Shown here in pieces: positions 1-64,000 of a stretch of DNA of 64,000 nucleotides. How positions within the stretch are numbered: the stretch's first letter is position 1; every line of letters begins with the position of its first letter. The notes under the pieces were generated by a model. The model did no database searches and was not told the DNA's origin. It saw only the letters and a list, made by a program, of their open reading frames with translations. Source of the DNA: Legionella steelei (GTDB taxonomy: Bacteria; Pseudomonadota; Gammaproteobacteria; Legionellales; Legionellaceae); NCBI RefSeq assembly GCF_001468005.1, contig NZ_LNYY01000021.1:186637-250636 (forward strand), read 5' to 3'. A program made the translations under genes and the position numbers.

Positions 1-1
1 A

Positions 2-1651
<1,650 letters not shown>

Positions 1652-1674
1652 GCCTCTCTCATTCCTATTCCTTT

Positions 1675-1703
1675 AAAAACCCGCCTTAATTGGCGGGTTT
1701 TTT
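1675..1703 (+). terminator. Rho-independent terminator after groEL
   Basis: The arms CCCGCC (1680-1685) and GGCGGG (1692-1697) are extended by A/T pairs and enclose a 6-nt loop. A run of six T follows. It lies 24 bases after the groEL stop. Confidence 0.93.
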
Positions 1704-1861
1704 ATTTGTAAGGGCTGTATCGACTCATGTCATCCCTACACCTGCCATTTTTGCTAACGAATACCTAACATGTACAGGGATGGCGAGAATTGTAAACAGC
1801 GCCTGGAATTTTTGAAACGTATCATCCACAATAAATGAGAACTATAAAGTCAGGAGTTATA

Positions 1862-2296
1862 ATGGGAACAATAATTAAAAAAATGGAAGTAGTTTTGGCC
1901 GATACTTATGCTCTATATCTTAAAACGCAAAATTATCACTGGCATGTTAAGGGGGTACACTTTAAAAGCCTGCATGAATTGTTTGAAATGCAATATAAGG
2001 AATTGGCAGAAGCTGTGGACGCTGTTGCAGAGCGCATTTTAATCATGGGGCATAAGGCTCCCGCTACATTTACTGCACTGAATCAATTAAAAACGATTAA
2101 GGATGGCGATTCCAGTGCTGATGCGAATCGAATGGTAAGTGATTTAGCCCAAGATCATGAGACTTTGGCGAAAGATTTGAATGCAGCAATTAAACTGGCT
2201 CAGGAACACGGTGATGAAGGGACAGTTGCTTTGCTTAGTGAACGCATTGCTGCTCATGAAAAAGCACGTTGGATGTTGAACGCCTCTACGATTTAG
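1862..2296 (+). CDS. dps: Dps/ferritin-like DNA-protection protein
   Basis: Mini-ferritin that oxidises and stores iron and protects DNA from peroxide. The 144 residues form one ferritin-like four-helix domain. The inter-subunit ferroxidase residues can be lined up with E. coli Dps: H26 (in YHWH), H38, E42, D53 and E57. I chose ATG 1862 because AGGAG at 1852-1856 is spaced 5 nt before it. An in-frame ATG at 1835 would add nine residues and lacks a good site. There is no long basic N-terminal tail, so DNA binding is not obvious from sequence. It is a single gene, convergent with motB across a palindromic repeat. Confidence 0.93.
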   Translation: MGTIIKKMEVVLADTYALYLKTQNYHWHVKGVHFKSLHELFEMQYKELAEAVDAVAERILIMGHKAPATFTALNQLKTIKDGDSSADANRMVSDLAQDHETLAKDLNAAIKLAQEHGDEGTVALLSERIAAHEKARWMLNASTI

Positions 2297-2313
2297 TGTT
2301 CTGTTTGATATGT

Positions 2314-2375
2314 GTAGCCAGGGTGAAAGTCCGAAGGGCCGAAACCCGGGTTTCACTTCGCTGCACCCAGGCTAC
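2314..2375. repeat. Dispersed palindromic repeat (copy 1)
   Basis: The ends GTAGCCAGGGTG and TGCACCCAGGCTAC pair, and an inner AAACCCGGGTTT palindrome lies between them. The same design recurs at 10145-10217 and 24692-24774. It lies between convergent dps and motB and overlaps the last codon of motB, so it probably also acts as a bidirectional terminator. Confidence 0.85.
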
Positions 2376-3283
2376 TTCTTAATTATTTTATTTTCGATTG
2401 CATTATTTTTCATTACCTTATTTTCCGCCCCTGGTTTTAAGACGATAATGCTAATGCGTCGGTTTTCAGGACTAAAGGGATCTTTTGCATTAAGAAGCTG
2501 GGTTGATGAAAAACCAGATACCCGTAAGACTCTATCAGGATCCAAGCCTGCTTTAACCAGAGCGCGACGAGCGGCATTGGCTCTTTGAGTGGATAATTCC
2601 CAGTTGGTATACTCAAGCTCCTCCGGATTATGGTAGGGATGGGCATCAGTATGTCCTTCAATAGTAATTTTATTGGGCACATTTTTAAGCAGTTTGGCAA
2701 TCTGGGCAAAAATTAATTCCATTCCTGGATTGAGCTTGTCTGAGCCCACATCAAACATAGGTTTGTTCTGATTGTCGATTAATTGGATGCGAAGTCCATT
2801 GTCCACTATTTCCATCAATAATTGACTCTTTAGGCCAGCAAGTGAAGGATCTTGTTGGATGCTTAAATTAATTTGTGATTTTAAATTTTCGAGTTTTTGA
2901 GTTTGCTCTTTATTTGATTGAATGACTTGAATGTCTTGAGCTACTTTACTCTGGGCAGATGCTTTATCGGTTGTGGAAACCTGCCCATTGGTGTCTTTGA
3001 TATTGGGTCCGCCACCTTTAAGGTTTATTTGTTGATTGCCGACGTTTTTACCACCAAAGAAAGTGATTTTCATCGGTTGTTTAAAATATTCAGCAATACC
3101 GTCTTTTTGTGCTTTGTTTAGTGACGCAATCAACCACATCAATAAAAAGAATGCCATCATCGCAGTCACAAAATCGGCAAAAGCAATTTTCCATGAGCCG
3201 CCATGATGTTTGTGTTGGTTTTTTTTGACTTTTCGAATTATTGGGGCCGAACTCGATTTTACTTTACTGGCGTTTTCACTCAT
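2372..3283 (-). CDS. motB: Flagellar motor stator protein MotB
   Basis: Peptidoglycan-anchored half of the flagellar stator. A basic N-terminal tail leads into one membrane helix (about residues 31-53) that carries D37, the expected proton-carrying aspartate in the FADF context. A linker follows, then an OmpA-like peptidoglycan-binding domain (about 190-285) with the conserved GHTDAHP and NRRISI motifs. The 303-residue length is typical. It follows motA with a 12-base gap, so the two are co-transcribed. The 3' end runs into the dispersed palindrome at 2314-2375. Confidence 0.95.
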   Translation of the reverse strand: MSENASKVKSSSAPIIRKVKKNQHKHHGGSWKIAFADFVTAMMAFFLLMWLIASLNKAQKDGIAEYFKQPMKITFFGGKNVGNQQINLKGGGPNIKDTNGQVSTTDKASAQSKVAQDIQVIQSNKEQTQKLENLKSQINLSIQQDPSLAGLKSQLLMEIVDNGLRIQLIDNQNKPMFDVGSDKLNPGMELIFAQIAKLLKNVPNKITIEGHTDAHPYHNPEELEYTNWELSTQRANAARRALVKAGLDPDRVLRVSGFSSTQLLNAKDPFSPENRRISIIVLKPGAENKVMKNNAIENKIIKK

Positions 3284-3295
3284 GCGGTAACCTCA

Positions 3296-4204
3296 TTAAC
3301 TCGGAGTAGGTTCAGCAGCAGAGTTCTCCGAACTTGATGAGGATGCCGCTGGTTTGAAATTTTTAATTTCGTCATTGAGCTGAGAAAAGGTGGGGCGTTG
3401 TGCCGAAAACAATACCTTACGTCCAAATTCAACTGAAATAATAGGCGGATTATTGTGCAGACTCGCCAGTATGGTTGCTTTGATACAGTGCAGCATCAAC
3501 TGAGTTTGATTGGCATGATGTTCCATTGCTGATGCTACGGGACCAATAAATCCATAACCGATTAAAATACCTAAAAAAGTACCCACAAGTGCATGCGCAA
3601 TCAGTACTCCCAGTTCAGGAGGAGGTAAATTAATCGATTCCATCGTATGAACTACACCAAGAACTGCAGCAACAATACCAAAAGCAGGCATTGCATCAGC
3701 AAGTTTCGCTAAGGCATTGGCTGGGATCATTTCTTCTTCATGATGTGATTCAATTTCCATGTCGATTAAGGCTTCAAGTTGGAATGGTTGCAGGTTCGAT
3801 GAAACGATCAATCTGAGGTAATCACAAATGAACTCAATAACATGATGGTTTTTCATGAGAGAAGGATAGGAGTTGAAAATAGGGCTTTCTTCAGGTGAAT
3901 CAATATCGGCTTCCAAAGACATTAATCCTTGTTGTCGTGATTTATTCAGCAGGTTGTATAACAGGCCTAATAAATTACTGTTGTTCTCTTTAATTGACTT
4001 TTCACCACGAAATACTTTCGGTAAGGCCTTTAACAGGGCTTTTAGTACTGAGGCACTATTCGCGACAATCAGCGAGCCTATGGCTGCTCCTGCGATAATG
4101 AGCAGTTCAATGGGTTGAAAAACTGCTGCAAGATGGCCGCCACCAAGAGCAAATCCGCCAAAAACACAGAGTAGTATGACTATATAGCCTATTATAATTA
4201 ACAT
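3296..4204 (-). CDS. motA: Flagellar motor stator protein MotA
   Basis: Membrane half of the proton-driven flagellar stator. The 302 residues show the MotA layout: two N-terminal helices, a long cytoplasmic loop, then two more helices (AAVLGVVHTMES and GTFLGILIGYGF regions) bearing the conserved prolines (DAMPAFGI and FIGPVAS). A GGAG sequence precedes the ATG. It begins 21 bases after the acetoacetate decarboxylase stop on the same strand, so it may be read from the bdhA promoter as well as its own. The serine-rich C-terminal tail is low complexity. Confidence 0.95.
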   Translation of the reverse strand: MLIIIGYIVILLCVFGGFALGGGHLAAVFQPIELLIIAGAAIGSLIVANSASVLKALLKALPKVFRGEKSIKENNSNLLGLLYNLLNKSRQQGLMSLEADIDSPEESPIFNSYPSLMKNHHVIEFICDYLRLIVSSNLQPFQLEALIDMEIESHHEEEMIPANALAKLADAMPAFGIVAAVLGVVHTMESINLPPPELGVLIAHALVGTFLGILIGYGFIGPVASAMEHHANQTQLMLHCIKATILASLHNNPPIISVEFGRKVLFSAQRPTFSQLNDEIKNFKPAASSSSSENSAAEPTPS

Positions 4205-4225
4205 GTTTATTCGTTCTCCAAACCT

Positions 4226-4963
4226 TTATTTAAGATAATCGTGAACAACTCGACCATAAGGTAAAGTGAGATCTGTTAATAAATGCACACCATTTACTAT
4301 ACGTCGTATGGGAAGATTGGCTACTGGGGCTAATGCATGGTGTGATAATTGCAGTTGAGCTGGTCCTTGCCAAGCCCCTTTAATAACAACATCTTCAAGA
4401 AAATACTCAACCAACTCACAAATACGCACACTGCCGTCAACATGTGGAATTATCTTAAGTAAATAATTTGGTGCCTTCATGGATTCAGCTACCTTTTTGA
4501 CATCGAGTGCTTCATATTTATAGCCCATAGTGGCGGTAGCAATGCGACAAGGTCCATATTCCAGGGTGCCTAATAGCGTTTCATGCACAACTTCCAGTTT
4601 GGGTTGGGCCAGTTTTTTAGGGAATCCCCAAATTTCACGACCACCTGCTATGGGGGGGAGATCATCCAAAAACATTGCATGGGTATAACTTCCCATTTTG
4701 CCTTTATATCGTACCGGTATGACTTGTCCTGATTCTGTATAGTCGCCAAATCCTGTTGAATCAGGCATACGAATGAATTCGAATTTAACTAAAGGCTCTA
4801 CTACTTCTAATGGCGCTGGAACTACTTCGCGCAGCAAATCCATATCGGTTTCATAGGTAATTGTTAAAAATTCTCTATTAATAAAGCGATACGGGCCACG
4901 AGGATAAGATGGGCTGACGAGTGGCATGGCAAATGCTTGTTTTTTTACCTCTGCTTCATTCAT
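4226..4963 (-). CDS. adc: Acetoacetate decarboxylase
   Basis: Decarboxylates acetoacetate to acetone and CO2 through a lysine Schiff base. The 245 residues match the ADC family length. The signature [12 protein letters not shown] spans residues 108-119, with K116 the expected Schiff-base lysine and its neighbour K117 the other half of the pair; E77 in the TESG segment is also family-like. The start overlaps the patatin stop by 8 bases and GAGGAG lies upstream, so the gene is translationally coupled to it. Together with BdhA it would handle the acetoacetate/3-hydroxybutyrate pool from poly-hydroxybutyrate breakdown. Members of this family can have other substrates, so acetone formation is inferred. 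Confidence 0.88.
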
Positions 4964-6119
4964 TTTCAGACTCCTCTTTTAAATGTTTATTAGGGGACAT
5001 ATCGTAAACAGCAATACCTGTTGTTTGAGATACTTTCTTGTTCCAGGGAGATTTTTTAATTGCTCTTGTTCCATCAAAGTAGCCCCGGTTTATACGCTCT
5101 AAAATACTTTTTTGTGAAAACTCGTAATCTTTTGAAGAAAGTTCAGTTTCATCGTGCTCGCATAAAAAACGTACTACGGAGATCGTAGACTGATGCCCTC
5201 GTGCAATACAAAGCTGCAGTTCTGGGTTTCCACGCTCTTCTTTGGGAACATAACGAGAAAGTATATGAATGGTGTTTTTTAATGCATGAATCTGTTGATA
5301 CATTTCAATCGCTTTCGAAAAGCGGCTGGAATACTCTATATCTTTTTTACGCTTCATTACTTCGTCTATTGATGTAGGATACAAGCCATAAGAGTCAAAT
5401 AAATGAATTGCAAAGCAGAGCAGATTTTTGGGGCATCGATGTACTGATAATACATAAGTTGCTGGCGAGTTGCTGGAAATCCCACCATCCCAATAATATT
5501 TTCCCTCAATTTCAACGGCCGGAAAACCAGGAGGTAATGCACCACTGGCCATAATGTGCTCAGGCTCGATTTTTGTATCTTGTGAATCAAAGTACACCAT
5601 CTCTCCTGAGCATATTTCAACGGCACCGACGCTTATGCGTGTTGCTTTGGAGTTGAGACGATCAAAATCGACAAATCGCTCCAGGGAGGATTTTAAGTGT
5701 TGGGTATCGTAAAAACTGATGGTATTGGGTTTGTTATAATATCCCATGAGTAAGGGAGGAAAGCGGGGGGAAAAAAAGCCTGGTTGGCCCCATAATAAGG
5801 TGGATTGAGCTGATAGGAAATGCTCTGCCTTTCGACTTCCTTCATCATCGGGAAGTAGCCTGTTATCGATTAGCGATGTGCTGGCAATGGTTTCCCAAAA
5901 TTGTAACATTTTTTCAACGCGTACCCCTGGTGGATTGCCGGCTGCGATTGCTGCATTGATCGCCCCTATTGAGGTGCCAGCAAACCAATCGGGCTCATAA
6001 CCGGCTTCATCCAAAGCATGCATAACGCCTACTTGATAGGCGCCTAAAGCCCCACCACCTTGAAAACAGCACGCAACGTGTTGGTGTTGTTTTATTTTAC
6101 TTTTTTTTGTCCGGGCCAT
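4956..6119 (-). CDS. patD: Patatin-like phospholipase (PatD type)
   Basis: Serine lipid hydrolase with the patatin Ser-Asp dyad. It has the oxyanion-hole GGGALGAYQ (from residue 21), nucleophile S50 in GTSIG, and the aspartate in the WDGG motif. The N-terminus is basic and without a signal peptide. I use ATG 6119, preceded by GGAG inside the end of bdhA; an in-frame ATG at 6140 would overlap bdhA by 16 bases. L. pneumophila bdhA-patD is a described pair in which PatD acts as a phospholipase A/lysophospholipase. The 387-residue length and context agree. Coupling to bdhA upstream and adc downstream indicates one transcript. Confidence 0.9.
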
Positions 6120-6124
6120 AGGAC

Positions 6125-6907
6125 TTACTCCATGAACCATCCGTGACTTACGATCAGTGATTGACCGGTCAAAGCATTTGATTCAAAAGACGCAAAAAAC
6201 AGCGCAGTTTGTGCCACGTCATCGGTGGTAGTAAATTCTCCGTCAACGGTATCCTTGAGCATGACATTCTTAATGACTTGCTCTTCAGTGATCCCTAATT
6301 CTTTAGCTTGTTCGGGAATTTGTTTGTCAACTAATGGTGTACGTACAAAGCCTGGGCAAATGACGTTCGCTCTAACATTATGAGCTGCGCCTTCTTTGGC
6401 AACGACTTTACATAAGCCAATTAAGCCATGCTTTGCAGTCACATAAGGTGCTTTCAGTTTAGACGCTTCTTTGGAATGGACTGAGCCCATATAAATGATA
6501 CTTCCTCCATTACCAGAGGCATACATATGTTTTAATGCGGCACGAGTTGTTAGAAAAGCGCCATCTAATTGAATGGATATTAATTTTTTCCAATCAGAAA
6601 AAGCCAATTGATCTACAGGGCTGATAATTTGAATTCCAGCGTTACTGACCATCACATCAACGCCGCCAAAGTATTTTGCGACATCATCAACGCCTTTGAT
6701 GACTTCATCTTCATTGGTGACATTCATGGCAACGGCCATGGCTTCTCCACCTTTAGATTTTATTTCTTCAGCAGCACTATTGGCTTGATCGAGATTCATA
6801 TCAGCAATGGCAACCTTAGCTCCTTCTTTGGCGTATACTAGGGCGATTTCTTTACCTATTCCACTGGCCGCACCAGTAATTATGGCTACTTTATTTTTTA
6901 AGCGCAT
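6125..6907 (-). CDS. bdhA: 3-hydroxybutyrate dehydrogenase
   Basis: NAD-dependent short-chain dehydrogenase that interconverts 3-hydroxybutyrate and acetoacetate in the turnover of poly-hydroxybutyrate. The 260 residues include the cofactor motif GAASGIG (from residue 12), the NAG motif, catalytic Ser in the MGSVHS segment and the YVTAK active-site Tyr/Lys. The C-terminus ends in GWFME, as in the PHB-type enzymes. It is the first gene of the apparent operon bdhA-patD-adc-motA-motB. The SDR family is broad, but the neighbours make this function the best fit. Confidence 0.93.
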
Positions 6908-7115
6908 GATTACAATCCTTGTATTATTTTGAGTTAATGATCAATCGGTTAGGATTAATCTGAAAATTCTTCTAAAAAGTATAGCAATGGAAATTTGATA
7001 TTGCTTTATATTCATTAAGATTTTTTCTTTGTTAAAGAAATTTCATAAAATGTGTTCTCGTTTTTTACATGAAGCCATGCAATTTACTAAATCCAGGCTA
7101 ACCATGAGAGTAAAG

Positions 7116-7145
7116 ACACCCTTAACTCAAAAAAGTTAAGGGTGT
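7116..7145 (-). terminator. Terminator of the glycine-zipper lipoprotein gene
   Basis: The perfect 12-bp arms ACACCCTTAACT (7116-7127) and AGTTAAGGGTGT (7134-7145) enclose a 6-nt loop. It lies just downstream of the minus-strand gene at 7166. The T-tract on that strand is short (CTTTA), so it is a moderately strong terminator. Confidence 0.75.
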
Positions 7146-7165
7146 TTAATTTTGTGTATTTTGTA

Positions 7166-7432
7166 TTAGTAGTAATAATAATTGTAGCCAGGACGATAGT
7201 AACGATGATGATAGTAATAGCGTCGGTCTTGTTGTTGGCCGATTGAGTTTCCTATTAATGCACCAGCTCCTGCACCAATCACGGTTCCAACGGCACTGCC
7301 TCCAGTTACTGCATACCCTAGGCCAGCTCCTGCAGCACCGCCTGCAGCAGTACCCACTTCCGTATTAGTACAACCCCCCAGCATAAAAGCTGATAAACCG
7401 ACAAGAACTAAGGGAGTAATAATTTTTTTCAT
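7166..7432 (-). CDS. Glycine-zipper outer-membrane lipoprotein
   Basis: Small lipoprotein of the 17-kDa-antigen/glycine-zipper 2TM type. A signal peptide ends in the lipobox LGGC with lipidated C21. The body (about 25-70) is glycine/alanine rich with GxxxG spacing (GGAAGAGLGYAVTGG, GAGAGALIGNSIG), consistent with two packed hairpin helices. The last 20 residues are a tyrosine-rich tail that may interact with cell-wall sugars. It is a single gene with its own terminator. The exact role is unknown; family members influence envelope integrity. Confidence 0.85.
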   Translation of the reverse strand: MKKIITPLVLVGLSAFMLGGCTNTEVGTAAGGAAGAGLGYAVTGGSAVGTVIGAGAGALIGNSIGQQQDRRYYYHHRYYRPGYNYYYY

Positions 7433-7662
7433 AGCGAACTCCTTTTTATAATTTTAGGATTCTTGCAGTGATAGAGCAGATATTCATGACAAGAAGATCC
7501 TGTTTCTTCATCTTCACTATGATTTTAGTACAAAAAAAATATTTAATGTCAAATAAATGATCATAATTTGTTTTTTGCAGATTCTTTTTAGAGATCAGAT
7601 TTTGCTCCAACTCTCATTTTCCAGTAGTATTAGGAATATGAATAATAAGAACAGAGGATCGT

Positions 7663-8535
7663 ATGTTTAAAGGAAGCATTGTCGCTTTATTAACACCTAT
7701 GAAGAATGGTGAGGTTGATGTACCGCGCTTACGAGAACTGGTTGAATTTCATATTGAAATGGGTAGCCATGGCCTTGTTGCCGCCGGTACTACTGGGGAA
7801 TCAGGTACTTTATCTCACGAAGAAAAATTATTGGTTATTAAAACCGTAATAGATCAAGCAAAAGAGCGGATTCCTGTTATTGCAGGTACGAGTATGAATG
7901 CAACACGAGATTGTATTCAACTGACTCAAGAGGCAATGGAATACGGCGCTCATGCCGCATTAATTATGACTCCTGCCTATATCAGACCTACTCAAGAGGG
8001 TTTATATTTGCATTACAGTCAAATAGCTCAGGCAGTTGCTATCCCTATTATTCTTTATAATGTGCCCACAAGAACTGCATGTGATATGTTGCCAGAAACA
8101 GTAGCTCGACTTGCTAAGATTTCTAATATTGTGGGAATAAAGGATGCTACAGGGCAGATGACGCGGTTGCAGCAAATTTTACGTCTTTCAGAAGGCAGTA
8201 TTGATGTATTTAGCGGCGACGATTTTACCGCAGCATCTTGGATGTTGGCTGGAGCTAAGGGAAATATTTCAGCAGCAGCAAATGTGGTTGCTAGATTAAT
8301 GGCTAAATTGTGTGACTCAGCTTTAGACGGTGACCATGCTGCGAGTTTACGTTTAAATGAACAGCTTGCACCCTTATATGATTTATTGTTTATTGAAACG
8401 AATCCAATTGCTATCAAATGGGCAGCAAGCAGATTGGGTTTAATGGATAATGAATTAAGAATGCCATTGACTCGTTTGTCTGAAGAGCATCATGAGCCAT
8501 TGGAAAAGGTTTTGAAGACGTTGGAGTTAATTTAA
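7663..8535 (+). CDS. dapA: 4-hydroxy-tetrahydrodipicolinate synthase
   Basis: Condenses pyruvate with aspartate semialdehyde, the first step committed to diaminopimelate and lysine. The 290-residue TIM barrel has the GTTGES motif, the YNVPTRT motif carrying the catalytic tyrosine and substrate-binding arginine, and the Schiff-base lysine in GIKDATG. A purine-rich GAGG precedes ATG 7663. The downstream lipoprotein GTG directly abuts the stop codon, which reproduces the dapA-bamC order of many gammaproteobacteria. Confidence 0.97.
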
Positions 8536-8748
8536 GTGAAAAAGTTTTGTTTTATTATTTGTGTTGCGCTCGTATTATCAGGATGTAGTCGTTATGCCAG
8601 TAATGGTGAGAATCTTTACTTGAGCAGTCGTAATGGTCCTTCATTAGAAGTTCCATCTCCATTAACGAGAGCAAATATTAGTAGTTTTTATGACTTGCCT
8701 CAACAGAACCAAGATGCACGTGTGAGTATTTCACCGCCTGTATCATAG
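8536..8748 (+). CDS. Short BamC-like lipoprotein
   Basis: 70-residue lipoprotein that starts with GTG directly after the dapA stop. The signal peptide ends in LSGC (lipidated C17). The rest (NLYL, LEVPSPLTRANISSFYDLP, ISPP) resembles the unstructured N-terminal segment of BamC, which threads along BamD in the outer-membrane assembly complex. The two C-terminal helix-grip domains of normal BamC (about 340 residues) are absent, and the next gene starts 10 bases later in another family. The position after dapA is that of bamC/nlpB. Assignment is from position plus weak similarity read by eye. Confidence 0.6.
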   Translation: MKKFCFIICVALVLSGCSRYASNGENLYLSSRNGPSLEVPSPLTRANISSFYDLPQQNQDARVSISPPVS

Positions 8749-8758
8749 GGGATTTATT

Positions 8759-10051
8759 ATGACGCCATCAGAATCAGCTGAGTTGCTCATTGTACAGGAA
8801 TTATCGCAGCGTATTGTGGAAGCGCAACGCAAGATCAGGATTCTTGATAGTATCAAATGGGATGAATCCATAAAAAGGGAGTTTTTTAAACATAGAGGTA
8901 AAAAACTTCCAACGGTTGATAAAGAATATTACGAAAAGAAACCTTTGCCTTTTGATGTTCATGAAAAACAAGAAGAATTTCGTATTATTTTGCGCGATAC
9001 CCAGAATCAACTAGGGCAATATTCTACCTTAACTCGTTTAATACGTCGCCAGTGTGAAGAATACAGCCGAGCTACACAAATGCTTGCTGTGCGGGGTACT
9101 CCTGCATTTTCTGAGTTGGCGATGGAGTTATATGGCAGCCCCAATGATGTGTTTTATGCTGGTGGGCCGCGTATGTCAGAGATGGGCACATTGCTTTTTG
9201 ATGTGTTAACTGGTCTTAGTGTTCAATTGCAGTCTGAAGCAGATGTAAAACGTCATACCCCGCAACAGGCTCAGGAAATTTTGCAAACACGTTTAGGACA
9301 TTTTTTTGATAAGCATCCTGGCAAAGTAACGGTGATGGTCAGTGATGAAATGATTGCAGATGCTTCGGCGGGTGCGGACAGCATTAAATTGAGTCAGCAA
9401 GCCATGTTTAGTGACCGCGACCTTCGCTATTTGGAAGTACATGAAGGTTGGGTTCATGTCGGTACAACCTTGAACGGTTCGATGCAGCCCAATTGCTTTT
9501 TTCTTTCTAAGGGTTCTCCTTCGAGTAGTGTGATTCAAGAAGGTTTGGCCGTGATTACGGAAGTAGTTACTTTTTCTTCATATCCCAGTCGGATGTTAAA
9601 GATTACCAATCGTGTCATTGCGTTGGATATGGTGACACAAGGAGCTGACTTTCTGGATATTTATAATTATTTTATGGATTGTGGTTTAAGCGAAGAGGAC
9701 AGTTATAATCAAACTGTGCGCGTTTTTCGGGGAAGTACGCCAACGGGTGGTCCGTTTACCAAAGATTTATCTTATGCGAAAGGTTTCGTATTGATTTATA
9801 ATTACATCCGTTTTGCGATCAGTAAAAAGCATGTTGATTCTATCCCTTTATTATTTACTGGGAAATTGGTTTTGGATGATTTGCCTTTACTCACTGAATT
9901 AAAAGAACGCGGAGTTTTAAGCAACCCAGTCTATCTTCCACCTCCATTCCAAGATTTGGCAGCTTTAAGTGCGTGGATGAGTTTTTCTTTATACTTGAAT
10001 CAGTTTGATTTGAACGAAATTCAAAAGAATTTTCGTTTTTTGATTGTTTAA
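8759..10051 (+). CDS. DUF1704 / QEGLA-motif putative metallopeptidase
   Basis: 430-residue protein of the DUF1704 family, often annotated as flavohemoglobin expression-modulating QEGLA protein. It has the QEGLA motif at 260-264 and an HEGWVH segment at 228-233. That is an HExxxH zinc-binding pattern like the one in the eukaryotic tyrosine carboxypeptidases MATCAP/TMCP of the same family. The N-terminal 100 residues are helical and charged. There is no signal peptide, so it should be cytosolic. It lies 10 bases after the BamC-like gene and may be co-transcribed with dapA. The bacterial substrate is unknown; peptidase activity is inferred from the motif. Confidence 0.8.
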   Translation: MTPSESAELLIVQELSQRIVEAQRKIRILDSIKWDESIKREFFKHRGKKLPTVDKEYYEKKPLPFDVHEKQEEFRIILRDTQNQLGQYSTLTRLIRRQCEEYSRATQMLAVRGTPAFSELAMELYGSPNDVFYAGGPRMSEMGTLLFDVLTGLSVQLQSEADVKRHTPQQAQEILQTRLGHFFDKHPGKVTVMVSDEMIADASAGADSIKLSQQAMFSDRDLRYLEVHEGWVHVGTTLNGSMQPNCFFLSKGSPSSSVIQEGLAVITEVVTFSSYPSRMLKITNRVIALDMVTQGADFLDIYNYFMDCGLSEEDSYNQTVRVFRGSTPTGGPFTKDLSYAKGFVLIYNYIRFAISKKHVDSIPLLFTGKLVLDDLPLLTELKERGVLSNPVYLPPPFQDLAALSAWMSFSLYLNQFDLNEIQKNFRFLIV

Positions 10052-10144
10052 AAGATGGCGTGGTTTCCAGGGCTATGACATGTACCTTTAGCCGGGCTGC
10101 GTCACAAAACACCGTTCATAAAATCCATTGCACATATCATTTTT

Positions 10145-10217
10145 GTAGCCTGGGTGTAGCGAAGCGTAACCCGGGTTTTCTATTGCAGGTTACGGCATTC
10201 ACCTTTACCCAGGCTAT
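10145..10217. repeat. Dispersed palindromic repeat (copy 2)
   Basis: It begins GTAGCCTGGGTG and ends CCCAGGCTAT, with AACCCGGGTT inside. The convergent genes on either side end near it, so it may terminate both. Confidence 0.82.
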
Positions 10218-10220
10218 GTC

Positions 10221-10718
10221 CTAGGCTTTACATTCTACAGTGTGCATAGGAACCATTGAGTCTTCTTTTGCCCGTGGTGGTGCAAAGAAACGATGAGCAA
10301 GTCCATGACTTGAATGAGATTTTGCTTGTTCTTGTACCACTTTAGCTAATTGAGGGTATTCATCCAATAATGATTTAGCTTGTTCTTTAATGTACGAATC
10401 ATTGGATTTATTTATCATCGTTAAATAATGGGCTGCTTTTTTTAGCTCGCTCACCTCATTAGAGTTCCCCAATACTTGCATCATAACCAGCATTGCATTA
10501 GTACATCCTGAATTAGCAGCTTGGCGCATGGTTTGTTTGTACTGAGAAGAAGTCGGTGGATAAATATGAGCTAAATGGTATAACGCCATAGGGTTATCCT
10601 GAGCTAAGGCCATCACTTTAGGTAAGTGTTGGATCACGGCTTGTTTTAAACCAGGATGATTTGGTGATCTATGTAATTTATTTACCAGCTCAGCAAATTC
10701 ATTACTTGAAGTGGCCAT
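10221..10718 (-). CDS. Hypothetical helical-repeat protein
   Basis: 165-residue soluble protein without signal peptide or membrane segment. The middle (about 40-110) has alpha-helical pairs such as ALYHLAHIY and QAANSGCTNAMLVM that resemble degenerate Sel1/TPR repeats. The last 35 residues are basic then mixed (HSSHGLAHRFFAPPRAKEDS) and look disordered. The stop codon abuts the palindromic repeat. I do not recognise a specific family. In Legionella such small repeat proteins can be secreted effectors, but nothing in this sequence proves that. Confidence 0.7.
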   Translation of the reverse strand: MATSSNEFAELVNKLHRSPNHPGLKQAVIQHLPKVMALAQDNPMALYHLAHIYPPTSSQYKQTMRQAANSGCTNAMLVMMQVLGNSNEVSELKKAAHYLTMINKSNDSYIKEQAKSLLDEYPQLAKVVQEQAKSHSSHGLAHRFFAPPRAKEDSMVPMHTVECKA

Positions 10719-10796
10719 ATCCTACCCCCTAACTTTGAATACATTCACCTGTAGGATAAAAGATCTAGGTTAAGACAAGATTAAGGGGGGAGTGCT

Positions 10797-11552
10797 TTAC
10801 GCTTTTTTTACATTTTCAAATGCTGCCCATCCAATATGGAATAGCATATGTGACAATATCGCAGCCATAAGTCCATACTGCCAAAATAAGTAACCAAATA
10901 GTAATGATTGGTACAAACTAAGCATGATAACGGAGTAAATGAAACGACGACTTGAGGTACATCCGGCAGCAAGATAAGCTGGGATTTGGCTTATTGCAAA
11001 TATTAGGCCACTGATAAAAATTGAAATCCAGATAATCAAGTTGGGATACTGTTTGGTAAAGAGAAATGCAAAAAAAGTAGCAAGATTTAGTAAGCCCCAG
11101 CGCGCAATGATCTCCTCAACTACACCTCCATAAAGAACACAGCCATCAACTCCAAGAACAATGCGAATATTAGCTAAGATGTCCATATTTTTTTGATCGA
11201 TGATGCGTGCAATAAAGCCATAATAGAGCACTAAAAACACCACTAATCCAACAAAAGCATACAGAACTGTAGGTAATAAAATTGGTATCAATGCCTTTAT
11301 CCCAGTGGTGCCTTGTAACAGTCCCTCAAGTATTGCGTCATCTAAACCAGTCATTGGTGACAATATCGCACCTGCCAGACTTAGGACAAAGACCATGAGT
11401 AACGTTTGCAAAATGGCAAAGCGACTTATGCGTTTTTTTAATGCGTCAGAATTATCAGGTAATAAAAAAAAGATTAAACGTTTTATTGCGATTACTACCC
11501 CAGGGATGGATAAGCAGAACAAAAGGGTAATTAAAGGCCAGTTGATTGTCAT
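10797..11552 (-). CDS. CPBP-family (CAAX protease-like) membrane protein
   Basis: 251-residue integral membrane protein with about seven hydrophobic segments. It carries the CPBP/Abi motif EEIIAR (E146, E147, R151), expected to activate water in an intramembrane metalloprotease. A C-terminal HMLFH segment (H235, H239) stands where the third motif is expected. The second motif, normally FxxxH, reads FAISQ (F185, Q189), so one ligand may be lost. The ATG overlaps the rsmB stop by 4 bases, so it is translationally coupled as the last gene of def-fmt-rsmB. Substrate unknown. Confidence 0.75.
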   Translation of the reverse strand: MTINWPLITLLFCLSIPGVVIAIKRLIFFLLPDNSDALKKRISRFAILQTLLMVFVLSLAGAILSPMTGLDDAILEGLLQGTTGIKALIPILLPTVLYAFVGLVVFLVLYYGFIARIIDQKNMDILANIRIVLGVDGCVLYGGVVEEIIARWGLLNLATFFAFLFTKQYPNLIIWISIFISGLIFAISQIPAYLAAGCTSSRRFIYSVIMLSLYQSLLFGYLFWQYGLMAAILSHMLFHIGWAAFENVKKA

Positions 11553-12835
11553 TTTTCATCCTTAAATAATACTGCGTAGAAAAATCCGTCCATACCTTGT
11601 TCACCCGGCAAAATTTGTTGGCCATGACCTGTTGCATGTCCCCAAGTCCAAGGTTCTTTTATTATGGTACAGTCTGGATGAGTCGCAACAAAGTTTGCAA
11701 TTTGTTGTTCATTTTCCACTGACATTACTGAACATGTGGCATAAATCAGTAAGCCACCTTTTGCCAACAAAGGCCATAAGCAATTCAGCATATCATGTTG
11801 TATGTTAGTTATAGTAACAATTTCTTCATTGTTCCGTAATAACTTAATGTCTGAATGACGGCGGATAACTCCTGTTGCTGAACAAGGAGCATCTAACAAA
11901 ATACGATCAAAGAGTTGGCCATCCCACCATGTGGAAGGAGTTAAAGCATCTCCTTGCACTAAAGTTGCCTGTAAGTTAAGGCGATTCAAGTTTTCTTGAA
12001 CGCGTTTCAACCGTCTAGCATCAACATCTAAGGCAACGCATGCAGCAAGATTGGGCTCTTGTTCTAAAATATGGCAGGTTTTACCTCCAGGAGCACAACA
12101 GGCGTCAAGAAGGCGTAAACCGGGTTTTAAAGACAATAATGAAGCGGCCAATTGTGCGGCACCATCTTGAACAGAGACACTTCCTTCTGCAAAACCAGGT
12201 AGCTGGCGTACGTCACAGGGTGTGTTTAAAGTAATTCCTGCAGGTGCCACGGGATGGGTTTCGGCAGCAATTCCTTCACGATTTAAAATCTGTACATATT
12301 CCGCAAGCGAATTTTTTTGGATATTTACTCTTAGCGTCATAGGCGGATGCGCATCGTTTGCTTGCGCGATTGACTGCCAATCATTCGGCCAGTCAGCTTG
12401 CAGGCGCTCCACCAGCCATTGTGGTTGACCATGAAGAAATAAAGGATTTTTGTGCAAACGTGCCAGAATTTCTTTTTGTTGGCGACAGAAATTGCGTAAA
12501 ACAGCATTAACTAAGCCTTTGGCCCAAGGTTTTTTGATTTTTTCAAGCAATGCAACCGTTTCTTTGACTACTGCATAATCAGGTTGTTGCATGTAATGTA
12601 ATTGATAAAGGCCTATAAGTAATGCAACCCAAACCTCGAGTTCTTTCGGTTTTTTTTGCAGCAAACACTCGGCAATGGCTTGCAGGCGAAAATAATGTCG
12701 GCAAAAGCCAAAGCATATTTCTTTGGTCATTGGCGATACTTCCGCTGCGGCCGATATCTGTTGGGATAAGGATGATTTTTCGGTCAGTAAATTCGTTAAA
12801 ATTTTTAAGGCATGCAGTCGTTCGTTTTTGTTCAT
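11549..12835 (-). CDS. rsmB: 16S rRNA m5C967 methyltransferase RsmB
   Basis: SAM-dependent enzyme that methylates C967 of 16S rRNA. An N-terminal NusB-like RNA-binding domain (about 1-140) is followed by a Rossmann methyltransferase with the SAM motif DACCAPGGKT, the DAPCSATG motif and the catalytic TCSV cysteine. ATG 12835 shares one base with the fmt stop (TAATG) and gives 428 residues. A longer reading from 12883 would run back into fmt and is not credible. The order def-fmt-rsmB is the standard gammaproteobacterial operon. Confidence 0.96.
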   Translation of the reverse strand: MNKNERLHALKILTNLLTEKSSLSQQISAAAEVSPMTKEICFGFCRHYFRLQAIAECLLQKKPKELEVWVALLIGLYQLHYMQQPDYAVVKETVALLEKIKKPWAKGLVNAVLRNFCRQQKEILARLHKNPLFLHGQPQWLVERLQADWPNDWQSIAQANDAHPPMTLRVNIQKNSLAEYVQILNREGIAAETHPVAPAGITLNTPCDVRQLPGFAEGSVSVQDGAAQLAASLLSLKPGLRLLDACCAPGGKTCHILEQEPNLAACVALDVDARRLKRVQENLNRLNLQATLVQGDALTPSTWWDGQLFDRILLDAPCSATGVIRRHSDIKLLRNNEEIVTITNIQHDMLNCLWPLLAKGGLLIYATCSVMSVENEQQIANFVATHPDCTIIKEPWTWGHATGHGQQILPGEQGMDGFFYAVLFKDEK

Positions 12836-13776
12836 TAAAACACATACCCTACATGCGCTCGTGATTTGGAAGAATTTAACCAATCGGCGATAGAAATCAC
12901 TTTGCCACCAGGGAACTGGATTTTTTCTATAAGCAAGCCCTGCTTGCCAGTAGCAATGAGCATGCCATTCTTATCAATGTGTACCAGTGTGCCTGGAGCA
13001 TGTTGCGCGGGCAATGCAACAATTTGCGCTTGGTGAATACGTACAATTTCTTCTTCAAAGGTCGTATAAGCGATTGGCCAAGGATTGAAGGCGCGAATTT
13101 TACAGTCAATTTCTATTGCTGGTTGGTGCCAATTGATGCAGGCATCTTCTTTGTTGATTTTGCGAGCATAGGTTGCTAATTCATCATTTTGAATTTCAGG
13201 ATGAATGGTATGATTGGCTAATTCCTCTAGCGTTTGCAGTAAGGGCTGCGCGGAGATCTGTGCTAACTTGTCATGTAAACTTTGGGCGGTATCTGATGCA
13301 GTAATGGAGCAATTAGCTTTACGCAGCATCGCTCCGGTATCCATGCCTACATCCATTTGCATTATAGTTACCCCAGACTCTGTATCACCATGAAGAATTG
13401 CCGATTGAATTGGCGAGGCACCGCGCCATCGAGGTAAGAGAGAAGCATGTACATTAATACAGCCTAAGCGTGGAATGTCGAGAACTGCTTTAGGGAGAAT
13501 TAGACCATAAGCAATAACAATCATGACATCGGGTTTTAATGCAGCAAGTTCAGAAATTGCTTCAGGATTTTTAAAATTTAAGGGTTGATAGACTGGAATT
13601 TGATGTGTTAACGCCCATTCCTTTACTGCCGAAGCCTGTAATTTTCGACCACGTCCGGCGGGTCGATCGGGTTGAGTGTAAATAGCTTGAATACGATGTG
13701 TTGAATGCAGTAATGCATCAAGACAAGGCAAACCAAATTCTGGGGTTCCAGCAAAAACGATGTTTAATTGATTCAT
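12835..13776 (-). CDS. fmt: Methionyl-tRNA formyltransferase
   Basis: Formylates initiator Met-tRNA with 10-formyl-tetrahydrofolate. The 313 residues comprise an N-terminal formyltransferase domain (1-190) with the [12 protein letters not shown] signature and the catalytic Asn-His-Asp set, then the C-terminal OB-like tRNA-binding domain. It is separated from def by 117 bases and coupled to rsmB by a one-base overlap. Nothing unusual was seen. Confidence 0.97.
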
Positions 13777-13893
13777 GGTAAGTACTCGAATTCAACCGTT
13801 CACTAAGATTTTTTATATCCTATGTGACATTATGACCAAAGAACGTCTGCAAAAGGCATATCTTGAATGAAAACCTATGAAAAATGCAGCAAA

Positions 13894-14406
13894 TTATTTT
13901 CGTGCCTGTTGGCGCTTTTTGAATTTTTCTAGTTTTTTACGGGCCATGGCTTTCTTCAACGGAGAAAGTAGATCAACAAACAACTTACCATTCATATGAT
14001 CAATTTCATGTTGCAAACATTCAGCGAGTAAGCCATCGGCTTGAATTTCAAAGGGGTTTCCATTTCTATCTAAAGCCTTTACGGTTACTTTTTCTGCGCG
14101 GATCACAGTATCATAAGCTCCAGGAACAGAAAGGCAGCCTTCTTCAAACTTTTTTTGACCCTCTGAAGCAATAATTTCAGGATTGATAATCACGATTTGA
14201 TTCTGTTTATCACCCATAATATCAATCACAGACAAACGTAAGCCCACACCTATTTGTGGTGCAGCAAGCCCAACACCATGCGCGTCGTACATGGTCTCAA
14301 ACATGTCTTCAATTAGAGTTTGCAATTTATCATCAAAATGAACAACAGGTTTTGCAACATCTCTTAGTCGGGCGTCGGGTAAATATAGAATCGTATGAAT
14401 AGCCAT
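13894..14406 (-). CDS. def: Peptide deformylase
   Basis: Iron-dependent hydrolase that removes the N-formyl group from new proteins. All three signature motifs of the type I bacterial enzyme are present in the 170 residues: GVGLAAPQIG, EGCLSVPG with the metal-binding cysteine, and QHEIDHMNG with the two metal histidines and catalytic glutamate. It is divergently transcribed from the LysM-dprA operon over a 186-base gap that must hold both promoters. A basic C-terminal tail (KKLEKFKKRQQARK) is usual. Confidence 0.97.
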   Translation of the reverse strand: MAIHTILYLPDARLRDVAKPVVHFDDKLQTLIEDMFETMYDAHGVGLAAPQIGVGLRLSVIDIMGDKQNQIVIINPEIIASEGQKKFEEGCLSVPGAYDTVIRAEKVTVKALDRNGNPFEIQADGLLAECLQHEIDHMNGKLFVDLLSPLKKAMARKKLEKFKKRQQARK

Positions 14407-14592
14407 CGTTTATCTGGTTCTCTGCGTAAAAATCATGTTATATTATCCTTTATATATTGTATGGCTGCAAGATAGTATAGGTCACGTGGGATGTAAAAAT
14501 CTTGGTAAACGGTCGAATTTGCGCTGAATACGGCTGTTTTTTGATACGAGGTGACCCTTTAGGCAAGATATTCCAACAAAGGATTGGCTCTA

Positions 14593-15630
14593 ATGAGATT
14601 TATTCTCTTTTTAATCTTTTTTTTCTTTTCTACATTGAATTATGCTCTCAGTTTACGATCAGACGCTCCTGCGCGCTATGTTGTGCAACCAGGGGATTCT
14701 TTATGGAGCATAGCCAGCCGTTACCTGCATAATCCCTGGGAGTGGAAAGAGCTTTGGCATGTTAATCCCAATATAAAAGATCCCAACCGTTTGTACCCTG
14801 GAGCGGTTCTTGTTTTAGCCTATTATGAGAAGAAACCCTACATTAAAGTACTTTCGAATGGTACTATCAAATTATCACCTAATATCCGTCCTATGCCCTT
14901 AGAGGAAGCGGTTCCTCCAATTCCTTTAAGTGAAATCAAACCTTTTTTGAATGAGTCGCTTATTTTGGATCAGGATGTTCTTGGTCGAGCACCTTATATA
15001 GTGGCGTTAGTAGGAGAGCACATGATGGGCGGCCAAGGAGATGAGGCGTACGTTCAAGGATTGCACCCATCAAGAGAGTTACCTACTGGAGGTGTCCCTG
15101 CTTATTCGATTTTTAGAGGGGGAAAAAATTATGAGCATCCCAAAACTAAAGAACTTCTAGGGTATCGAGCCGATTTGGTCGGATATGCTGAGTTGGTTGC
15201 GGGAGGAGAGCCTGCCACCATTTTATTAACCAGTATTAATGAAGGCATTAAAGTTCAAGATAGTGTTTTAATTAATAATAGTCCTGAATTTAATTTGTAT
15301 TTTGAGCCTAAAGCCCCAAGATTTATTGTAAGGGGATTTATTATTGATATGCCTGATGGTATGCCCAATGGAAATGTCCAGGAGGCTGTGGGCGGGGTAG
15401 TCGTCATTAGTTTGGGGGCTCGTGATGGATTGGAAGCAGGGGATGTACTGGGCATTTATAGAGCGTCACATACAGTCAGCGACCCTAGAAATAAATTGCA
15501 CCCTATTAAATTACCTCCCGAGCGTATTGGCGAAATCATGGTGTTCCGTGTATTTAGTAAAACCAGTTTTGCTTTAATCGTTCGCTCAACTCGCGCTGTT
15601 TATTTATCAAATCGTGTGGCTAACCCATGA
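14593..15630 (+). CDS. LysM-domain exported protein
   Basis: 345-residue exported protein with a signal peptide (1-19) and one LysM peptidoglycan-binding domain at about 29-76 (VQPGDSLWSIASRYL ... LYPGAVLVL). The remaining 260 residues are a conserved beta-rich region seen in proteins encoded upstream of dprA in many gammaproteobacteria. I chose ATG 14593 because AAAGGA at 14578-14583 is 9 bases before it; TTG 14584 would abut that site. The stop overlaps the dprA start (ATGA). It probably acts in the periplasm on or near the cell wall; exact role unknown. Confidence 0.9.
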   Translation: MRFILFLIFFFFSTLNYALSLRSDAPARYVVQPGDSLWSIASRYLHNPWEWKELWHVNPNIKDPNRLYPGAVLVLAYYEKKPYIKVLSNGTIKLSPNIRPMPLEEAVPPIPLSEIKPFLNESLILDQDVLGRAPYIVALVGEHMMGGQGDEAYVQGLHPSRELPTGGVPAYSIFRGGKNYEHPKTKELLGYRADLVGYAELVAGGEPATILLTSINEGIKVQDSVLINNSPEFNLYFEPKAPRFIVRGFIIDMPDGMPNGNVQEAVGGVVVISLGARDGLEAGDVLGIYRASHTVSDPRNKLHPIKLPPERIGEIMVFRVFSKTSFALIVRSTRAVYLSNRVANP

Positions 15631-16700
15631 ATAATTTATCCTATTATCTCGCACTAAATCGAATGGAACGGGTTGGTCCACGTACCGTTGCAAAATTGCA
15701 AAAACGCTGGCCCGATTTACAACAAATGTTCCAACTCTCAGCAATTGAGCTTGAACAAGCAGGTTTATCAAGCGCGTTGGCACAAACCATAGCTGGTTTT
15801 GATTTGAATTTGATTCAAGAAGATCTCAATTGGTTGGCGGCAGCTGATGAGCATCATATCCTGACATGGGATTCGCCTGAGTATCCTGCCTTATTGAAGG
15901 AAATTACCGATCCTCCTGTTGTGTTGTATGCAAAAGGACAGCTCGCCTGTTTAAAGCAACCGACATTAGCTGTAGTAGGTAGTCGTAATCCGACGATAAA
16001 TGGCAGTGAAAATGCGCGACAATTTGCCAAGGCCATCGCATCTCATGGAATTACCATAGTGAGTGGTTTGGCTTTAGGTATTGATGCGGAGGCTCATCAA
16101 GGATGTTTGGACGCTAGAGGGCAAACAATCGCGGTTTTAGGTACAGGAATTGATCAAATTTATCCGTATCGACATCGTGGGATTTCGCTACAAATTGCAC
16201 AAAATGGTCTGTTAATTAGCGAATTCCCACTAAAAAGTCCACCAAGCGCTGGACATTTCCCACGAAGAAATCGTATAATAAGTGGTTTATCATTGTGCAC
16301 TTTGGTTGTTGAGTCGGCAATAAAGAGTGGTTCTTTAATCACAGCACGAATGGCCCTGGAACAAAACCGAGATGTTTTGGCAATCCCAGGCTCCATTCAT
16401 AATCCCCTGGCTCGAGGTTGTCATTACTTGTTGCAGCAAGGAGCCAAATTAGTCACTTCAGTTGCTGATGTTCTTGAAGAGTTACGGATTGATTCAGAAC
16501 AGCAAACAGCTGATAAAGCTATTTTACCTCTTGCCAGCGAGAATAAAAACCTAGTAAAGTTCATTGGCTTTGAAATGACAACTGTTGATCAGATCATTTT
16601 ACGTAGTGGATGCACCGTTGAGCAAGTCACTAGTGAGCTTGCGAAATTAGAATTAAATGGGGCTGTTGTATCTGTGCCCGGTGGCTATATGAGGTGTTAG
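15627..16700 (+). CDS. dprA: DNA processing protein DprA
   Basis: Binds incoming single-stranded DNA during natural transformation and loads RecA. The 357 residues have an N-terminal helical (SAM/HhH-like) domain, then the extended Rossmann fold with VVGSRNP, SGLALGIDAEAH and the FPRRNRIISG motif. A C-terminal winged-helix (about 300-357) follows. The start overlaps the preceding stop by four bases. Legionella is naturally transformable, and this gene looks intact. Confidence 0.96.
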   Translation: MNNLSYYLALNRMERVGPRTVAKLQKRWPDLQQMFQLSAIELEQAGLSSALAQTIAGFDLNLIQEDLNWLAAADEHHILTWDSPEYPALLKEITDPPVVLYAKGQLACLKQPTLAVVGSRNPTINGSENARQFAKAIASHGITIVSGLALGIDAEAHQGCLDARGQTIAVLGTGIDQIYPYRHRGISLQIAQNGLLISEFPLKSPPSAGHFPRRNRIISGLSLCTLVVESAIKSGSLITARMALEQNRDVLAIPGSIHNPLARGCHYLLQQGAKLVTSVADVLEELRIDSEQQTADKAILPLASENKNLVKFIGFEMTTVDQIILRSGCTVEQVTSELAKLELNGAVVSVPGGYMRC

Positions 16701-16703
16701 TAT

Positions 16704-17138
16704 ATGAAAGATAACTTATTTGAAATGTTATTGAGTTTATTTGAAAAAAGTCTTACCCAGCTGCAAAAAAGCCATAAAACCGCTGATCAGGATGCAACGG
16801 AACTAAACGAAGAAGAGCAGTCGGCTTCAGAAGAACAAGTTTTGTATTTGAAGTTACAACAACAAACATCAACACGAGTATTTACTTATGATGAACAAAT
16901 GAAACTGACTAAGGCCAGTTATCAATTTATCATACGCATGAAGTTATGGAAAATTCTTAATGAAGAATCGTTTGAAATGGTGATGAATCAATTACAATTT
17001 TCTGAATCTCGTATCGTCACTCTTCAAGAGACTAAATGGACAATCAGAAATACTTTAGCCAGTACTTTAAATGAAGAACAATTGGCTTTTCTTGATTTAG
17101 TTCTTTATCAATCAGAAGATCAATTGACATTACATTAA
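16704..17138 (+). CDS. smg: DUF494 protein Smg
   Basis: 144-residue acidic helical protein of the Smg/DUF494 family, found after dprA in most gammaproteobacteria. The opening MKDNLFEMLLSLFE and the C-terminal helix region (LNEEQLAFLDLVLY) fit the family. It starts three bases after dprA. Its function is not established. A hairpin terminator at 17198 separates it from topA. Confidence 0.93.
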   Translation: MKDNLFEMLLSLFEKSLTQLQKSHKTADQDATELNEEEQSASEEQVLYLKLQQQTSTRVFTYDEQMKLTKASYQFIIRMKLWKILNEESFEMVMNQLQFSESRIVTLQETKWTIRNTLASTLNEEQLAFLDLVLYQSEDQLTLH

Positions 17139-17197
17139 AAGATCATCTATTCCTATACTACTAGAAGTTGTCGATATTTCATTTTCAGCACCAAGCC

Positions 17198-17226
17198 CCC
17201 GTATTTTTCTCAATACGGGTATTTTG
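17198..17226 (+). terminator. Terminator after smg
   Basis: The arms CCCGTATT (17198-17205) and AATACGGG (17212-17219) enclose a 6-nt loop, and TATTTT follows. It ends the LysM-dprA-smg transcript before topA. Confidence 0.88.
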
Positions 17227-17268
17227 GTGACTTAAGGATGAAGTGAAAAGGATAAGGTTAACGTTACT

Positions 17269-19554
17269 ATGAGTAAACATTTGGTGATTGTTGAGTCACC
17301 CGCCAAAGCGAAGACAATTCAAAAATATTTGGGCAATGATTACGAGGTTGTTGCATCATATGGGCATGTTCGTGATTTGCCAGCACGCAAAGGTTCGGTC
17401 AATCCCGATAAACATTTTGCGATGACTTATGCGCCGATTGAAAAAAACTCAAGGCATATCGAAACGATTGCAAAAATGCTCAAAAAGGCAGACTCGTTAT
17501 TACTGGCTACCGACCCTGATCGCGAAGGTGAGGCTATTTCTTGGCATATTTATGAATTAATGAAAGAAAAAAATCTAACCAAGGATAAAACCATTCATCG
17601 GATTTTTTTCAATGAAATTACCAAATCAGCAATTCAGGATGCAATCAATCATCCACGCACGATTTCTATGGATTTGGTGAATGCCCAACAAGCACGACGT
17701 GCATTGGATTATTTGGTGGGTTTTAATTTATCGCCTTTATTATGGAAAAAAGTAAGAAGGGGGCTTTCTGCTGGACGAGTACAAAGCCCTGCATTGCGTC
17801 TTATTGTGGAGCGCGAAGAAGAAATCGAACGTTTTGTCGCCCAGGAATATTGGAAGATTTTGGCTCAATGTCTGCATACTAACGTGTCCTTTGAAGCACG
17901 TTTAACTTATTTCAAAAATGAGAAATTACAACAATTTACAGTAACTAAGGATGAGCAGGCGCAGCAAATCAAAGAACATTTGATTCGTGAGGCGCAAGGT
18001 CATTTAGTCGTTACCCAAATTGAGAAAAAACAACGCAAACGTAAGCCTTCCCCCCCGTTTATTACGTCAACTTTGCAACAAGAAGCGGCACGAAAATTAG
18101 GTTTTACCGCGCGAAAATCAATGATGGTTGCCCAACAATTGTATGAAGGGATAGATATTGGGACGGGAACAGTTGGTCTTATTTCCTATATGCGTACCGA
18201 TTCGGTTAATTTATCGACAGAAGCAATAGAAGAAACCCGACAATTTATTACCGAGCGTTATGGTGCAGACAATTGTCCTGCAAGCCCAAGACTTTATAAA
18301 ACCAAATCCAAAAATGCTCAAGAAGCACATGAGGCGATTCGCCCCACATCGATTAAACGCACGCCAGAAATGGTGCAATCGGCATTAACTGCAGATCAAT
18401 ATAAACTTTACAGCCTCATCTGGAAACGTACGGTAGCCTGTCAAATGGCTGATGCCATACTCGATACGGTTGCTGTTGACTTAAGTTGTGGTGAAGGGAA
18501 TATATTCCGTGCGAATGGTTCTACAGTGACTTTCCCCGGGTTCCTTTCTGTGTATGAAGAAGGCCGTGATGATACCAAAGATGATGACAGCGAAGGTTCA
18601 TTACTGCCGATATTGGCTGTAGGTGAAAAGATTAAAGTGCAAGACATCTTAGCCAATCAACACTTTACTGAGCCACCGCCACGATATTCTGAAGCAACTT
18701 TGGTGAAGGCGTTGGAAGAATATGATATCGGCCGTCCTTCAACCTATGCATCTATTATTCATACGCTGCAACAACGTGAATACGTGATCGTGGACAAGAA
18801 AAGATTCTTTCCCACTGATGTCGGCCGGATCGTGAATCGCTTTTTGACGGGTTATTTTACACGTTATGTAGACTATAAATTCACTGCTGAGCTTGAAGAT
18901 ACACTGGATGCGGTTGCACGCGGCGAAAAAGAATGGATTCCTGTGTTAGAAGAATTTTGGCAGCCTTTTGTGCAGCAAATTCAAACGACAGATCAACAAG
19001 TCCAGCGTAAAGATGTGACCACCGAAATTTTGGATGAACAATGTCCAAAATGCGGAAAACCGCTGTCAATAAGACTAGGTAAGCGTGGACGCTTTATTGG
19101 ATGTACTGGGTATCCTGAATGTGACTATACGCAAGATATGGCTGGTCAGGATAATGAAAAAAATGAGCCTGAAGTGGTTGAGGGAAGAGTTTGTCCGGCA
19201 TGTTCTAGTGCATTGCATATAAAAACGGGACGTTATGGTCGTTTTATTGGCTGCAGCAATTATCCTCAATGCAAACACATGGAACCCATAGAAAAACCAG
19301 CGGATACGGGAGTAGAGTGTCCTAAGTGTCATGAAGCAAAAATTTTGCAGCGTAAGTCAAGAAAAGGAAAAATTTTCTATTCTTGCGGGAATTATCCTAA
19401 ATGCGATTATGCATTATGGAATGAACCCATTGACCAACCATGCCCAAAATGTAGCTGGCCTATTTTAACGGTGAAAGAAAGCAAAAAATTTGGCCGACAA
19501 ATTCTTTGTCCTCAAGATGGATGTGGTTATTCTTCCAAGGAAGAAACTGATTAA
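17269..19554 (+). CDS. topA: DNA topoisomerase I
   Basis: Type IA topoisomerase that relaxes negative supercoils. The 761 residues contain an N-terminal Toprim domain (VESPAKAKT, then the acidic DPDREGEA motif), the GLSAGRVQSPALRL region and the catalytic tyrosine in SYMRTDSVNLS. The C-terminal part has four zinc-ribbon units (CPKCGKP, CPACSS, CPKCHE, CPKCSW starts), the last with an atypical second half (CPQDGC). The order smg-topA is standard. A strong purine-rich region precedes the ATG. Confidence 0.97.
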   Translation: MSKHLVIVESPAKAKTIQKYLGNDYEVVASYGHVRDLPARKGSVNPDKHFAMTYAPIEKNSRHIETIAKMLKKADSLLLATDPDREGEAISWHIYELMKEKNLTKDKTIHRIFFNEITKSAIQDAINHPRTISMDLVNAQQARRALDYLVGFNLSPLLWKKVRRGLSAGRVQSPALRLIVEREEEIERFVAQEYWKILAQCLHTNVSFEARLTYFKNEKLQQFTVTKDEQAQQIKEHLIREAQGHLVVTQIEKKQRKRKPSPPFITSTLQQEAARKLGFTARKSMMVAQQLYEGIDIGTGTVGLISYMRTDSVNLSTEAIEETRQFITERYGADNCPASPRLYKTKSKNAQEAHEAIRPTSIKRTPEMVQSALTADQYKLYSLIWKRTVACQMADAILDTVAVDLSCGEGNIFRANGSTVTFPGFLSVYEEGRDDTKDDDSEGSLLPILAVGEKIKVQDILANQHFTEPPPRYSEATLVKALEEYDIGRPSTYASIIHTLQQREYVIVDKKRFFPTDVGRIVNRFLTGYFTRYVDYKFTAELEDTLDAVARGEKEWIPVLEEFWQPFVQQIQTTDQQVQRKDVTTEILDEQCPKCGKPLSIRLGKRGRFIGCTGYPECDYTQDMAGQDNEKNEPEVVEGRVCPACSSALHIKTGRYGRFIGCSNYPQCKHMEPIEKPADTGVECPKCHEAKILQRKSRKGKIFYSCGNYPKCDYALWNEPIDQPCPKCSWPILTVKESKKFGRQILCPQDGCGYSSKEETD

Positions 19555-19597
19555 TTCAGTGGCGCAAGATAATCGTCTGTGCACGTTTACGTAAACT

Positions 19598-19624
19598 CTG
19601 GGTGAGGGCTTTGCCTTCACCCAG
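19598..19624. repeat. Shortened palindromic repeat / terminator
   Basis: CTGGGTGAGGGC (19598-19609) pairs with GCCTTCACCCAG (19613-19624) with one mismatch. The sequence then continues GCTAT, as in the dispersed palindromes. It lies between convergent topA and the small lipoprotein gene. Confidence 0.7.
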
Positions 19625-19640
19625 GCTATAGTTTTTCAGA

Positions 19641-19883
19641 TTAATAAAAATCAATAGTAGTTGTTGTTACGTCTAGAGGTCCTACAGGATAAGAAAAAAC
19701 AGTGACAGGTTGCACAACAGGGGTCACCACACGTCGAACTACTGGTTGCATGGTAACAACTGGTCTGTAGGTCACTGTGCGTGCGTAGGTAACTGGTGTG
19801 AATGCTGGTGATGTGTAGTATACCGTGTTACAACAGCATCCAGCTGTCAATGCAATACTTCCTAACAGAATAATCCATTTCAT
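19641..19883 (-). CDS. Small lipoprotein, function unknown
   Basis: 80 residues. A short signal peptide ends in the lipobox LTAGC, with C16 followed by two more cysteines. The mature part is a low-complexity Val/Thr/Pro/Tyr sequence (TYRPVVTMQPVVRRVVTPVVQPV) with no recognisable domain, probably extended and surface exposed. A reasonable AAGGGG lies before the ATG (GGGGTCTTCAT read on this strand). It is a single gene on the minus strand. Confidence 0.7.
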   Translation of the reverse strand: MKWIILLGSIALTAGCCCNTVYYTSPAFTPVTYARTVTYRPVVTMQPVVRRVVTPVVQPVTVFSYPVGPLDVTTTTIDFY

Positions 19884-20056
19884 TATGAAGACCCCTTAGT
19901 GGATTCTTTTACAGAAAGTGTAGATTATTTGAGCAATAATATCCAGAATTGAACAAAATGACAAAAGGCAATTTGGTAATTATCCTATTCTTCCAAACTA
20001 TTTATTCAACAAAGCCTATTCAGGGGATGAAGTGAAATATTAAGTGATACAAAAAT

Positions 20057-20094
20057 CCCCTCTCCTGTTTCGGGATAGGGGGCAGGAGAGAGGG
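20057..20094. repeat. Imperfect hairpin, GC-rich
   Basis: CCCTCTCCTG (20058-20067) pairs with CAGGAGAGAGGG (20083-20094), with a 2-base bulge in the right arm. It stands alone between the lipoprotein gene and the E1 gene. It may be an intergenic repeat or a terminator; I saw no second copy here. Confidence 0.55.
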
Positions 20095-20173
20095 TAAACT
20101 CATTCTTCCTGTTCATTTTGAATCAGTATATACTCATCATCTTATTAGAAAATAACTCAAACAGGATGTAGTG

Positions 20174-22411
20174 ATGTTAGACAGGACCATTGTAGTTGAT
20201 GAGCAGTTTATAAATCGAATACAACAAGCAGACTTTCCTAAACCCAACAGTACTATGAGTCCGGAAACGGCGGAATTGGATAAGAAAACTGCCATTGAGC
20301 TTTTTGACTCGCAAATCAAATCACGTCTTCTTGATTTGATCGCCAGACAGCTTAAGGAAAAAGGGTTGTCTTTTTATACCATAGGCAGTAGTGGACACGA
20401 AGGAAATGCTGTTTGGGGACAGGTTTTTCGCCCGGATGATATGGCCTTTTTGCATTATCGTAGTGGCGCCTTTTATTTACAACGGGCTAAGAAAATACAG
20501 GGATCCGATGGAGTGAGGGATATTTTGCTGTCTTTGGTTGCCGCAGCAACCGATCCTATTTCAGGAGGACGCCACAAAGTTTTTGGCAGCGTTCCTTTAA
20601 ATATTCCCCCGCAAACCTCAACCATTGCATCCCATTTACCTAAAGCTCTAGGCGCTGCTTTATCGATTACACGCGCAAAAGAACTCAATACTCATAGCAA
20701 TTTAAATCCCGATTCGGTGATCATTTGCTCGTTTGGTGATGCATCAACTAACCATGCATCAGCACAAGCCACTTTGAATTCTTGCTCATGGATTTCGCAA
20801 CAAAATTATCCCTTACCACTAGTGTTTATTTGTGAAGACAATGGCATAGGAATTTCTGTGCCTACACCAGCAGGCTGGATAGAGCGTTCAGTCAGTGCGC
20901 GTCCGGGTTTGCATTATATTGCGTGTGATGGTTTGAATATCGCTGATACCTATGCCGCAGCACAGGAAGCAGAATATTTGGCGCGTGTAAAAAAACAACC
21001 CGTTTTCTTGCATATGCGCTGCGTGCGTTTATTAGGGCATGCAGGTTCTGATATTGAAGCACAATATAATACACAAGCTGAAATAGAAGCGAGAGAGGCT
21101 CAAGATCCTTTACTGCATACGGCAGGTATTCTTTATCGTGAAGGCTGGATGACTGTCCAAGACATGCTAAGTCTTTATCGAAATAATAAAGATTTAATCG
21201 AAGCCAAAGCAGTGGAAGCGATAAGACAACCCAAACTTACAAGTGCTGAAGCAGTGATGTCGTCGTTAATCCCTTCTGTACCGAAAAAACAAGCACTTCC
21301 ACTGCCTAGTGAGGAGCAACGGGCAAAAGTTTTTGCCAATGCGTTCTCGCAACTAGCGCAAAAACGTAATTTATGCCAGCAAATTAATTTTGCTTTGACT
21401 GATTTAATGATGCAATACCCTAATATGTTGGTATTTGGTGAAGATGTGGGTAAAAAAGGAGGCGTTTACCGAGTTACCGCTGACTTACAGGTGCGCTTTG
21501 GACAACGCCGAGTATTTGATACCCTCTTGGATGAGACGACCATTTTAGGCACTGCAATTGGCATGGCACATAATGGCTTTATTCCGGTTCCAGAAATTCA
21601 GTTTTTGGCTTATTTGCATAATGCAGAAGACCAACTGCGTGGAGAGGCATCGACCTTATCCTTTTTTTCCAGTGGCCAATATCAAAATCCTATGGTGCTA
21701 CGTATCGCGTCATTGGCTTATCAGAAAGGATTTGGCGGGCATTTCCATAATGACAACTCCATTGCCGTACTACGTGATTTACCTGGAGTAATTGTCGCAT
21801 GCCCTTCAAATGGTCCCGATGCTGCAAAAATGTTACGTACGTGCATGCGCATGGCTTATGAGGAAGGACGGGTCGTTGTCTTTTTAGAGCCGATTGCGTT
21901 GTATATGACTAAAGACTTGCACGAACCTGGGGATAATGGCTGGCTTTTTAATTATCCTGCACCAGATGCCGTAATTGCACCAGGAGAGGTAGGTGTTTTT
22001 GGTGAGGGCGCAACGGTCATCTTAACCTATGCTAATGGTTATTATTTATCACGACAAGCTGCGAAGGTATTGCAGGATGAACATAATATTCCTGTAAAAA
22101 TAGTAGATATCCGCTGGCTTAGTCCCTTACCTGTGGACGGGATCTTAAAAGAAATCGCCAAAGCGAAAAACGTATTAATTGTGGATGAAGGCAGACAAAG
22201 TGGTTCGGTCAGTGAGGGTTTGATGACTTTGTTGCTAGAAGCCGCATCATCGAGTTTAAAAATCAAACGAATTACCGGTAAAGATTGCTTTATTCCCTTG
22301 GGTAATGCTTGGCAGTATTTGTTACCCAGTAAAGAAAGTATTATTGAAGCCGTGATTGCGTTACAGTCAGATAAAAGGGAGAAGGAAAGTGGACGACTTG
22401 TTGTTTCTTGA
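20174..22411 (+). CDS. Fused alpha-beta 2-oxoacid dehydrogenase E1
   Basis: Thiamine-diphosphate E1 component of a 2-oxoacid dehydrogenase complex, with the alpha and beta chains fused into 745 residues. The alpha half (about 40-380) has the HYRSGAFYLQRA segment and the ThDP motif starting GDASTNHASAQ and ending EDNGIGIS. The beta half (about 405-740) has FGEDVGKKGGVYRVT and the DETTILGTAIGMA helix. The branched-chain (2-oxoisovalerate) type fits best. No E2 or E3 gene is nearby, so it must share them with another locus. ATG 20174 follows AGGA at 20163; GTG 20171 is less well spaced. The 3' end overlaps gcdH. Confidence 0.88.
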   Translation: MLDRTIVVDEQFINRIQQADFPKPNSTMSPETAELDKKTAIELFDSQIKSRLLDLIARQLKEKGLSFYTIGSSGHEGNAVWGQVFRPDDMAFLHYRSGAFYLQRAKKIQGSDGVRDILLSLVAAATDPISGGRHKVFGSVPLNIPPQTSTIASHLPKALGAALSITRAKELNTHSNLNPDSVIICSFGDASTNHASAQATLNSCSWISQQNYPLPLVFICEDNGIGISVPTPAGWIERSVSARPGLHYIACDGLNIADTYAAAQEAEYLARVKKQPVFLHMRCVRLLGHAGSDIEAQYNTQAEIEAREAQDPLLHTAGILYREGWMTVQDMLSLYRNNKDLIEAKAVEAIRQPKLTSAEAVMSSLIPSVPKKQALPLPSEEQRAKVFANAFSQLAQKRNLCQQINFALTDLMMQYPNMLVFGEDVGKKGGVYRVTADLQVRFGQRRVFDTLLDETTILGTAIGMAHNGFIPVPEIQFLAYLHNAEDQLRGEASTLSFFSSGQYQNPMVLRIASLAYQKGFGGHFHNDNSIAVLRDLPGVIVACPSNGPDAAKMLRTCMRMAYEEGRVVVFLEPIALYMTKDLHEPGDNGWLFNYPAPDAVIAPGEVGVFGEGATVILTYANGYYLSRQAAKVLQDEHNIPVKIVDIRWLSPLPVDGILKEIAKAKNVLIVDEGRQSGSVSEGLMTLLLEAASSSLKIKRITGKDCFIPLGNAWQYLLPSKESIIEAVIALQSDKREKESGRLVVS

Positions 22412-23546
22412 TGAGCAATTGAATGGTGATGAACGCATGATACGCGATAGTGTCGCGCGTTTCGTCAGTAATGATGTAATGCCTTTGATGGCTGAATCTT
22501 TTGAACATGCTCAATTTCCACGAGAGCTTATTAAAAAATCCGCAGAAATGGGTTTATTGGGTTTGACCTTACCAGCAGAATACGGTGGTTCTGAAGCATC
22601 TTATGTCGCTTACGGTTTGGTGTGTCAGGAGTTAGAACGCGGGGATAGTGGTTTACGTAGTTTTGTTTCCGTACAAAGTTCTTTATGTATGTATCCTATC
22701 TTTCGTTATGGTTCTGAAGAGCAGCGCGTGCGCTTTTTACCGGGAATGGCTACAGGTGAGATTATTGGTTGTTTTGGTTTGACTGAGCCTGATTTTGGAT
22801 CAGATCCCGCAGGGATGAGAACTACGGCGAAGAAAGTGAAGGGTGGTTGGAGTTTGAATGGGGCGAAAATGTGGATCACCAACTCGCCAATCGCAGATAT
22901 CGCCATTGTTTGGGCAAAAACAGAAGAAGGGGTTCGCGGCTTCATTGTCGATACTAAGTCGGAGGGATTACGTCGCCCTGAAATTAAATTAAAGATGTCA
23001 TTACGTGCTTCGAACACTGGAGAATTGGTGTTTGACGATGTTTTTGTGCCCGATGAAAATTATCTTCCAGGAAGTGATAAAGGTTTGGGGGCTCCTTTAA
23101 GCTGCCTAAGCCAGGCGAGATATGGTATTGCCTGGGGCGCTATGGGTGCGGCGATGGCGTGTTTTGATATCACTCGCGATTATTTGCTAGAGCGTAAGCA
23201 ATTTGATAAACCTTTGGCAGCATTTCAGCTTATTCAAAAAGACTTGGCAGATATGTATACTGAAATTATTAAAGCACAATGCCTTAATTTACAGATAGGA
23301 CGCATAAAAGATAATCATCGCGAGAATCCCGTGATGATTTCTCTTGCTAAGGGTAATGCCTGTCGTGAGGCATTGAATATTGCGCGAAAATGCAGGAATC
23401 TATTAGGAGCAAATGGAATCAGTCTTGAGTATCATGTGATTCGCCACATGCTTAATTTAGAATCAGTCTTTACATACGAGGGTACGGACAATGTCCATAC
23501 GCTGGTACTAGGAAAACATATTACAGGAATTAATGCTTTTGCTTAA
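22389..23546 (+). CDS. gcdH: Glutaryl-CoA dehydrogenase
   Basis: FAD enzyme that oxidises and decarboxylates glutaryl-CoA to crotonyl-CoA in lysine/tryptophan breakdown. The sequence closely follows human GCDH: RSFVSVQSSL, GCFGLTEPDFGSDP, WITNSPIADI, ARYGIAWG, the EYHVIRH segment and the catalytic glutamate in TYEGTDNVH near residue 360. I use GTG 22389, preceded by GGGAGAAGGA; this overlaps the E1 gene by 23 bases and gives 385 residues. A TTG at 22356 is also in frame but lies deeper in E1. Translational coupling to E1 suggests a shared pathway. Confidence 0.9.
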   Translation: MDDLLFLDEQLNGDERMIRDSVARFVSNDVMPLMAESFEHAQFPRELIKKSAEMGLLGLTLPAEYGGSEASYVAYGLVCQELERGDSGLRSFVSVQSSLCMYPIFRYGSEEQRVRFLPGMATGEIIGCFGLTEPDFGSDPAGMRTTAKKVKGGWSLNGAKMWITNSPIADIAIVWAKTEEGVRGFIVDTKSEGLRRPEIKLKMSLRASNTGELVFDDVFVPDENYLPGSDKGLGAPLSCLSQARYGIAWGAMGAAMACFDITRDYLLERKQFDKPLAAFQLIQKDLADMYTEIIKAQCLNLQIGRIKDNHRENPVMISLAKGNACREALNIARKCRNLLGANGISLEYHVIRHMLNLESVFTYEGTDNVHTLVLGKHITGINAFA

Positions 23547-23588
23547 ACCAAGCACTTAACGGTTAAGCACCCAAATCAATGACTTATT

Positions 23589-23620
23589 GTAACCTGGAAA
23601 TGGGATCCAGGTTACTTTGT
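23589..23620 (+). terminator. Terminator after gcdH
   Basis: The perfect 10-bp arms GTAACCTGGA (23589-23598) and TCCAGGTTAC (23606-23615) are followed by TTTGT. The outer GTA-CCTGG / CCAGG-TAC bases resemble the ends of the dispersed palindrome family. Confidence 0.8.
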
Positions 23621-23745
23621 CCCACAATGTCATTGACATCGGTAGAGTTTAACAGGAGTTCTTTTCTCAGATTGGAACTCATTCTTCATGCATCAGGATT
23701 GTGTGAAGAGAAGCCGGTTTATTCAGCAACTTACAGGAGTATCCT

Positions 23746-24102
23746 ATGTTTAAAATGACTTTAAAACGAGCGTTAATATTAAGTTTACCTGTATTCAGTA
23801 TGAATGTGCACTCAGGGCCAAGCAAAGAATTTTTAGCAAATCAGTGCTACGAACTGTCGCGAGTGCTTATTTCGTTATCTGACTATCAAGAAAAAAAGGT
23901 CTGTATTAATAAGCTACATATGGCTTCCGTGCAAATGAGCACCGCATCCTTTTTAATTATGGAAGACTCTTCTGATTTAGCAAAAGAGATCTTGAATAAT
24001 GCAGTAGCCGCTTTGCAATACGCAGAGTTATTGAGCTGCAAGCAATACATTCAAATTTCACACTCTAAATTTGAAGCGCAAAAGATTAAAACATTATTAT
24101 AA
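23746..24102 (+). CDS. Small exported hypothetical protein
   Basis: 118 residues with an N-terminal signal-like segment (about 1-23; KRALILSLPVFSM, cleavage likely near VHSGP). The mature part is helical and carries four cysteines that could form two disulfides. AGGAG precedes the ATG. I do not recognise a family. The next gene is also predicted to be anchored or secreted, 62 bases downstream, so both may be one unit. Confidence 0.7.
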   Translation: MFKMTLKRALILSLPVFSMNVHSGPSKEFLANQCYELSRVLISLSDYQEKKVCINKLHMASVQMSTASFLIMEDSSDLAKEILNNAVAALQYAELLSCKQYIQISHSKFEAQKIKTLL

Positions 24103-24164
24103 AAACAGGCCCTCTCCTTGGGTATTGTTGGGGACTTGAGGAGTTCGTGCCAGGAGTTTGCATT

Positions 24165-24674
24165 GTGCACAAATATTTAAAAAATAGTTTACTCATCCTA
24201 ATCATTTTTATAATCGGTATTGCCTTAGGCAGCCATTACAACCTTTTTATTCAGAATTTAATGGAGCACATAGAGGGAGAAATAGATCATGGAGCGGGCA
24301 AAGAAAAACTCTACTTTTGTCCTACATCCGCAGAAGTTGTAGCGCATCAATACAGCTCAGAAGCTTTCCAAGTCGGTACCTTATATTGGCAAATGGATTA
24401 TCAAAAATGGAAGGCGCCGGACAATATAGGTTTTATGCAAGCGCTGATTAACCAAAACAATAATCTGGTTTGCTATTATCACTGGTCCAATCCAGAAGAC
24501 AAAGGCAATTATCTATGGATGACCATACACCTATCACCCTCAGTGAATCAAATAGCAAAACCGTATGGAACGTACTGGGCAAAAGAAGAAAAGCAAGTTT
24601 TATGCACTGCAGGAATTAACGCCTGCGCTTTCATTCTCTCAGAAAGTTCCAAGAGAATCATTCCGCAAAATTAA
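24165..24674 (+). CDS. Membrane-anchored hypothetical protein
   Basis: 169 residues: a single N-terminal membrane helix (LLILIIFIIGIALGSHY) followed by a periplasmic domain. That domain is rich in aromatic residues (YWQMDYQKW, YYHWSNPEDKGNYLWM) and has several cysteines. I chose GTG 24165 because AGGAG at 24152-24156 is 8 bases before it. An in-frame GTG at 24147 has its site too close. No family recognised. It is followed by a palindromic repeat and then tRNA-Pro. Confidence 0.68.
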   Translation: MHKYLKNSLLILIIFIIGIALGSHYNLFIQNLMEHIEGEIDHGAGKEKLYFCPTSAEVVAHQYSSEAFQVGTLYWQMDYQKWKAPDNIGFMQALINQNNNLVCYYHWSNPEDKGNYLWMTIHLSPSVNQIAKPYGTYWAKEEKQVLCTAGINACAFILSESSKRIIPQN

Positions 24675-24691
24675 ATGAGGTATAGAGAATT

Positions 24692-24774
24692 GTAGCCTGG
24701 GTGCAGAGAAACCCGGGATTTTGATTTTACCCATGTTCCTATCCCCGGGTTCCGCTACGCTGCACCCAGGCTAC
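24692..24774. repeat. Dispersed palindromic repeat (copy 3)
   Basis: The longest copy: GTAGCCTGGGTGCAG at the left and CTGCACCCAGGCTAC at the right are perfect 15-base complements. The inner CCCGGG boxes can also pair. It lies directly upstream of tRNA-Pro and after the plus-strand gene ending at 24674. Confidence 0.9.
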
Positions 24775-24842
24775 AAACGATAAAGACAAGTTCATAACCC
24801 CTTGTTATTTCTCCCAGACTTCGCTATCATTCCCCACCTAAT

Positions 24843-24919
24843 CGGGGCGTAGCGCAGCCTGGTAGCGTACTAGCATGGGGTGCTAGTGGTCGAAGGTTCA
24901 AATCCTTCCGTCCCGACCA
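24843..24919 (+). tRNA. tRNA-Pro (anticodon GGG)
   Basis: 77 nt with encoded CCA. The acceptor arms CGGGGCG and CGTCCCG pair with one G-T pair. The anticodon stem CTAGC/GCTAG holds the loop ATGGGGT, giving anticodon GGG. The T arm contains GGTTCAAATCC. It stands at the change from core genes to accessory genes and could serve as an integration site, but I found no second copy of its 3' end in the window. Confidence 0.97.
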
Positions 24920-25010
24920 AGCCCAGTAAGGGTTATAAAGAAATTTTTCTTAAAAATAAAATTCTTGGCTACGCTTTATGGCTCTTTCCCATTTAAGGGG
25001 GCAGTTATAA

Positions 25011-25341
25011 TCACCCGCAGAGCACCTTAACACGCACCCTGTAATTTTCAAAATTTCTAAAACCATAAGCTCTACACTGAATGAGTTTCATTTTGTGATG
25101 GAAGCCTTCTGTTATCCCATTAGATTTACTAAATCGCCACATTCTAGCGACTTCGTCTTTCCCAGACGGTTAGTGTTTGGCCTAATGAGGCCAAAGACTT
25201 AAAGCCGCTTTGTTTTAATTCAGCAAGCATATCCAAGAATGTTGGGATTTCTTTACGACATGCACGTTGTGTTAAAGCTCTTTTCATTAAAAGGGAATGA
25301 AGCTTTATTATCCAAGTGGTGGAGAGTCGGTCAATGTACAC
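25011..25341 (-). pseudogene. ISL3-family transposase remnant
   Basis: C-terminal part of an ISL3-type (IS204/IS1001/IS1165) transposase. The upstream half reads FLDMLAELKQSGFKSL and TLTVWERR. About 25140-25165 the frame shifts by one base, then continues as ARMWRFSKSNG, ITEGFHHKMKLIQ and AYGFRNFENYRVRV to the TGA at 25011. The catalytic N-terminal two thirds are gone, so it is inactive. It sits between tRNA-Pro and the antiporter gene. Confidence 0.82.
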
Positions 25342-25352
25342 TTAGAGCCGAA

Positions 25353-27290
25353 TCATTTAGGTACGTGTATAATTATTAATGAACTTTCAGTTTGTTGCAG
25401 CAACGCATATGGGATATGATTTTTATTGGTATCAAATCGTTTTTGGAGATTCATGGATGGAATAATAATTAAATCATTCTCTTTAGCCATCTCCGAAACA
25501 GCTTCAATAATATCACCATTAATTTTAATAAACTGGAAGTCCAAGTCTTTTATTTTTTCAAACTTTGAATTGAGTTTATTATGATAATAGTTTGTAGTCA
25601 TGATAGTTAATGGTAATCCTAAGGCTTTGCTGATATCTACGACAACATCCAAATATTGCTCATTAAATTTAACGCCAATTGCATGAGCACCAATAACAGT
25701 GATAACTCGATTGATTCCTTTGATAGGCATTTTTAATAAAGCTGCGGCAACCGGCACAGTGGAAGTCCACATGACATGATCTATATTTGAACTGAAGATA
25801 CGTCCTCGTTTGTGCTCCTCTAGAGACCAATTCATAATAATAAAAGATGTTTCACTTTCTATCACTTCATTCAAAATAATTTTAGAGATATTCTTTTCTA
25901 TTTGATTAATTAACTCAATATCTGTATCTGGATCTTTCATTGGACCTGCTCGTAATCTCTCGCGTTTCTCCTGTATTTCACGTTCATTTTCAGCAATATT
26001 CAAAATGAATAATTTTCCATTTCCGTAACGTGCAAGTCTTGCAGAAAAGCTAATTACGTTATCTGGAAAATCATTGCGCTCTACTGGGGTGATAATTCTT
26101 TTGAAAAGTGGAATGTCAATTTTGGCCGTTGGCTTTATTTTCGAACCATAAAATTTAACAAGCAGTGGCGAAGTAAATAAAGTAAAAAGAACCATAATAA
26201 TAATTCCATTAAGGAAGTATTCAGGAAATATGTGTGCATTAATACCAATTAAAATAATCACTAGTGTTGCTGCAGCTTGAGCTTGAGATAATCCCCAAAT
26301 CACCATCATTTGCGGGCGCGAATACCTAAATAGATAAGAGGTTATCCAGGCAGCAACAAATTTTGTAACATAGACCGCTATGGTTAGAGATAACCCCAAA
26401 ACTAATGATTTCCAGCTTAAAAAAATAGCCATTGGATTAAGTCTTACGCCAATGGAAACTAAGAAGAGAGGAACAAAAATACTTTCACCCAGAAAAAGAG
26501 CTTGTTTTACGGCTCCACTTTCTTTCGAAACAACCCGGTTAATTGCCAGGCCTGCCAGAAATGCACCTATAATCATATTGATACCAATCGCTTTACCAAG
26601 AATAACAGCAATTGCCAAGCTTGCTAACATAAATGCAAAATCAGATTGTTTACTATTGGAATAGCGAAAGAATAATTTGGCTATATAGGGAAATGTTAAC
26701 AAAATAAAAGCAGCATAAAGAATGAGACCCAGCGCTAATAAAGATAAACTTACAAAGGATGTATTGCCTGAGTGTATATGTAATGAAACAATTAACGTTA
26801 TGAGTGCTGTAATGTCTGTTAACACTACAGCACTTACAGAAATCGCAACTGCCTCATTTTTTAAAACTCCTAGTTCAGTGATAATGGGATAAGCAACCAA
26901 AGTATAGGATGCATAAATAGCTCCGAGTAAAATAGAGCCATTGATACCTAATTCAAAAATCCAGCCAATGAGAAGAGCAGACGTTAATGGCAAGAGATAG
27001 GTTAATAAATAAAAGATAAAAGTACGTACTCGATTTGATATTAATTGATCCAGATTAATTTCTAGTCCAACGGTAAACATCAAGTAAATAACACCAATGG
27101 ATGCAAATAATTCAATAGTGGGAGTTAGGGGAAGGAGATTTAATACATGTGGCCCAAAAATGATTCCCCCTATGATTAATCCTATAATGCTGGGAATATA
27201 GATTAGGCGTGAAAGCAGCGGCATACAAAAAACAATAAAGAGCATCATTAAAAAAAGAATCGCTGGCTCATGTAAGAAAGTTAATTTCAT
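25353..27290 (-). CDS. CPA2-type cation/H+ antiporter with Usp-like tail
   Basis: 645-residue membrane protein. Residues 1-385 form a Kef/NapA-like sodium-hydrogen exchanger domain of about 12 helices, with the PSIIGLIIGGIIFGP opening and GAFLAGLAINR segment. The C-terminal 250 residues form a soluble region with universal-stress-like halves (RIITPVER, VITVIGAHAIG, LIIIPSM). No RCK/TrkA-N nucleotide motif is evident, so it is not a classic KefB/C. AAGGA precedes the ATG. It is likely a K+ or Na+/H+ exchanger for pH or osmotic balance; the ion is not certain. Confidence 0.85.
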   Translation of the reverse strand: MKLTFLHEPAILFLMMLFIVFCMPLLSRLIYIPSIIGLIIGGIIFGPHVLNLLPLTPTIELFASIGVIYLMFTVGLEINLDQLISNRVRTFIFYLLTYLLPLTSALLIGWIFELGINGSILLGAIYASYTLVAYPIITELGVLKNEAVAISVSAVVLTDITALITLIVSLHIHSGNTSFVSLSLLALGLILYAAFILLTFPYIAKLFFRYSNSKQSDFAFMLASLAIAVILGKAIGINMIIGAFLAGLAINRVVSKESGAVKQALFLGESIFVPLFLVSIGVRLNPMAIFLSWKSLVLGLSLTIAVYVTKFVAAWITSYLFRYSRPQMMVIWGLSQAQAAATLVIILIGINAHIFPEYFLNGIIIMVLFTLFTSPLLVKFYGSKIKPTAKIDIPLFKRIITPVERNDFPDNVISFSARLARYGNGKLFILNIAENEREIQEKRERLRAGPMKDPDTDIELINQIEKNISKIILNEVIESETSFIIMNWSLEEHKRGRIFSSNIDHVMWTSTVPVAAALLKMPIKGINRVITVIGAHAIGVKFNEQYLDVVVDISKALGLPLTIMTTNYYHNKLNSKFEKIKDLDFQFIKINGDIIEAVSEMAKENDLIIIPSMNLQKRFDTNKNHIPYALLQQTESSLIIIHVPK

Positions 27291-27643
27291 AACAATTCCT
27301 TATAATTGAGCATCTCGGTAGAGGTGGTATCATTTGAGTATTTTTTTGTATCCTCTCTACATCATTCTCAGTTGCTCGACTTTTACTTTCCTCAAGGATT
27401 TAATCTGTCGCCTCTTTTCAAGAAATAAATAAACTCAAAAGTAATAACTATGAGATAAGTTAACTATAGCATTCATTTTTCAGAAGGTAATTTTATGGAG
27501 ATTTAAAAATTCAAACTGAATCTGCTATTGAATCATCCAATGCTATTATCAGTAAAAATCTAATGTCTGAGCTATCTTTTTAGAAAACAGAAAATAATAC
27601 CTATACTATAGTAACAAATGGTCTAAAATTTAAAGGGAATTTT
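27291..27643. other. Intergenic region with divergent promoters
   Basis: 353 AT-rich bases between two divergent genes, so both promoters should be here. A TATACT box at 27602-27607 is a reasonable -10 element for the glutamine amidotransferase gene, but I see no good -35 box. I found no RNA gene, repeat or convincing small gene. Confidence 0.4.
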
Positions 27644-28498
27644 ATGTGCCGTTTTATAGCGTATACAGGGTGTGAGTTATTATTAGCTAATGTCCTTATA
27701 AAGCCAGAAGACTCTTTGCTAAGACAAAGTAGACTTGCTAAAGAGTCCACTACATTAACCAATGGTGATGGGTTTGGTGTAGGATGGTATGTTCCCAAAA
27801 TTAGTCCAAATCCTGCTGTGTTTTTATCCATTTTCCCAGCATGGAATGATGAAAATTTATTACATTTGACTAACAAAATTGAGTCGCATCTCTTTTTTGC
27901 TCATGTACGAGCGGCAAGCACAGGTGGTGTTAGTCATCTTAATTGTCATCCTTTCATCCATAAAAATTGGATGTTTATGCACAATGGACAAATACATGAT
28001 TTTTCATCCATTAAAAGGCACCTAAGAAATTTATTGGGTGATGAAATTTATAACTGGATTAGAGGTGAAACAGATTCAGAGCATATTTTTGCTTTATTTT
28101 TAGAGTTGTCAAAAGCGAAAGACCTTAATAAATTGTCTGACGTTGCTCAGATATTATTAGATACTTTTAAGACCATTCAGAACTTAATCAATCAATTTGG
28201 CACTCAAGGACCGTCTTATTATAATATTTGCCTTACTGATGGAAAGCGAATCGTGGCAAGTCGTTATTGTACTGAAAAAGTCACAGAGCCAGAATCACTA
28301 CATTATTTGGAAGGAAAGTATTTTTGGTCTGAACAAGAGTATTTGGAGAAGTTTAAATCAAAACAGAGGCCGAGTGTACTTATTGCTTCTGAGCGGTTAA
28401 CTCATTTTTCGCATCAATGGCAAACTGTACCCGCGAATCATATGATTTTAGTAGACTCCGATTATTCAGTTCAAATTCAGCCCATTAAATCAATTTAA
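27644..28498 (+). CDS. Class II glutamine amidotransferase
   Basis: 284-residue Ntn-hydrolase glutaminase related to YafJ/EgtC. After Met removal, Cys2 (MCRF) is the nucleophile. NGDGFGVGWY and HVRAAS, the NCHPF segment and the HNGQI oxyanion motif are all present. It releases ammonia from glutamine for a partner enzyme. The next gene, 17 bases downstream, encodes an FMN glutamate-synthase domain that lacks its own amidotransferase, which makes it the natural partner. A histidine-processing (EgtC-like) role is less likely because no other ergothioneine genes are present. Confidence 0.88.
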   Translation: MCRFIAYTGCELLLANVLIKPEDSLLRQSRLAKESTTLTNGDGFGVGWYVPKISPNPAVFLSIFPAWNDENLLHLTNKIESHLFFAHVRAASTGGVSHLNCHPFIHKNWMFMHNGQIHDFSSIKRHLRNLLGDEIYNWIRGETDSEHIFALFLELSKAKDLNKLSDVAQILLDTFKTIQNLINQFGTQGPSYYNICLTDGKRIVASRYCTEKVTEPESLHYLEGKYFWSEQEYLEKFKSKQRPSVLIASERLTHFSHQWQTVPANHMILVDSDYSVQIQPIKSI

Positions 28499-28515
28499 AT
28501 AAGGAAATTTACCAT

Positions 28516-30120
28516 ATGTGGCAAAAACACTTTTATTTTATTTCAATAGCTCTGCTTCTTATAGTATTTGTTTCCTCTATTTTTTGGGCTTCCAGCCTTT
28601 ATTTTCTTATACTTGTTATTCCCCTCATTATAATAGGAGTTGCAGATTCATTTTCTAAAAATAATGTTCTTTATAATTATCCATTAATTGGCCATATTCG
28701 GTATGTGATGGAATTTATTAGTCCTGAAATCCGCCAATATTTTCTTGAAGATGATAAGAGTGGACGTCCTTATAATCGTCAACAGCGAGAGTTGATAAAA
28801 ATGAGAGCACATGGAATGCCCGGAACTCACCCTTTTGGTACTGAACAAGATATCAAAAAAGAGGGCTTTGATTTCATACTACATTCGATGGCCGAGAAAA
28901 AGGTACCACCCGAGGCCAGTCGAATTATGATTGGTGGGCCTCAGTGCAAACAACCTTATAGCAGTTCTCGCTTAAATATATCGGCGATGAGTTTTGGTGC
29001 ATTAAGCTCTCAGGCTGTCCTTGCCATGAATAAAGGAGCGAAATTAGGCGGGTTTTTACAAGATACTGGAGAGGGAGGACTCACAGACTATCATCTCCGC
29101 TATGAAGCAGACATAGTATGGGAAATTGCCTCAGGCTATTTTGGTTGTCGTACGAAAGAAGGGCGTTTTGATGATGAGGAATTTCGTAAAAAAGCCAATC
29201 AAAAGTCCATTAAAATGATTGCTATAAAGTTATCCCAAGGTGCAAAACCAGGAGATGGAGGTCTTCTCCCTGGAAAAAAGGTAACTAAAGAAATTGCCAA
29301 GTATCGAGATATTCCTGAAGGAAAAGACTGCCAGTCCCCGGCAATTCATCCTGAGTTTAGTACACCTCGTGGGCTGTTGGAATTTATTGTTCGGTTAAGA
29401 ACATTATGCGAAGGCAAGCCGGTAGGTTTTAAATTATGCATAGGTCGACGGAGTGATTTTTTAGGCATCTGTAAAGCCATGCTGGAAACAGGCATTCTTC
29501 CAGATTTTATTACTATTGATGGAGCTGAAGGTGGTACAGGAGCTGCCCCTAGTGAGTTTTCAGACTATGTAGGACTTGCATTAGATGAGGCAATACCATT
29601 TGTTCATTCAAGTTTGGTAGGATGTAATCTCCGTCAACATATTAAAATTCTGGTAAGTGGGAAAATAGTGGATGGATTTGATATGGTAAAAAAAATAGCA
29701 CTGGGTGCTGATTTTTGTAATGTAGCTCGTCCGATGATGTTTGCTGTAGGTTGTATTCAAGCGCTACGTTGTGATACTGGACATTGCCCTACTGGGGTGA
29801 CAACCCAAGATCCAAAACGTGCCAAAGCAATTGATATTGACACTAAAGCCGTTCATGTTAAAAACTATCATCATGAAACCATTAAAAGTTTTCTCCAAAT
29901 AGTTGGAACTTTAGGGGTTGACCACCCTGATAAACTTCATCCCAGCATGATTTGGCATCGATTAGGAAATCAGAGGGCAAAAAACTATACTCAACTCTAT
30001 GATTACTTACAGCCAGGAGCACTATTAAGTGATTCAATCCCAGATGATTTTGCAAGAGATTGGCACCAGGCCAATGCTAATCATTATTTCAATCCTATAC
30101 CCGAAAATTCTAAGGCTTAA
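28516..30120 (+). CDS. FMN-binding glutamate synthase-like protein
   Basis: 534 residues. Two N-terminal membrane helices (about 5-50) precede a GltB-type FMN barrel (about 85-500). The barrel has the SSRLNISAMSFGALS and GAEGGTGAAPSEF segments and three cysteines C413, C419 and C424 spaced C-x5-C-x4-C for the [3Fe-4S] cluster. It lacks the N-terminal glutaminase and C-terminal GXGXG domains of full GltB, like the YerD family. The upstream amidotransferase could supply ammonia, making a split, membrane-tethered enzyme. The electron donor is not visible in this window. Confidence 0.88.
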   Translation: MWQKHFYFISIALLLIVFVSSIFWASSLYFLILVIPLIIIGVADSFSKNNVLYNYPLIGHIRYVMEFISPEIRQYFLEDDKSGRPYNRQQRELIKMRAHGMPGTHPFGTEQDIKKEGFDFILHSMAEKKVPPEASRIMIGGPQCKQPYSSSRLNISAMSFGALSSQAVLAMNKGAKLGGFLQDTGEGGLTDYHLRYEADIVWEIASGYFGCRTKEGRFDDEEFRKKANQKSIKMIAIKLSQGAKPGDGGLLPGKKVTKEIAKYRDIPEGKDCQSPAIHPEFSTPRGLLEFIVRLRTLCEGKPVGFKLCIGRRSDFLGICKAMLETGILPDFITIDGAEGGTGAAPSEFSDYVGLALDEAIPFVHSSLVGCNLRQHIKILVSGKIVDGFDMVKKIALGADFCNVARPMMFAVGCIQALRCDTGHCPTGVTTQDPKRAKAIDIDTKAVHVKNYHHETIKSFLQIVGTLGVDHPDKLHPSMIWHRLGNQRAKNYTQLYDYLQPGALLSDSIPDDFARDWHQANANHYFNPIPENSKA

Positions 30121-30437
30121 TTGAATATAAAATTATTTTAAAGAAATGAATCCTCCAGAACTCTGGATGAAGCACGCTGAAAAATGAGAGGCATGAATAG
30201 TGATTCCTCCCCATTTCCTGGGGGGCTAATCAAGAAATTAAGTAGATTGATCTAACATGGTCTAAAATTCAAAAAGGGATACTTCCTATGGAATACATTA
30301 AAACTGAAAGATTTGTTATTTGATTATATTACAATCAAATTATCGGGTCTTCTTCATTTTGGGTTTGAACGTAATTGCCGTAGGATAATGATATATTCCT
30401 GTTTGTATTTTAACCAAATAATCAATATGGGATCAGT
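30121..30437. other. Intergenic region, 317 bases
   Basis: Separates the glutamate-synthase-like gene from the winged-helix gene. It holds a weak CTCCCC/GGGGGG hairpin near 30207-30226 and the inverted repeat ATTTGATT / AATCAAAT (see 30318). No gene or RNA was recognised. Confidence 0.45.
30318..30340. promoter_or_regulatory. Inverted repeat, possible operator
   Basis: The perfect 8-bp arms ATTTGATT and AATCAAAT are separated by 7 bases, 98 bases before the winged-helix gene. The size suits a dimeric regulator such as that gene's product. AT-rich DNA gives such repeats by chance, so confidence is low. Confidence 0.3.
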
Positions 30438-30827
30438 ATGGATAATACAGATATATCAGATGATATGAGGCGGTTCATATTGAATAGTGTTCCCTCCATT
30501 CCATATCTTGAAGTGATACTATTAATGCGTCATGAACCTCACCGTGAGTGGAGTTTACATGATGTGGCTCAACGTATTTTTATCAGTGATTCCTCTGCTG
30601 AAGAGATCCTAAAACAATTAGTGAATGCAGGTATAATAATTGTTTCCACACAATGGCCACCTTTATACCAATTTTATCCCAAAGATGATTTCTTAAAAAA
30701 CATGCTTGATCAGTTGGCGGCGACCTATTCACTACATTTGATAGAAGTAACTAATTTAATTCATTCTAATATTGATCAAAAAGCACAGCGATTTGCTAAT
30801 GCATTCACTTGGAAAAAGGATACCTGA
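30438..30827 (+). CDS. Winged-helix DNA-binding-like protein
   Basis: 129 residues with a compact winged helix-turn-helix at about 20-85: PYLEVILLMRHEPHREWSL, helix DVAQRIFIS, recognition-like DSSAEEILKQLVNAG, wing IIIVSTQWPPLYQFYP. A C-terminal helix follows (MLDQLAATYSLHLIEVTNLI) that could dimerise. The next gene starts three bases after its stop, so it is co-transcribed with the two small membrane proteins and probably regulates or senses with them. Exact family not recognised. Confidence 0.72.
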   Translation: MDNTDISDDMRRFILNSVPSIPYLEVILLMRHEPHREWSLHDVAQRIFISDSSAEEILKQLVNAGIIIVSTQWPPLYQFYPKDDFLKNMLDQLAATYSLHLIEVTNLIHSNIDQKAQRFANAFTWKKDT

Positions 30828-30829
30828 CT

Positions 30830-31090
30830 ATGGCAGCCATCATCTACATTCTATGTACCATCACCGCTGGGATTTGTGCTTGGTTGCTTTTAAGCAACTA
30901 TGCCAAACAAAAATCTACTATCCTGCTTTGGGGGGGGCTGTGCTTTTTAGGCTTAACGATTAACAATCTTCTCCTTGTATTGGATGCCTTTGTTTTTATT
31001 GAGACAGATTTATCAACCATAAGATTGCTAACAGGTGTAGTCTCGCTGCTACTCTTACTATTTGGGCTAATATGGGAGGAGAAGTCATGA
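30830..31090 (+). CDS. Small membrane protein (DUF5985-like), first copy
   Basis: 86 residues with three hydrophobic helices (AIIYILCTITAGICAWLLL, TILLWGGLCFLGLTINNLLLVLD, LLTGVVSLLLLLFGLIWE). AAGGA lies before ATG 30830. An upstream in-frame ATG at 30809 would overlap the preceding gene. It matches the DUF5985 type of tandem small membrane protein. The stop overlaps the next start (ATGA), so both are made together and may form a heterodimer. Confidence 0.78.
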   Translation: MAAIIYILCTITAGICAWLLLSNYAKQKSTILLWGGLCFLGLTINNLLLVLDAFVFIETDLSTIRLLTGVVSLLLLLFGLIWEEKS

Positions 31091-31347
31091 TGATAAATGC
31101 AATGCTTGTTGGAGCATTTGTAATGGCTTCTATAATTGTTAGCCTATTTTTTCTTCGTTTCTGGAAAAGTACCCATGATCGTTTTTTTCTCTATTTTGCA
31201 ATGTCCTTTTTACTGGAAGCTTTAAGTAGAGTCATCATTGGAACAACTAATATACAAAATGAAAATCCACTCATTTATTTAATTAGATTGGTTGCTTATT
31301 TTTTGATTATTATTGCCATTTACGAGAAAAATAAAAAACGTAGGTAA
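31087..31347 (+). CDS. Small membrane protein (DUF5985-like), second copy
   Basis: 86 residues with three hydrophobic helices and a basic tail (YEKNKKRR). It has the family-type RFWKSTHDRFFLYFAMSFLLEA segment between helices 1 and 2. ATG 31087 overlaps the TGA of the first copy and GGAGG precedes it. Paired with the first copy and the winged-helix gene; function unknown. Confidence 0.78.
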   Translation: MMINAMLVGAFVMASIIVSLFFLRFWKSTHDRFFLYFAMSFLLEALSRVIIGTTNIQNENPLIYLIRLVAYFLIIIAIYEKNKKRR

Positions 31348-31606
31348 AGCGAACAGTATAAATTAAACAAGAACTACTTCTGAAGGTTGTAATGAACCTT
31401 CACACTGAGTTGGCTAATTATTGTTTTAGAGCATATACAAAATAAGGCAACAAGATATGATTATAAAAGATAAAGAGCTTATATATTTGGACGGAAGAGA
31501 AACAGTGTTAACAAAAATAATCAGTCTATTACAACTACAACTAATAGACTAAATATAAAGTAATAAGATTCGCAAGTTTGAAAGGTAATAAATAAGGATA
31601 TTAAAA

Positions 31607-33142
31607 TTGCGCATAATTTCAAAAGGTCAATACTTGTATAGGTCAATATTAATATTGATTCTTATTTTGCAAAAGGCACTTGCTAGTGAAATTGATAATG
31701 TTAATTTACAAGTTACTCGATATATCGATAAAAGCTGGAGTTTATTAACACGCGACAATTGGGTTCAATCCAGTGAGGATCCAAAATTATTAACTGATGA
31801 ATTGATAGTATATTTACCCAAAGATGAAAATATAAAGGCGGTTAGGCAAAAAAATATAAAATGCTCTCAAATCAAGTTTAAATATTTACCTAGAGATTAC
31901 ACTCAAATAAAAAAACATGGCCTACTTTTTTTACCATATCCATATATAGTCCCTGGAGGTCGGTTTAATGAAATGTATGCTTGGGACAGCTTTTTTATTG
32001 AATTGGGCCTTCTCAATAATAATCGATTTACCCTTGCAAAGGGTATGGTGGATAATTTAATTTATGAAGTATTAAATTATGGGACTATTTTAAATGCTAA
32101 CCGCACCTATTATTTAGGAAGAACACAGCCACCAGTACTAACTGAAATGATATTGGCTTATTATCAAAAAGATCCTAATAAACTTTGGTTAAAATCTACT
32201 TTACCTGCAATTAAAAAATTATATCATTTTTGGACATCTCCGCCTCATGCAATACCAAACATTGGCTTATCTCGATATTACTCAGATGGAGAAGGGCCCA
32301 CACCTGAAGAGTCACCATTGTATTATGAAAAAGTATTAAATTATTTTAAAACCCATTCTATAACTGATTATGATAAAAAACTGTTTTATGACAACCAACA
32401 TAATAAATTAACTCGTTTTTTTTATATTGCCGATCGCACAATACGCGAATCTGGTTTTGATATTACCGCAAAATATGGGCCTTTTGGCATTGGAATATTA
32501 GATTATGCTCCTGTAGATTTGAATGTTTTGTTGTATAAAATGGAGCGCGATACACAGAAAATCTATGAAATATTAGGAGATTCTAAAGAAGCTATGCTAT
32601 GGAAAGATCGAGCTAATATTCGAGTTAATAATATAAATCGCTATTTATGGGATGAGTCTACAGGTTATTATTTGGATTATGACTTTAAAAAGAAAAAACG
32701 AAAATTTTATCCATTTGTAACTACCTTTTATCCTTTGTGGGCAGGAATCGCCTCAAAAGAACAGGCTGCAGCGGTAGTTAGACATTTACCCGATTTATTA
32801 AAGAAAGGGGGAATTGTAACAAGCCTTAATAACTCTGGATTACAATGGGATGCTCCATTTGGATGGGCTCCAATGCAATATTTTGCTGTGCTTGGTCTTG
32901 AAAAATATGGCTACAAAAAGTTTGCAATAGAAATAGCTGGCAAATTCATTAATACCGTAAATAGCGGGTTTCAAAAGAATCACGCGATTTTTGAAAAATA
33001 TGATGTAAATACATTAAGCACTCGTACAGATAACAAAATTAAATACAGTTATGCTACTAATGAAATTGGATTTGGTTGGACGAATGGAGTTTATTTAGTT
33101 TTTTCAAAATTCCTTGAACAGTCCACATCTGTGAAGGATTAG
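31607..33142 (+). CDS. treA: Periplasmic trehalase (GH37)
   Basis: Hydrolyses trehalose to two glucose. Both family signatures are present: PGGRFNEMYAWDSFF (about residue 113) and QWDAPFGWAP (about 417). The 511-residue length is normal. An N-terminal signal peptide (about 1-27, RSILILILILQKALAS) sends it to the periplasm. The start must be TTG 31607, with AAGGA 9 bases before it, because there is no nearby ATG. In the island it fits the osmotic theme: trehalose taken from outside or leaking out can be recovered. Confidence 0.93.
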   Translation: MRIISKGQYLYRSILILILILQKALASEIDNVNLQVTRYIDKSWSLLTRDNWVQSSEDPKLLTDELIVYLPKDENIKAVRQKNIKCSQIKFKYLPRDYTQIKKHGLLFLPYPYIVPGGRFNEMYAWDSFFIELGLLNNNRFTLAKGMVDNLIYEVLNYGTILNANRTYYLGRTQPPVLTEMILAYYQKDPNKLWLKSTLPAIKKLYHFWTSPPHAIPNIGLSRYYSDGEGPTPEESPLYYEKVLNYFKTHSITDYDKKLFYDNQHNKLTRFFYIADRTIRESGFDITAKYGPFGIGILDYAPVDLNVLLYKMERDTQKIYEILGDSKEAMLWKDRANIRVNNINRYLWDESTGYYLDYDFKKKKRKFYPFVTTFYPLWAGIASKEQAAAVVRHLPDLLKKGGIVTSLNNSGLQWDAPFGWAPMQYFAVLGLEKYGYKKFAIEIAGKFINTVNSGFQKNHAIFEKYDVNTLSTRTDNKIKYSYATNEIGFGWTNGVYLVFSKFLEQSTSVKD

Positions 33143-33214
33143 CATTTATAATCGGTGTAGAGTCGCTATGTTTAGGCCAAGTAACTTTATTATTAAACTT
33201 CAGGATGATGACCT

Positions 33215-34504
33215 ATGCGAGAGAAAACCTTAATACTTTATGTGCTTTCAATTTTATTAGGCATATTAACAGGAACTGTGGGTTCATTATTGCAACTGTC
33301 AATCCATTGGTTAAATAATGCTTTAATCAGCTGGTTTAATTTTGCAGAGTCAAAAGGTTTGGATATAGATATCGTTTCTGCGCTCACGACGATGGTCATG
33401 GTTTTTATCGCATGGATGTTGGTCAAATGGGTAGCAACTGAGGCCTCAGGAAGTGGTGTTCAGGAAATTGAGGGTACTTTACTTCATGAGCGTCATATTT
33501 TTTGGCGCAGATTGCTGCCTGTAAAATTTATCGGTGGTGTTTTGTCAATCGGTTCTAAAATGGTGCTCGGGCGCGAAGGGCCTACGATTCAAATTGGTGG
33601 TAACCTTGGTGAGATGTTAGGTGAGTGTTTCTCTTTAACTAGAAAAAGACGTGACTCACTTATAGCAGCCGGAGCAGCAGCCGGGCTTGCAACGGCTTTT
33701 AATGCACCTCTTGCTGGAGTCCTTTTTGTACTTGAAGAAATGCGCAGTGAGTTTAATTTCTCCTTTACAAATTTTAAAACGGTTGCCATTTGTTGTGTGT
33801 TCGCAACGATCATGTTGCATATCATAATTGGACCGCAACCTGATATTAAAATGGCTGTATTTACCCCGCCCAATCTTCAATCTCTTTGGTTGTTCTTTGC
33901 TTTTGGTATAGTTGTAGGTATTGTTGGTCTTGGCTTTAATATGTTTTTGATGAAATTGCTGAACATCCTGGATAAGCTAAAGCCTTGGGTAAAAGATATT
34001 TACGTATTAATTATTGGTCTCACAGTAGGGTATTTGGCTTATAAACAGCCTGGTGTTGTTGGAGGCGGGTATCACATAATCGAACAAGCTTTAATAGCTT
34101 ATCCTGATTTCTTAGTCTTGGTGGTGTTACTTATAATCCGATTTATTATGACCTTATTGTGTTACGGTACAGGTGTTCCTGGTGGGATTTTTGCGCCAAT
34201 GTTAGCTTTAGGAACCATTTTAGGATTAGCTGCATCACATATTCTTCAGGCAATTTCAAGTGATATAAATATTCATCCGGGTATGTTTGCAGTTGCTGGC
34301 ATGGGGGCTCTGTTTTCTGCTTCCGTAAGAGCGCCGATTACGGGGATCATTTTGGTTGTTGAAATGACGCAAAATTATTTATTGATATTGCCGTTAATGG
34401 TTACCTGTTTGACATCTACTACAGTAGTGCAATTAGCAAGAAACGCCCCTATCTATACCCAATTGTTGCGTAGAACGTTAAAAAAGGAGCAGCTTTATAA
34501 ATGA
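33215..34504 (+). CDS. clcA: CLC-type chloride/H+ antiporter
   Basis: 429-residue CLC transporter. It has the anion-site motifs SGSGVQE (usual GSGIPE, here Pro to Gln), GREGPTIQIG with the gating glutamate, and GGIFAPM, plus the Tyr in the QNYLLILP helix. The inner proton glutamate (LEEM) is also present, so it should exchange Cl- for H+. There are no CBS domains. Such exchangers support survival in acid by removing excess charge. A long perfect hairpin follows. Confidence 0.92.
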   Translation: MREKTLILYVLSILLGILTGTVGSLLQLSIHWLNNALISWFNFAESKGLDIDIVSALTTMVMVFIAWMLVKWVATEASGSGVQEIEGTLLHERHIFWRRLLPVKFIGGVLSIGSKMVLGREGPTIQIGGNLGEMLGECFSLTRKRRDSLIAAGAAAGLATAFNAPLAGVLFVLEEMRSEFNFSFTNFKTVAICCVFATIMLHIIIGPQPDIKMAVFTPPNLQSLWLFFAFGIVVGIVGLGFNMFLMKLLNILDKLKPWVKDIYVLIIGLTVGYLAYKQPGVVGGGYHIIEQALIAYPDFLVLVVLLIIRFIMTLLCYGTGVPGGIFAPMLALGTILGLAASHILQAISSDINIHPGMFAVAGMGALFSASVRAPITGIILVVEMTQNYLLILPLMVTCLTSTTVVQLARNAPIYTQLLRRTLKKEQLYK

Positions 34505-34525
34505 CAATAGAAATTAAAAAATTTA

Positions 34526-34571
34526 TTAGCAATACGCTTAATGTTCAAAAGAACATTAAGCGTATTGCTAA
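34526..34571. terminator. 21-bp perfect hairpin, bidirectional terminator
   Basis: TTAGCAATACGCTTAATGTTC (34526-34546) is a perfect complement of 34551-34571 with a 4-base AAAA loop. On the minus strand it is followed by TAAATTTTTTAA, a usable U-tract for the gene at 34598. On the plus strand the tail is poor. It separates convergent clcA and the 34598 gene. Confidence 0.8.
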
Positions 34572-34597
34572 CTCATAGATTCTAAGACATCCAGTCC

Positions 34598-35029
34598 TCA
34601 AAATTGTTCTTGATATGTTATATTTGTCTGCTTAAGAGAAACTTTATCGCAACAATTTAGGCTGACAAACTCTTCAGAGCTATTAGTTATTCCTAGGCTA
34701 GATTCAGGCTCTAATTCAAATGAAAAACCATCCTTAAAATTATCGGCGGTAAATAAAACCATTACAGTGCCTTCTGGCATAGTTAAGTTATTAATAATGC
34801 TTTTATTTTTTATTGCAATAAAACTTAATAAATTCTCAGCATTCTGTTCTTTGGATTCCAAATTACATACAAATTTTCTTGTAAATTTAAAATTTCCCTG
34901 CATAAGAAATTGCTCACCAGGAGGGAGATCAAATAAACAATTTGAGGTACCAGATATGCTATTAGAATAGATCGACCATAATAAGAAATTAACTCCCAAA
35001 AATTTGTTACTTATTTCTCTAATTTTCAT
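34598..35029 (-). CDS. Exported hypothetical protein
   Basis: 143 residues. The N-terminus (KFLGVNFLLWSIYSNSISGTS) is a probable but weak signal peptide. The rest is beta-rich, with four cysteines in two separated groups (NCLF/FVCNL and NCC), suggesting disulfides. No family recognised. It lies 44 bases downstream of the amidotransferase gene on the same strand, so it may be the last gene of that transcript. Confidence 0.6.
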   Translation of the reverse strand: MKIREISNKFLGVNFLLWSIYSNSISGTSNCLFDLPPGEQFLMQGNFKFTRKFVCNLESKEQNAENLLSFIAIKNKSIINNLTMPEGTVMVLFTADNFKDGFSFELEPESSLGITNSSEEFVSLNCCDKVSLKQTNITYQEQF

Positions 35030-35073
35030 ATTCTACCTTTAAAAACTTAATGATAAAAATTGTACTTATTTAT

Positions 35074-36858
35074 TTATAACTTATGCTGTTGCAACCAATA
35101 CTCAAGCAAACCAACTTGCCACAGCTTAGAAATACCTGAACGCGTAAAATTCTTTTCTGATTTTGTAAATAAGCTTTGAACTGCTTGTAAATTAAAAATA
35201 CCTCTTTGCTTTATGTTTTCAGGAGAAAGTACTTCACGCATTAACTCCAAAGTACTTCCCTCTAAATACTTCAACGCTGGAACAGGAAAATATCCTTTGG
35301 GGCGATCTACAATTTGTTTAGGAAGCATTTTCCTTCCAAGCTGTTTTAAAATATATTTACCTCCTTGGGGCAATTTATATTTAAGGGGCATAGAAGTTGC
35401 AAGTTTGAGCATCTTTTCATCCAAAAAAGGGACTCTTGCTTCTAAACTTGCTGCCATGGTCATATTATCAACTCGGCATAAGGGACCATTTGCTAATGCG
35501 AAGGTGCTTTCATATTTAAGTAGATTATCGACTGGGTTTCTAGAGTTATTTTTTTCACAAAGCTTCATTAAAAAATCCGAAGCATGAAATGGTGTTTGGA
35601 GGTCTGGCATTACAAGTTGCTGGTATTCTTTAAAAGAACGATCAGCTACTTTGTTAAAAATGATTTGTGCTGATTGTGATGGTAAAGCTGGATTTACATG
35701 TATATTTTGAAACCAATGATAACCTGCAAAAATCTCATCTGCGCCTTGACCTGAAAGAACTACTTTAACATGTTTGGATACCTCGTGAGAAAGAAGATAA
35801 AAACCGATATTGTCATGACTCAACATAGGTTCTGACATTGCAGAAATACAATTTCCTAATGAATAGGCTAACTGCTTATTTGAAATAAACATTTGCTGAT
35901 GCTGTGTATTAAATTTTGAAGCAATAAGATTCGAATATAAGAATTCATCACCTTGCTCTCCATGTGTACTATCAAACCCAATAGAGAATGTTTGAATTTC
36001 TTGTTGTCCAAGTTTGGAAGCCATGGCCACAAGTAATGAAGAATCTAATCCTCCAGAAAGTAAGATGCCCACAGGAACGTCTGCAGCTAATTGGCGATGA
36101 GTTGCAGATTTTAATACTTCGTAAGTTTCTTTTATCCAATAATTTTCATCACGATAATGCTCTGCTTTTGTATTCTCGAATTTTAAATCCCAGTAGCTCT
36201 CCTCTTCAATTTTACCATCAGGGTGAACGGTCATTAGGCAACCTGGAGAGAGTTTTTTTACACCAGATAAAATCGTACGCGGTTCAGGAACCGCATGAAA
36301 GGTTAGGTAATAATGAAGTGCGATTCTATCAATTGATGTATCGACATCACCAAATTCAATTAAAGCAGGTAACGTGGATGCAAATTTGAATCCATAATTT
36401 GCATCAGCAGAATAATAAAGTGGTTTAATGCCTAATCGATCGCGGGCAAGTATCAATTTACCTGTATTTTGTTCCCAGATAGCAAAAGCAAACATACCAT
36501 CGATACGATGTACACAATCTTTTCCCCAAGCATGGTATGCCTTAAGAAGTACCTCCGTGTCACTATTGGAATTAAAAGAGTATCCTTTAGATTTTAGGAT
36601 TTCGCGTAACTCAGTAAAATTATAAATTGCTCCATTAAAAACTAATGCCAAACCTAAATCTGAATCAACCATAGGTTGCATCCCCAGATTTGATAAATCA
36701 AAAATTTTCAGTCTTCTGTGTCCAAGCGCCAAACTTTTCGTGAGGTATATATGACCATCATCAGGTCCTCGGTTAAACTGCCTGAGTAAAACCTTTTGTA
36801 GATTAAGAAGAGGAACATTTTTTTTATTGAATTGAAATTCACCGGCGATACCACACAT
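35074..36858 (-). CDS. Asparagine-synthetase-family amidotransferase (NAGGN type)
   Basis: 594 residues. An N-terminal class II glutaminase (Cys2 in MCGIAGE; FNGAIYNF) is joined to an ATP-pyrophosphatase synthetase domain with the PP-loop SGGLDSS at 268-274 and SGQGADEIFAGYHW. The wording of several stretches (NFHAV-like TFHAVPEPRT, MSEPMLSHDNIGFYLLSHEVSKH, GYFPVPALK) is that of the N-acetylglutaminylglutamine amidotransferase (asnO) rather than housekeeping AsnB. It is coupled (14-base gap) to a GNAT gene and a GCS2-type ligase, with a MarR gene divergent. It likely amidates a small peptide osmolyte; plain asparagine synthesis remains possible. Confidence 0.82.
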   Translation of the reverse strand: MCGIAGEFQFNKKNVPLLNLQKVLLRQFNRGPDDGHIYLTKSLALGHRRLKIFDLSNLGMQPMVDSDLGLALVFNGAIYNFTELREILKSKGYSFNSNSDTEVLLKAYHAWGKDCVHRIDGMFAFAIWEQNTGKLILARDRLGIKPLYYSADANYGFKFASTLPALIEFGDVDTSIDRIALHYYLTFHAVPEPRTILSGVKKLSPGCLMTVHPDGKIEEESYWDLKFENTKAEHYRDENYWIKETYEVLKSATHRQLAADVPVGILLSGGLDSSLLVAMASKLGQQEIQTFSIGFDSTHGEQGDEFLYSNLIASKFNTQHQQMFISNKQLAYSLGNCISAMSEPMLSHDNIGFYLLSHEVSKHVKVVLSGQGADEIFAGYHWFQNIHVNPALPSQSAQIIFNKVADRSFKEYQQLVMPDLQTPFHASDFLMKLCEKNNSRNPVDNLLKYESTFALANGPLCRVDNMTMAASLEARVPFLDEKMLKLATSMPLKYKLPQGGKYILKQLGRKMLPKQIVDRPKGYFPVPALKYLEGSTLELMREVLSPENIKQRGIFNLQAVQSLFTKSEKNFTRSGISKLWQVGLLEYWLQQHKL

Positions 36859-36872
36859 AGTCTATCTTCCTT

Positions 36873-37565
36873 TTATAATTTAGAAGTTAAATCCATAGGT
36901 ACATTCACTAATGCATCAGTTGTTTTCAAAGGTTTAAAAAATAATAGGCGTGGTTTGTCGCCGAACTTAGTAAACTCTTCTTGCTCTTGATGTTTCAATG
37001 TTTTCTGTAAGATCCTTTTTGAACCTTCATTTGAGGGGTGAACTGTGGCAACGATTTCTTTAATGTTCTTTTCTAAGGTTCCACTTTCACTTTCAGAAAT
37101 AATGTGCTTTATAAATTTTTTCCCTAAGATTGCAATTTCAGTTCCATAACCTTTTCCCCAAAAAGCTTGATCAATAATATAAGCTATTTCACCGACATTT
37201 TGATGGCCGACTCCCACATGAGAGAAATCATCTAAAGAATGTTTTATGTGGAGATAACCAACAAATTCTTGAGTAGTTGAATGGTAAATTGAAAGCACCG
37301 AGAATTTGTTACCAGAATTCCAACGTTTCGTTTCATCCTGTATGAACTCTTTTACGGCAGAGGGTTCCCAGGTCTTTCCTTCACCAAACATCTTTATATT
37401 TTCAGAGCTCTCTAAAAGAGTAGTATATTTATCAATTAAAAAGCTCTCTTCATCTTGATTGAGAGATCTGGCCACCAACCTATTCGAATAAATTGTGTAA
37501 TGATTTAATTCGCTTTTAATCGTTACATTACCCAATTTTTTTGATGTATAAGTTACTTGTTTCAT
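36873..37565 (-). CDS. GNAT-family N-acetyltransferase
   Basis: 230-residue acetyltransferase of the RimJ/RimL-like GNAT type. The acetyl-CoA pyrophosphate loop is in YIIDQAFWGKGYGTE (about residues 125-140). An N-terminal 40-residue extension and a C-terminal 40-residue tail frame the fold. There is no ATP-grasp domain, unlike the fused NAGGN synthetase of Pseudomonas and Sinorhizobium. It lies between the ligase gene (39-base gap) and the amidotransferase gene (14-base gap), which suggests that it acetylates a dipeptide or amino acid of the same pathway. Confidence 0.8.
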   Translation of the reverse strand: MKQVTYTSKKLGNVTIKSELNHYTIYSNRLVARSLNQDEESFLIDKYTTLLESSENIKMFGEGKTWEPSAVKEFIQDETKRWNSGNKFSVLSIYHSTTQEFVGYLHIKHSLDDFSHVGVGHQNVGEIAYIIDQAFWGKGYGTEIAILGKKFIKHIISESESGTLEKNIKEIVATVHPSNEGSKRILQKTLKHQEQEEFTKFGDKPRLLFFKPLKTTDALVNVPMDLTSKL

Positions 37566-37604
37566 TATTATATTCCTCGATTGCTTTTAAAACAGCAGTT
37601 CCCA

Positions 37605-38825
37605 TCAAGGGGTTGTAATGACAGATTCGCGTCTGTATAGAGGGGTTTGAAGTAAGAACTCACTGACGTTGTGCTTCACAATATCTTTAAGGCAATGATT
37701 GTGAGTAAATACTTTGCGTTGTCGTTCAGAACTTGTCCCTGAATCCATAATCACTTTAAGAGTAGAAAAATAAGTTTGATAGTCCAATTTTTTGATATAG
37801 GGCTTTAATTTTTCAAACCATTCATGGAGGTCTTCGCGCATCAATTTGGTTTTACCTTCAGTATTCATTACTAGCTCAGCATCTAAACCGTAACGAATGG
37901 CTCTCCATTTGTTTTCTCGAGAAAGCCAATAAGGGGGATAGGCGACTGATTCAAGCCAACTTCCATTATCAGCAAACCAATGGGCAAGTGTATGAATCAA
38001 GGCAACTAAAGCAAGCGTCTCTGATAAAGTGGCAGCACCATCACAAACACGAATTTCTAATGTTCCAAATCCAGGACTTGGTCTTAAATCCCACCATAAA
38101 TCTTTAAGAGATTTAATCGAACCGCATAATTTTAATGACTTATATAAATGCTCAAAATCTTGCCATGTTCGGACATGATAGGGTTGTCCTGCAGTTGGTA
38201 ACGCTTCATAAGTAGTTGGTCTACAAGAGGCAAGCCCTGTATCTATTCCTTGCCAGAACGGAGAGCTTGAAGAAAGCGCTAATAAATGAGGTAAAAAATA
38301 CATGAAAAAGTTGTTAAATCGAATACAATCTTCACCACTGGACATGCCAATGTGAACATGTAAGCCATAGACACTCATACGTCGGGTAAGCCATTGATTA
38401 CGATCAATTAGCTCTTGATAACGAGTCGTAGGAGAGACTACCCAATCGGAGTATTTAGAGAAAGGGTGAGATCCGGTTGTGGAAAATAAAATCCCTAAAT
38501 CCTTTGTTGCTAGTTGTAAAGAAGCGAGTGTTTTATAAAGATCATCTTCAACTTCCTGAGCAGTGATGCATTTATCTGTATTCACTTCTATAGTACTTAA
38601 ATAAAACTCTTGTTTAATTTTTTCGAGATGGGCTGTAGCATTAAGTACATCAGTTGCTCTTGAGCATAAATTAAAGTTTTTAGAGTCAATGAGCTGGAGC
38701 TCAATTTCTACTCCTAACGTTAATACTCCATTACTATTAAAATAAATTTCTTCCTCTGTAGGAGTGCAGGTCAATTGCGATGCATCCCTGGTTGATCTTA
38801 AGAGTTGGTTAATTTGATTATCCAT
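37605..38825 (-). CDS. Carboxylate-amine ligase (GCS2/YbdK family)
   Basis: 406-residue ATP-dependent glutamate-cysteine-ligase-2 type enzyme. It has GVEIELQLID (metal/ATP acidic residues), the GLHVHIGM motif and the FGTLEIRVCDGA segment. I chose ATG 38825 because GGGAGGA lies 7 bases before it; a longer reading from 38897 has no site. YbdK members have weak glutamate-cysteine ligase activity, and their natural substrates are mostly unknown. Here the context (GNAT plus NAGGN-type amidotransferase) suggests formation of a glutamate or glutamine dipeptide. Confidence 0.86.
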   Translation of the reverse strand: MDNQINQLLRSTRDASQLTCTPTEEEIYFNSNGVLTLGVEIELQLIDSKNFNLCSRATDVLNATAHLEKIKQEFYLSTIEVNTDKCITAQEVEDDLYKTLASLQLATKDLGILFSTTGSHPFSKYSDWVVSPTTRYQELIDRNQWLTRRMSVYGLHVHIGMSSGEDCIRFNNFFMYFLPHLLALSSSSPFWQGIDTGLASCRPTTYEALPTAGQPYHVRTWQDFEHLYKSLKLCGSIKSLKDLWWDLRPSPGFGTLEIRVCDGAATLSETLALVALIHTLAHWFADNGSWLESVAYPPYWLSRENKWRAIRYGLDAELVMNTEGKTKLMREDLHEWFEKLKPYIKKLDYQTYFSTLKVIMDSGTSSERQRKVFTHNHCLKDIVKHNVSEFLLQTPLYRRESVITTP

Positions 38826-38968
38826 TCGATAATCCTCCCTTTGTTGATGATACTTGAGAATTACTAAAGTGACTGGTGTATTGAAAATTAATTTCAATAT
38901 TATTTTTGAGGATACTTCTATAGTTATATTGAATACTTGGATACAATAGCTAATGCCCTTAAAAATCT

Positions 38969-38996
38969 ATATCTGTTGATATTATTTGTACACAAA
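38969..38996. promoter_or_regulatory. Paired small inverted repeats, possible MarR operator
   Basis: ATATC-TGTT-GATAT (38969-38982) is followed closely by TTTGT-AC-ACAAA (38985-38996), in the gap between the divergent ligase and MarR genes. That is where an autoregulated MarR operator is expected. Visual evidence only. Confidence 0.3.
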
Positions 38997-39058
38997 GTAT
39001 TTATCATGGTACTGGGTAAATTAGTTCATTGCAACCGTTAATAGGTAAAGAATCATCC

Positions 39059-39541
39059 ATGAGTGATATCGAGAAAAAATCGCTAGACGACAAAATAACC
39101 GCTGCTCAACAGTCAGAACAGCGTTCCAAAAGCATCATTCTTGCCTTACGAAAAATTATGCAGCAGATGGATTATCATTCCAGAAGATTAAACAAATGCT
39201 ATGGCTTAACTGTCCCTCAAATAGTCTGTTTGTATGAAATTTATGAAAATGGAAGAATGACCATATCTGCTCTTTCAAAAAAAATATATTTATCAATGAG
39301 CACTATTGTAGGGGTAATTGACCGACTAGAAGAAAAACAATTTGTTAATCGAACACGTGATATTCAGGACCGCCGTATTATTTATATTGATATTACAGAA
39401 AAAGGAAAAGAGTTTGTTTCTGCTGCCCCTTATCTTCTACATAATAGATTGAACGATAACCTTCAGGTTTTAACTGTAGAGGAGCAAATAGCGCTTGCTA
39501 ATTCAATCAATTTATTAGTTGATCTTTTAAGAGATATATAA
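39059..39541 (+). CDS. MarR-family transcriptional regulator
   Basis: 160-residue winged-helix dimer protein. The HTH is at about 55-100 (TISALSKKIYLSMSTIVGVIDRLEEKQFV) and the wing contains the family DRR motif (RDIQDRRIIYIDITEKG). I chose ATG 39059 rather than TTG 39029. It is divergent from the ligase-GNAT-amidotransferase genes. A MarR gene also flanks NAGGN genes in Pseudomonas, so it probably controls the cassette in response to osmotic or related stress. Confidence 0.88.
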   Translation: MSDIEKKSLDDKITAAQQSEQRSKSIILALRKIMQQMDYHSRRLNKCYGLTVPQIVCLYEIYENGRMTISALSKKIYLSMSTIVGVIDRLEEKQFVNRTRDIQDRRIIYIDITEKGKEFVSAAPYLLHNRLNDNLQVLTVEEQIALANSINLLVDLLRDI

Positions 39542-39597
39542 AGTTATTTTCTTAAATAAGAAAAATGGCTGCAATATTATCTATGAAAATCTTTCTT

Positions 39598-40857
39598 TCA
39601 ATGATTGCGTGCATACAGTTTTTTCACTAAGGGACCGATAGTCAGTCCTTGAATCAAGATTGAAAAAACAACCACGATATAGGTCATCATTAAGATAGCT
39701 TCAAAGATAAATTCACTTTCTTTTCCAACTATATTGCGCAGGGAAAGAGCCAATGCCACCGAAATCCCTCCACGTAAGCCGCCCCAGGTGAGAATCTTGA
39801 TACTATGCGGAGTGAATTTTAGTTGACGACGCATTAAAGTTAATGGCACAGCCACTGAGATCCAGCGAGCTAGTAGTACCACTGGAATCGCAATTATCCC
39901 AATCAACAGATATTGATTATTGATAGTTAGTACGAGCACTTCTAGGCCGATTAAAACGAAGAGTACGGCATTTAATATTTCATCGAGCAATTCCCAGAAG
40001 GTATCCAGATGTTTGCGGGTTTTATCGGACATTGCAAACTGTCGTCCGTGATTACCAATAAGCAATCCAGCCACTACCATGGCAATGGGGGCTGAGATAT
40101 GAATCCGCTCTCCTAGCGCATATCCACCCATCACAAGGGCAAGCGAGATAAGAATTTCAACCTGATAATTGTCGATGGATTTTAACATTTGGTAGGCGAT
40201 ATAGCCGATTACCAATCCAAACAAGGCACCTCCAATAGCCTCTGTAATAAACAATATTAATAAATGTGAGATACTGAGTTCATGTGGGCTTGAGACAACT
40301 TCAAGAATACCCAGAAAAAGTACAACACCTATTCCATCATTAAAGAGCGATTCTCCAGCGATTTTCATTTCTAAATTCTTAGGAGTGCCTAGAGTTTTTA
40401 AAATGCCCATCACCGCAATCGGATCAGTAGGTGAAATAAGAGCGCCAAAGAGTAAACAATAAATAAAAGAAATTTGAATATTGATTAAAATGAGTAGCCA
40501 ATATATTAGCAGACCTACAATGGCAGTGGAGATTAGTGTGCCAATGAGGGCCAGCACCGTGATAACGATTTTTTGTTCAGCAAGTTGACTAATATTAATA
40601 TGAAGCGCACCAGCAAACAGCAGAAAAGAAAGCATTCCATGGAGTAAAGTATCATTAAAATTGATCTGCTCCAAAAAAATTCTGGAACCTGAAATAATTT
40701 CAGGCCAGATGGTTCCAGATACATTCAAGCACAAAGAAAGTGCTAGAGCGATGGCCATCAATCCGATTGTTGGAGGAAGCTTGAACAATTTAAAATTAAC
40801 GTAACTAAATAGAGCTGAGAGAGTGATTAGAGTTGCAATAATTTCAAAAAACGACAT
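39598..40857 (-). CDS. CPA1-type Na+/H+ antiporter (NhaP-like)
   Basis: 419-residue membrane protein with about 12 helices. The CPA1 motifs include [17 protein letters not shown], then the [14 protein letters not shown] helix with the conserved Asn-Asp pair, and the [14 protein letters not shown] segment. ATG 40857 is 5 bases after AGGAG. There is no large C-terminal cytosolic domain, so it is a short NhaP-type exchanger. It is the second cation/H+ antiporter of the island. Confidence 0.9.
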
Positions 40858-40931
40858 ATACACTCCTGTTATAAACTACAAATATAGATTAAGAGATATG
40901 TTTACTTATTATGTCGGACCCCAAAAAAAGG

Positions 40932-40972
40932 AATGCTCAAAAAATCTAACTTATTTCATTTTTTTGAGCATT
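40932..40972 (-). terminator. Hairpin at the end of a 42-codon gene
   Basis: AATGCTCAAAAAA (40932-40944) and TTTTTTGAGCATT (40960-40972) are perfect 13-bp arms with a 15-base loop. The tail on the minus strand is CCTTTTTTTGG. The loop contains the stop codon of the small gene at 40951-41079. Confidence 0.6.
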
Positions 40973-41079
40973 TCTATGCCATTAGTTTTCCAGAATCGAT
41001 ATAATAAAATGGCTCCAACTCCTGCAAATATTATATTGAGAATAGTTGTATAGTTAAGCTTTAATCGATTCAATTGCAT
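40951..41079 (-). CDS. Possible 42-residue membrane peptide
   Basis: Reads MQLNRLKLNYTT, then one hydrophobic helix (ILNIIFAGVGAILLYRF), then a basic tail WKTNGIEMLKKMK. No clear ribosome binding site lies before the ATG, but the stop falls exactly inside a terminator hairpin and the composition is protein-like. The remaining bases up to trxC (41080-41287) show nothing I can name. Moderately doubtful. Confidence 0.4.
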   Translation of the reverse strand: MQLNRLKLNYTTILNIIFAGVGAILLYRFWKTNGIEMLKKMK

Positions 41080-41287
41080 GATAAATGGATATAAACATTA
41101 TTTTCTTCCTGATTAGCATACATCAATTGTAGTAGTATCAGAAAATTTACTCTTCTTGCTGTGAGGCTTAAATTCTTTTTCCGCTTAATATTGCTGTATC
41201 AAGATCACAATACATAGCAGTTATTATGTACTCTCCGGATAGTCAAAATAGAAACCTAGGATCAATTATATACAACTACTGTCCAAC

Positions 41288-41725
41288 TTAGCCGAGATGT
41301 TGATTTACCCAGCGAACGATATCTTGTGCTCCCATGACCCCAGAGCTTCTTGCGACCTCCTTTCCATGAAGAAAAAGCATCAGGGTTGGAATGCTTTGAA
41401 TGGTATAATGGGTGGCTAAAGTTCGTTCGACTTCCGTATTAACTTTTGCTAATCGAACTTTAGGCTCAAGTAGGCTTGCAGCAGACTCGAAATGGGGAGC
41501 CATCATTTTGCATGGCCCACACCACTGCGCCCAGAAATCGACCAATACAGGGATATCATTTCGGTTGATATGTTGTTCAAAAAAACTCTGGTTCAATTGG
41601 ACTGGTTTTCCATCAAAGAGCGCCTTTTGGCATTTTCCACAATTGGGATGTTCATTCAATCGTGTTTCAGGTAGTCGATTGATGGTATGGCAGTGGGGAC
41701 AAACAATATGCATTGCATCGCTCAT
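41288..41725 (-). CDS. trxC: Thioredoxin 2
   Basis: 145-residue thioredoxin of the TrxC type. An N-terminal zinc ribbon (CPHCHTINRLP and CGKCQKALFDG) precedes a thioredoxin fold with the WCGPC active site and the cis-proline SIPT loop. It reduces cytosolic disulfides and is linked to oxidative stress. The start is uncertain: ATG 41725 (MSDAMHIV) fits the family best, while an in-frame ATG at 41752 would add nine residues without a clear site. The neighbour is katG, also a peroxide-defence gene. Confidence 0.93.
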   Translation of the reverse strand: MSDAMHIVCPHCHTINRLPETRLNEHPNCGKCQKALFDGKPVQLNQSFFEQHINRNDIPVLVDFWAQWCGPCKMMAPHFESAASLLEPKVRLAKVNTEVERTLATHYTIQSIPTLMLFLHGKEVARSSGVMGAQDIVRWVNQHLG

Positions 41726-41827
41726 AATCTCAACTCTCACTTGCTTGTTCATTTTTTTATAAGTACTCTTCTTTATCTATAAAATGAGTACTAATCTATT
41801 TCACTTCCCGATTTAAGATTACGAACA

Positions 41828-44038
<2,211 letters not shown>

Positions 44039-44084
44039 TCAAGAGGATAGTCTAAGCAATCAACGCCATTCATATTCACTAAGA

Positions 44085-44521
44085 TTAAGAGTAAGCTCCA
44101 AGAAAAAACATGAGTTTTCCACCAAACTCCACTGAAAAATAATCATTGATAAAAAGGTCACGAGCAAAAGCATCATAATCTAAATAACAGATGATATTAT
44201 CTGGTAATTGATGGGCGTAACACTCATCAAATAACTGCTCGGCAAAATCAACCTCTGAATCATAATAACTTTGGTAATTATCCTCCAACATGGTTTTTGC
44301 ATCATCATAGAATAGTTACAGCGAATGGCTAAGCCCAGCTCTCCATGTTCTTGGATAAATGAGGCGTATTCTTCAGCATCCTGTTCAGTACTGTTATCCA
44401 GCATTTCCCAGATTTCTTCCATGATGTCATCTTCGCTTTGTGTCGCATCTATCCAAACACCATGTAGGATGGCATTACTGTATGAAGCTAAACAAGCGAC
44501 ATAAATTGAAGGGGGGGGCAT
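44085..44521 (-). pseudogene. ardA: Frameshifted antirestriction gene ardA
   Basis: ArdA mimics DNA and blocks type I restriction on conjugative elements. The first part (IYVACLASYSNAILHGVWIDA ... FIQEHGELGLAIRCNYS) and the last part (AKTMLEDNYQ, YDSEVDFAEQLFDECYAHQLPDN, FARDLFINDYFSVEFGGK) are both ArdA. They are in different frames, with a one-base shift at about 44305-44318. The product would be cut in half, so the gene is probably dead unless the shift is a sequencing error. A run of eight G lies just before the start. Confidence 0.85.
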
Positions 44522-44598
44522 GGGATTATCTCCTTTTGTGAAGGGAACAATCCCAAACGGGAGCTTGCTCCCGTTGTCGGGGGTGATTAAAACGGTGC

Positions 44599-44983
44599 TT
44601 ATGAATCGGGTTGCAACAGCTCTCGTATTTGCGCCATATGGTGCTCTGCGGTGTTGTCGCTGGATTCATCAGCTAATTTGGGTGAGTTGAGTAACTGACA
44701 AAGATGCTTAAGGTTTGATGTGTTTTACCTTCATTGGTCAGTCCATTGATTGGAACGTAGTTTACCTTCAAGGTATACCTTTGAACCGTTCTTTAAATAT
44801 TCAGTGACTTTAGTCAGTTTTCCAAATAGAACTAGCTGATGCCATTCCACTATGGTATGCCATTCATTATTTCGTTTGAATGATTCATTGGTAGCTAAGG
44901 TGGCTGTGACAAAAGATTGACCGTCCTTTCCGCTGATGCTTTTAGGCGATTCAATATATGGCGTGTGTCAGCTTTACTGGCAT
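44599..44983 (-). pseudogene. Single-stranded DNA-binding protein remnant
   Basis: In the 527-base gap after ardA the minus strand reads SISGKDGQSFVTATLATNES, then EWHTIVEWHQLVLFGKL, EYLKNGSKVYLEGKL and SNQWTD, a clear SSB OB-fold. Reading then needs a shift to continue NEGKTHQTL, and another to reach a helical end ELLQPDS at 44599. At least two or three lesions are present. It looks like the ssb of a mobile element. A perfect 9-bp hairpin (AACGGGAGC / GCTCCCGTT, 44556-44575) lies just downstream. Confidence 0.65.
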
Positions 44984-45048
44984 GGGAATATATCTTTAGA
45001 TCTTTGATGCATTTATTGATGGAAAATAATGCACTTTTCAGCTTTGAT

Positions 45049-45512
45049 TTACTTATGAAGATATGTCCATAATGTGTTGCAGGATTTTATACCCAATTCA
45101 TCCTGTAAAACCAAACAGGTTTGGTAGTTGCCCAGCATCGGCAGTAAGTATTGATACATCTGCCTTGCGTATAGATAACGCCAAGACTTTTTTAGTGGCA
45201 TACCTTGTTCGATTAATGCATGATTCCAGTCAAGCTTAACTCTTTTATAGCTAAAAAATTGGACCAAGCTTTGTCTATTAGTTAGTTTTTCCACGTCAGA
45301 CAAAATATTTTTTTTGATTTCATTTCTGATAGGAATCATTCTATCTATTGAATTAAAAGTAATTTCGCGCGTGAGCGAGAGTTTATGTTTCTTAATATGG
45401 ATACCTGTTTTAATATGTATTGCCTCACTAAAAGTTAACCCAAATTGTGTACGCCAGGCTGGCGTCAGGACAAAATGCAATAATTTAATCAGTGATCTAG
45501 TAGAGGGCTGAT
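45049..45512 (-). pseudogene. Possible tyrosine recombinase fragment
   Basis: About 155 codons without a credible start, directly downstream of the phosphoketolase stop. The C-terminal part (KKSWRYLYARQMYQYLLPMLGN ... LQDELGIKSCNTLWTYLHK) has the spacing of an integrase end: Arg-x-x-Tyr-Ala, then LG(H), then Tyr. The usual LGH histidine is Ile here. A one-base shift after the stop continues a helical sequence (FSINKCIKDLKIYSHASKADT). It is probably debris of the same mobile element as ardA and ssb; family assignment is tentative. Confidence 0.4.
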
Positions 45513-47888
45513 CTACTGTGCCGCATTGTTCCACTTCCAGTTTCGGATTTCTGGCATATCCTGACCGTATCTGTCTATGTATTGCTTATGCTCAATGAGC
45601 TTGTCTTGAATCATTTGTTTCAGATAGTCCCCTTTGGAGCCCAAATGAGGTAATCTATCAATTACGTCTTGCACTAAGTTGAAACGATCTAACTTGTTCT
45701 GAACTCTTAAGTCAAAAGGTGTGGTGATTGTTCCTTCCTCTGTATAACCTCGGACATGAATATTGCGGTTGAAACGCCTGTAGGTTAATCGATGTATAAG
45801 CCATGGATATCCATGGAATGCAAAGATAATGTGCTTATTCTTTGTGAATAGCGAATCATAGTCTTTGTCACTTAATCCATGTGGATGTTCGGTGTTGGGC
45901 ACTAGCTTCATCAGATCGACAACATTGATTAATCGAATCTTTAAATTGGGAAGATTTTGCCGCAAAATGGAAACTGCAGCTAGAGCTTCAAGAGTAGGTG
46001 TGTCGCCACAGCAGGCCATCACTATATCGGGTTCACTGTCCTGATCATTACTAGCCCATTGCCATATCCCAACACCTTCAGTGCAATGAATTATGGCTGC
46101 ATCTATAGTTAACCATTGCGGTAGGGGATGTTTACCAGCTACCACAACGTTGACATAATTTCGGCTACGCAAACAGTGATCCACCACCGAAAGCAGACAA
46201 TTGGCATCCGGTGGAAGATACAGGCGCACTATGTCAGCCTTCTTATTGATAACATGATCTAGAAAGCCAGGATCTTGGTGGGTGAAGCCATTGTGATCTT
46301 GCTGCCAGACGTGTGAGGCTAGAAGAATATTCAGTGATGAAATCTTCAGACGCCAGGGTAGCTCCAAACATACTTTTAGCCATTTGGCATGTTGGCTGAA
46401 CATCGAGTCGACTATGCGAATGAATGCCTCATAACTGTTGAATAACCCATGTCGACCAGTCAAAAGATATCCCTCTAGCCAACCTTCGCACTGGTGTTCA
46501 CTAAGCATCGAGTCTAGTACACGTCCAGATGGTGCAAGAAATTGATCCTCTTTTACTTCTATAGCGTCCCACTGGCGATTGGTTGCTTCAAAGACAGTGC
46601 CTAAAAGATTTGAAAGGGTCTCATCAGGACCAAAGATACGAAAGTTTCGTTGATCCTGATTGAGCTTGGTGACATCACGCAAAAAACCACCCAAAACAAG
46701 GGTATCTTGTGCAGCCACGGCACCTGGTGAAGGTACTTGCACGGCATGGGCATGGAAGTCTGGCATGCGCAAGTCACGCAACAGAATGCCGCCATTAGCG
46801 TGAGGATTAGCCCCCATCCGTCTATTACCTTTAGGGGCTAGTTCGGCTAAATCTGGAAGAAGTTGGCCATGTTCATCAAACAGCTCTTCTGGTTTGTAGC
46901 TTTTCATCCATTTTTCAAGCAGTTTAAGATGACTAGGATTCTGAGCATCAACCAAAAGAGGGACCTGGTGTGAACGAAATGTTCCCTCAATTTGCAGACC
47001 ATCAACTATTTTCGGCCCAGTCCAACCTTTAGGTGTTTTAAGGACTATCATGGGCCAGCGTGGGCGAGTGGAGTCATTTGTGCTCCGCGCTTTCTTTTGT
47101 TTTTTCTGGATGTCTTTGATGATCTTGTCAAGGGTAGTGGCCATTAGTTCATGTACTGTTTCTGGCTCATCACCTTCCACAAAGTGAGGTATCCAGCCGC
47201 ATCCTCGTAGAAACTGCTCCAGTTCCTCATGAGTGATGCGAGCCAATACAGTTGGGTTACTTATCTTATAACCATTGAGGTGCAGAATAGGCAGTACTGT
47301 GCCATCGGTAATAGGGTTGAGAAATTTATTGGATTGCCAAGCGGTTGCTAAGGGCCCTGTTTCTGCTTCACCATCACCGATGACGCAGGCAACGATAAGA
47401 CAGGGGTTATCGAAAACAGCTCCAAAGGCATGACTCAGCGAATATCCCAATTCTCCACCTTCGTGAATTGAGCCAGGTGTTGTTGGCGCAACATGGCTTG
47501 AAATCCCACCAGGAAAAGAGAATTGTGTAAACAGCTTTTGCATCCCGGCTTCATCCTGGCTGATGTCTGGATAGATTTCACTGTAGGTTCCTTCAAGGTA
47601 GGTATTACTTACTAAAGCAGCACCGCCATGACCAGGACCTGCGATATAGAACATATTTAAATCGTATTTTTTTATGACTCTATTTAAATGTACATAGATG
47701 AAATTCAAGCCAGGTAACGTGCCCCAGTGCCCAACAATAAATGGTTTTACATGTGATAGCTTGAGTGGTTCTCGAAGGAGTGGATTATCGTAGAGATAAA
47801 TCTGGCCAACTGATAGATAGTTGGCAGCGCGCCAATAGGCATCCATCTTATGAAGCAATTCTTGAGAAAGAGTGTTTGTCATCATCAT
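45513..47888 (-). CDS. xfp: Xylulose-5-P/fructose-6-P phosphoketolase
   Basis: Splits xylulose 5-phosphate (or fructose 6-phosphate) with phosphate into acetyl phosphate and glyceraldehyde 3-phosphate (or erythrose 4-phosphate). The 791 residues show the family GPGHGGAA and [19 protein letters not shown] motifs, the ThDP motif [21 protein letters not shown] and a C-terminal domain with [13 protein letters not shown]-like segments. Acetyl phosphate is the substrate of AckA and Pta encoded 11-16 kb away in this island. The start is one of three adjacent ATG codons, and the ribosome site is weak. Confidence 0.96.
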
Positions 47889-47990
47889 TCTACTCTATTT
47901 TTTTAGATATATGGGATCAATCGCACAAAATTCCATCTCTCAGGCTCCTTGTAGATTGCAGGATAATTTGCTTCAAACGGTTGTTGGCAC

Positions 47991-48173
47991 TTACTTATAG
48001 CACTTCCTTACAACAGGACATAGTACAATAGATATGTTTAATAATAACCAAAGTATTATTGAACTTATCCATAAATTGCCATCAACTTTCAGTAAATACT
48101 GGGTATAGAATAAAAAGGCAAAGAAAGAAAGTTCAGATATTATCCCAAGAACCCATTCTTTTATGTTATTCAT
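47991..48173 (-). CDS. Small two-helix membrane protein
   Basis: 60 residues with two hydrophobic helices (WVLGIISELSFFAFLFYTQYLL and LWISSIILWLLLNISIVLC). AGGAGGTGA, an almost perfect Shine-Dalgarno sequence, stands 7 bases before the ATG, which argues for a real gene. No family recognised. It lies between the phosphoketolase and the H+-ATPase genes on the same strand. Confidence 0.65.
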   Translation of the reverse strand: MNNIKEWVLGIISELSFFAFLFYTQYLLKVDGNLWISSIILWLLLNISIVLCPVVRKCYK

Positions 48174-48276
48174 AATAAACTCACCTCCTATATATTAAGT
48201 TTAGTAAACTTTTAAGATGAAGGCTTATCAAATCAAGAGGTTAATCTTAGGTCCAGGCACACAGTGGGATAAGTTG

Positions 48277-48678
48277 TTACCAAAACCAAGTTACAGTTAA
48301 TGGTTTTATCGCTAAAATAGCAATGACAACAACATATACCCACCAATGGGCGTTTATAAGAAATGGTAATAGAGTTCCAAGCATTAGAGCTAAGAAAAAC
48401 ATTGCCAAAGCTAACAATACCTGGTTTGAAGGATTATTTGTTTTTAGATAATTGTGCATTTTCTCAAATAAATTACCTTTTTGTGAAAAAAGATGAATCC
48501 ATAAAGGCATAGAGCAAAGGAGAGTTAAAGCAAGATAAAACCACCAATTTAAAGCGGATAGCTTAGGGTATAATGAATAGATTAATAATCCAACAACCAA
48601 ATAGACGCATTTAACCAGCCCTAAATCTAAAATTGAAAATTGTTGTAACTTCTTTGATAAAAAACTGTCCATTGTCAT
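48277..48678 (-). CDS. Membrane protein next to H+-ATPase
   Basis: 133 residues with four likely membrane helices (VKCVYLVVGLLIYSLY, WWFYLALTLLCSMPLWIHLF, QVLLALAMFFLALMLGTLLPFL, WVYVVVIAILAIKPLTVTWF). It starts 28 bases after the H+-ATPase stop, with AGGAGG upstream, so it belongs to the same transcript. No family recognised; it may be an accessory protein of the pump. Confidence 0.72.
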   Translation of the reverse strand: MTMDSFLSKKLQQFSILDLGLVKCVYLVVGLLIYSLYPKLSALNWWFYLALTLLCSMPLWIHLFSQKGNLFEKMHNYLKTNNPSNQVLLALAMFFLALMLGTLLPFLINAHWWVYVVVIAILAIKPLTVTWFW

Positions 48679-48706
48679 AATATGAACCTCCTTTTCAGCA
48701 TCAAGA

Positions 48707-51082
48707 TTATTGGTAGTGATCTCTAGTAATAACGGTCTTATAAAGTAACAATTTCACAGTACTTCCTATGAACATCCAAACCAGTGCATAACCCCAAATG
48801 AGTAAAGCATAACTCCAGCCTATTGGAGTAACAAACCATCCGTAGACTGCTGCCAATGTTCCAAGTATTTGGGTCAGCTCAATGGTACAAAAGAGCCGCC
48901 AATTAGGCCATGGACGTTGCCAAATGGATCCCGTATTTCGAGTCACATAGATTGTAAAATGACCTGCTACTAATAGTTTTAGGAAAATAAAGGTTTGAAT
49001 CACTGAAAAGGACAAATAGAAATAATCTTTGGCAACGTAAAACAATATAAAAGTACTAATAACACCCGTTATGCCTAATGCTGTGCTGATAATTAAGACA
49101 CGGTGCATGTTCCACCGAACAGGATATCGAGCAACGGGCACGTTATCGTAGGCTATCATCATGATAGGAAAATCATTCAAAATAGCAAGTAGCACGATCA
49201 TCACGGCCGTCACAGGATAAAAATTAAAAACAACGATACTGGCAGAGATAAATAGTAATACTCGAATTGTTTCAGCAATTCTGAATGTTGCATAACTATT
49301 CATCCGTTCAAAAATTTTTCTGGCTTCTTCAACTGCACGCGTAATAACGGAGAGTCCACGCTCGGTTAAAACTAAATCTGCGGCTGCTCGCGCCGCATCA
49401 ACTGCACCGCCAACAGCGATCCCGATATCCGCTTGTTTCAAGGCTGGGGCATCATTTACGCCATCCCCTGTCATTCCAACGATATGATCATCTGATTGTA
49501 AAATGGTTACAATTTTAAATTTATGCTCTGGAAATACTTCAGCAAAGCCATCAACTCGTTCAAGTTGACTGATTGCTGGCTCACCCTCATTGAACAGTTC
49601 CGCAGCAGAAACGATATTTTCTCCCAAGCCAATCTTATGTGAAATTTCTTTCGCAATAGAGCCATGGTCCCCAGTAAGCATTTTAATTTCCAGGCCCATA
49701 TTCTTAGCAGATTGAATGGTTTGTAACGTATCATCTCTTGGGGGATCAAATAATGCGATTAATCCAAGGTAGTGCCATTTGTCATCATTATCTCTTCTTG
49801 CGATGCCTAATGCCCTATATCCTTCATTTGCCAATTGATCTACTGCATTCTCCACTTGTTTTTTAAACTCTGGCTGTTGGACCAATTCAAGGATTACTTG
49901 GGGTGCACCTTTGGCGACTTGAAACGAAATATTATCCTGTTTGATAGTGGCTTCTGTCCGTTTTTGTTTTGAGTCAAAGGGAATAAATTTGAGTGTTTCA
50001 AAATTCTTCAAATTGATAATAGGAGGAAGTGCGTTCAATATTGCCTGATCAATGACATCCTCAACATTTTGTTCGGATGCCAATGCTGCTGCCAGTATCA
50101 GTTCCTCTTTACTTTTAGCCTCTATTAGAACAGGTTCGCCCATGGTGAGTTGATTTTTCGTAAGTGTTCCTGTTTTATCTGAGCACAGTATATCCATACC
50201 AGCCATTTCTTCAATTGAAGAAAGCTTCGAAACAATTGCTTTCATCCTGGCAAGGTTTAATGCACCAACTGCCATGGTTACTGTTAAGACAGCGGGTAAT
50301 GCTACTGGAATAGCTGCGATTGTCAAAATTAATGCAAATAAAAGGGTATGCAGAAAAGGATCGTGTCTAAGCTGTGCAACAATCAAAATGATAACGACCA
50401 AGATTAAGGTGAGTTTAATGAGAAAATTGCCTATTTTTAACACTGCTTTCTGGAAATGCGATGTTGTTTTAGCTGTCTCAACCAATTTGGCGGTACGACC
50501 AAAATAGGTGTTCATACCTGTTCCAGTCACGATTCCCATCATTTCACCTAGTCTGACAATGGAGCCAGAGTAGACCTCATCCCCGATTATTTTTTCGACG
50601 GGAAGCGATTCACCAGTTAAGGTTGATTGATCGACCGTCAAATATTCACCACTAAGTAATTTCATATCAGCTGGAATAATGTTGCCCAATTTAATTAAAA
50701 CAATATCACCAGGAACCAATTCGCTTGCCGAAATATTTTTCCACTCACGGTCGCGCAATACCCTCGCTGTTAAAGCAAGTTTATTTTTTAAAGCAGTAAT
50801 GGCATTATCTGCTTTATATTGTTGCCAAAACCCCACTCCTGCATTCAGTCCTAGCATAAGACAGATAATGGTAAAATCTTCCCATCGTTGTAAGATTCCA
50901 GACAAAAGAACAGCTGCTTCAATCATCCAGGGGATAGGTCCCCAAAAGAACGAAAGAAACTTAATAAGATTGTTTGTCTGCTTTTCTTCCAAAACATTCT
51001 TACCGAAAGAGGTGAGTCGTTTCTTTGCCTCCTGGGATGCCAGTCCAGTCTTTAGATCTGTATTTAGATTCAATGAGTTCAT
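48707..51082 (-). CDS. Plasma-membrane-type H+ P-type ATPase
   Basis: 791-residue P3A-type ATPase that pumps protons out using ATP. Conserved elements in order are TGESLPVEK (actuator), the proline of the AAIPVALPAVL helix, DKTGTLTKN (phosphorylated Asp), KGAPQVIL (ATP site) and TGDGVNDAPALKQADIG. Ten membrane helices fit. The C-terminal regulatory tail of plant and fungal enzymes is absent. A related but not identical pump is at 62337. A typical role is pH homeostasis under acid or energy stress. Confidence 0.94.
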   Translation of the reverse strand: MNSLNLNTDLKTGLASQEAKKRLTSFGKNVLEEKQTNNLIKFLSFFWGPIPWMIEAAVLLSGILQRWEDFTIICLMLGLNAGVGFWQQYKADNAITALKNKLALTARVLRDREWKNISASELVPGDIVLIKLGNIIPADMKLLSGEYLTVDQSTLTGESLPVEKIIGDEVYSGSIVRLGEMMGIVTGTGMNTYFGRTAKLVETAKTTSHFQKAVLKIGNFLIKLTLILVVIILIVAQLRHDPFLHTLLFALILTIAAIPVALPAVLTVTMAVGALNLARMKAIVSKLSSIEEMAGMDILCSDKTGTLTKNQLTMGEPVLIEAKSKEELILAAALASEQNVEDVIDQAILNALPPIINLKNFETLKFIPFDSKQKRTEATIKQDNISFQVAKGAPQVILELVQQPEFKKQVENAVDQLANEGYRALGIARRDNDDKWHYLGLIALFDPPRDDTLQTIQSAKNMGLEIKMLTGDHGSIAKEISHKIGLGENIVSAAELFNEGEPAISQLERVDGFAEVFPEHKFKIVTILQSDDHIVGMTGDGVNDAPALKQADIGIAVGGAVDAARAAADLVLTERGLSVITRAVEEARKIFERMNSYATFRIAETIRVLLFISASIVVFNFYPVTAVMIVLLAILNDFPIMMIAYDNVPVARYPVRWNMHRVLIISTALGITGVISTFILFYVAKDYFYLSFSVIQTFIFLKLLVAGHFTIYVTRNTGSIWQRPWPNWRLFCTIELTQILGTLAAVYGWFVTPIGWSYALLIWGYALVWMFIGSTVKLLLYKTVITRDHYQ

Positions 51083-51264
51083 AATAAAAAAAATCCTTTT
51101 TCTTTAACCAGTATTAGCCATCTTTGCATCTGTTCTAAGCGCTTATCCTAATGAGAAATGAAAGCTTTTTTATGGTTTTTCCATCACTGTTACTAACATA
51201 CATTACTCTAAATATAGCTATTAATGGCTATAATTATCTTAAATTACAATTTAAGGACAAAATA

Positions 51265-51510
51265 ATGTATGGTGAAGAGGATGCAATAAAAGAAGACATT
51301 AGAAGCGTTTTGAATAGAAATGGGTATTCTGCTAAGGAATTTAAAATATCCATTGAAAATGGCTCAAGTTATGACCCAAACCAAATTGTCGGTGCCCAAG
51401 TATGGATAACCATAGAAAAGAATTCTATAAAAAAACAATATGAGTTATACCGCAGTGACTGGCCTAATGATTTTGAAACGGATTTAAAAAATGGTTATTT
51501 TAATTTTTAG
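51265..51510 (+). CDS. Small hypothetical protein
   Basis: 81-residue soluble protein (MYGEEDAIKEDIRSVLNRNGY...), mixed alpha/beta and rich in charged residues. I chose ATG 51265 with AAGGA 7 bases before it. The frame is open back to 51151, where it would add a hydrophobic helix, but no good site is seen there. No family recognised. Confidence 0.6.
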   Translation: MYGEEDAIKEDIRSVLNRNGYSAKEFKISIENGSSYDPNQIVGAQVWITIEKNSIKKQYELYRSDWPNDFETDLKNGYFNF

Positions 51511-51608
51511 GTTATCACTACGAGTGAATTGCCGAACTAAATCCATATTGAATTTTTATAGATTATTCGGAACCGAAGTAATTATATAAATTATGATAAG
51601 GGAATTAT

Positions 51609-52967
51609 ATGGAAATTACCTTCCTTGGTGCGACAGAAACAGTAACCGGTTCCAAATATTTATTATCCTTTGATAATAGAAAAATATTAGTGGATTGCGG
51701 ATTATATCAAGGCCGCAAGGACTTGAGATTACGCAACTGGAATCGCTTGCCCATTGATCCTGCAACAATCGATACCGTTCTTATAACACATGCCCATATT
51801 GATCATACTGGTTATTTACCCCTTTTGATTAAGAATGGATTTAGAGGCACAATTTATAGCACAGAAGGTACAAAGGATTTATGCTCCATTCTTCTACCTG
51901 ATAGTGGACATCTTCAGGAGGAAGAAGCAGAAATTGCGAACAAATACGGATATTCCAAACATGCTCCTGCATTTCCACTGTACACACAAAAAGAGGCTGA
52001 AGAAGCCCTAAATTATTTTGATACCATTGCTTTTAATCAACAGGTTAATTTGACTGATGAGTTTAGTTTTCAGTTTCTTCCAGCAGGGCATATCATCGGT
52101 TCATCATTTATCCGTATACAACATAAAGATTATTCTCTTTTGTTTACTGGGGATATGGGAAGACTTCATGATCCTGTGATGAAAGCACCCACAGTGATTC
52201 ATGATATTGATTACCTGGTTGTTGAGTCGACCTATGGAAATCGACTCCATGAGCCTGGCCATCCCAAAGATTATTTAAAAGACATTATTAACAAAACGGC
52301 GCAGCGAGGAGGAACAGTTGTGATTCCATCCTTTGCAGTTGGTCGTGCGCAAGCGATGTTGCATTATATTTATCTTCTAAAAAAAGAAAAATCCATTCCA
52401 GATATTCCCGTTTTTCTTGATAGCCCAATGGCAGTTAATGCAACCCATATTTTACTGAAGCATATTGAGAACCTGCGCTTAAATGAGGATGAGTGCCGAC
52501 AATTAAATAATATTGCAACCTATGTTAATACTCCTGAAGAATCAAAAGAATTAGATAATAATCCTTTTCCTAAAATTATTATTTCTGCAAGTGGAATGGC
52601 CACTGGAGGACGTGTCTTGTTTCATATTAAAGCTTATGGTGGTGATAGCAAGAATACGATTCTTTTCACAGGTTACCAGGCCGAAGGCACACGTGGAGCT
52701 CGCATGGTAAAGGGAGAAAAAGAAATAAAAATTCATGGTGCAATGGTTCAAATCCAGGCTCAGGTAGAATCATTATCTAATACATCGGCGCATTCCGATT
52801 ATGAAGAAACATTAAAGTGGTTAAGCTTTTATAAGAAAGCACCTAAAAAAGTATTTATTACTCATGGTGAGCTTGCTGCAGCAAACTCGCTGAAGGAAAA
52901 AATTGAACAACAATTGGGTTGGTCGTGTGTTGTTCCGCATTATTTACAGAAAGAAACATTATCATGA
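51609..52967 (+). CDS. MBL-fold beta-CASP RNase-like protein
   Basis: 452-residue metallo-beta-lactamase protein with a beta-CASP insert, the fold of RNase J/CPSF73-type RNA nucleases. Zinc motif HAHIDH is at residues 61-66. Later motifs are AGHIIGSS, FTGDMGR (Asp ligand), the SAHSDY motif and the final THGE. SASGMATGGRVL marks the beta-CASP region. It probably cuts or trims RNA in the cytosol. The stop overlaps the next start (ATGA), so it is coupled to the AMP-phosphorylase-type gene. Confidence 0.9.
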   Translation: MEITFLGATETVTGSKYLLSFDNRKILVDCGLYQGRKDLRLRNWNRLPIDPATIDTVLITHAHIDHTGYLPLLIKNGFRGTIYSTEGTKDLCSILLPDSGHLQEEEAEIANKYGYSKHAPAFPLYTQKEAEEALNYFDTIAFNQQVNLTDEFSFQFLPAGHIIGSSFIRIQHKDYSLLFTGDMGRLHDPVMKAPTVIHDIDYLVVESTYGNRLHEPGHPKDYLKDIINKTAQRGGTVVIPSFAVGRAQAMLHYIYLLKKEKSIPDIPVFLDSPMAVNATHILLKHIENLRLNEDECRQLNNIATYVNTPEESKELDNNPFPKIIISASGMATGGRVLFHIKAYGGDSKNTILFTGYQAEGTRGARMVKGEKEIKIHGAMVQIQAQVESLSNTSAHSDYEETLKWLSFYKKAPKKVFITHGELAAANSLKEKIEQQLGWSCVVPHYLQKETLS

Positions 52968-54475
52968 ATGTTAATGAAGCAAAATTAAAGCTCAAGTTAT
53001 TGGGAATTAATACTTATATAGAACCTGTAATTTACATTCGTGAAGACTCACATATTTGTAATGCAGAAGGATTTCAAGCACAGGCACGGGTTAGAGTCTC
53101 TCTAAATGGTCATTCCTTGATCGCAACACTGAATACAGTTCAGTCTGAGTTATTACATCATAATGAAGCAAGTCTTTCGACTTACGCATGGAGTTTCTTG
53201 AAAGCGAAAAGCGGTGATGTAATTACTATTTCTCATCCAAGACCCTTGGAATCATTGAATTTTATACGCTCAAAAATATATGGGAATGAATTCAGGTTAA
53301 ATGAAATCAACCAAATTATGGAAGATCTTAGCGCTGGTCGTTTATCGGACATTGATATCACCATGTTTCTTTCTGCATCAGCGGCTATAGGACTTAACCA
53401 ACAAGAGACACTTGATCTAACCCATGCAATGGTTAAAACGGGTAAAATCTTAACCTGGCCCTCTGATTTAATCGTTGATAAACATTGCGTTGGCGGCTTA
53501 CCTGGTAACCGTACGACGTTAATTGTCGTACCGATTGTGGCTGCTTTTGGTTTGATGATTCCAAAAACATCTTCTCGTGCCATCACTTCTCCAGCAGGAA
53601 CAGCCGATACTATGGAAGTATTTGCACCAGTCAATTTGGATATTAAAACCATGCGTAAGGTGGTGGAACAGGAAAATGGGTGTATTGTCTGGGGTGGTTC
53701 TGTTTCATTGAGCCCTGCGGATGATTTACTGATTCGCATTGAACGCCCAATGAATTTAGATTCAGAAGGCCAGCTTGTTGCATCTATTCTTTCTAAAAAA
53801 ATTGCTGCCGGCTCAAATCATCTTCTTATTGATATCCCAATCGGTTCCACTGCAAAAATTCGTAGTTTGCAAGAAGCCAATGCCCTTAAACGCGTTCTAG
53901 AAAAAACAGCTCAAGCGTTTTCTATTAAAACAACCATTATTATTACTGATGGAACTCAACCTGTAGGTCGTGGAATAGGCCCATCATTAGAAGCACAAGA
54001 TGTATTGTCTGTTTTAAGTGGTGATCAAAATGCTCCTTCTGACTTAAGGGAGCGGGCTTTAACTCTTGCCGGGCATATTATTGAATTCTCGCCCAAGGTT
54101 CAATCAGGTACAGGTAAAAGTATTGCTACATCAATTTTAGAGAGTGGAAAAGCATTAGAAAAATTTGAAGCCATCTGTAAGGCCCAAGGTGGAATGTTTT
54201 CTATACCCCAATCGAACTATAAGCATACTGTGGAAGCAACCAAACCAGGAAAAATTATTAGCATTGATAACAACCATATTGCTCGTCTTGCAAAATTAGC
54301 TGGGGCGCCAACTTATAAAACCTCAGGTATCGAACTGTTAACCAAAGTCAATTCAATAGTTAAAAAGAATGAGCCTCTTTTTATTATTCACGCCGAAGCA
54401 AAAGGGGAGCTTGATTATGCACTATCTTATCTTCATCAGGGTCATACTATTTTTCAAATTGAGGAACAATCATGA
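52964..54475 (+). CDS. AMP/thymidine phosphorylase family enzyme
   Basis: 503 residues of the long (archaeal-type) thymidine phosphorylase family, which includes AMP phosphorylase. An extra N-terminal domain of about 90 residues precedes the phosphorylase core; short bacterial DeoA lacks this domain. The core has DKHCVGGLPGNRT, SSRAITSPAGTADTMEVF and the glycine-rich IGPSLEA motif. It should split a nucleoside or NMP with phosphate, giving the base and ribose 1-phosphate or ribose 1,5-bisphosphate. ATG 52964 overlaps the RNase-like stop, and its own stop overlaps prs, so three genes are coupled. Confidence 0.86.
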   Translation: MNVNEAKLKLKLLGINTYIEPVIYIREDSHICNAEGFQAQARVRVSLNGHSLIATLNTVQSELLHHNEASLSTYAWSFLKAKSGDVITISHPRPLESLNFIRSKIYGNEFRLNEINQIMEDLSAGRLSDIDITMFLSASAAIGLNQQETLDLTHAMVKTGKILTWPSDLIVDKHCVGGLPGNRTTLIVVPIVAAFGLMIPKTSSRAITSPAGTADTMEVFAPVNLDIKTMRKVVEQENGCIVWGGSVSLSPADDLLIRIERPMNLDSEGQLVASILSKKIAAGSNHLLIDIPIGSTAKIRSLQEANALKRVLEKTAQAFSIKTTIIITDGTQPVGRGIGPSLEAQDVLSVLSGDQNAPSDLRERALTLAGHIIEFSPKVQSGTGKSIATSILESGKALEKFEAICKAQGGMFSIPQSNYKHTVEATKPGKIISIDNNHIARLAKLAGAPTYKTSGIELLTKVNSIVKKNEPLFIIHAEAKGELDYALSYLHQGHTIFQIEEQS

Positions 54476-55359
54476 GTAAGAACACAGTTGCATTTAGCCT
54501 ATTTGGTGCCGATGAATTAAGAAACACACTCTGTGATGCCTTAAATTTTGAGGCTGGAAAAATTATGACTCATCAGTTCCCAGATGAAGAAGTTATGATA
54601 ACAATTGATACTGATTTACGAAGTAAATCGGTTATTTTCATTTTAAGTACTGATAGACCTAATGAAAAAACATTACCTTTAATTCTCGCAGTAGAAACTG
54701 CACGAGAGCTTGGAGCAAATAAAATTGGACTTATAGCACCTTATCTTGCCTACATGCGGCAAGACATACAATTTCATTCAGGTGAAGGCATTTCATCAAA
54801 ATATTTTGCGAGGTTATTATCCAGTTATTTTGACTGGCTTATTACAATTGATCCTCATCTGCATCGTTGGCATTCTTTAAATGAAGTGTTTACTATAGAT
54901 ACCAAGGTGTTACACGCGACCGATAATATTGCTCATTGGGTAAGGAACAATGTACAAAACCCTTTATTAATTGGGCCTGATATGGAAAGCACCCAATGGG
55001 TGGCGGAAATTGCTAAAATAAGTCAGGCCCCCTATTTAATAGTAGAAAAAACACGATTTGGTGATGCAAATGTATCTGCAACCGTGCCACAGATTGAACA
55101 ATACCCTAATCATACCCCAGTTTTAATAGATGATATTATTTCTACAGGTAGAACAATGATTGAGACAATAAAACACATCCAAACTTATGGAATACACAAT
55201 ATTATCTGTCTCGCTGTACATGCCGTGTTTGCAAACAATGCTTATGATGAACTAATGAAAACTGGTATTACAGATATTGTGACATGCAATACGATAGTAC
55301 ACCCATCAAATAAGATTGATATAAGTAATCTATTTATTGAGGCTCTAATTGAAAAATAA
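54472..55359 (+). CDS. prs: Ribose-phosphate pyrophosphokinase
   Basis: Makes PRPP from ribose 5-phosphate and ATP. It has 295 residues, somewhat shorter than housekeeping Prs (about 315). It has the PYLAYMRQD ATP-site segment, DPHLHRW and the PRPP loop VLIDDIISTGRTM. It is probably a second, pathway-specific copy, because it is coupled to the phosphorylase gene. In that setting it may link the released ribose phosphates to PRPP, or run in reverse to make ATP. The direction is inference. Confidence 0.92.
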   Translation: MSKNTVAFSLFGADELRNTLCDALNFEAGKIMTHQFPDEEVMITIDTDLRSKSVIFILSTDRPNEKTLPLILAVETARELGANKIGLIAPYLAYMRQDIQFHSGEGISSKYFARLLSSYFDWLITIDPHLHRWHSLNEVFTIDTKVLHATDNIAHWVRNNVQNPLLIGPDMESTQWVAEIAKISQAPYLIVEKTRFGDANVSATVPQIEQYPNHTPVLIDDIISTGRTMIETIKHIQTYGIHNIICLAVHAVFANNAYDELMKTGITDIVTCNTIVHPSNKIDISNLFIEALIEK

Positions 55360-56548
55360 TGTTCACTGGACAATGTATCGGATGAGAAACCGGCAATCCT
55401 TCAATAACGGTTACCTTTATTGATTTTTTATCCAAATTAGTGATTACTGCGTCTATTGCATGATTAATATTACCAAAATCCTTTCCTGCCATGGTGCATT
55501 TACTGGGATAATATATAGGGTATTTTAATCCATGCTGGCTAAAAAAATCTTTTGTATGATTATAATCCCCGATTACCATATAATCAGCCTCAGAGAAATC
55601 CCTAACTCTCAATTGATTTATTTGGTTGAATAGTTCATTGACATAATCGTGATTACCTCCGGGATGATGAATAGAAGCTATAATCACTTTGTGATTCGTG
55701 ATCACATGTTTAAATTGAGCAAAAATACAGGGCTTTTTATCATCCAGAGCATGATAAATAGGATCTCCTACCAATTTAAATTGAGTATCATCATAGAGTA
55801 ATACACAATGATCGTTTGTATTTTTGTTAATGCTATAAACAAGCATCTTCGATGATTTACCCTGTGCAATTAATAAGTTGTAGATATCTTCAGGGGTAGT
55901 GCACTCTTGTAGACAAATAAAATCGTCTCGAATCATTTGCTGAATAAGAGATTTATTGTGTTTAATTAATTTAAATCTTGACTCCCAACGTAATACTCCA
56001 TTGGGGTTTTGAATCTGGTGGATAAGTTCGATGCAGTGTTTGATTGCTGATTGAAACTTATGTGCATATGGATGCATTGTGTCTTTCATCAATTCAATAA
56101 TTAATTTTCTACTTTTTTCAATTTGTTGTCTTCTGTTTTTTGCAATTACTTGGTTTGCTGACCAAGATAGCTTTGACATTTGTTGATCAAGAGAGACGAA
56201 ATCATCAAGAAGTTGTCTGTTAATTACAATCGTATTTTTAACACATTTTGTATATAAATATTGGCCAAGTTCAGAAAAGAAATAAAATAGATCATTGGCT
56301 CGTTCATTGAAATAAATATTATCTGTGGATAATTTTGATATCGTTTCTTCAAAAAAATGACTTTCGCTAATGTCTTTAAAATCATTGTATAAATGAACAT
56401 CGGCAAGTAAGTTCCAACTGAATACGGAATAACTCTGATTGTTTGAACATTTTGCTGTGATTTGAATGGGGAAATGATCGGAGATCCCATTAAGAACTAG
56501 GCCAAATCGAAAAGTATCTGCATCTTCTCTATTCAATGAATGTTTCAT
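55334..56548 (-). CDS. Endonuclease/exonuclease/phosphatase-fold protein
   Basis: 404-residue protein of the EEP (DNase I/IMP-phosphatase-like) superfamily. Expected catalytic segments are SWNLLAD (N-terminal Asn), LQECT (metal Glu), ASIHHPGGNHD (His), MVIGDYNH (Asp-Asn) and a final SHPIHCP (Asp/His position). There is a helical insert of about 120 residues between the first two. No signal peptide. Its last 26 bases overlap the end of prs, tail to tail. It could be a nuclease or lipid/nucleotide phosphatase; an effector role is possible but unproven. Confidence 0.75.
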   Translation of the reverse strand: MKHSLNREDADTFRFGLVLNGISDHFPIQITAKCSNNQSYSVFSWNLLADVHLYNDFKDISESHFFEETISKLSTDNIYFNERANDLFYFFSELGQYLYTKCVKNTIVINRQLLDDFVSLDQQMSKLSWSANQVIAKNRRQQIEKSRKLIIELMKDTMHPYAHKFQSAIKHCIELIHQIQNPNGVLRWESRFKLIKHNKSLIQQMIRDDFICLQECTTPEDIYNLLIAQGKSSKMLVYSINKNTNDHCVLLYDDTQFKLVGDPIYHALDDKKPCIFAQFKHVITNHKVIIASIHHPGGNHDYVNELFNQINQLRVRDFSEADYMVIGDYNHTKDFFSQHGLKYPIYYPSKCTMAGKDFGNINHAIDAVITNLDKKSIKVTVIEGLPVSHPIHCPVNIIFQLEPQ

Positions 56549-56644
56549 ATATAATTAGGGATTTGTATTATACTTGATATTATTAATTCTAATTTTGTGC
56601 AATGCAATGTATTGATGCTGGATGATTAAGAAGAGGGAGCTAAA

Positions 56645-57583
56645 ATGCAAAATCAAAGCCTATTTTCTGGATTAATATTTTTCATAATTCTATTGATCGG
56701 CGCAGCATTAGCATATGCATTGCCCCCAGGTGTTGTTGGAAACATAAGTTATTTTGTTTTGGGCATCGCGGTTGTTATCGCTGTAATTGTTTCTGCCTCA
56801 ATTAAGGTTGCAAATCAGTGGAATAGAGCCATTGTGTTGCGGTTGGGCCATTTTCAGGCCTTAAGAGGGCCTGGATTATTTTTATTATACCCATTATTGA
56901 TGTAGTTGCTTACTGGATAGATACTCGGGTTATCACGACAGCATTCAAAGCAGAAAAGACACTTACCAAAGATACAGTACCTGTCGATGTTGATGCAGTC
57001 CTCTTTTGGAAAGTAATTGACCCGAAAAAGGCAGCCCTCGAAGTAGCCGATTTCGAAAGCGCCATTGGCTGGGCATGCCAAACTGCCTTGCGCGATGTGA
57101 TTGGCAAAACAATGCTTTCGGACATGCTTGAAGGACGAGGTAAAATTAGTAATGAATTGCAAGTCATTATCGATGAGCGGACTGAGCCATGGGGAATTAA
57201 GGTGATTTCCGTTGAAGTGAAAGATGTTCTGATTCCACCTGCATTGGAAGATACCATGTCGATGCAGGCACAGGCGGAAAGAGAGCGTCAGGCTCGGGTT
57301 ATTCTTGGGGATTCAGAGCGACAAGTTGCGGAAAAATTTGCCGAAGCGGACAAAACCTATACTAACAACCCTGTTGCATTTAAGAGCGATGAATATGTTT
57401 TATGAGGGGCTAAAAGAAAACTCTACCATTGTTATAGTCCCTAGTTCAGCTATTGATACGATGCAACTGGGCAACCTTGCAGGTATAACGGCATTGACTA
57501 TGGATTTGGAAAAAAACAAAGCAAGTGATGTAAAAAAAACGAGAGGAAAAATAAGTCGAGAGAACCCTGAAGAAGAGCTTTAA
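56645..57583 (+). pseudogene. Slipin (SPFH/stomatin-like) pseudogene
   Basis: Membrane-microdomain protein of the slipin type broken by two shifts. The first frame carries the membrane helices and NQWNRAIVLRLGHFQALRGPG, then stops; a T missing from the run at 56879-56883 explains this. The second frame gives DVVAYWIDTRV ... RDVIGKTMLSDML, IKVISVEVKDVLIPP and QAERERQARVI. About 57375-57382 a 5-base loss between GCATT repeats shifts it again to HLRAMNMFYEGLKEN and DTMQLGNLAGI. All parts are of one slipin gene. Confidence 0.88.
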
Positions 57584-57586
57584 AAG

Positions 57587-58966
57587 CTAATTAAAATATC
57601 TTCGCGGTAAATCAATACCTCGTCGATGCAATTTTAAAGTGTATATATTTTCACGGCAAAAAGAATAACGAACTAGATAAGCGATTAATACAGTGAGTGT
57701 TAGAGGTAAAATAAAATGATAATTTCTCATCATTTCACAAGTTAATATCACGGATGTAATCAATGCACCCGTAGTACTTCCTAACATTGCTGCCATACCG
57801 ATTAAGGTAAACAAAACTGGGTCTACAACAAATGTTGGAACAAAGTAATTAATCATAAGAGCGAAAGCGCTTCCTAAAGTTGCTCCTATAAATAAGGAAG
57901 GTGAAAATATTCCTCCAGATGCACCTGAGCCCAGCGTCAAACAGGTTGCCAATAATTTAGTTACAACCAAAAATAGTAACAGCCATAGATTGAGGATCTG
58001 ATTATTAAGGCAGTCTTGAATTGTTGCAAATCCTATTCCTTCAATATAGTAATGACCGAATAAATACATTGATAAATACATGAAAAAGCCAACAATTAGC
58101 ATCCCAGTCATATGACGTAGAAACACATTTTTAAAGTGACTATTAAAAAAATCCTCGAAGTAATAAACGCTGCGAATGAGCAAAATTGAAATGATTCCTA
58201 CAAGCATCCCAAAAGAAACAAATAAAAGTAGGTTAGATAACGTCAGGTTACTGTTTATTTGATTTACTAATGGAGTAGAAAAAATCGGTTTTACGTCAAT
58301 CAATAAATATTCAATGCAAAGAGCAAAAGATGTCGCAATAATAATGAGCGCTATGCTTAAAACAGAAATAGTCTCTAACATAAATTCACTGGCGAATACA
58401 ATTCCAGCGAAGGGAGCATCAAATATTACAGCGGTACAAGCAGCTACGCCCGCTGCCATGAGTATTTTTCTTTGTTGTCTGGATAAATGAAGCAAATTAC
58501 TGATGATGGAGCTTGATAAAGCGCCAATTTGAAAAACAGGACCTTCACGTCCTACTGAACCACCAGTACTTATCGTCAAAGCAGATGCTATTATCTTAGC
58601 CAAAGATACTGAAGGTTGAATTTTTCCATCTTGGCAAAATATAGCGTTTAAAATTTCTGGAACTCCAAGCCCACTCTGTCCAGGAGCAAATTTTTTGATA
58701 AGCCAAATAACCATGATGCTGCCAACTATAGGTACAAAAATAACTCCTATTCCCCATATGCTGGCTGATGTATGAAGATTTTCATTATAAATAAAACTGA
58801 AATGACCTAAAAAAGCGACATTATGGATAAGGGCGACTAAAGTACGAAATAATATTGCTCCTAATCCACCTAAAATACCCAAAATGATTGCAAACACGAC
58901 CATTTTAATAGGATGTAATGATTCGTGTTGACTGTATTTTTTTATTTTTGATTTAATTGGTTTCAA
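57587..58966 (-). CDS. CLC-family anion transporter, atypical
   Basis: 459-residue CLC protein. The gating glutamate is kept (GREGPVFQIGAL), and so are GGIFSPSL and the Tyr in RNYHFILP. The first anion motif reads GLGVPE (usual GSGIPE), so the central serine is Leu. The inner proton glutamate position reads SEFM, with Phe where exchangers have the second Glu. It may be a channel or have altered coupling. TTG 58966 overlaps ackA by 14 bases; ATG 58903 is the alternative. It is the last gene of the pump-fabI-pta-ackA run. Confidence 0.86.
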   Translation of the reverse strand: MKPIKSKIKKYSQHESLHPIKMVVFAIILGILGGLGAILFRTLVALIHNVAFLGHFSFIYNENLHTSASIWGIGVIFVPIVGSIMVIWLIKKFAPGQSGLGVPEILNAIFCQDGKIQPSVSLAKIIASALTISTGGSVGREGPVFQIGALSSSIISNLLHLSRQQRKILMAAGVAACTAVIFDAPFAGIVFASEFMLETISVLSIALIIIATSFALCIEYLLIDVKPIFSTPLVNQINSNLTLSNLLLFVSFGMLVGIISILLIRSVYYFEDFFNSHFKNVFLRHMTGMLIVGFFMYLSMYLFGHYYIEGIGFATIQDCLNNQILNLWLLLFLVVTKLLATCLTLGSGASGGIFSPSLFIGATLGSAFALMINYFVPTFVVDPVLFTLIGMAAMLGSTTGALITSVILTCEMMRNYHFILPLTLTVLIAYLVRYSFCRENIYTLKLHRRGIDLPRRYFN

Positions 58967-60125
58967 CTATGTTCCAAGTATGTTTCGCAATCATATATTC
59001 TTCATTTGTTGGGATGACGCTGACCCTAATTTTACTTTCATTATCACTAATAATAACCGAATTCATTTCATTAGCTTGATCATTAATTTTAATGCCCAAC
59101 CAACTAAGTTGTTCGCAGATTTTTTTGCGGATAATTGCTGCATTTTCACCAATTCCTGCAGTAAATACCAATGCATCACATCCTTTGAGTGCGGTAGATA
59201 AAGAGCCCACTTCAAGTGCAGCTCGATAACAAAATAAATCAATGGCTTCTTGTGCATTGACATCAGAGTTTGCTAATAGCTCACGTACATCATTACTGAT
59301 GCCGGAGACTCCTAGTAAACCGGATTCTTTATAAAGTAAATGTTCCATTTCTTTGGGAGAATATTTTTTTTCTTGGATCAGGTATAAAATAACGCCAGGA
59401 TCGATGCGTCCGCAGCGAGTTCCCATCATCAATCCATCCAATGCGGTAAATCCCATCGAGGTGGCAACACTTTGGCATTGATACATAGCACACATACTCG
59501 CGCCATTACCTAAATGAGCCACTATGACGCGTTTATTTCCAGTCTCACCCATATGTTGTGTCATGACGGAGGCAATGTATTCATAAGAAATTCCATGAAA
59601 CCCATAACGAAGTACCCCTTCATCAGTTAACTTTCTTGGAATAGCAAAAAGGGTTGCCAGTTTTTCTTGAGTACGATGAAATGTGGTATCAAAGCATGCG
59701 ACTTGGGGCAATTTAGGGTAAATCGTTTTGATGATTCTGATGGCTTCCAGATTATGTGGTTGATGCAAGGGGGCTAATGGATTCAAACTAGCCATAGTTT
59801 TCATGGCTTCATCAGTCACTAATGTGGGATGAAAGAAATACATCCCTCCATGTACTACTCGATGTCCTACTGCTGTTAAAGTCATGGAATTGGATAGTTG
59901 CTCAAACCAGTCAAAAAATGATTTTAGTCCTGCTTCATGTCCTTGGGATACAATCTTCTGTTTGAAAATATGCGCATGGGTTGCATTAAGTATCGTTAAA
60001 TAAGGCGACTCAAAAAGACCTTCAATCTCACCATGATAAAGCAAATTGAGTTTTTGCTGACAAGCAAACAGTGAAAATTTAATGCTCGAAGAGCCTGAAT
60101 TAATCACTAAGATGACTTTATGCAT
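58953..60125 (-). CDS. ackA: Acetate kinase
   Basis: Interconverts acetyl phosphate + ADP and acetate + ATP. The 390 residues include NSGSSSIKF (phosphate loop), GHRVVHGG, the FDTTFH segment with the catalytic aspartate, HLGNGASMCA and FTAGIGENAA. The start directly follows the pta stop without a gap. In this island the acetyl phosphate may come from phosphoketolase as well as from acetyl-CoA, so the enzyme would yield ATP. Confidence 0.96.
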   Translation of the reverse strand: MHKVILVINSGSSSIKFSLFACQQKLNLLYHGEIEGLFESPYLTILNATHAHIFKQKIVSQGHEAGLKSFFDWFEQLSNSMTLTAVGHRVVHGGMYFFHPTLVTDEAMKTMASLNPLAPLHQPHNLEAIRIIKTIYPKLPQVACFDTTFHRTQEKLATLFAIPRKLTDEGVLRYGFHGISYEYIASVMTQHMGETGNKRVIVAHLGNGASMCAMYQCQSVATSMGFTALDGLMMGTRCGRIDPGVILYLIQEKKYSPKEMEHLLYKESGLLGVSGISNDVRELLANSDVNAQEAIDLFCYRAALEVGSLSTALKGCDALVFTAGIGENAAIIRKKICEQLSWLGIKINDQANEMNSVIISDNESKIRVSVIPTNEEYMIAKHTWNIVETN

Positions 60126-61517
60126 TTAATTGTTCCCCTTATGACGCACATAAGCTAAAGCCAGTGCACAAGACGCTTTACGTGAGATATCATCACTTCC
60201 ACGGCTGGTTAAAATAATAGGGATTTTTGCACCCATCACGATACCAGCAGCTTCCATGCCAGACAGATAAGTCATTTCTTTATAGAGCATATTGCCTGAT
60301 TCAATATCAGGTACAATGATAATGTCAGCATCGCCAGCGACATTTGATCTAATCCCTTTTTCACGTGCGGCTTCAATAGAAATGGCATTATCAAATGCAA
60401 GTGGCCCATCTACAATGGCGCCCGTTATCTCATCTCGGTCAGCCATTTTACTTAATGCGGCAGCATCGAGGGTGGATTGCATTTTTTCATTGACCGTTTC
60501 AACAGCACAAACAATGGCAACTTTTGGGGTACCAAAACCTAAAGTCCGAAACAAATCAATTGCATTTTGAGTAATGTCCTTTTTTTCTTGTAAATTAGGT
60601 TGAATATTAAGTGCTGCATCAGAGAGAAATAAAGGTTTGGAATAATTAGGAGCCTCTACATAAAAGACATGACTCATCCTTCGTCCAGTAAGCAACCCAG
60701 TTTCTTTATGTACAACGGGCCCCATCAATTCATCGGTGTGGATTTTTCCCTTCATTAGAGCTTCTACTTTACATTCTCGTGCAAGCTGCACTGCAACCTC
60801 AGCAGCCTCCTGACTATGTTGGGTTGGAATAATTTCGTAGGCAGAAATATCCAGATTGGCTTCAATGGCAGCGGCCAGAATTTTATCTTTTGGACCAACC
60901 AGAATAGGGATGATGATGTTTTCTTTAGCTGCATCGATAGCCCCTTGTAAGGCGAGTTTATCGACTGGATGAACAACAGCGGTTTTAAGAGGGGCAAAGT
61001 GTTCTGTCAATTTAATTATATGTCTGTACCAAGCACCTTTAGGTTCCTTAAAAAGAACCTTCGGTAATTCAACCCGTTCTCTTTTTACTTTTAGTGTTGG
61101 GGCAATAACCGTGGCAATACCACTGATTACTGTTTTATCGTGTTGATTCACGCAGTTGCACTCCAAATCAACGATATGGTTTTTAGGATTTTTATCAGTC
61201 ACGGTAACGATAACAGTGACCGCATCACCTGGTACCACGGGAGCAGTAAATTTAAGTGTTTGATCTAAATAAATGGTGCCAGGGCCTGGGAGCTCTGTAC
61301 CAAGCACCGTTGATATGAGTGATGCGCCCCACATCCCTTGGGCGATGATCTTATGGAACATATCATCTTTGGCGTATTCAGCGTCCACATGGGCTGGATT
61401 TACGTCACCTGACATGATGGAAAAAAGTTCAATATCCTTTGGGGTGAGTGTGCGTTTAAGGTGCGCTGAATCACCGATTTTAAGTTCATCAAATGTTTTA
61501 TTTTCGATAAAAGACAT
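60126..61517 (-). CDS. MaoC-phosphate acetyltransferase fusion
   Basis: 463 residues in two domains. The N-terminal MaoC-like hot-dog domain (1-140) has the FSIMSGDVNPAHVD motif and GMWGASLISTVLG helix. The C-terminal phosphate acetyl/butyryltransferase domain (about 160-460) ends with GSDDISRKASCALALA. It is usually annotated as bifunctional enoyl-CoA hydratase/phosphate acetyltransferase. The Pta half links acetyl-CoA and acetyl phosphate with AckA next to it. The MaoC half could hydrate an enoyl-CoA or only bind acyl-CoA. It is 11 bases after fabI. Confidence 0.9.
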   Translation of the reverse strand: MSFIENKTFDELKIGDSAHLKRTLTPKDIELFSIMSGDVNPAHVDAEYAKDDMFHKIIAQGMWGASLISTVLGTELPGPGTIYLDQTLKFTAPVVPGDAVTVIVTVTDKNPKNHIVDLECNCVNQHDKTVISGIATVIAPTLKVKRERVELPKVLFKEPKGAWYRHIIKLTEHFAPLKTAVVHPVDKLALQGAIDAAKENIIIPILVGPKDKILAAAIEANLDISAYEIIPTQHSQEAAEVAVQLARECKVEALMKGKIHTDELMGPVVHKETGLLTGRRMSHVFYVEAPNYSKPLFLSDAALNIQPNLQEKKDITQNAIDLFRTLGFGTPKVAIVCAVETVNEKMQSTLDAAALSKMADRDEITGAIVDGPLAFDNAISIEAAREKGIRSNVAGDADIIIVPDIESGNMLYKEMTYLSGMEAAGIVMGAKIPIILTSRGSDDISRKASCALALAYVRHKGNN

Positions 61518-61528
61518 GTTTGTGCTCC

Positions 61529-62299
61529 TTATCCCATAATGGAGTAACCTGAGTCAACATAATAGACCTGTCCTGTCATATCCATAGAGGCATCACTTAC
61601 TAGAAATGCTGCTAAGTTGCCGACATTTTTAATATCAACCAAACGGTGCAATGGGGATCGTTCTTCTTCTGCTTTAATGTATTCATAAAAATTAGGAATA
61701 CCCAATGCGGCACGTGTTTGAATAGGCCCAGGGGAAATCGCGTTGACTCTTATATTGCTGGGACCTAACTCATAAGCCAGATATCTTACTGATGCTTCTA
61801 ATGCTGCTTTGACTACGCCCATTAAGTTATAATTGAGCACGACTTTTTGGCTGCCATAATAGCTCATAGTCAAGATACTACCACCGTTCTTCATCAAGGG
61901 TGCAGCGTATTTCGACAGTCGAATTAAGGAATGACAGGAGATATCCATAGCCTCCAGGAATCCCTCTTTGGTGCATTCAACCAGTTTATCATCTAAGTCA
62001 GTTTTAGGAGCAAAAGCCATAGAGTGCAACATGAAATCCAGCTTTCCCCATTTTTTTTCAATCGCAGCAAATAATGCAATAATTTCTTCTTCTTGCTGTA
62101 CATCACAAGGAAGAATAAGGGCGGATTTTAATTGCAGGGCTAAAGGACGAACATAAGGTTCTGCTTTGGCATTAAGATAGGTTGTTACTAATTCGGCATT
62201 GGCTCGGCGAAATTGTTCTGCACATCCATAGGCAATACTATGCTCATTGGCAATTCCGGTCACTAAGCCTTGTTTATTATTCAGATCGATTATCATCAT
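61529..62299 (-). CDS. fabI: Enoyl-ACP reductase FabI
   Basis: NADH-dependent short-chain dehydrogenase that performs the last step of the fatty-acid cycle. The 256 residues have the FabI-type cofactor motif GIANEHSIAYG, HSMAFAPK, the active-site YYGSQKVVLNYNLMGVVKAALE (Tyr and Lys) and SPGPIQTRAALGI. It lies within an energy operon rather than a fatty-acid cluster and is likely an additional copy. AAGGATAT precedes the ATG. Confidence 0.92.
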   Translation of the reverse strand: MMIIDLNNKQGLVTGIANEHSIAYGCAEQFRRANAELVTTYLNAKAEPYVRPLALQLKSALILPCDVQQEEEIIALFAAIEKKWGKLDFMLHSMAFAPKTDLDDKLVECTKEGFLEAMDISCHSLIRLSKYAAPLMKNGGSILTMSYYGSQKVVLNYNLMGVVKAALEASVRYLAYELGPSNIRVNAISPGPIQTRAALGIPNFYEYIKAEEERSPLHRLVDIKNVGNLAAFLVSDASMDMTGQVYYVDSGYSIMG

Positions 62300-62336
62300 A
62301 ATATCCTTTTATTTGTAGCGAACGCTTTTTCCAAAT

Positions 62337-64000
62337 TCAAGCTTTAACAGGATCAAGAATCCGATAGGCAAGCAGTTTCACACGGTCACTCAAGAGTGCC
62401 CATATCAGTGCATATCCCCAAACAAACCCAGCCCAACCCCAACCAAGAGGCGGCATAAGAAATCCGTAGACTGCAATGAATGTTGCTATTATTTGGGTAC
62501 CAATTACTGCAAACAGCAAAATCTTTGCGGGGCGTATAGACCAGAACGGGCCTCGTGTGCGGGTAAGAAAGATCGTCAGATGCCCAGCCACTGATAGCAT
62601 TAAATACATCATCGGCTGAAGATGTTGGTGATCGAGATGGAAAACGCGGTCGCCCAGGTAAAACAGTCCAAACGATGCTATGGGGCCGATAGTGCCCAGA
62701 ACTGTGGCAATTCCCAGCACTAGACGCATATTCCAAGCCTCTGGCTCATTTTTATAATGCACATTATCGTATGCAATCGATAAGATGGCGCCATCATTGA
62801 GTAAGGCCAGCATCACAATCATTACCGCAGTTATTGGATAAAAATTAAAGATTAGGATAGCCAATGTCATAAACAAGAGCACTCGCAAGGTCTCAGCAAT
62901 ACGATAGATCGCATAACTGTTCATGCGCTGGAAAATTTTCCGGCTCTCCTTAATTGCGTCTATTATGACTGAGAGACCTGGCGTCATTAACACAATCGAT
63001 GCAGCTGCTCGTGCTGCATCTGTAGCACCTGAAACAGCAATACCGCAATCCGCTTTCTTTAGAGCAGGAGCATCGTTTACTCCATCCCCAGTCATACCCA
63101 CAATGTGACCGAGTTTTTGCAAAATCGTCATAATACGGAATTTATGTTCGGGGAACACTTGAGCAAAACCATCGGCATGTTCAATGGATTCTGATAATTT
63201 AACTGACACTTTTTCTTTAGGGGTATCAAAACCGCTGGCATCGAAAATATTGGTGTCCATGCCTAATTTCTTGGCAGTTTCCGCAGCAATTGCCAATTGA
63301 TCGCCTGTTACCATCTTAACTTTCACACCCATCTGGTTTGCAGTCGCAATGGTTGTCTTGGCATCTTCTCGTGGTGGATCGAATAGAGGCAACACACCAA
63401 GAAATTGCCATTGTCCCTCTTTATCAGCTCGCGCCACACCCAAAGAACGAAAGCCTCGAGCTGCGAATTCATTGACTGCTTTATCTACTTCGGGTTCAAC
63501 TTTTTTCGCATTAATTGACAATGCCAAGATTACCTGTGGAGCACCTTTAGTTACTTTAAATTCTTTCCCATCTGAGGACTTAACAGTGGTTTCAGTCCGT
63601 TTGTGTACTGGATCAAAGGGTTGAAAATGAAGAATCTGGTATTCTTTCAAGACTTCAACATTGTTAAGACCTGCAAGAACCGCCAGATCAATCGTGTCAT
63701 TATCATCCGCACGTGAAGCAAGGGCCGCGTTGAGTATCAAGTTTTCAACTGTAATATTATTAACGCCAAATGGTTCACCTAAAGTGAGCTTATTTTGGGT
63801 AAGCGTTCCGGTTTTATCGGCACAGAGTACATCCACTCCAGCTAATTCCTCTACGGCGGCTAACCGCGTTACCACTGCTTCTTTTTTAGCGAGAAGACGT
63901 GCTCCGACTGCCATGGTCACAGACAACACTGTAGGCATTGCTACAGGAATTGCGGCAACAGTGAGCACCAAGGCAAATTGCAATGTAGTTAAAACTGGAT
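62337..64000 (-). CDS. H+ P-type ATPase, partial (cut at window edge)
   Basis: C-terminal 554 codons of a second plasma-membrane-type H+ ATPase. The frame is open to base 64000 without a start, so the N-terminal third lies outside. It contains PVAMPTVLSVTM, DKTGTLTQNKLT, KGAPQVIL, TGDGVNDAPALKKADCG and the last six membrane helices. It differs widely from the pump at 48707, so the two are not a recent duplication. It is first in the run followed by fabI, maoC-pta, ackA and clc. Confidence 0.93.
   Translation of the reverse strand, partial: PVLTTLQFALVLTVAAIPVAMPTVLSVTMAVGARLLAKKEAVVTRLAAVEELAGVDVLCADKTGTLTQNKLTLGEPFGVNNITVENLILNAALASRADDNDTIDLAVLAGLNNVEVLKEYQILHFQPFDPVHKRTETTVKSSDGKEFKVTKGAPQVILALSINAKKVEPEVDKAVNEFAARGFRSLGVARADKEGQWQFLGVLPLFDPPREDAKTTIATANQMGVKVKMVTGDQLAIAAETAKKLGMDTNIFDASGFDTPKEKVSVKLSESIEHADGFAQVFPEHKFRIMTILQKLGHIVGMTGDGVNDAPALKKADCGIAVSGATDAARAAASIVLMTPGLSVIIDAIKESRKIFQRMNSYAIYRIAETLRVLLFMTLAILIFNFYPITAVMIVMLALLNDGAILSIAYDNVHYKNEPEAWNMRLVLGIATVLGTIGPIASFGLFYLGDRVFHLDHQHLQPMMYLMLSVAGHLTIFLTRTRGPFWSIRPAKILLFAVIGTQIIATFIAVYGFLMPPLGWGWAGFVWGYALIWALLSDRVKLLAYRILDPVKA

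What the first reader, a model, noticed from the sequence alone, without database searches (positions are those of the whole stretch)
35074..39541. NAGGN-like osmolyte cassette with a GCS2 ligase in place of the ATP-grasp synthetase
Seen: a NAGGN-type amidotransferase, a stand-alone 230-aa GNAT and a YbdK/GCS2 carboxylate-amine ligase lie in one tight minus-strand run, with a divergent MarR gene. Known: in Pseudomonas and Sinorhizobium NAGGN is made by AsnO plus Ngg (GNAT fused to ATP-grasp), and a MarR gene and a peptidase flank them in Pseudomonas. Inference: here the ligase step is done by a different fold and the acetyltransferase is separate, so this could be an unrecognised variant making an acetylated, amidated glutamine/glutamate dipeptide. 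Next to trehalase, CLC and antiporters, an osmolyte role is sensible.
Basis: partly seen in the sequence, partly recalled or inferred. Interest (0 to 1): 0.75.

Follow-up and report, generated by a model that had tools for sequence, protein, structure and literature searches.

The report
NAGGN-like cassette with swapped ligase
A Legionella gene set looks like the known bacterial salt-protection pathway for a small capped dipeptide, except that the enzyme joining the two amino acids has been replaced by an unrelated one, and similar pairings occur in some other bacteria.

Summary
Window 35074-38825 (-) encodes a GCS2/YbdK ligase, a stand-alone GNAT and a TIGR03104 amidotransferase (786.9 bits, cut-off 570.1) in one tight run, with a divergent MarR gene. 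The host is a Legionella; none of 45 genus genomes has Ngg over its cut-off.

New here: (1) in 6 of 6 genomes with a MarR gene beside AsnO, that gene is the window MarR's best genome-wide match, and the window's only exact match to the published PA3458 motif lies in the MarR-GCS2 gap. (2) The same operator precedes GCS2 or GNAT in 12 of 12 further Legionellaceae cassette loci. (3) AsnO-GCS2 pairs without adjacent Ngg occur in G747 and in five genomes of another family, whose GCS2 is a different clade.

Best reading: a NAGGN-type, MarR-controlled osmoadaptation cassette whose Ngg was displaced by GCS2 plus GNAT, probably making an N-acetylated gamma-glutamyl dipeptide amide. Product and salt induction are inferred; AU tests do not settle AsnO's descent.

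The parts
35074..36858 (-). AsnO-like class II glutamine amidotransferase of the asparagine-synthase fold, 594 aa; inferred to amidate the C-terminal carboxylate of the dipeptide
   Evidence: TIGR03104 786.9 bits (cut-off 570.1), Asn_synthase and GATase Pfam domains; Cys2 and SGGLDSS present
36873..37565 (-). stand-alone GNAT, 230 aa; inferred N-acetylation step
   Evidence: Acetyltransf_3 50.8 bits; GKGYGTE invariant in 11 Legionella rows; no NCBIfam family at 0.01, no PDB match at 0.001, no detectable relation to the Ngg profile
37605..38825 (-). GCS2/YbdK-family carboxylate-amine ligase, 406 aa from ATG 38825 (ORF open to TTG 38897); inferred dipeptide-forming step
   Evidence: TIGR02050 281.5 bits (cut-off 176.4), GCS2 Pfam 162 bits; GVEIE = GhExE signature; best PDB match YbdK 1r8g; start
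38981..39001 (.). operator-like palindrome in the MarR-GCS2 gap; exact PA3458 motif A match at 38985-38999
   Evidence: same kind of site elsewhere
39029..39541 (+). divergent MarR-family regulator, 170 aa (an in-frame ATG lies at 39059)
   Evidence: PF01047 65.1 bits; in 6 of 6 genomes with a MarR gene beside AsnO that gene is its best genome-wide match
34525..34572 (-). terminator-like hairpin (20-pair stem) downstream of the run, beyond the 143-aa ORF
   Evidence: consensus scan only
34598..35029 (-). 143-aa ORF of unknown function directly downstream of AsnO; membership uncertain, kept beside AsnO in 2 other genomes
   Evidence: no family; 84-85% in G034, G411
27644..28498 (+). EgtC-like class II amidotransferase; possible partner only (about 6.6 kb from AsnO)
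   Evidence: TIGR03442 184.6 bits, below the cut-off 218.65; its family lies beside AsnO and/or GCS2 in G747 and family f216, but in none of 27 other Legionella loci

Best explanation
This is a NAGGN-type osmoadaptation cassette in which the fused GNAT/ATP-grasp synthetase Ngg has been displaced by two unrelated proteins: a GCS2/YbdK carboxylate-amine ligase and a stand-alone GNAT. Proposed mechanism: GCS2 activates a glutamate carboxylate (by family rule usually the gamma one) with ATP and joins it to the amine of a second amino acid, probably Glu or Gln; the GNAT acetylates the free alpha-amine; the AsnO-like enzyme moves the amide nitrogen of glutamine onto the remaining C-terminal carboxylate. 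The result would be an N-acetyl dipeptide amide, an isomer or analogue of NAGGN. A MarR repressor holds the run off through the palindrome at 38981-39001 and releases it under osmotic stress. Shown by comparison: gene identities, co-occurrence, the shared operator-like site and the MarR relationship. Inferred: every reaction, their order, the linkage, the product, repression, and induction by salt.
For: Amidotransferase 786.9 bits on TIGR03104. Ngg over cut-off in 0 of 45 genus genomes (36, 9). Trio intact in 10 of 45 genomes, partial sets in 13 more. MarR: in 6 of 6 genomes with a MarR gene beside AsnO (Ngg seen beside it in 5; the contig of G536 ends first), that gene is the window MarR's best genome-wide match (with 41, 42). 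Operator: one exact match in the window to the PA3458 ChIP motif A of P. aeruginosa (passages of PMC8070244), and it lies in the MarR-GCS2 gap. A matrix from 8 Legionella sites puts its best site of the whole locus upstream of GCS2 or GNAT in 12 of 12 further Legionellaceae cassette loci (at most 2 of 300 shuffles each), including the unlinked GNAT of G403; it ranks first in the locus inside the MarR-AsnO gap in 8 of 12 MarR-AsnO loci of other families (6 of 12 under p 0.05 alone, Fisher 1.3e-8 over partly related loci). Outside the genus: G747 has AsnO 64% and GCS2 61% side by side and no Ngg over cut-off; five genomes of family f216 have AsnO-GCS2, and four of those GCS2s tested belong to another clade (one clade rejected, AU 7.6e-6). 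Published: P. aeruginosa deletion mutants of PA3459 and of PA3459-PA3461 grow much slower in 0.5 M NaCl or 0.7 M sucrose (passages).
Against: No metabolite, enzyme or expression data. TIGR03104 also takes AsnO genes without Ngg, so the model does not prove NAGGN. AsnO is missing from genomes that keep GCS2-GNAT with the site and a MarR gene (G008, G010, G013, G023, G407) or with the site only (G033), so the regulated core looks like GCS2, not AsnO. None of the 12 further loci has a MarR match in the fetched stretch, six of them full or broken trios; whether those genomes hold the MarR elsewhere was not searched. No site was found at two GNAT-paralogue loci (L120, L121), at a broken second GCS2 of G403 (L115), or at distant GCS2 genes (L292, L293). 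The PA3458 motif match is not rare by itself (30 of 100 shuffles of the window had one); the narrower motif A' of the paper fits at 7 of 15 positions; and that paper reports that binding could not be shown by EMSA. In G054, which has no MarR beside AsnO, another MarR matched the window's at 3.5e-12, as well as the NAGGN one of G458 (4.4e-12). AU tests do not reject Ngg-linked AsnOs as one clade (p 0.40) or GCS2-linked AsnOs as one clade (p 0.18). Sixteen of 133 synthetase-domain columns conserved in 22 Ngg-type AsnOs are changed in Legionella and G747, so the acceptor may differ. In G011 and G031 the GCS2 frame is broken.
Confidence: 0.58

Rival explanations
1. A gamma-glutamyl pathway that is not an osmolyte pathway: GCS2 attaches glutamate as a protecting or activating group, AsnO amidates the protected acceptor, and an EgtC-like Ntn hydrolase removes the glutamate again; the Legionella version adds an acetyl cap. 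The end product would be a free amide or a specialised metabolite.
For: An EgtC-like class II amidotransferase lies next to AsnO in 9 of 24 f216 genomes (3 of them also with GCS2) and in G747 in the order GATase-AsnO-GCS2; the window has one 6.6 kb away. Ergothioneine synthesis (EgtA, a GCS2 enzyme, and EgtC) is a precedent (recalled). A related ligase family is reported to neighbour a glutamine amidotransferase-like peptidase in proteobacteria (passage of PMC2588565).
Against: No such gene lies in any of the 27 other Legionella loci compared. The MarR and the operator-like site tie the Legionella set to NAGGN operons.
Confidence: 0.2
2. Separate enzymes under one stress regulator: GCS2 makes gamma-glutamylcysteine or another gamma-glutamyl compound for redox use, the GNAT modifies something else, and AsnO joined by chance.
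For: GCS2 occurs alone with MarR and site (G016, G024 C8) and GNAT homologues occur alone (G409, G005); the nearest equivalog models are named glutamate--cysteine ligase, below cut-off.
Against: The unlinked GNAT of G403 has the same kind of site as its GCS2-AsnO. AsnO-GCS2 recurs in G747 and f216. GCS2 and GNAT track AsnO across 36 genomes.
Confidence: 0.12
3. The amidotransferase is an ordinary asparagine synthase and its neighbours are incidental.
For: TIGR01536 (general asparagine synthase) also passes, 436.7 against 267.1; solitary and glutaredoxin-linked TIGR03104 proteins exist.
Against: TIGR03104 scores 350 bits higher and NF006949 fails (302 against 499). The gene is over cut-off in only 13 of 36 genus genomes, and in all 16 genus genomes where a locus with it was fetched it lies beside GCS2 and/or GNAT.
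Confidence: 0.07

Closest known systems
NAGGN pathway (AsnO-Ngg; S. meliloti asnO-ngg, P. aeruginosa PA3459-PA3461 with MarR PA3458)
   Same: AsnO of the TIGR03104 type, divergent MarR of the same kind, matching operator motif, an acetyltransferase encoded in the run
   Different: No Ngg over cut-off in the genus; the ligase is GCS2; the GNAT is separate and not detectably related to Ngg; no M42 peptidase among the neighbours scanned; order GCS2-GNAT-AsnO
YbdK/GCS2 carboxylate-amine ligases (solved: 1r8g, 1tt4)
   Same: Family, GhExE signature, RPSP-GT-E-R block
   Different: Own clade, about 28-36% identical to the other GCS2 compared; below every equivalog cut-off listed; partnered with AsnO and GNAT
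Ergothioneine genes EgtA/EgtC
   Same: GCS2-type ligase and, outside Legionella, an adjacent EgtC-like amidotransferase
   Different: EgtC model not passed (156-202 against 218.65); no EgtA model among the hits listed; AsnO has no counterpart there (recalled)
AsnO-GCS2 runs of G747 and family f216 (found here)
   Same: AsnO directly beside GCS2, without adjacent Ngg
   Different: No GNAT seen; EgtC-like gene in 3 of 5 f216 runs and in G747; f216 GCS2 from another clade; no convincing operator in f216

Membership tests
NAGGN biosynthesis cassette | AsnO amidotransferase (TIGR03104 over cut-off) | tested here: met
   786.9 bits against 570.1; but the model also takes AsnO without Ngg
NAGGN biosynthesis cassette | Ngg: fused GNAT and ATP-grasp synthetase (TIGR03103 over cut-off) | tested here: not met
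   0 of 45 genus genomes over cut-off; own genome best 178 bits, model positions 237-544 only
NAGGN biosynthesis cassette | M42 peptidase with the genes | not tested
   None among the ten window proteins scanned; the genome was not searched for it
NAGGN biosynthesis cassette | divergent MarR of the PA3458 kind and its binding motif | tested here: met
   by sequence only, one direction of the match
NAGGN biosynthesis cassette | product NAGGN in salt-stressed cells | not testable with these tools
   needs metabolite data
YbdK/GCS2 ligase family | TIGR02050 / PF04107 over cut-off and GhExE signature | tested here: met
   281.5 against 176.4; 162 against 21; GVEIE
YbdK/GCS2 ligase family | a named equivalog within it | tested here: not met
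   best 363.3 against 409
Housekeeping AsnB | NF006949 over cut-off | tested here: not met
   302.1 against 499
Ergothioneine pathway | EgtC (TIGR03442) over cut-off | tested here: not met
   window protein 184.6 against 218.65

The most novel reading that the evidence does not exclude
There is a second, unrecognised route to capped dipeptide-amide osmolytes in Pseudomonadota: a TIGR03104 amidotransferase works with a GCS2 ligase instead of Ngg and gives a gamma-glutamyl isomer or analogue of NAGGN. It arose at least twice from two different GCS2 clades, in Legionella kept the old MarR switch and gained its own acetyltransferase, and in other lineages uses an EgtC-like hydrolase to take the compound apart.
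Probability: 0.4. Interest if true: 0.75.

Novelty: new variant of a known kind. Interest (0 to 1): 0.6.

Why it matters
If true, it gives a testable role to two GCS2 clades without an assigned substrate, predicts a new small molecule in Legionella and in another family of bacteria, shows that the TIGR03104 label 'N-acetylglutaminylglutamine amidotransferase' overcalls NAGGN, and gives a case of non-homologous replacement of a ligase inside a regulon that kept its operator.

Tried and rejected
Trio outside Legionella by GNAT: 1 of 369 genomes of the class matches at 1e-20, the window's own; no plasmid match at 1e-6.

GNAT or GCS2 as fission products of Ngg: profile comparison gives 0.1% and 0.09%; the alignments are thin, so this is weak evidence.

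TIGR03104 as sufficient evidence for NAGGN: rejected. In the phylum sample, of 42 AsnO genomes other than the window's, 36 have Ngg adjacent, 2 GCS2, 3 neither, 1 is cut by a contig end. In family f216, of 24, 4 have Ngg, 5 GCS2, 6 the EgtC-like gene only, 9 none of these within 1.5 kb, some cut by contig ends.

Legionella AsnO as a proven descendant of Ngg-linked AsnO: the best tree says so, the AU test does not.

First GCS2 tree: 10 of 64 rows dropped because the matched stretch held a stop; redone on a chosen set of 47 of 47 rows, longest open stretch only.

Operator: none convincing in nine f216 loci scanned (L241, L321-L328). Weaker in L112 and L057 (1 and 2 of 300 shuffles). In G747 the best site of the locus lies just upstream of its EgtC-like gene (4 of 1000 shuffles): suggestive only. 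L050 has no promoter region of GCS2 on its contig; the promoter of the other G024 piece (L113) was not scanned.

Literature, full-text searches of the held open-access library: 'NAGGN' with 'carboxylate-amine ligase' 0 papers; 'N-acetylglutaminylglutamine' with 'glutamate-cysteine ligase' 1, unrelated on its passages; Legionella with 'osmoprotectant' and 'asparagine synthase' 0; Legionella with 'N-acetylglutaminylglutamine' 6, seen as a listing only; 'asparagine synth' with 'glutamine amidotransferase', 'carboxylate-amine ligase' and 'operon' 0. Searches were seen as listings. Subscription papers are not covered.
Full report
WHAT IS THERE. The minus strand of 35074-38825 holds three genes in one direction with gaps of 14 and 39 nt: GCS2/YbdK ligase, GNAT, AsnO-like amidotransferase; a MarR gene runs the other way from 39029. 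The GCS2 start is best placed at ATG 38825. The AsnO-like protein scores 786.9 bits on TIGR03104 (cut-off 570.1) and fails the AsnB model. The ligase passes TIGR02050 and the GCS2 Pfam model but no equivalog; its solved relatives are YbdK 1r8g and 1tt4. The GNAT passes two general Pfam acetyltransferase models and nothing narrower.

DISTRIBUTION IN THE GENUS. 45 genomes are held. GCS2 of this clade is in 25 of 45 (E up to 1e-100) and the GNAT family in 25 of 45 (E up to 1e-15). TIGR03104 was searched in 36 of them: 13 over cut-off; three of the other nine (G403, G408, G411) have AsnO in fetched loci. From the loci: intact trio in 10; trio with a broken GCS2 frame in 2 (G011, G031) and with a shortened GNAT in 1 (G034); GCS2-AsnO without adjacent GNAT in 2 (G403; G024, cut by contig ends); GNAT-AsnO without adjacent GCS2 in 1 (G026, with GCS2 elsewhere); GCS2-GNAT without AsnO in 6 (for G407 judged from the locus only), plus G029 with a 91-aa AsnO remnant; GCS2 alone in 2 (G014, G016); GNAT family without this GCS2 in 3; neither GCS2 nor GNAT in the remaining 17. 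Ngg over cut-off: 0 of 45 (36, 9). Trehalase, CLC and antiporter neighbours are mostly not shared.

THE SWITCH. In Pseudomonas the NAGGN operon is repressed by the divergent MarR protein PA3458, whose ChIP-derived motif A is TTHGNASDSRAARDA (passages of PMC8070244). The window has exactly one match, at 38985-38999 in the MarR-GCS2 gap; 0.37 are expected in the window and 30 of 100 shuffles have at least one, so its place is what counts. The narrower motif A' fits at 7 of 15 positions, and the paper's authors could not show binding by EMSA. The palindrome was found by aligning Legionella gaps before the paper's motif was looked up. A matrix from eight Legionella sites gave the best site of the whole locus 60-324 bp upstream of GCS2 or GNAT in 12 of 12 further Legionellaceae cassette loci (L049, L051, L052, L054-L057, L106, L112, L114, L116, L117). 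At most 2 of 300 shuffles reached these scores. One is the unlinked GNAT of G403. None of the 12 has a MarR match in the stretch held (L117 is cut by a contig end); the rest of those genomes was not searched for it. No site was found at the paralogue loci L120 and L121, the MAG locus L137, the G854 locus L288, the broken second GCS2 of G403 (L115), or the distant GCS2 of L292 and L293. On all 12 distinct loci of other families in which a MarR match had been seen beside AsnO, the matrix ranked first in the locus inside the gap in 8; 6 of 12 have shuffle p under 0.05, combined 1.3e-8; several loci are close kin, and L231 is cut before Ngg. The window MarR's best genome-wide match was the MarR beside AsnO in 6 of 6 genomes that have one. 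Of four genomes without one, G044 and G056 gave no match, G049 2.7e-7 and G054 3.5e-12, the last as good as the NAGGN MarR of G458 (4.4e-12). The reverse search was not done.

OUTSIDE LEGIONELLA. In a sample of 398 Pseudomonadota genomes, 43 have TIGR03104 at E up to 1e-165. Of the 42 other than the window's, 36 have Ngg beside AsnO, G747 and G757 have GCS2, three have neither, one is cut. G747 belongs to another class; it has an EgtC-like gene, AsnO (64%) and GCS2 (61%) in a row, no GNAT, no Ngg over cut-off. Its GCS2 has a close relative without AsnO in G854. In 24 AsnO genomes of family f216 (unnamed), 4 have Ngg adjacent, 5 GCS2 (G757, G1050, G1071, G1109, G1164), 6 the EgtC-like gene only, 9 none of these within 1.5 kb. 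Genome-wide absence of Ngg was checked for G757 and G747, not for the other four f216 genomes. The f216 GCS2 (four of five in the tree) and the Legionella/G747 GCS2 are different clades: one clade is rejected, AU 7.6e-6.

DESCENT. In a tree of 58 chosen AsnOs, midpoint-rooted, the Legionella-G747 group (100/100) lies inside the set of Ngg-linked AsnOs, and the four glutaredoxin-linked ones lie outside (the glutaredoxin genes were recognised by eye; three of those genomes, G044, G054 and G056, have no Ngg over cut-off, while G049 has one beside its other AsnO). AU tests do not exclude one Ngg clade (p 0.40) or one GCS2-linked AsnO clade (p 0.18). So replacement of Ngg is the best reading, and two ligase recruitments follow from the GCS2 tree, but AsnO descent is not settled. 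Of 205 columns conserved in 22 Ngg-type AsnOs, 18 are changed in ten Legionella rows and G747: 16 of 133 in the synthetase domain, 2 of 72 in the glutaminase domain (p 0.036), which fits a changed acceptor.

MECHANISM. GCS-type enzymes phosphorylate a carboxylate, usually the glutamate gamma-carboxylate, and join it to an amino acid amine (passages of PMC2588565). The most economical chain is ligation, acetylation, amidation. It parallels NAGGN, where Ngg acetylates and ligates and AsnO amidates (passages). The separate survival of GCS2 alone and of GCS2-GNAT fits a stepwise chain whose later caps can be lost. None of this is shown biochemically.

VERDICT. A new variant of a known kind. It works like a NAGGN cassette but is not a member in the strict sense, since Ngg was tested for and not found.

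Noticed in passing
L040, L042, L043, L044 (G056, G049 C18, G054, G044): AsnO genes scoring about 960-990 bits on TIGR03104 lie beside a monothiol-glutaredoxin-like gene (recognised by eye), not beside Ngg; the label 'N-acetylglutaminylglutamine amidotransferase' is not specific.
   Followed up: partly
27644-30120: EgtC-like class II amidotransferase followed by a glutamate-synthase-like protein (the latter by eye); the same amidotransferase family lies near other GCS2 genes on L. lytica and L. adelaidensis plasmids (L292, L293).
   Followed up: partly
L241 8568-9458; L305 3212-3697: A phosphatidylserine-decarboxylase-like gene (below the model cut-offs) stands near AsnO-GCS2 in G757 and G1050.
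   Followed up: no
L119 3249-6857 (G015): GNAT divergent from a MarR gene with the same operator-like site; beyond MarR an antiporter-like gene (by eye) and a distant GCS2 (29%): a possible older arrangement of the regulon.
   Followed up: partly
L114 5573-6692 (G403): Transposase-like genes (by eye) close to the GCS2-AsnO pair; the same kind of ORF lies near a broken GCS2 and the unlinked GNAT of this genome (L115, L116).
   Followed up: no
34598-35029: 143-aa ORF behind AsnO, kept in two other genomes, no family match.
   Followed up: no
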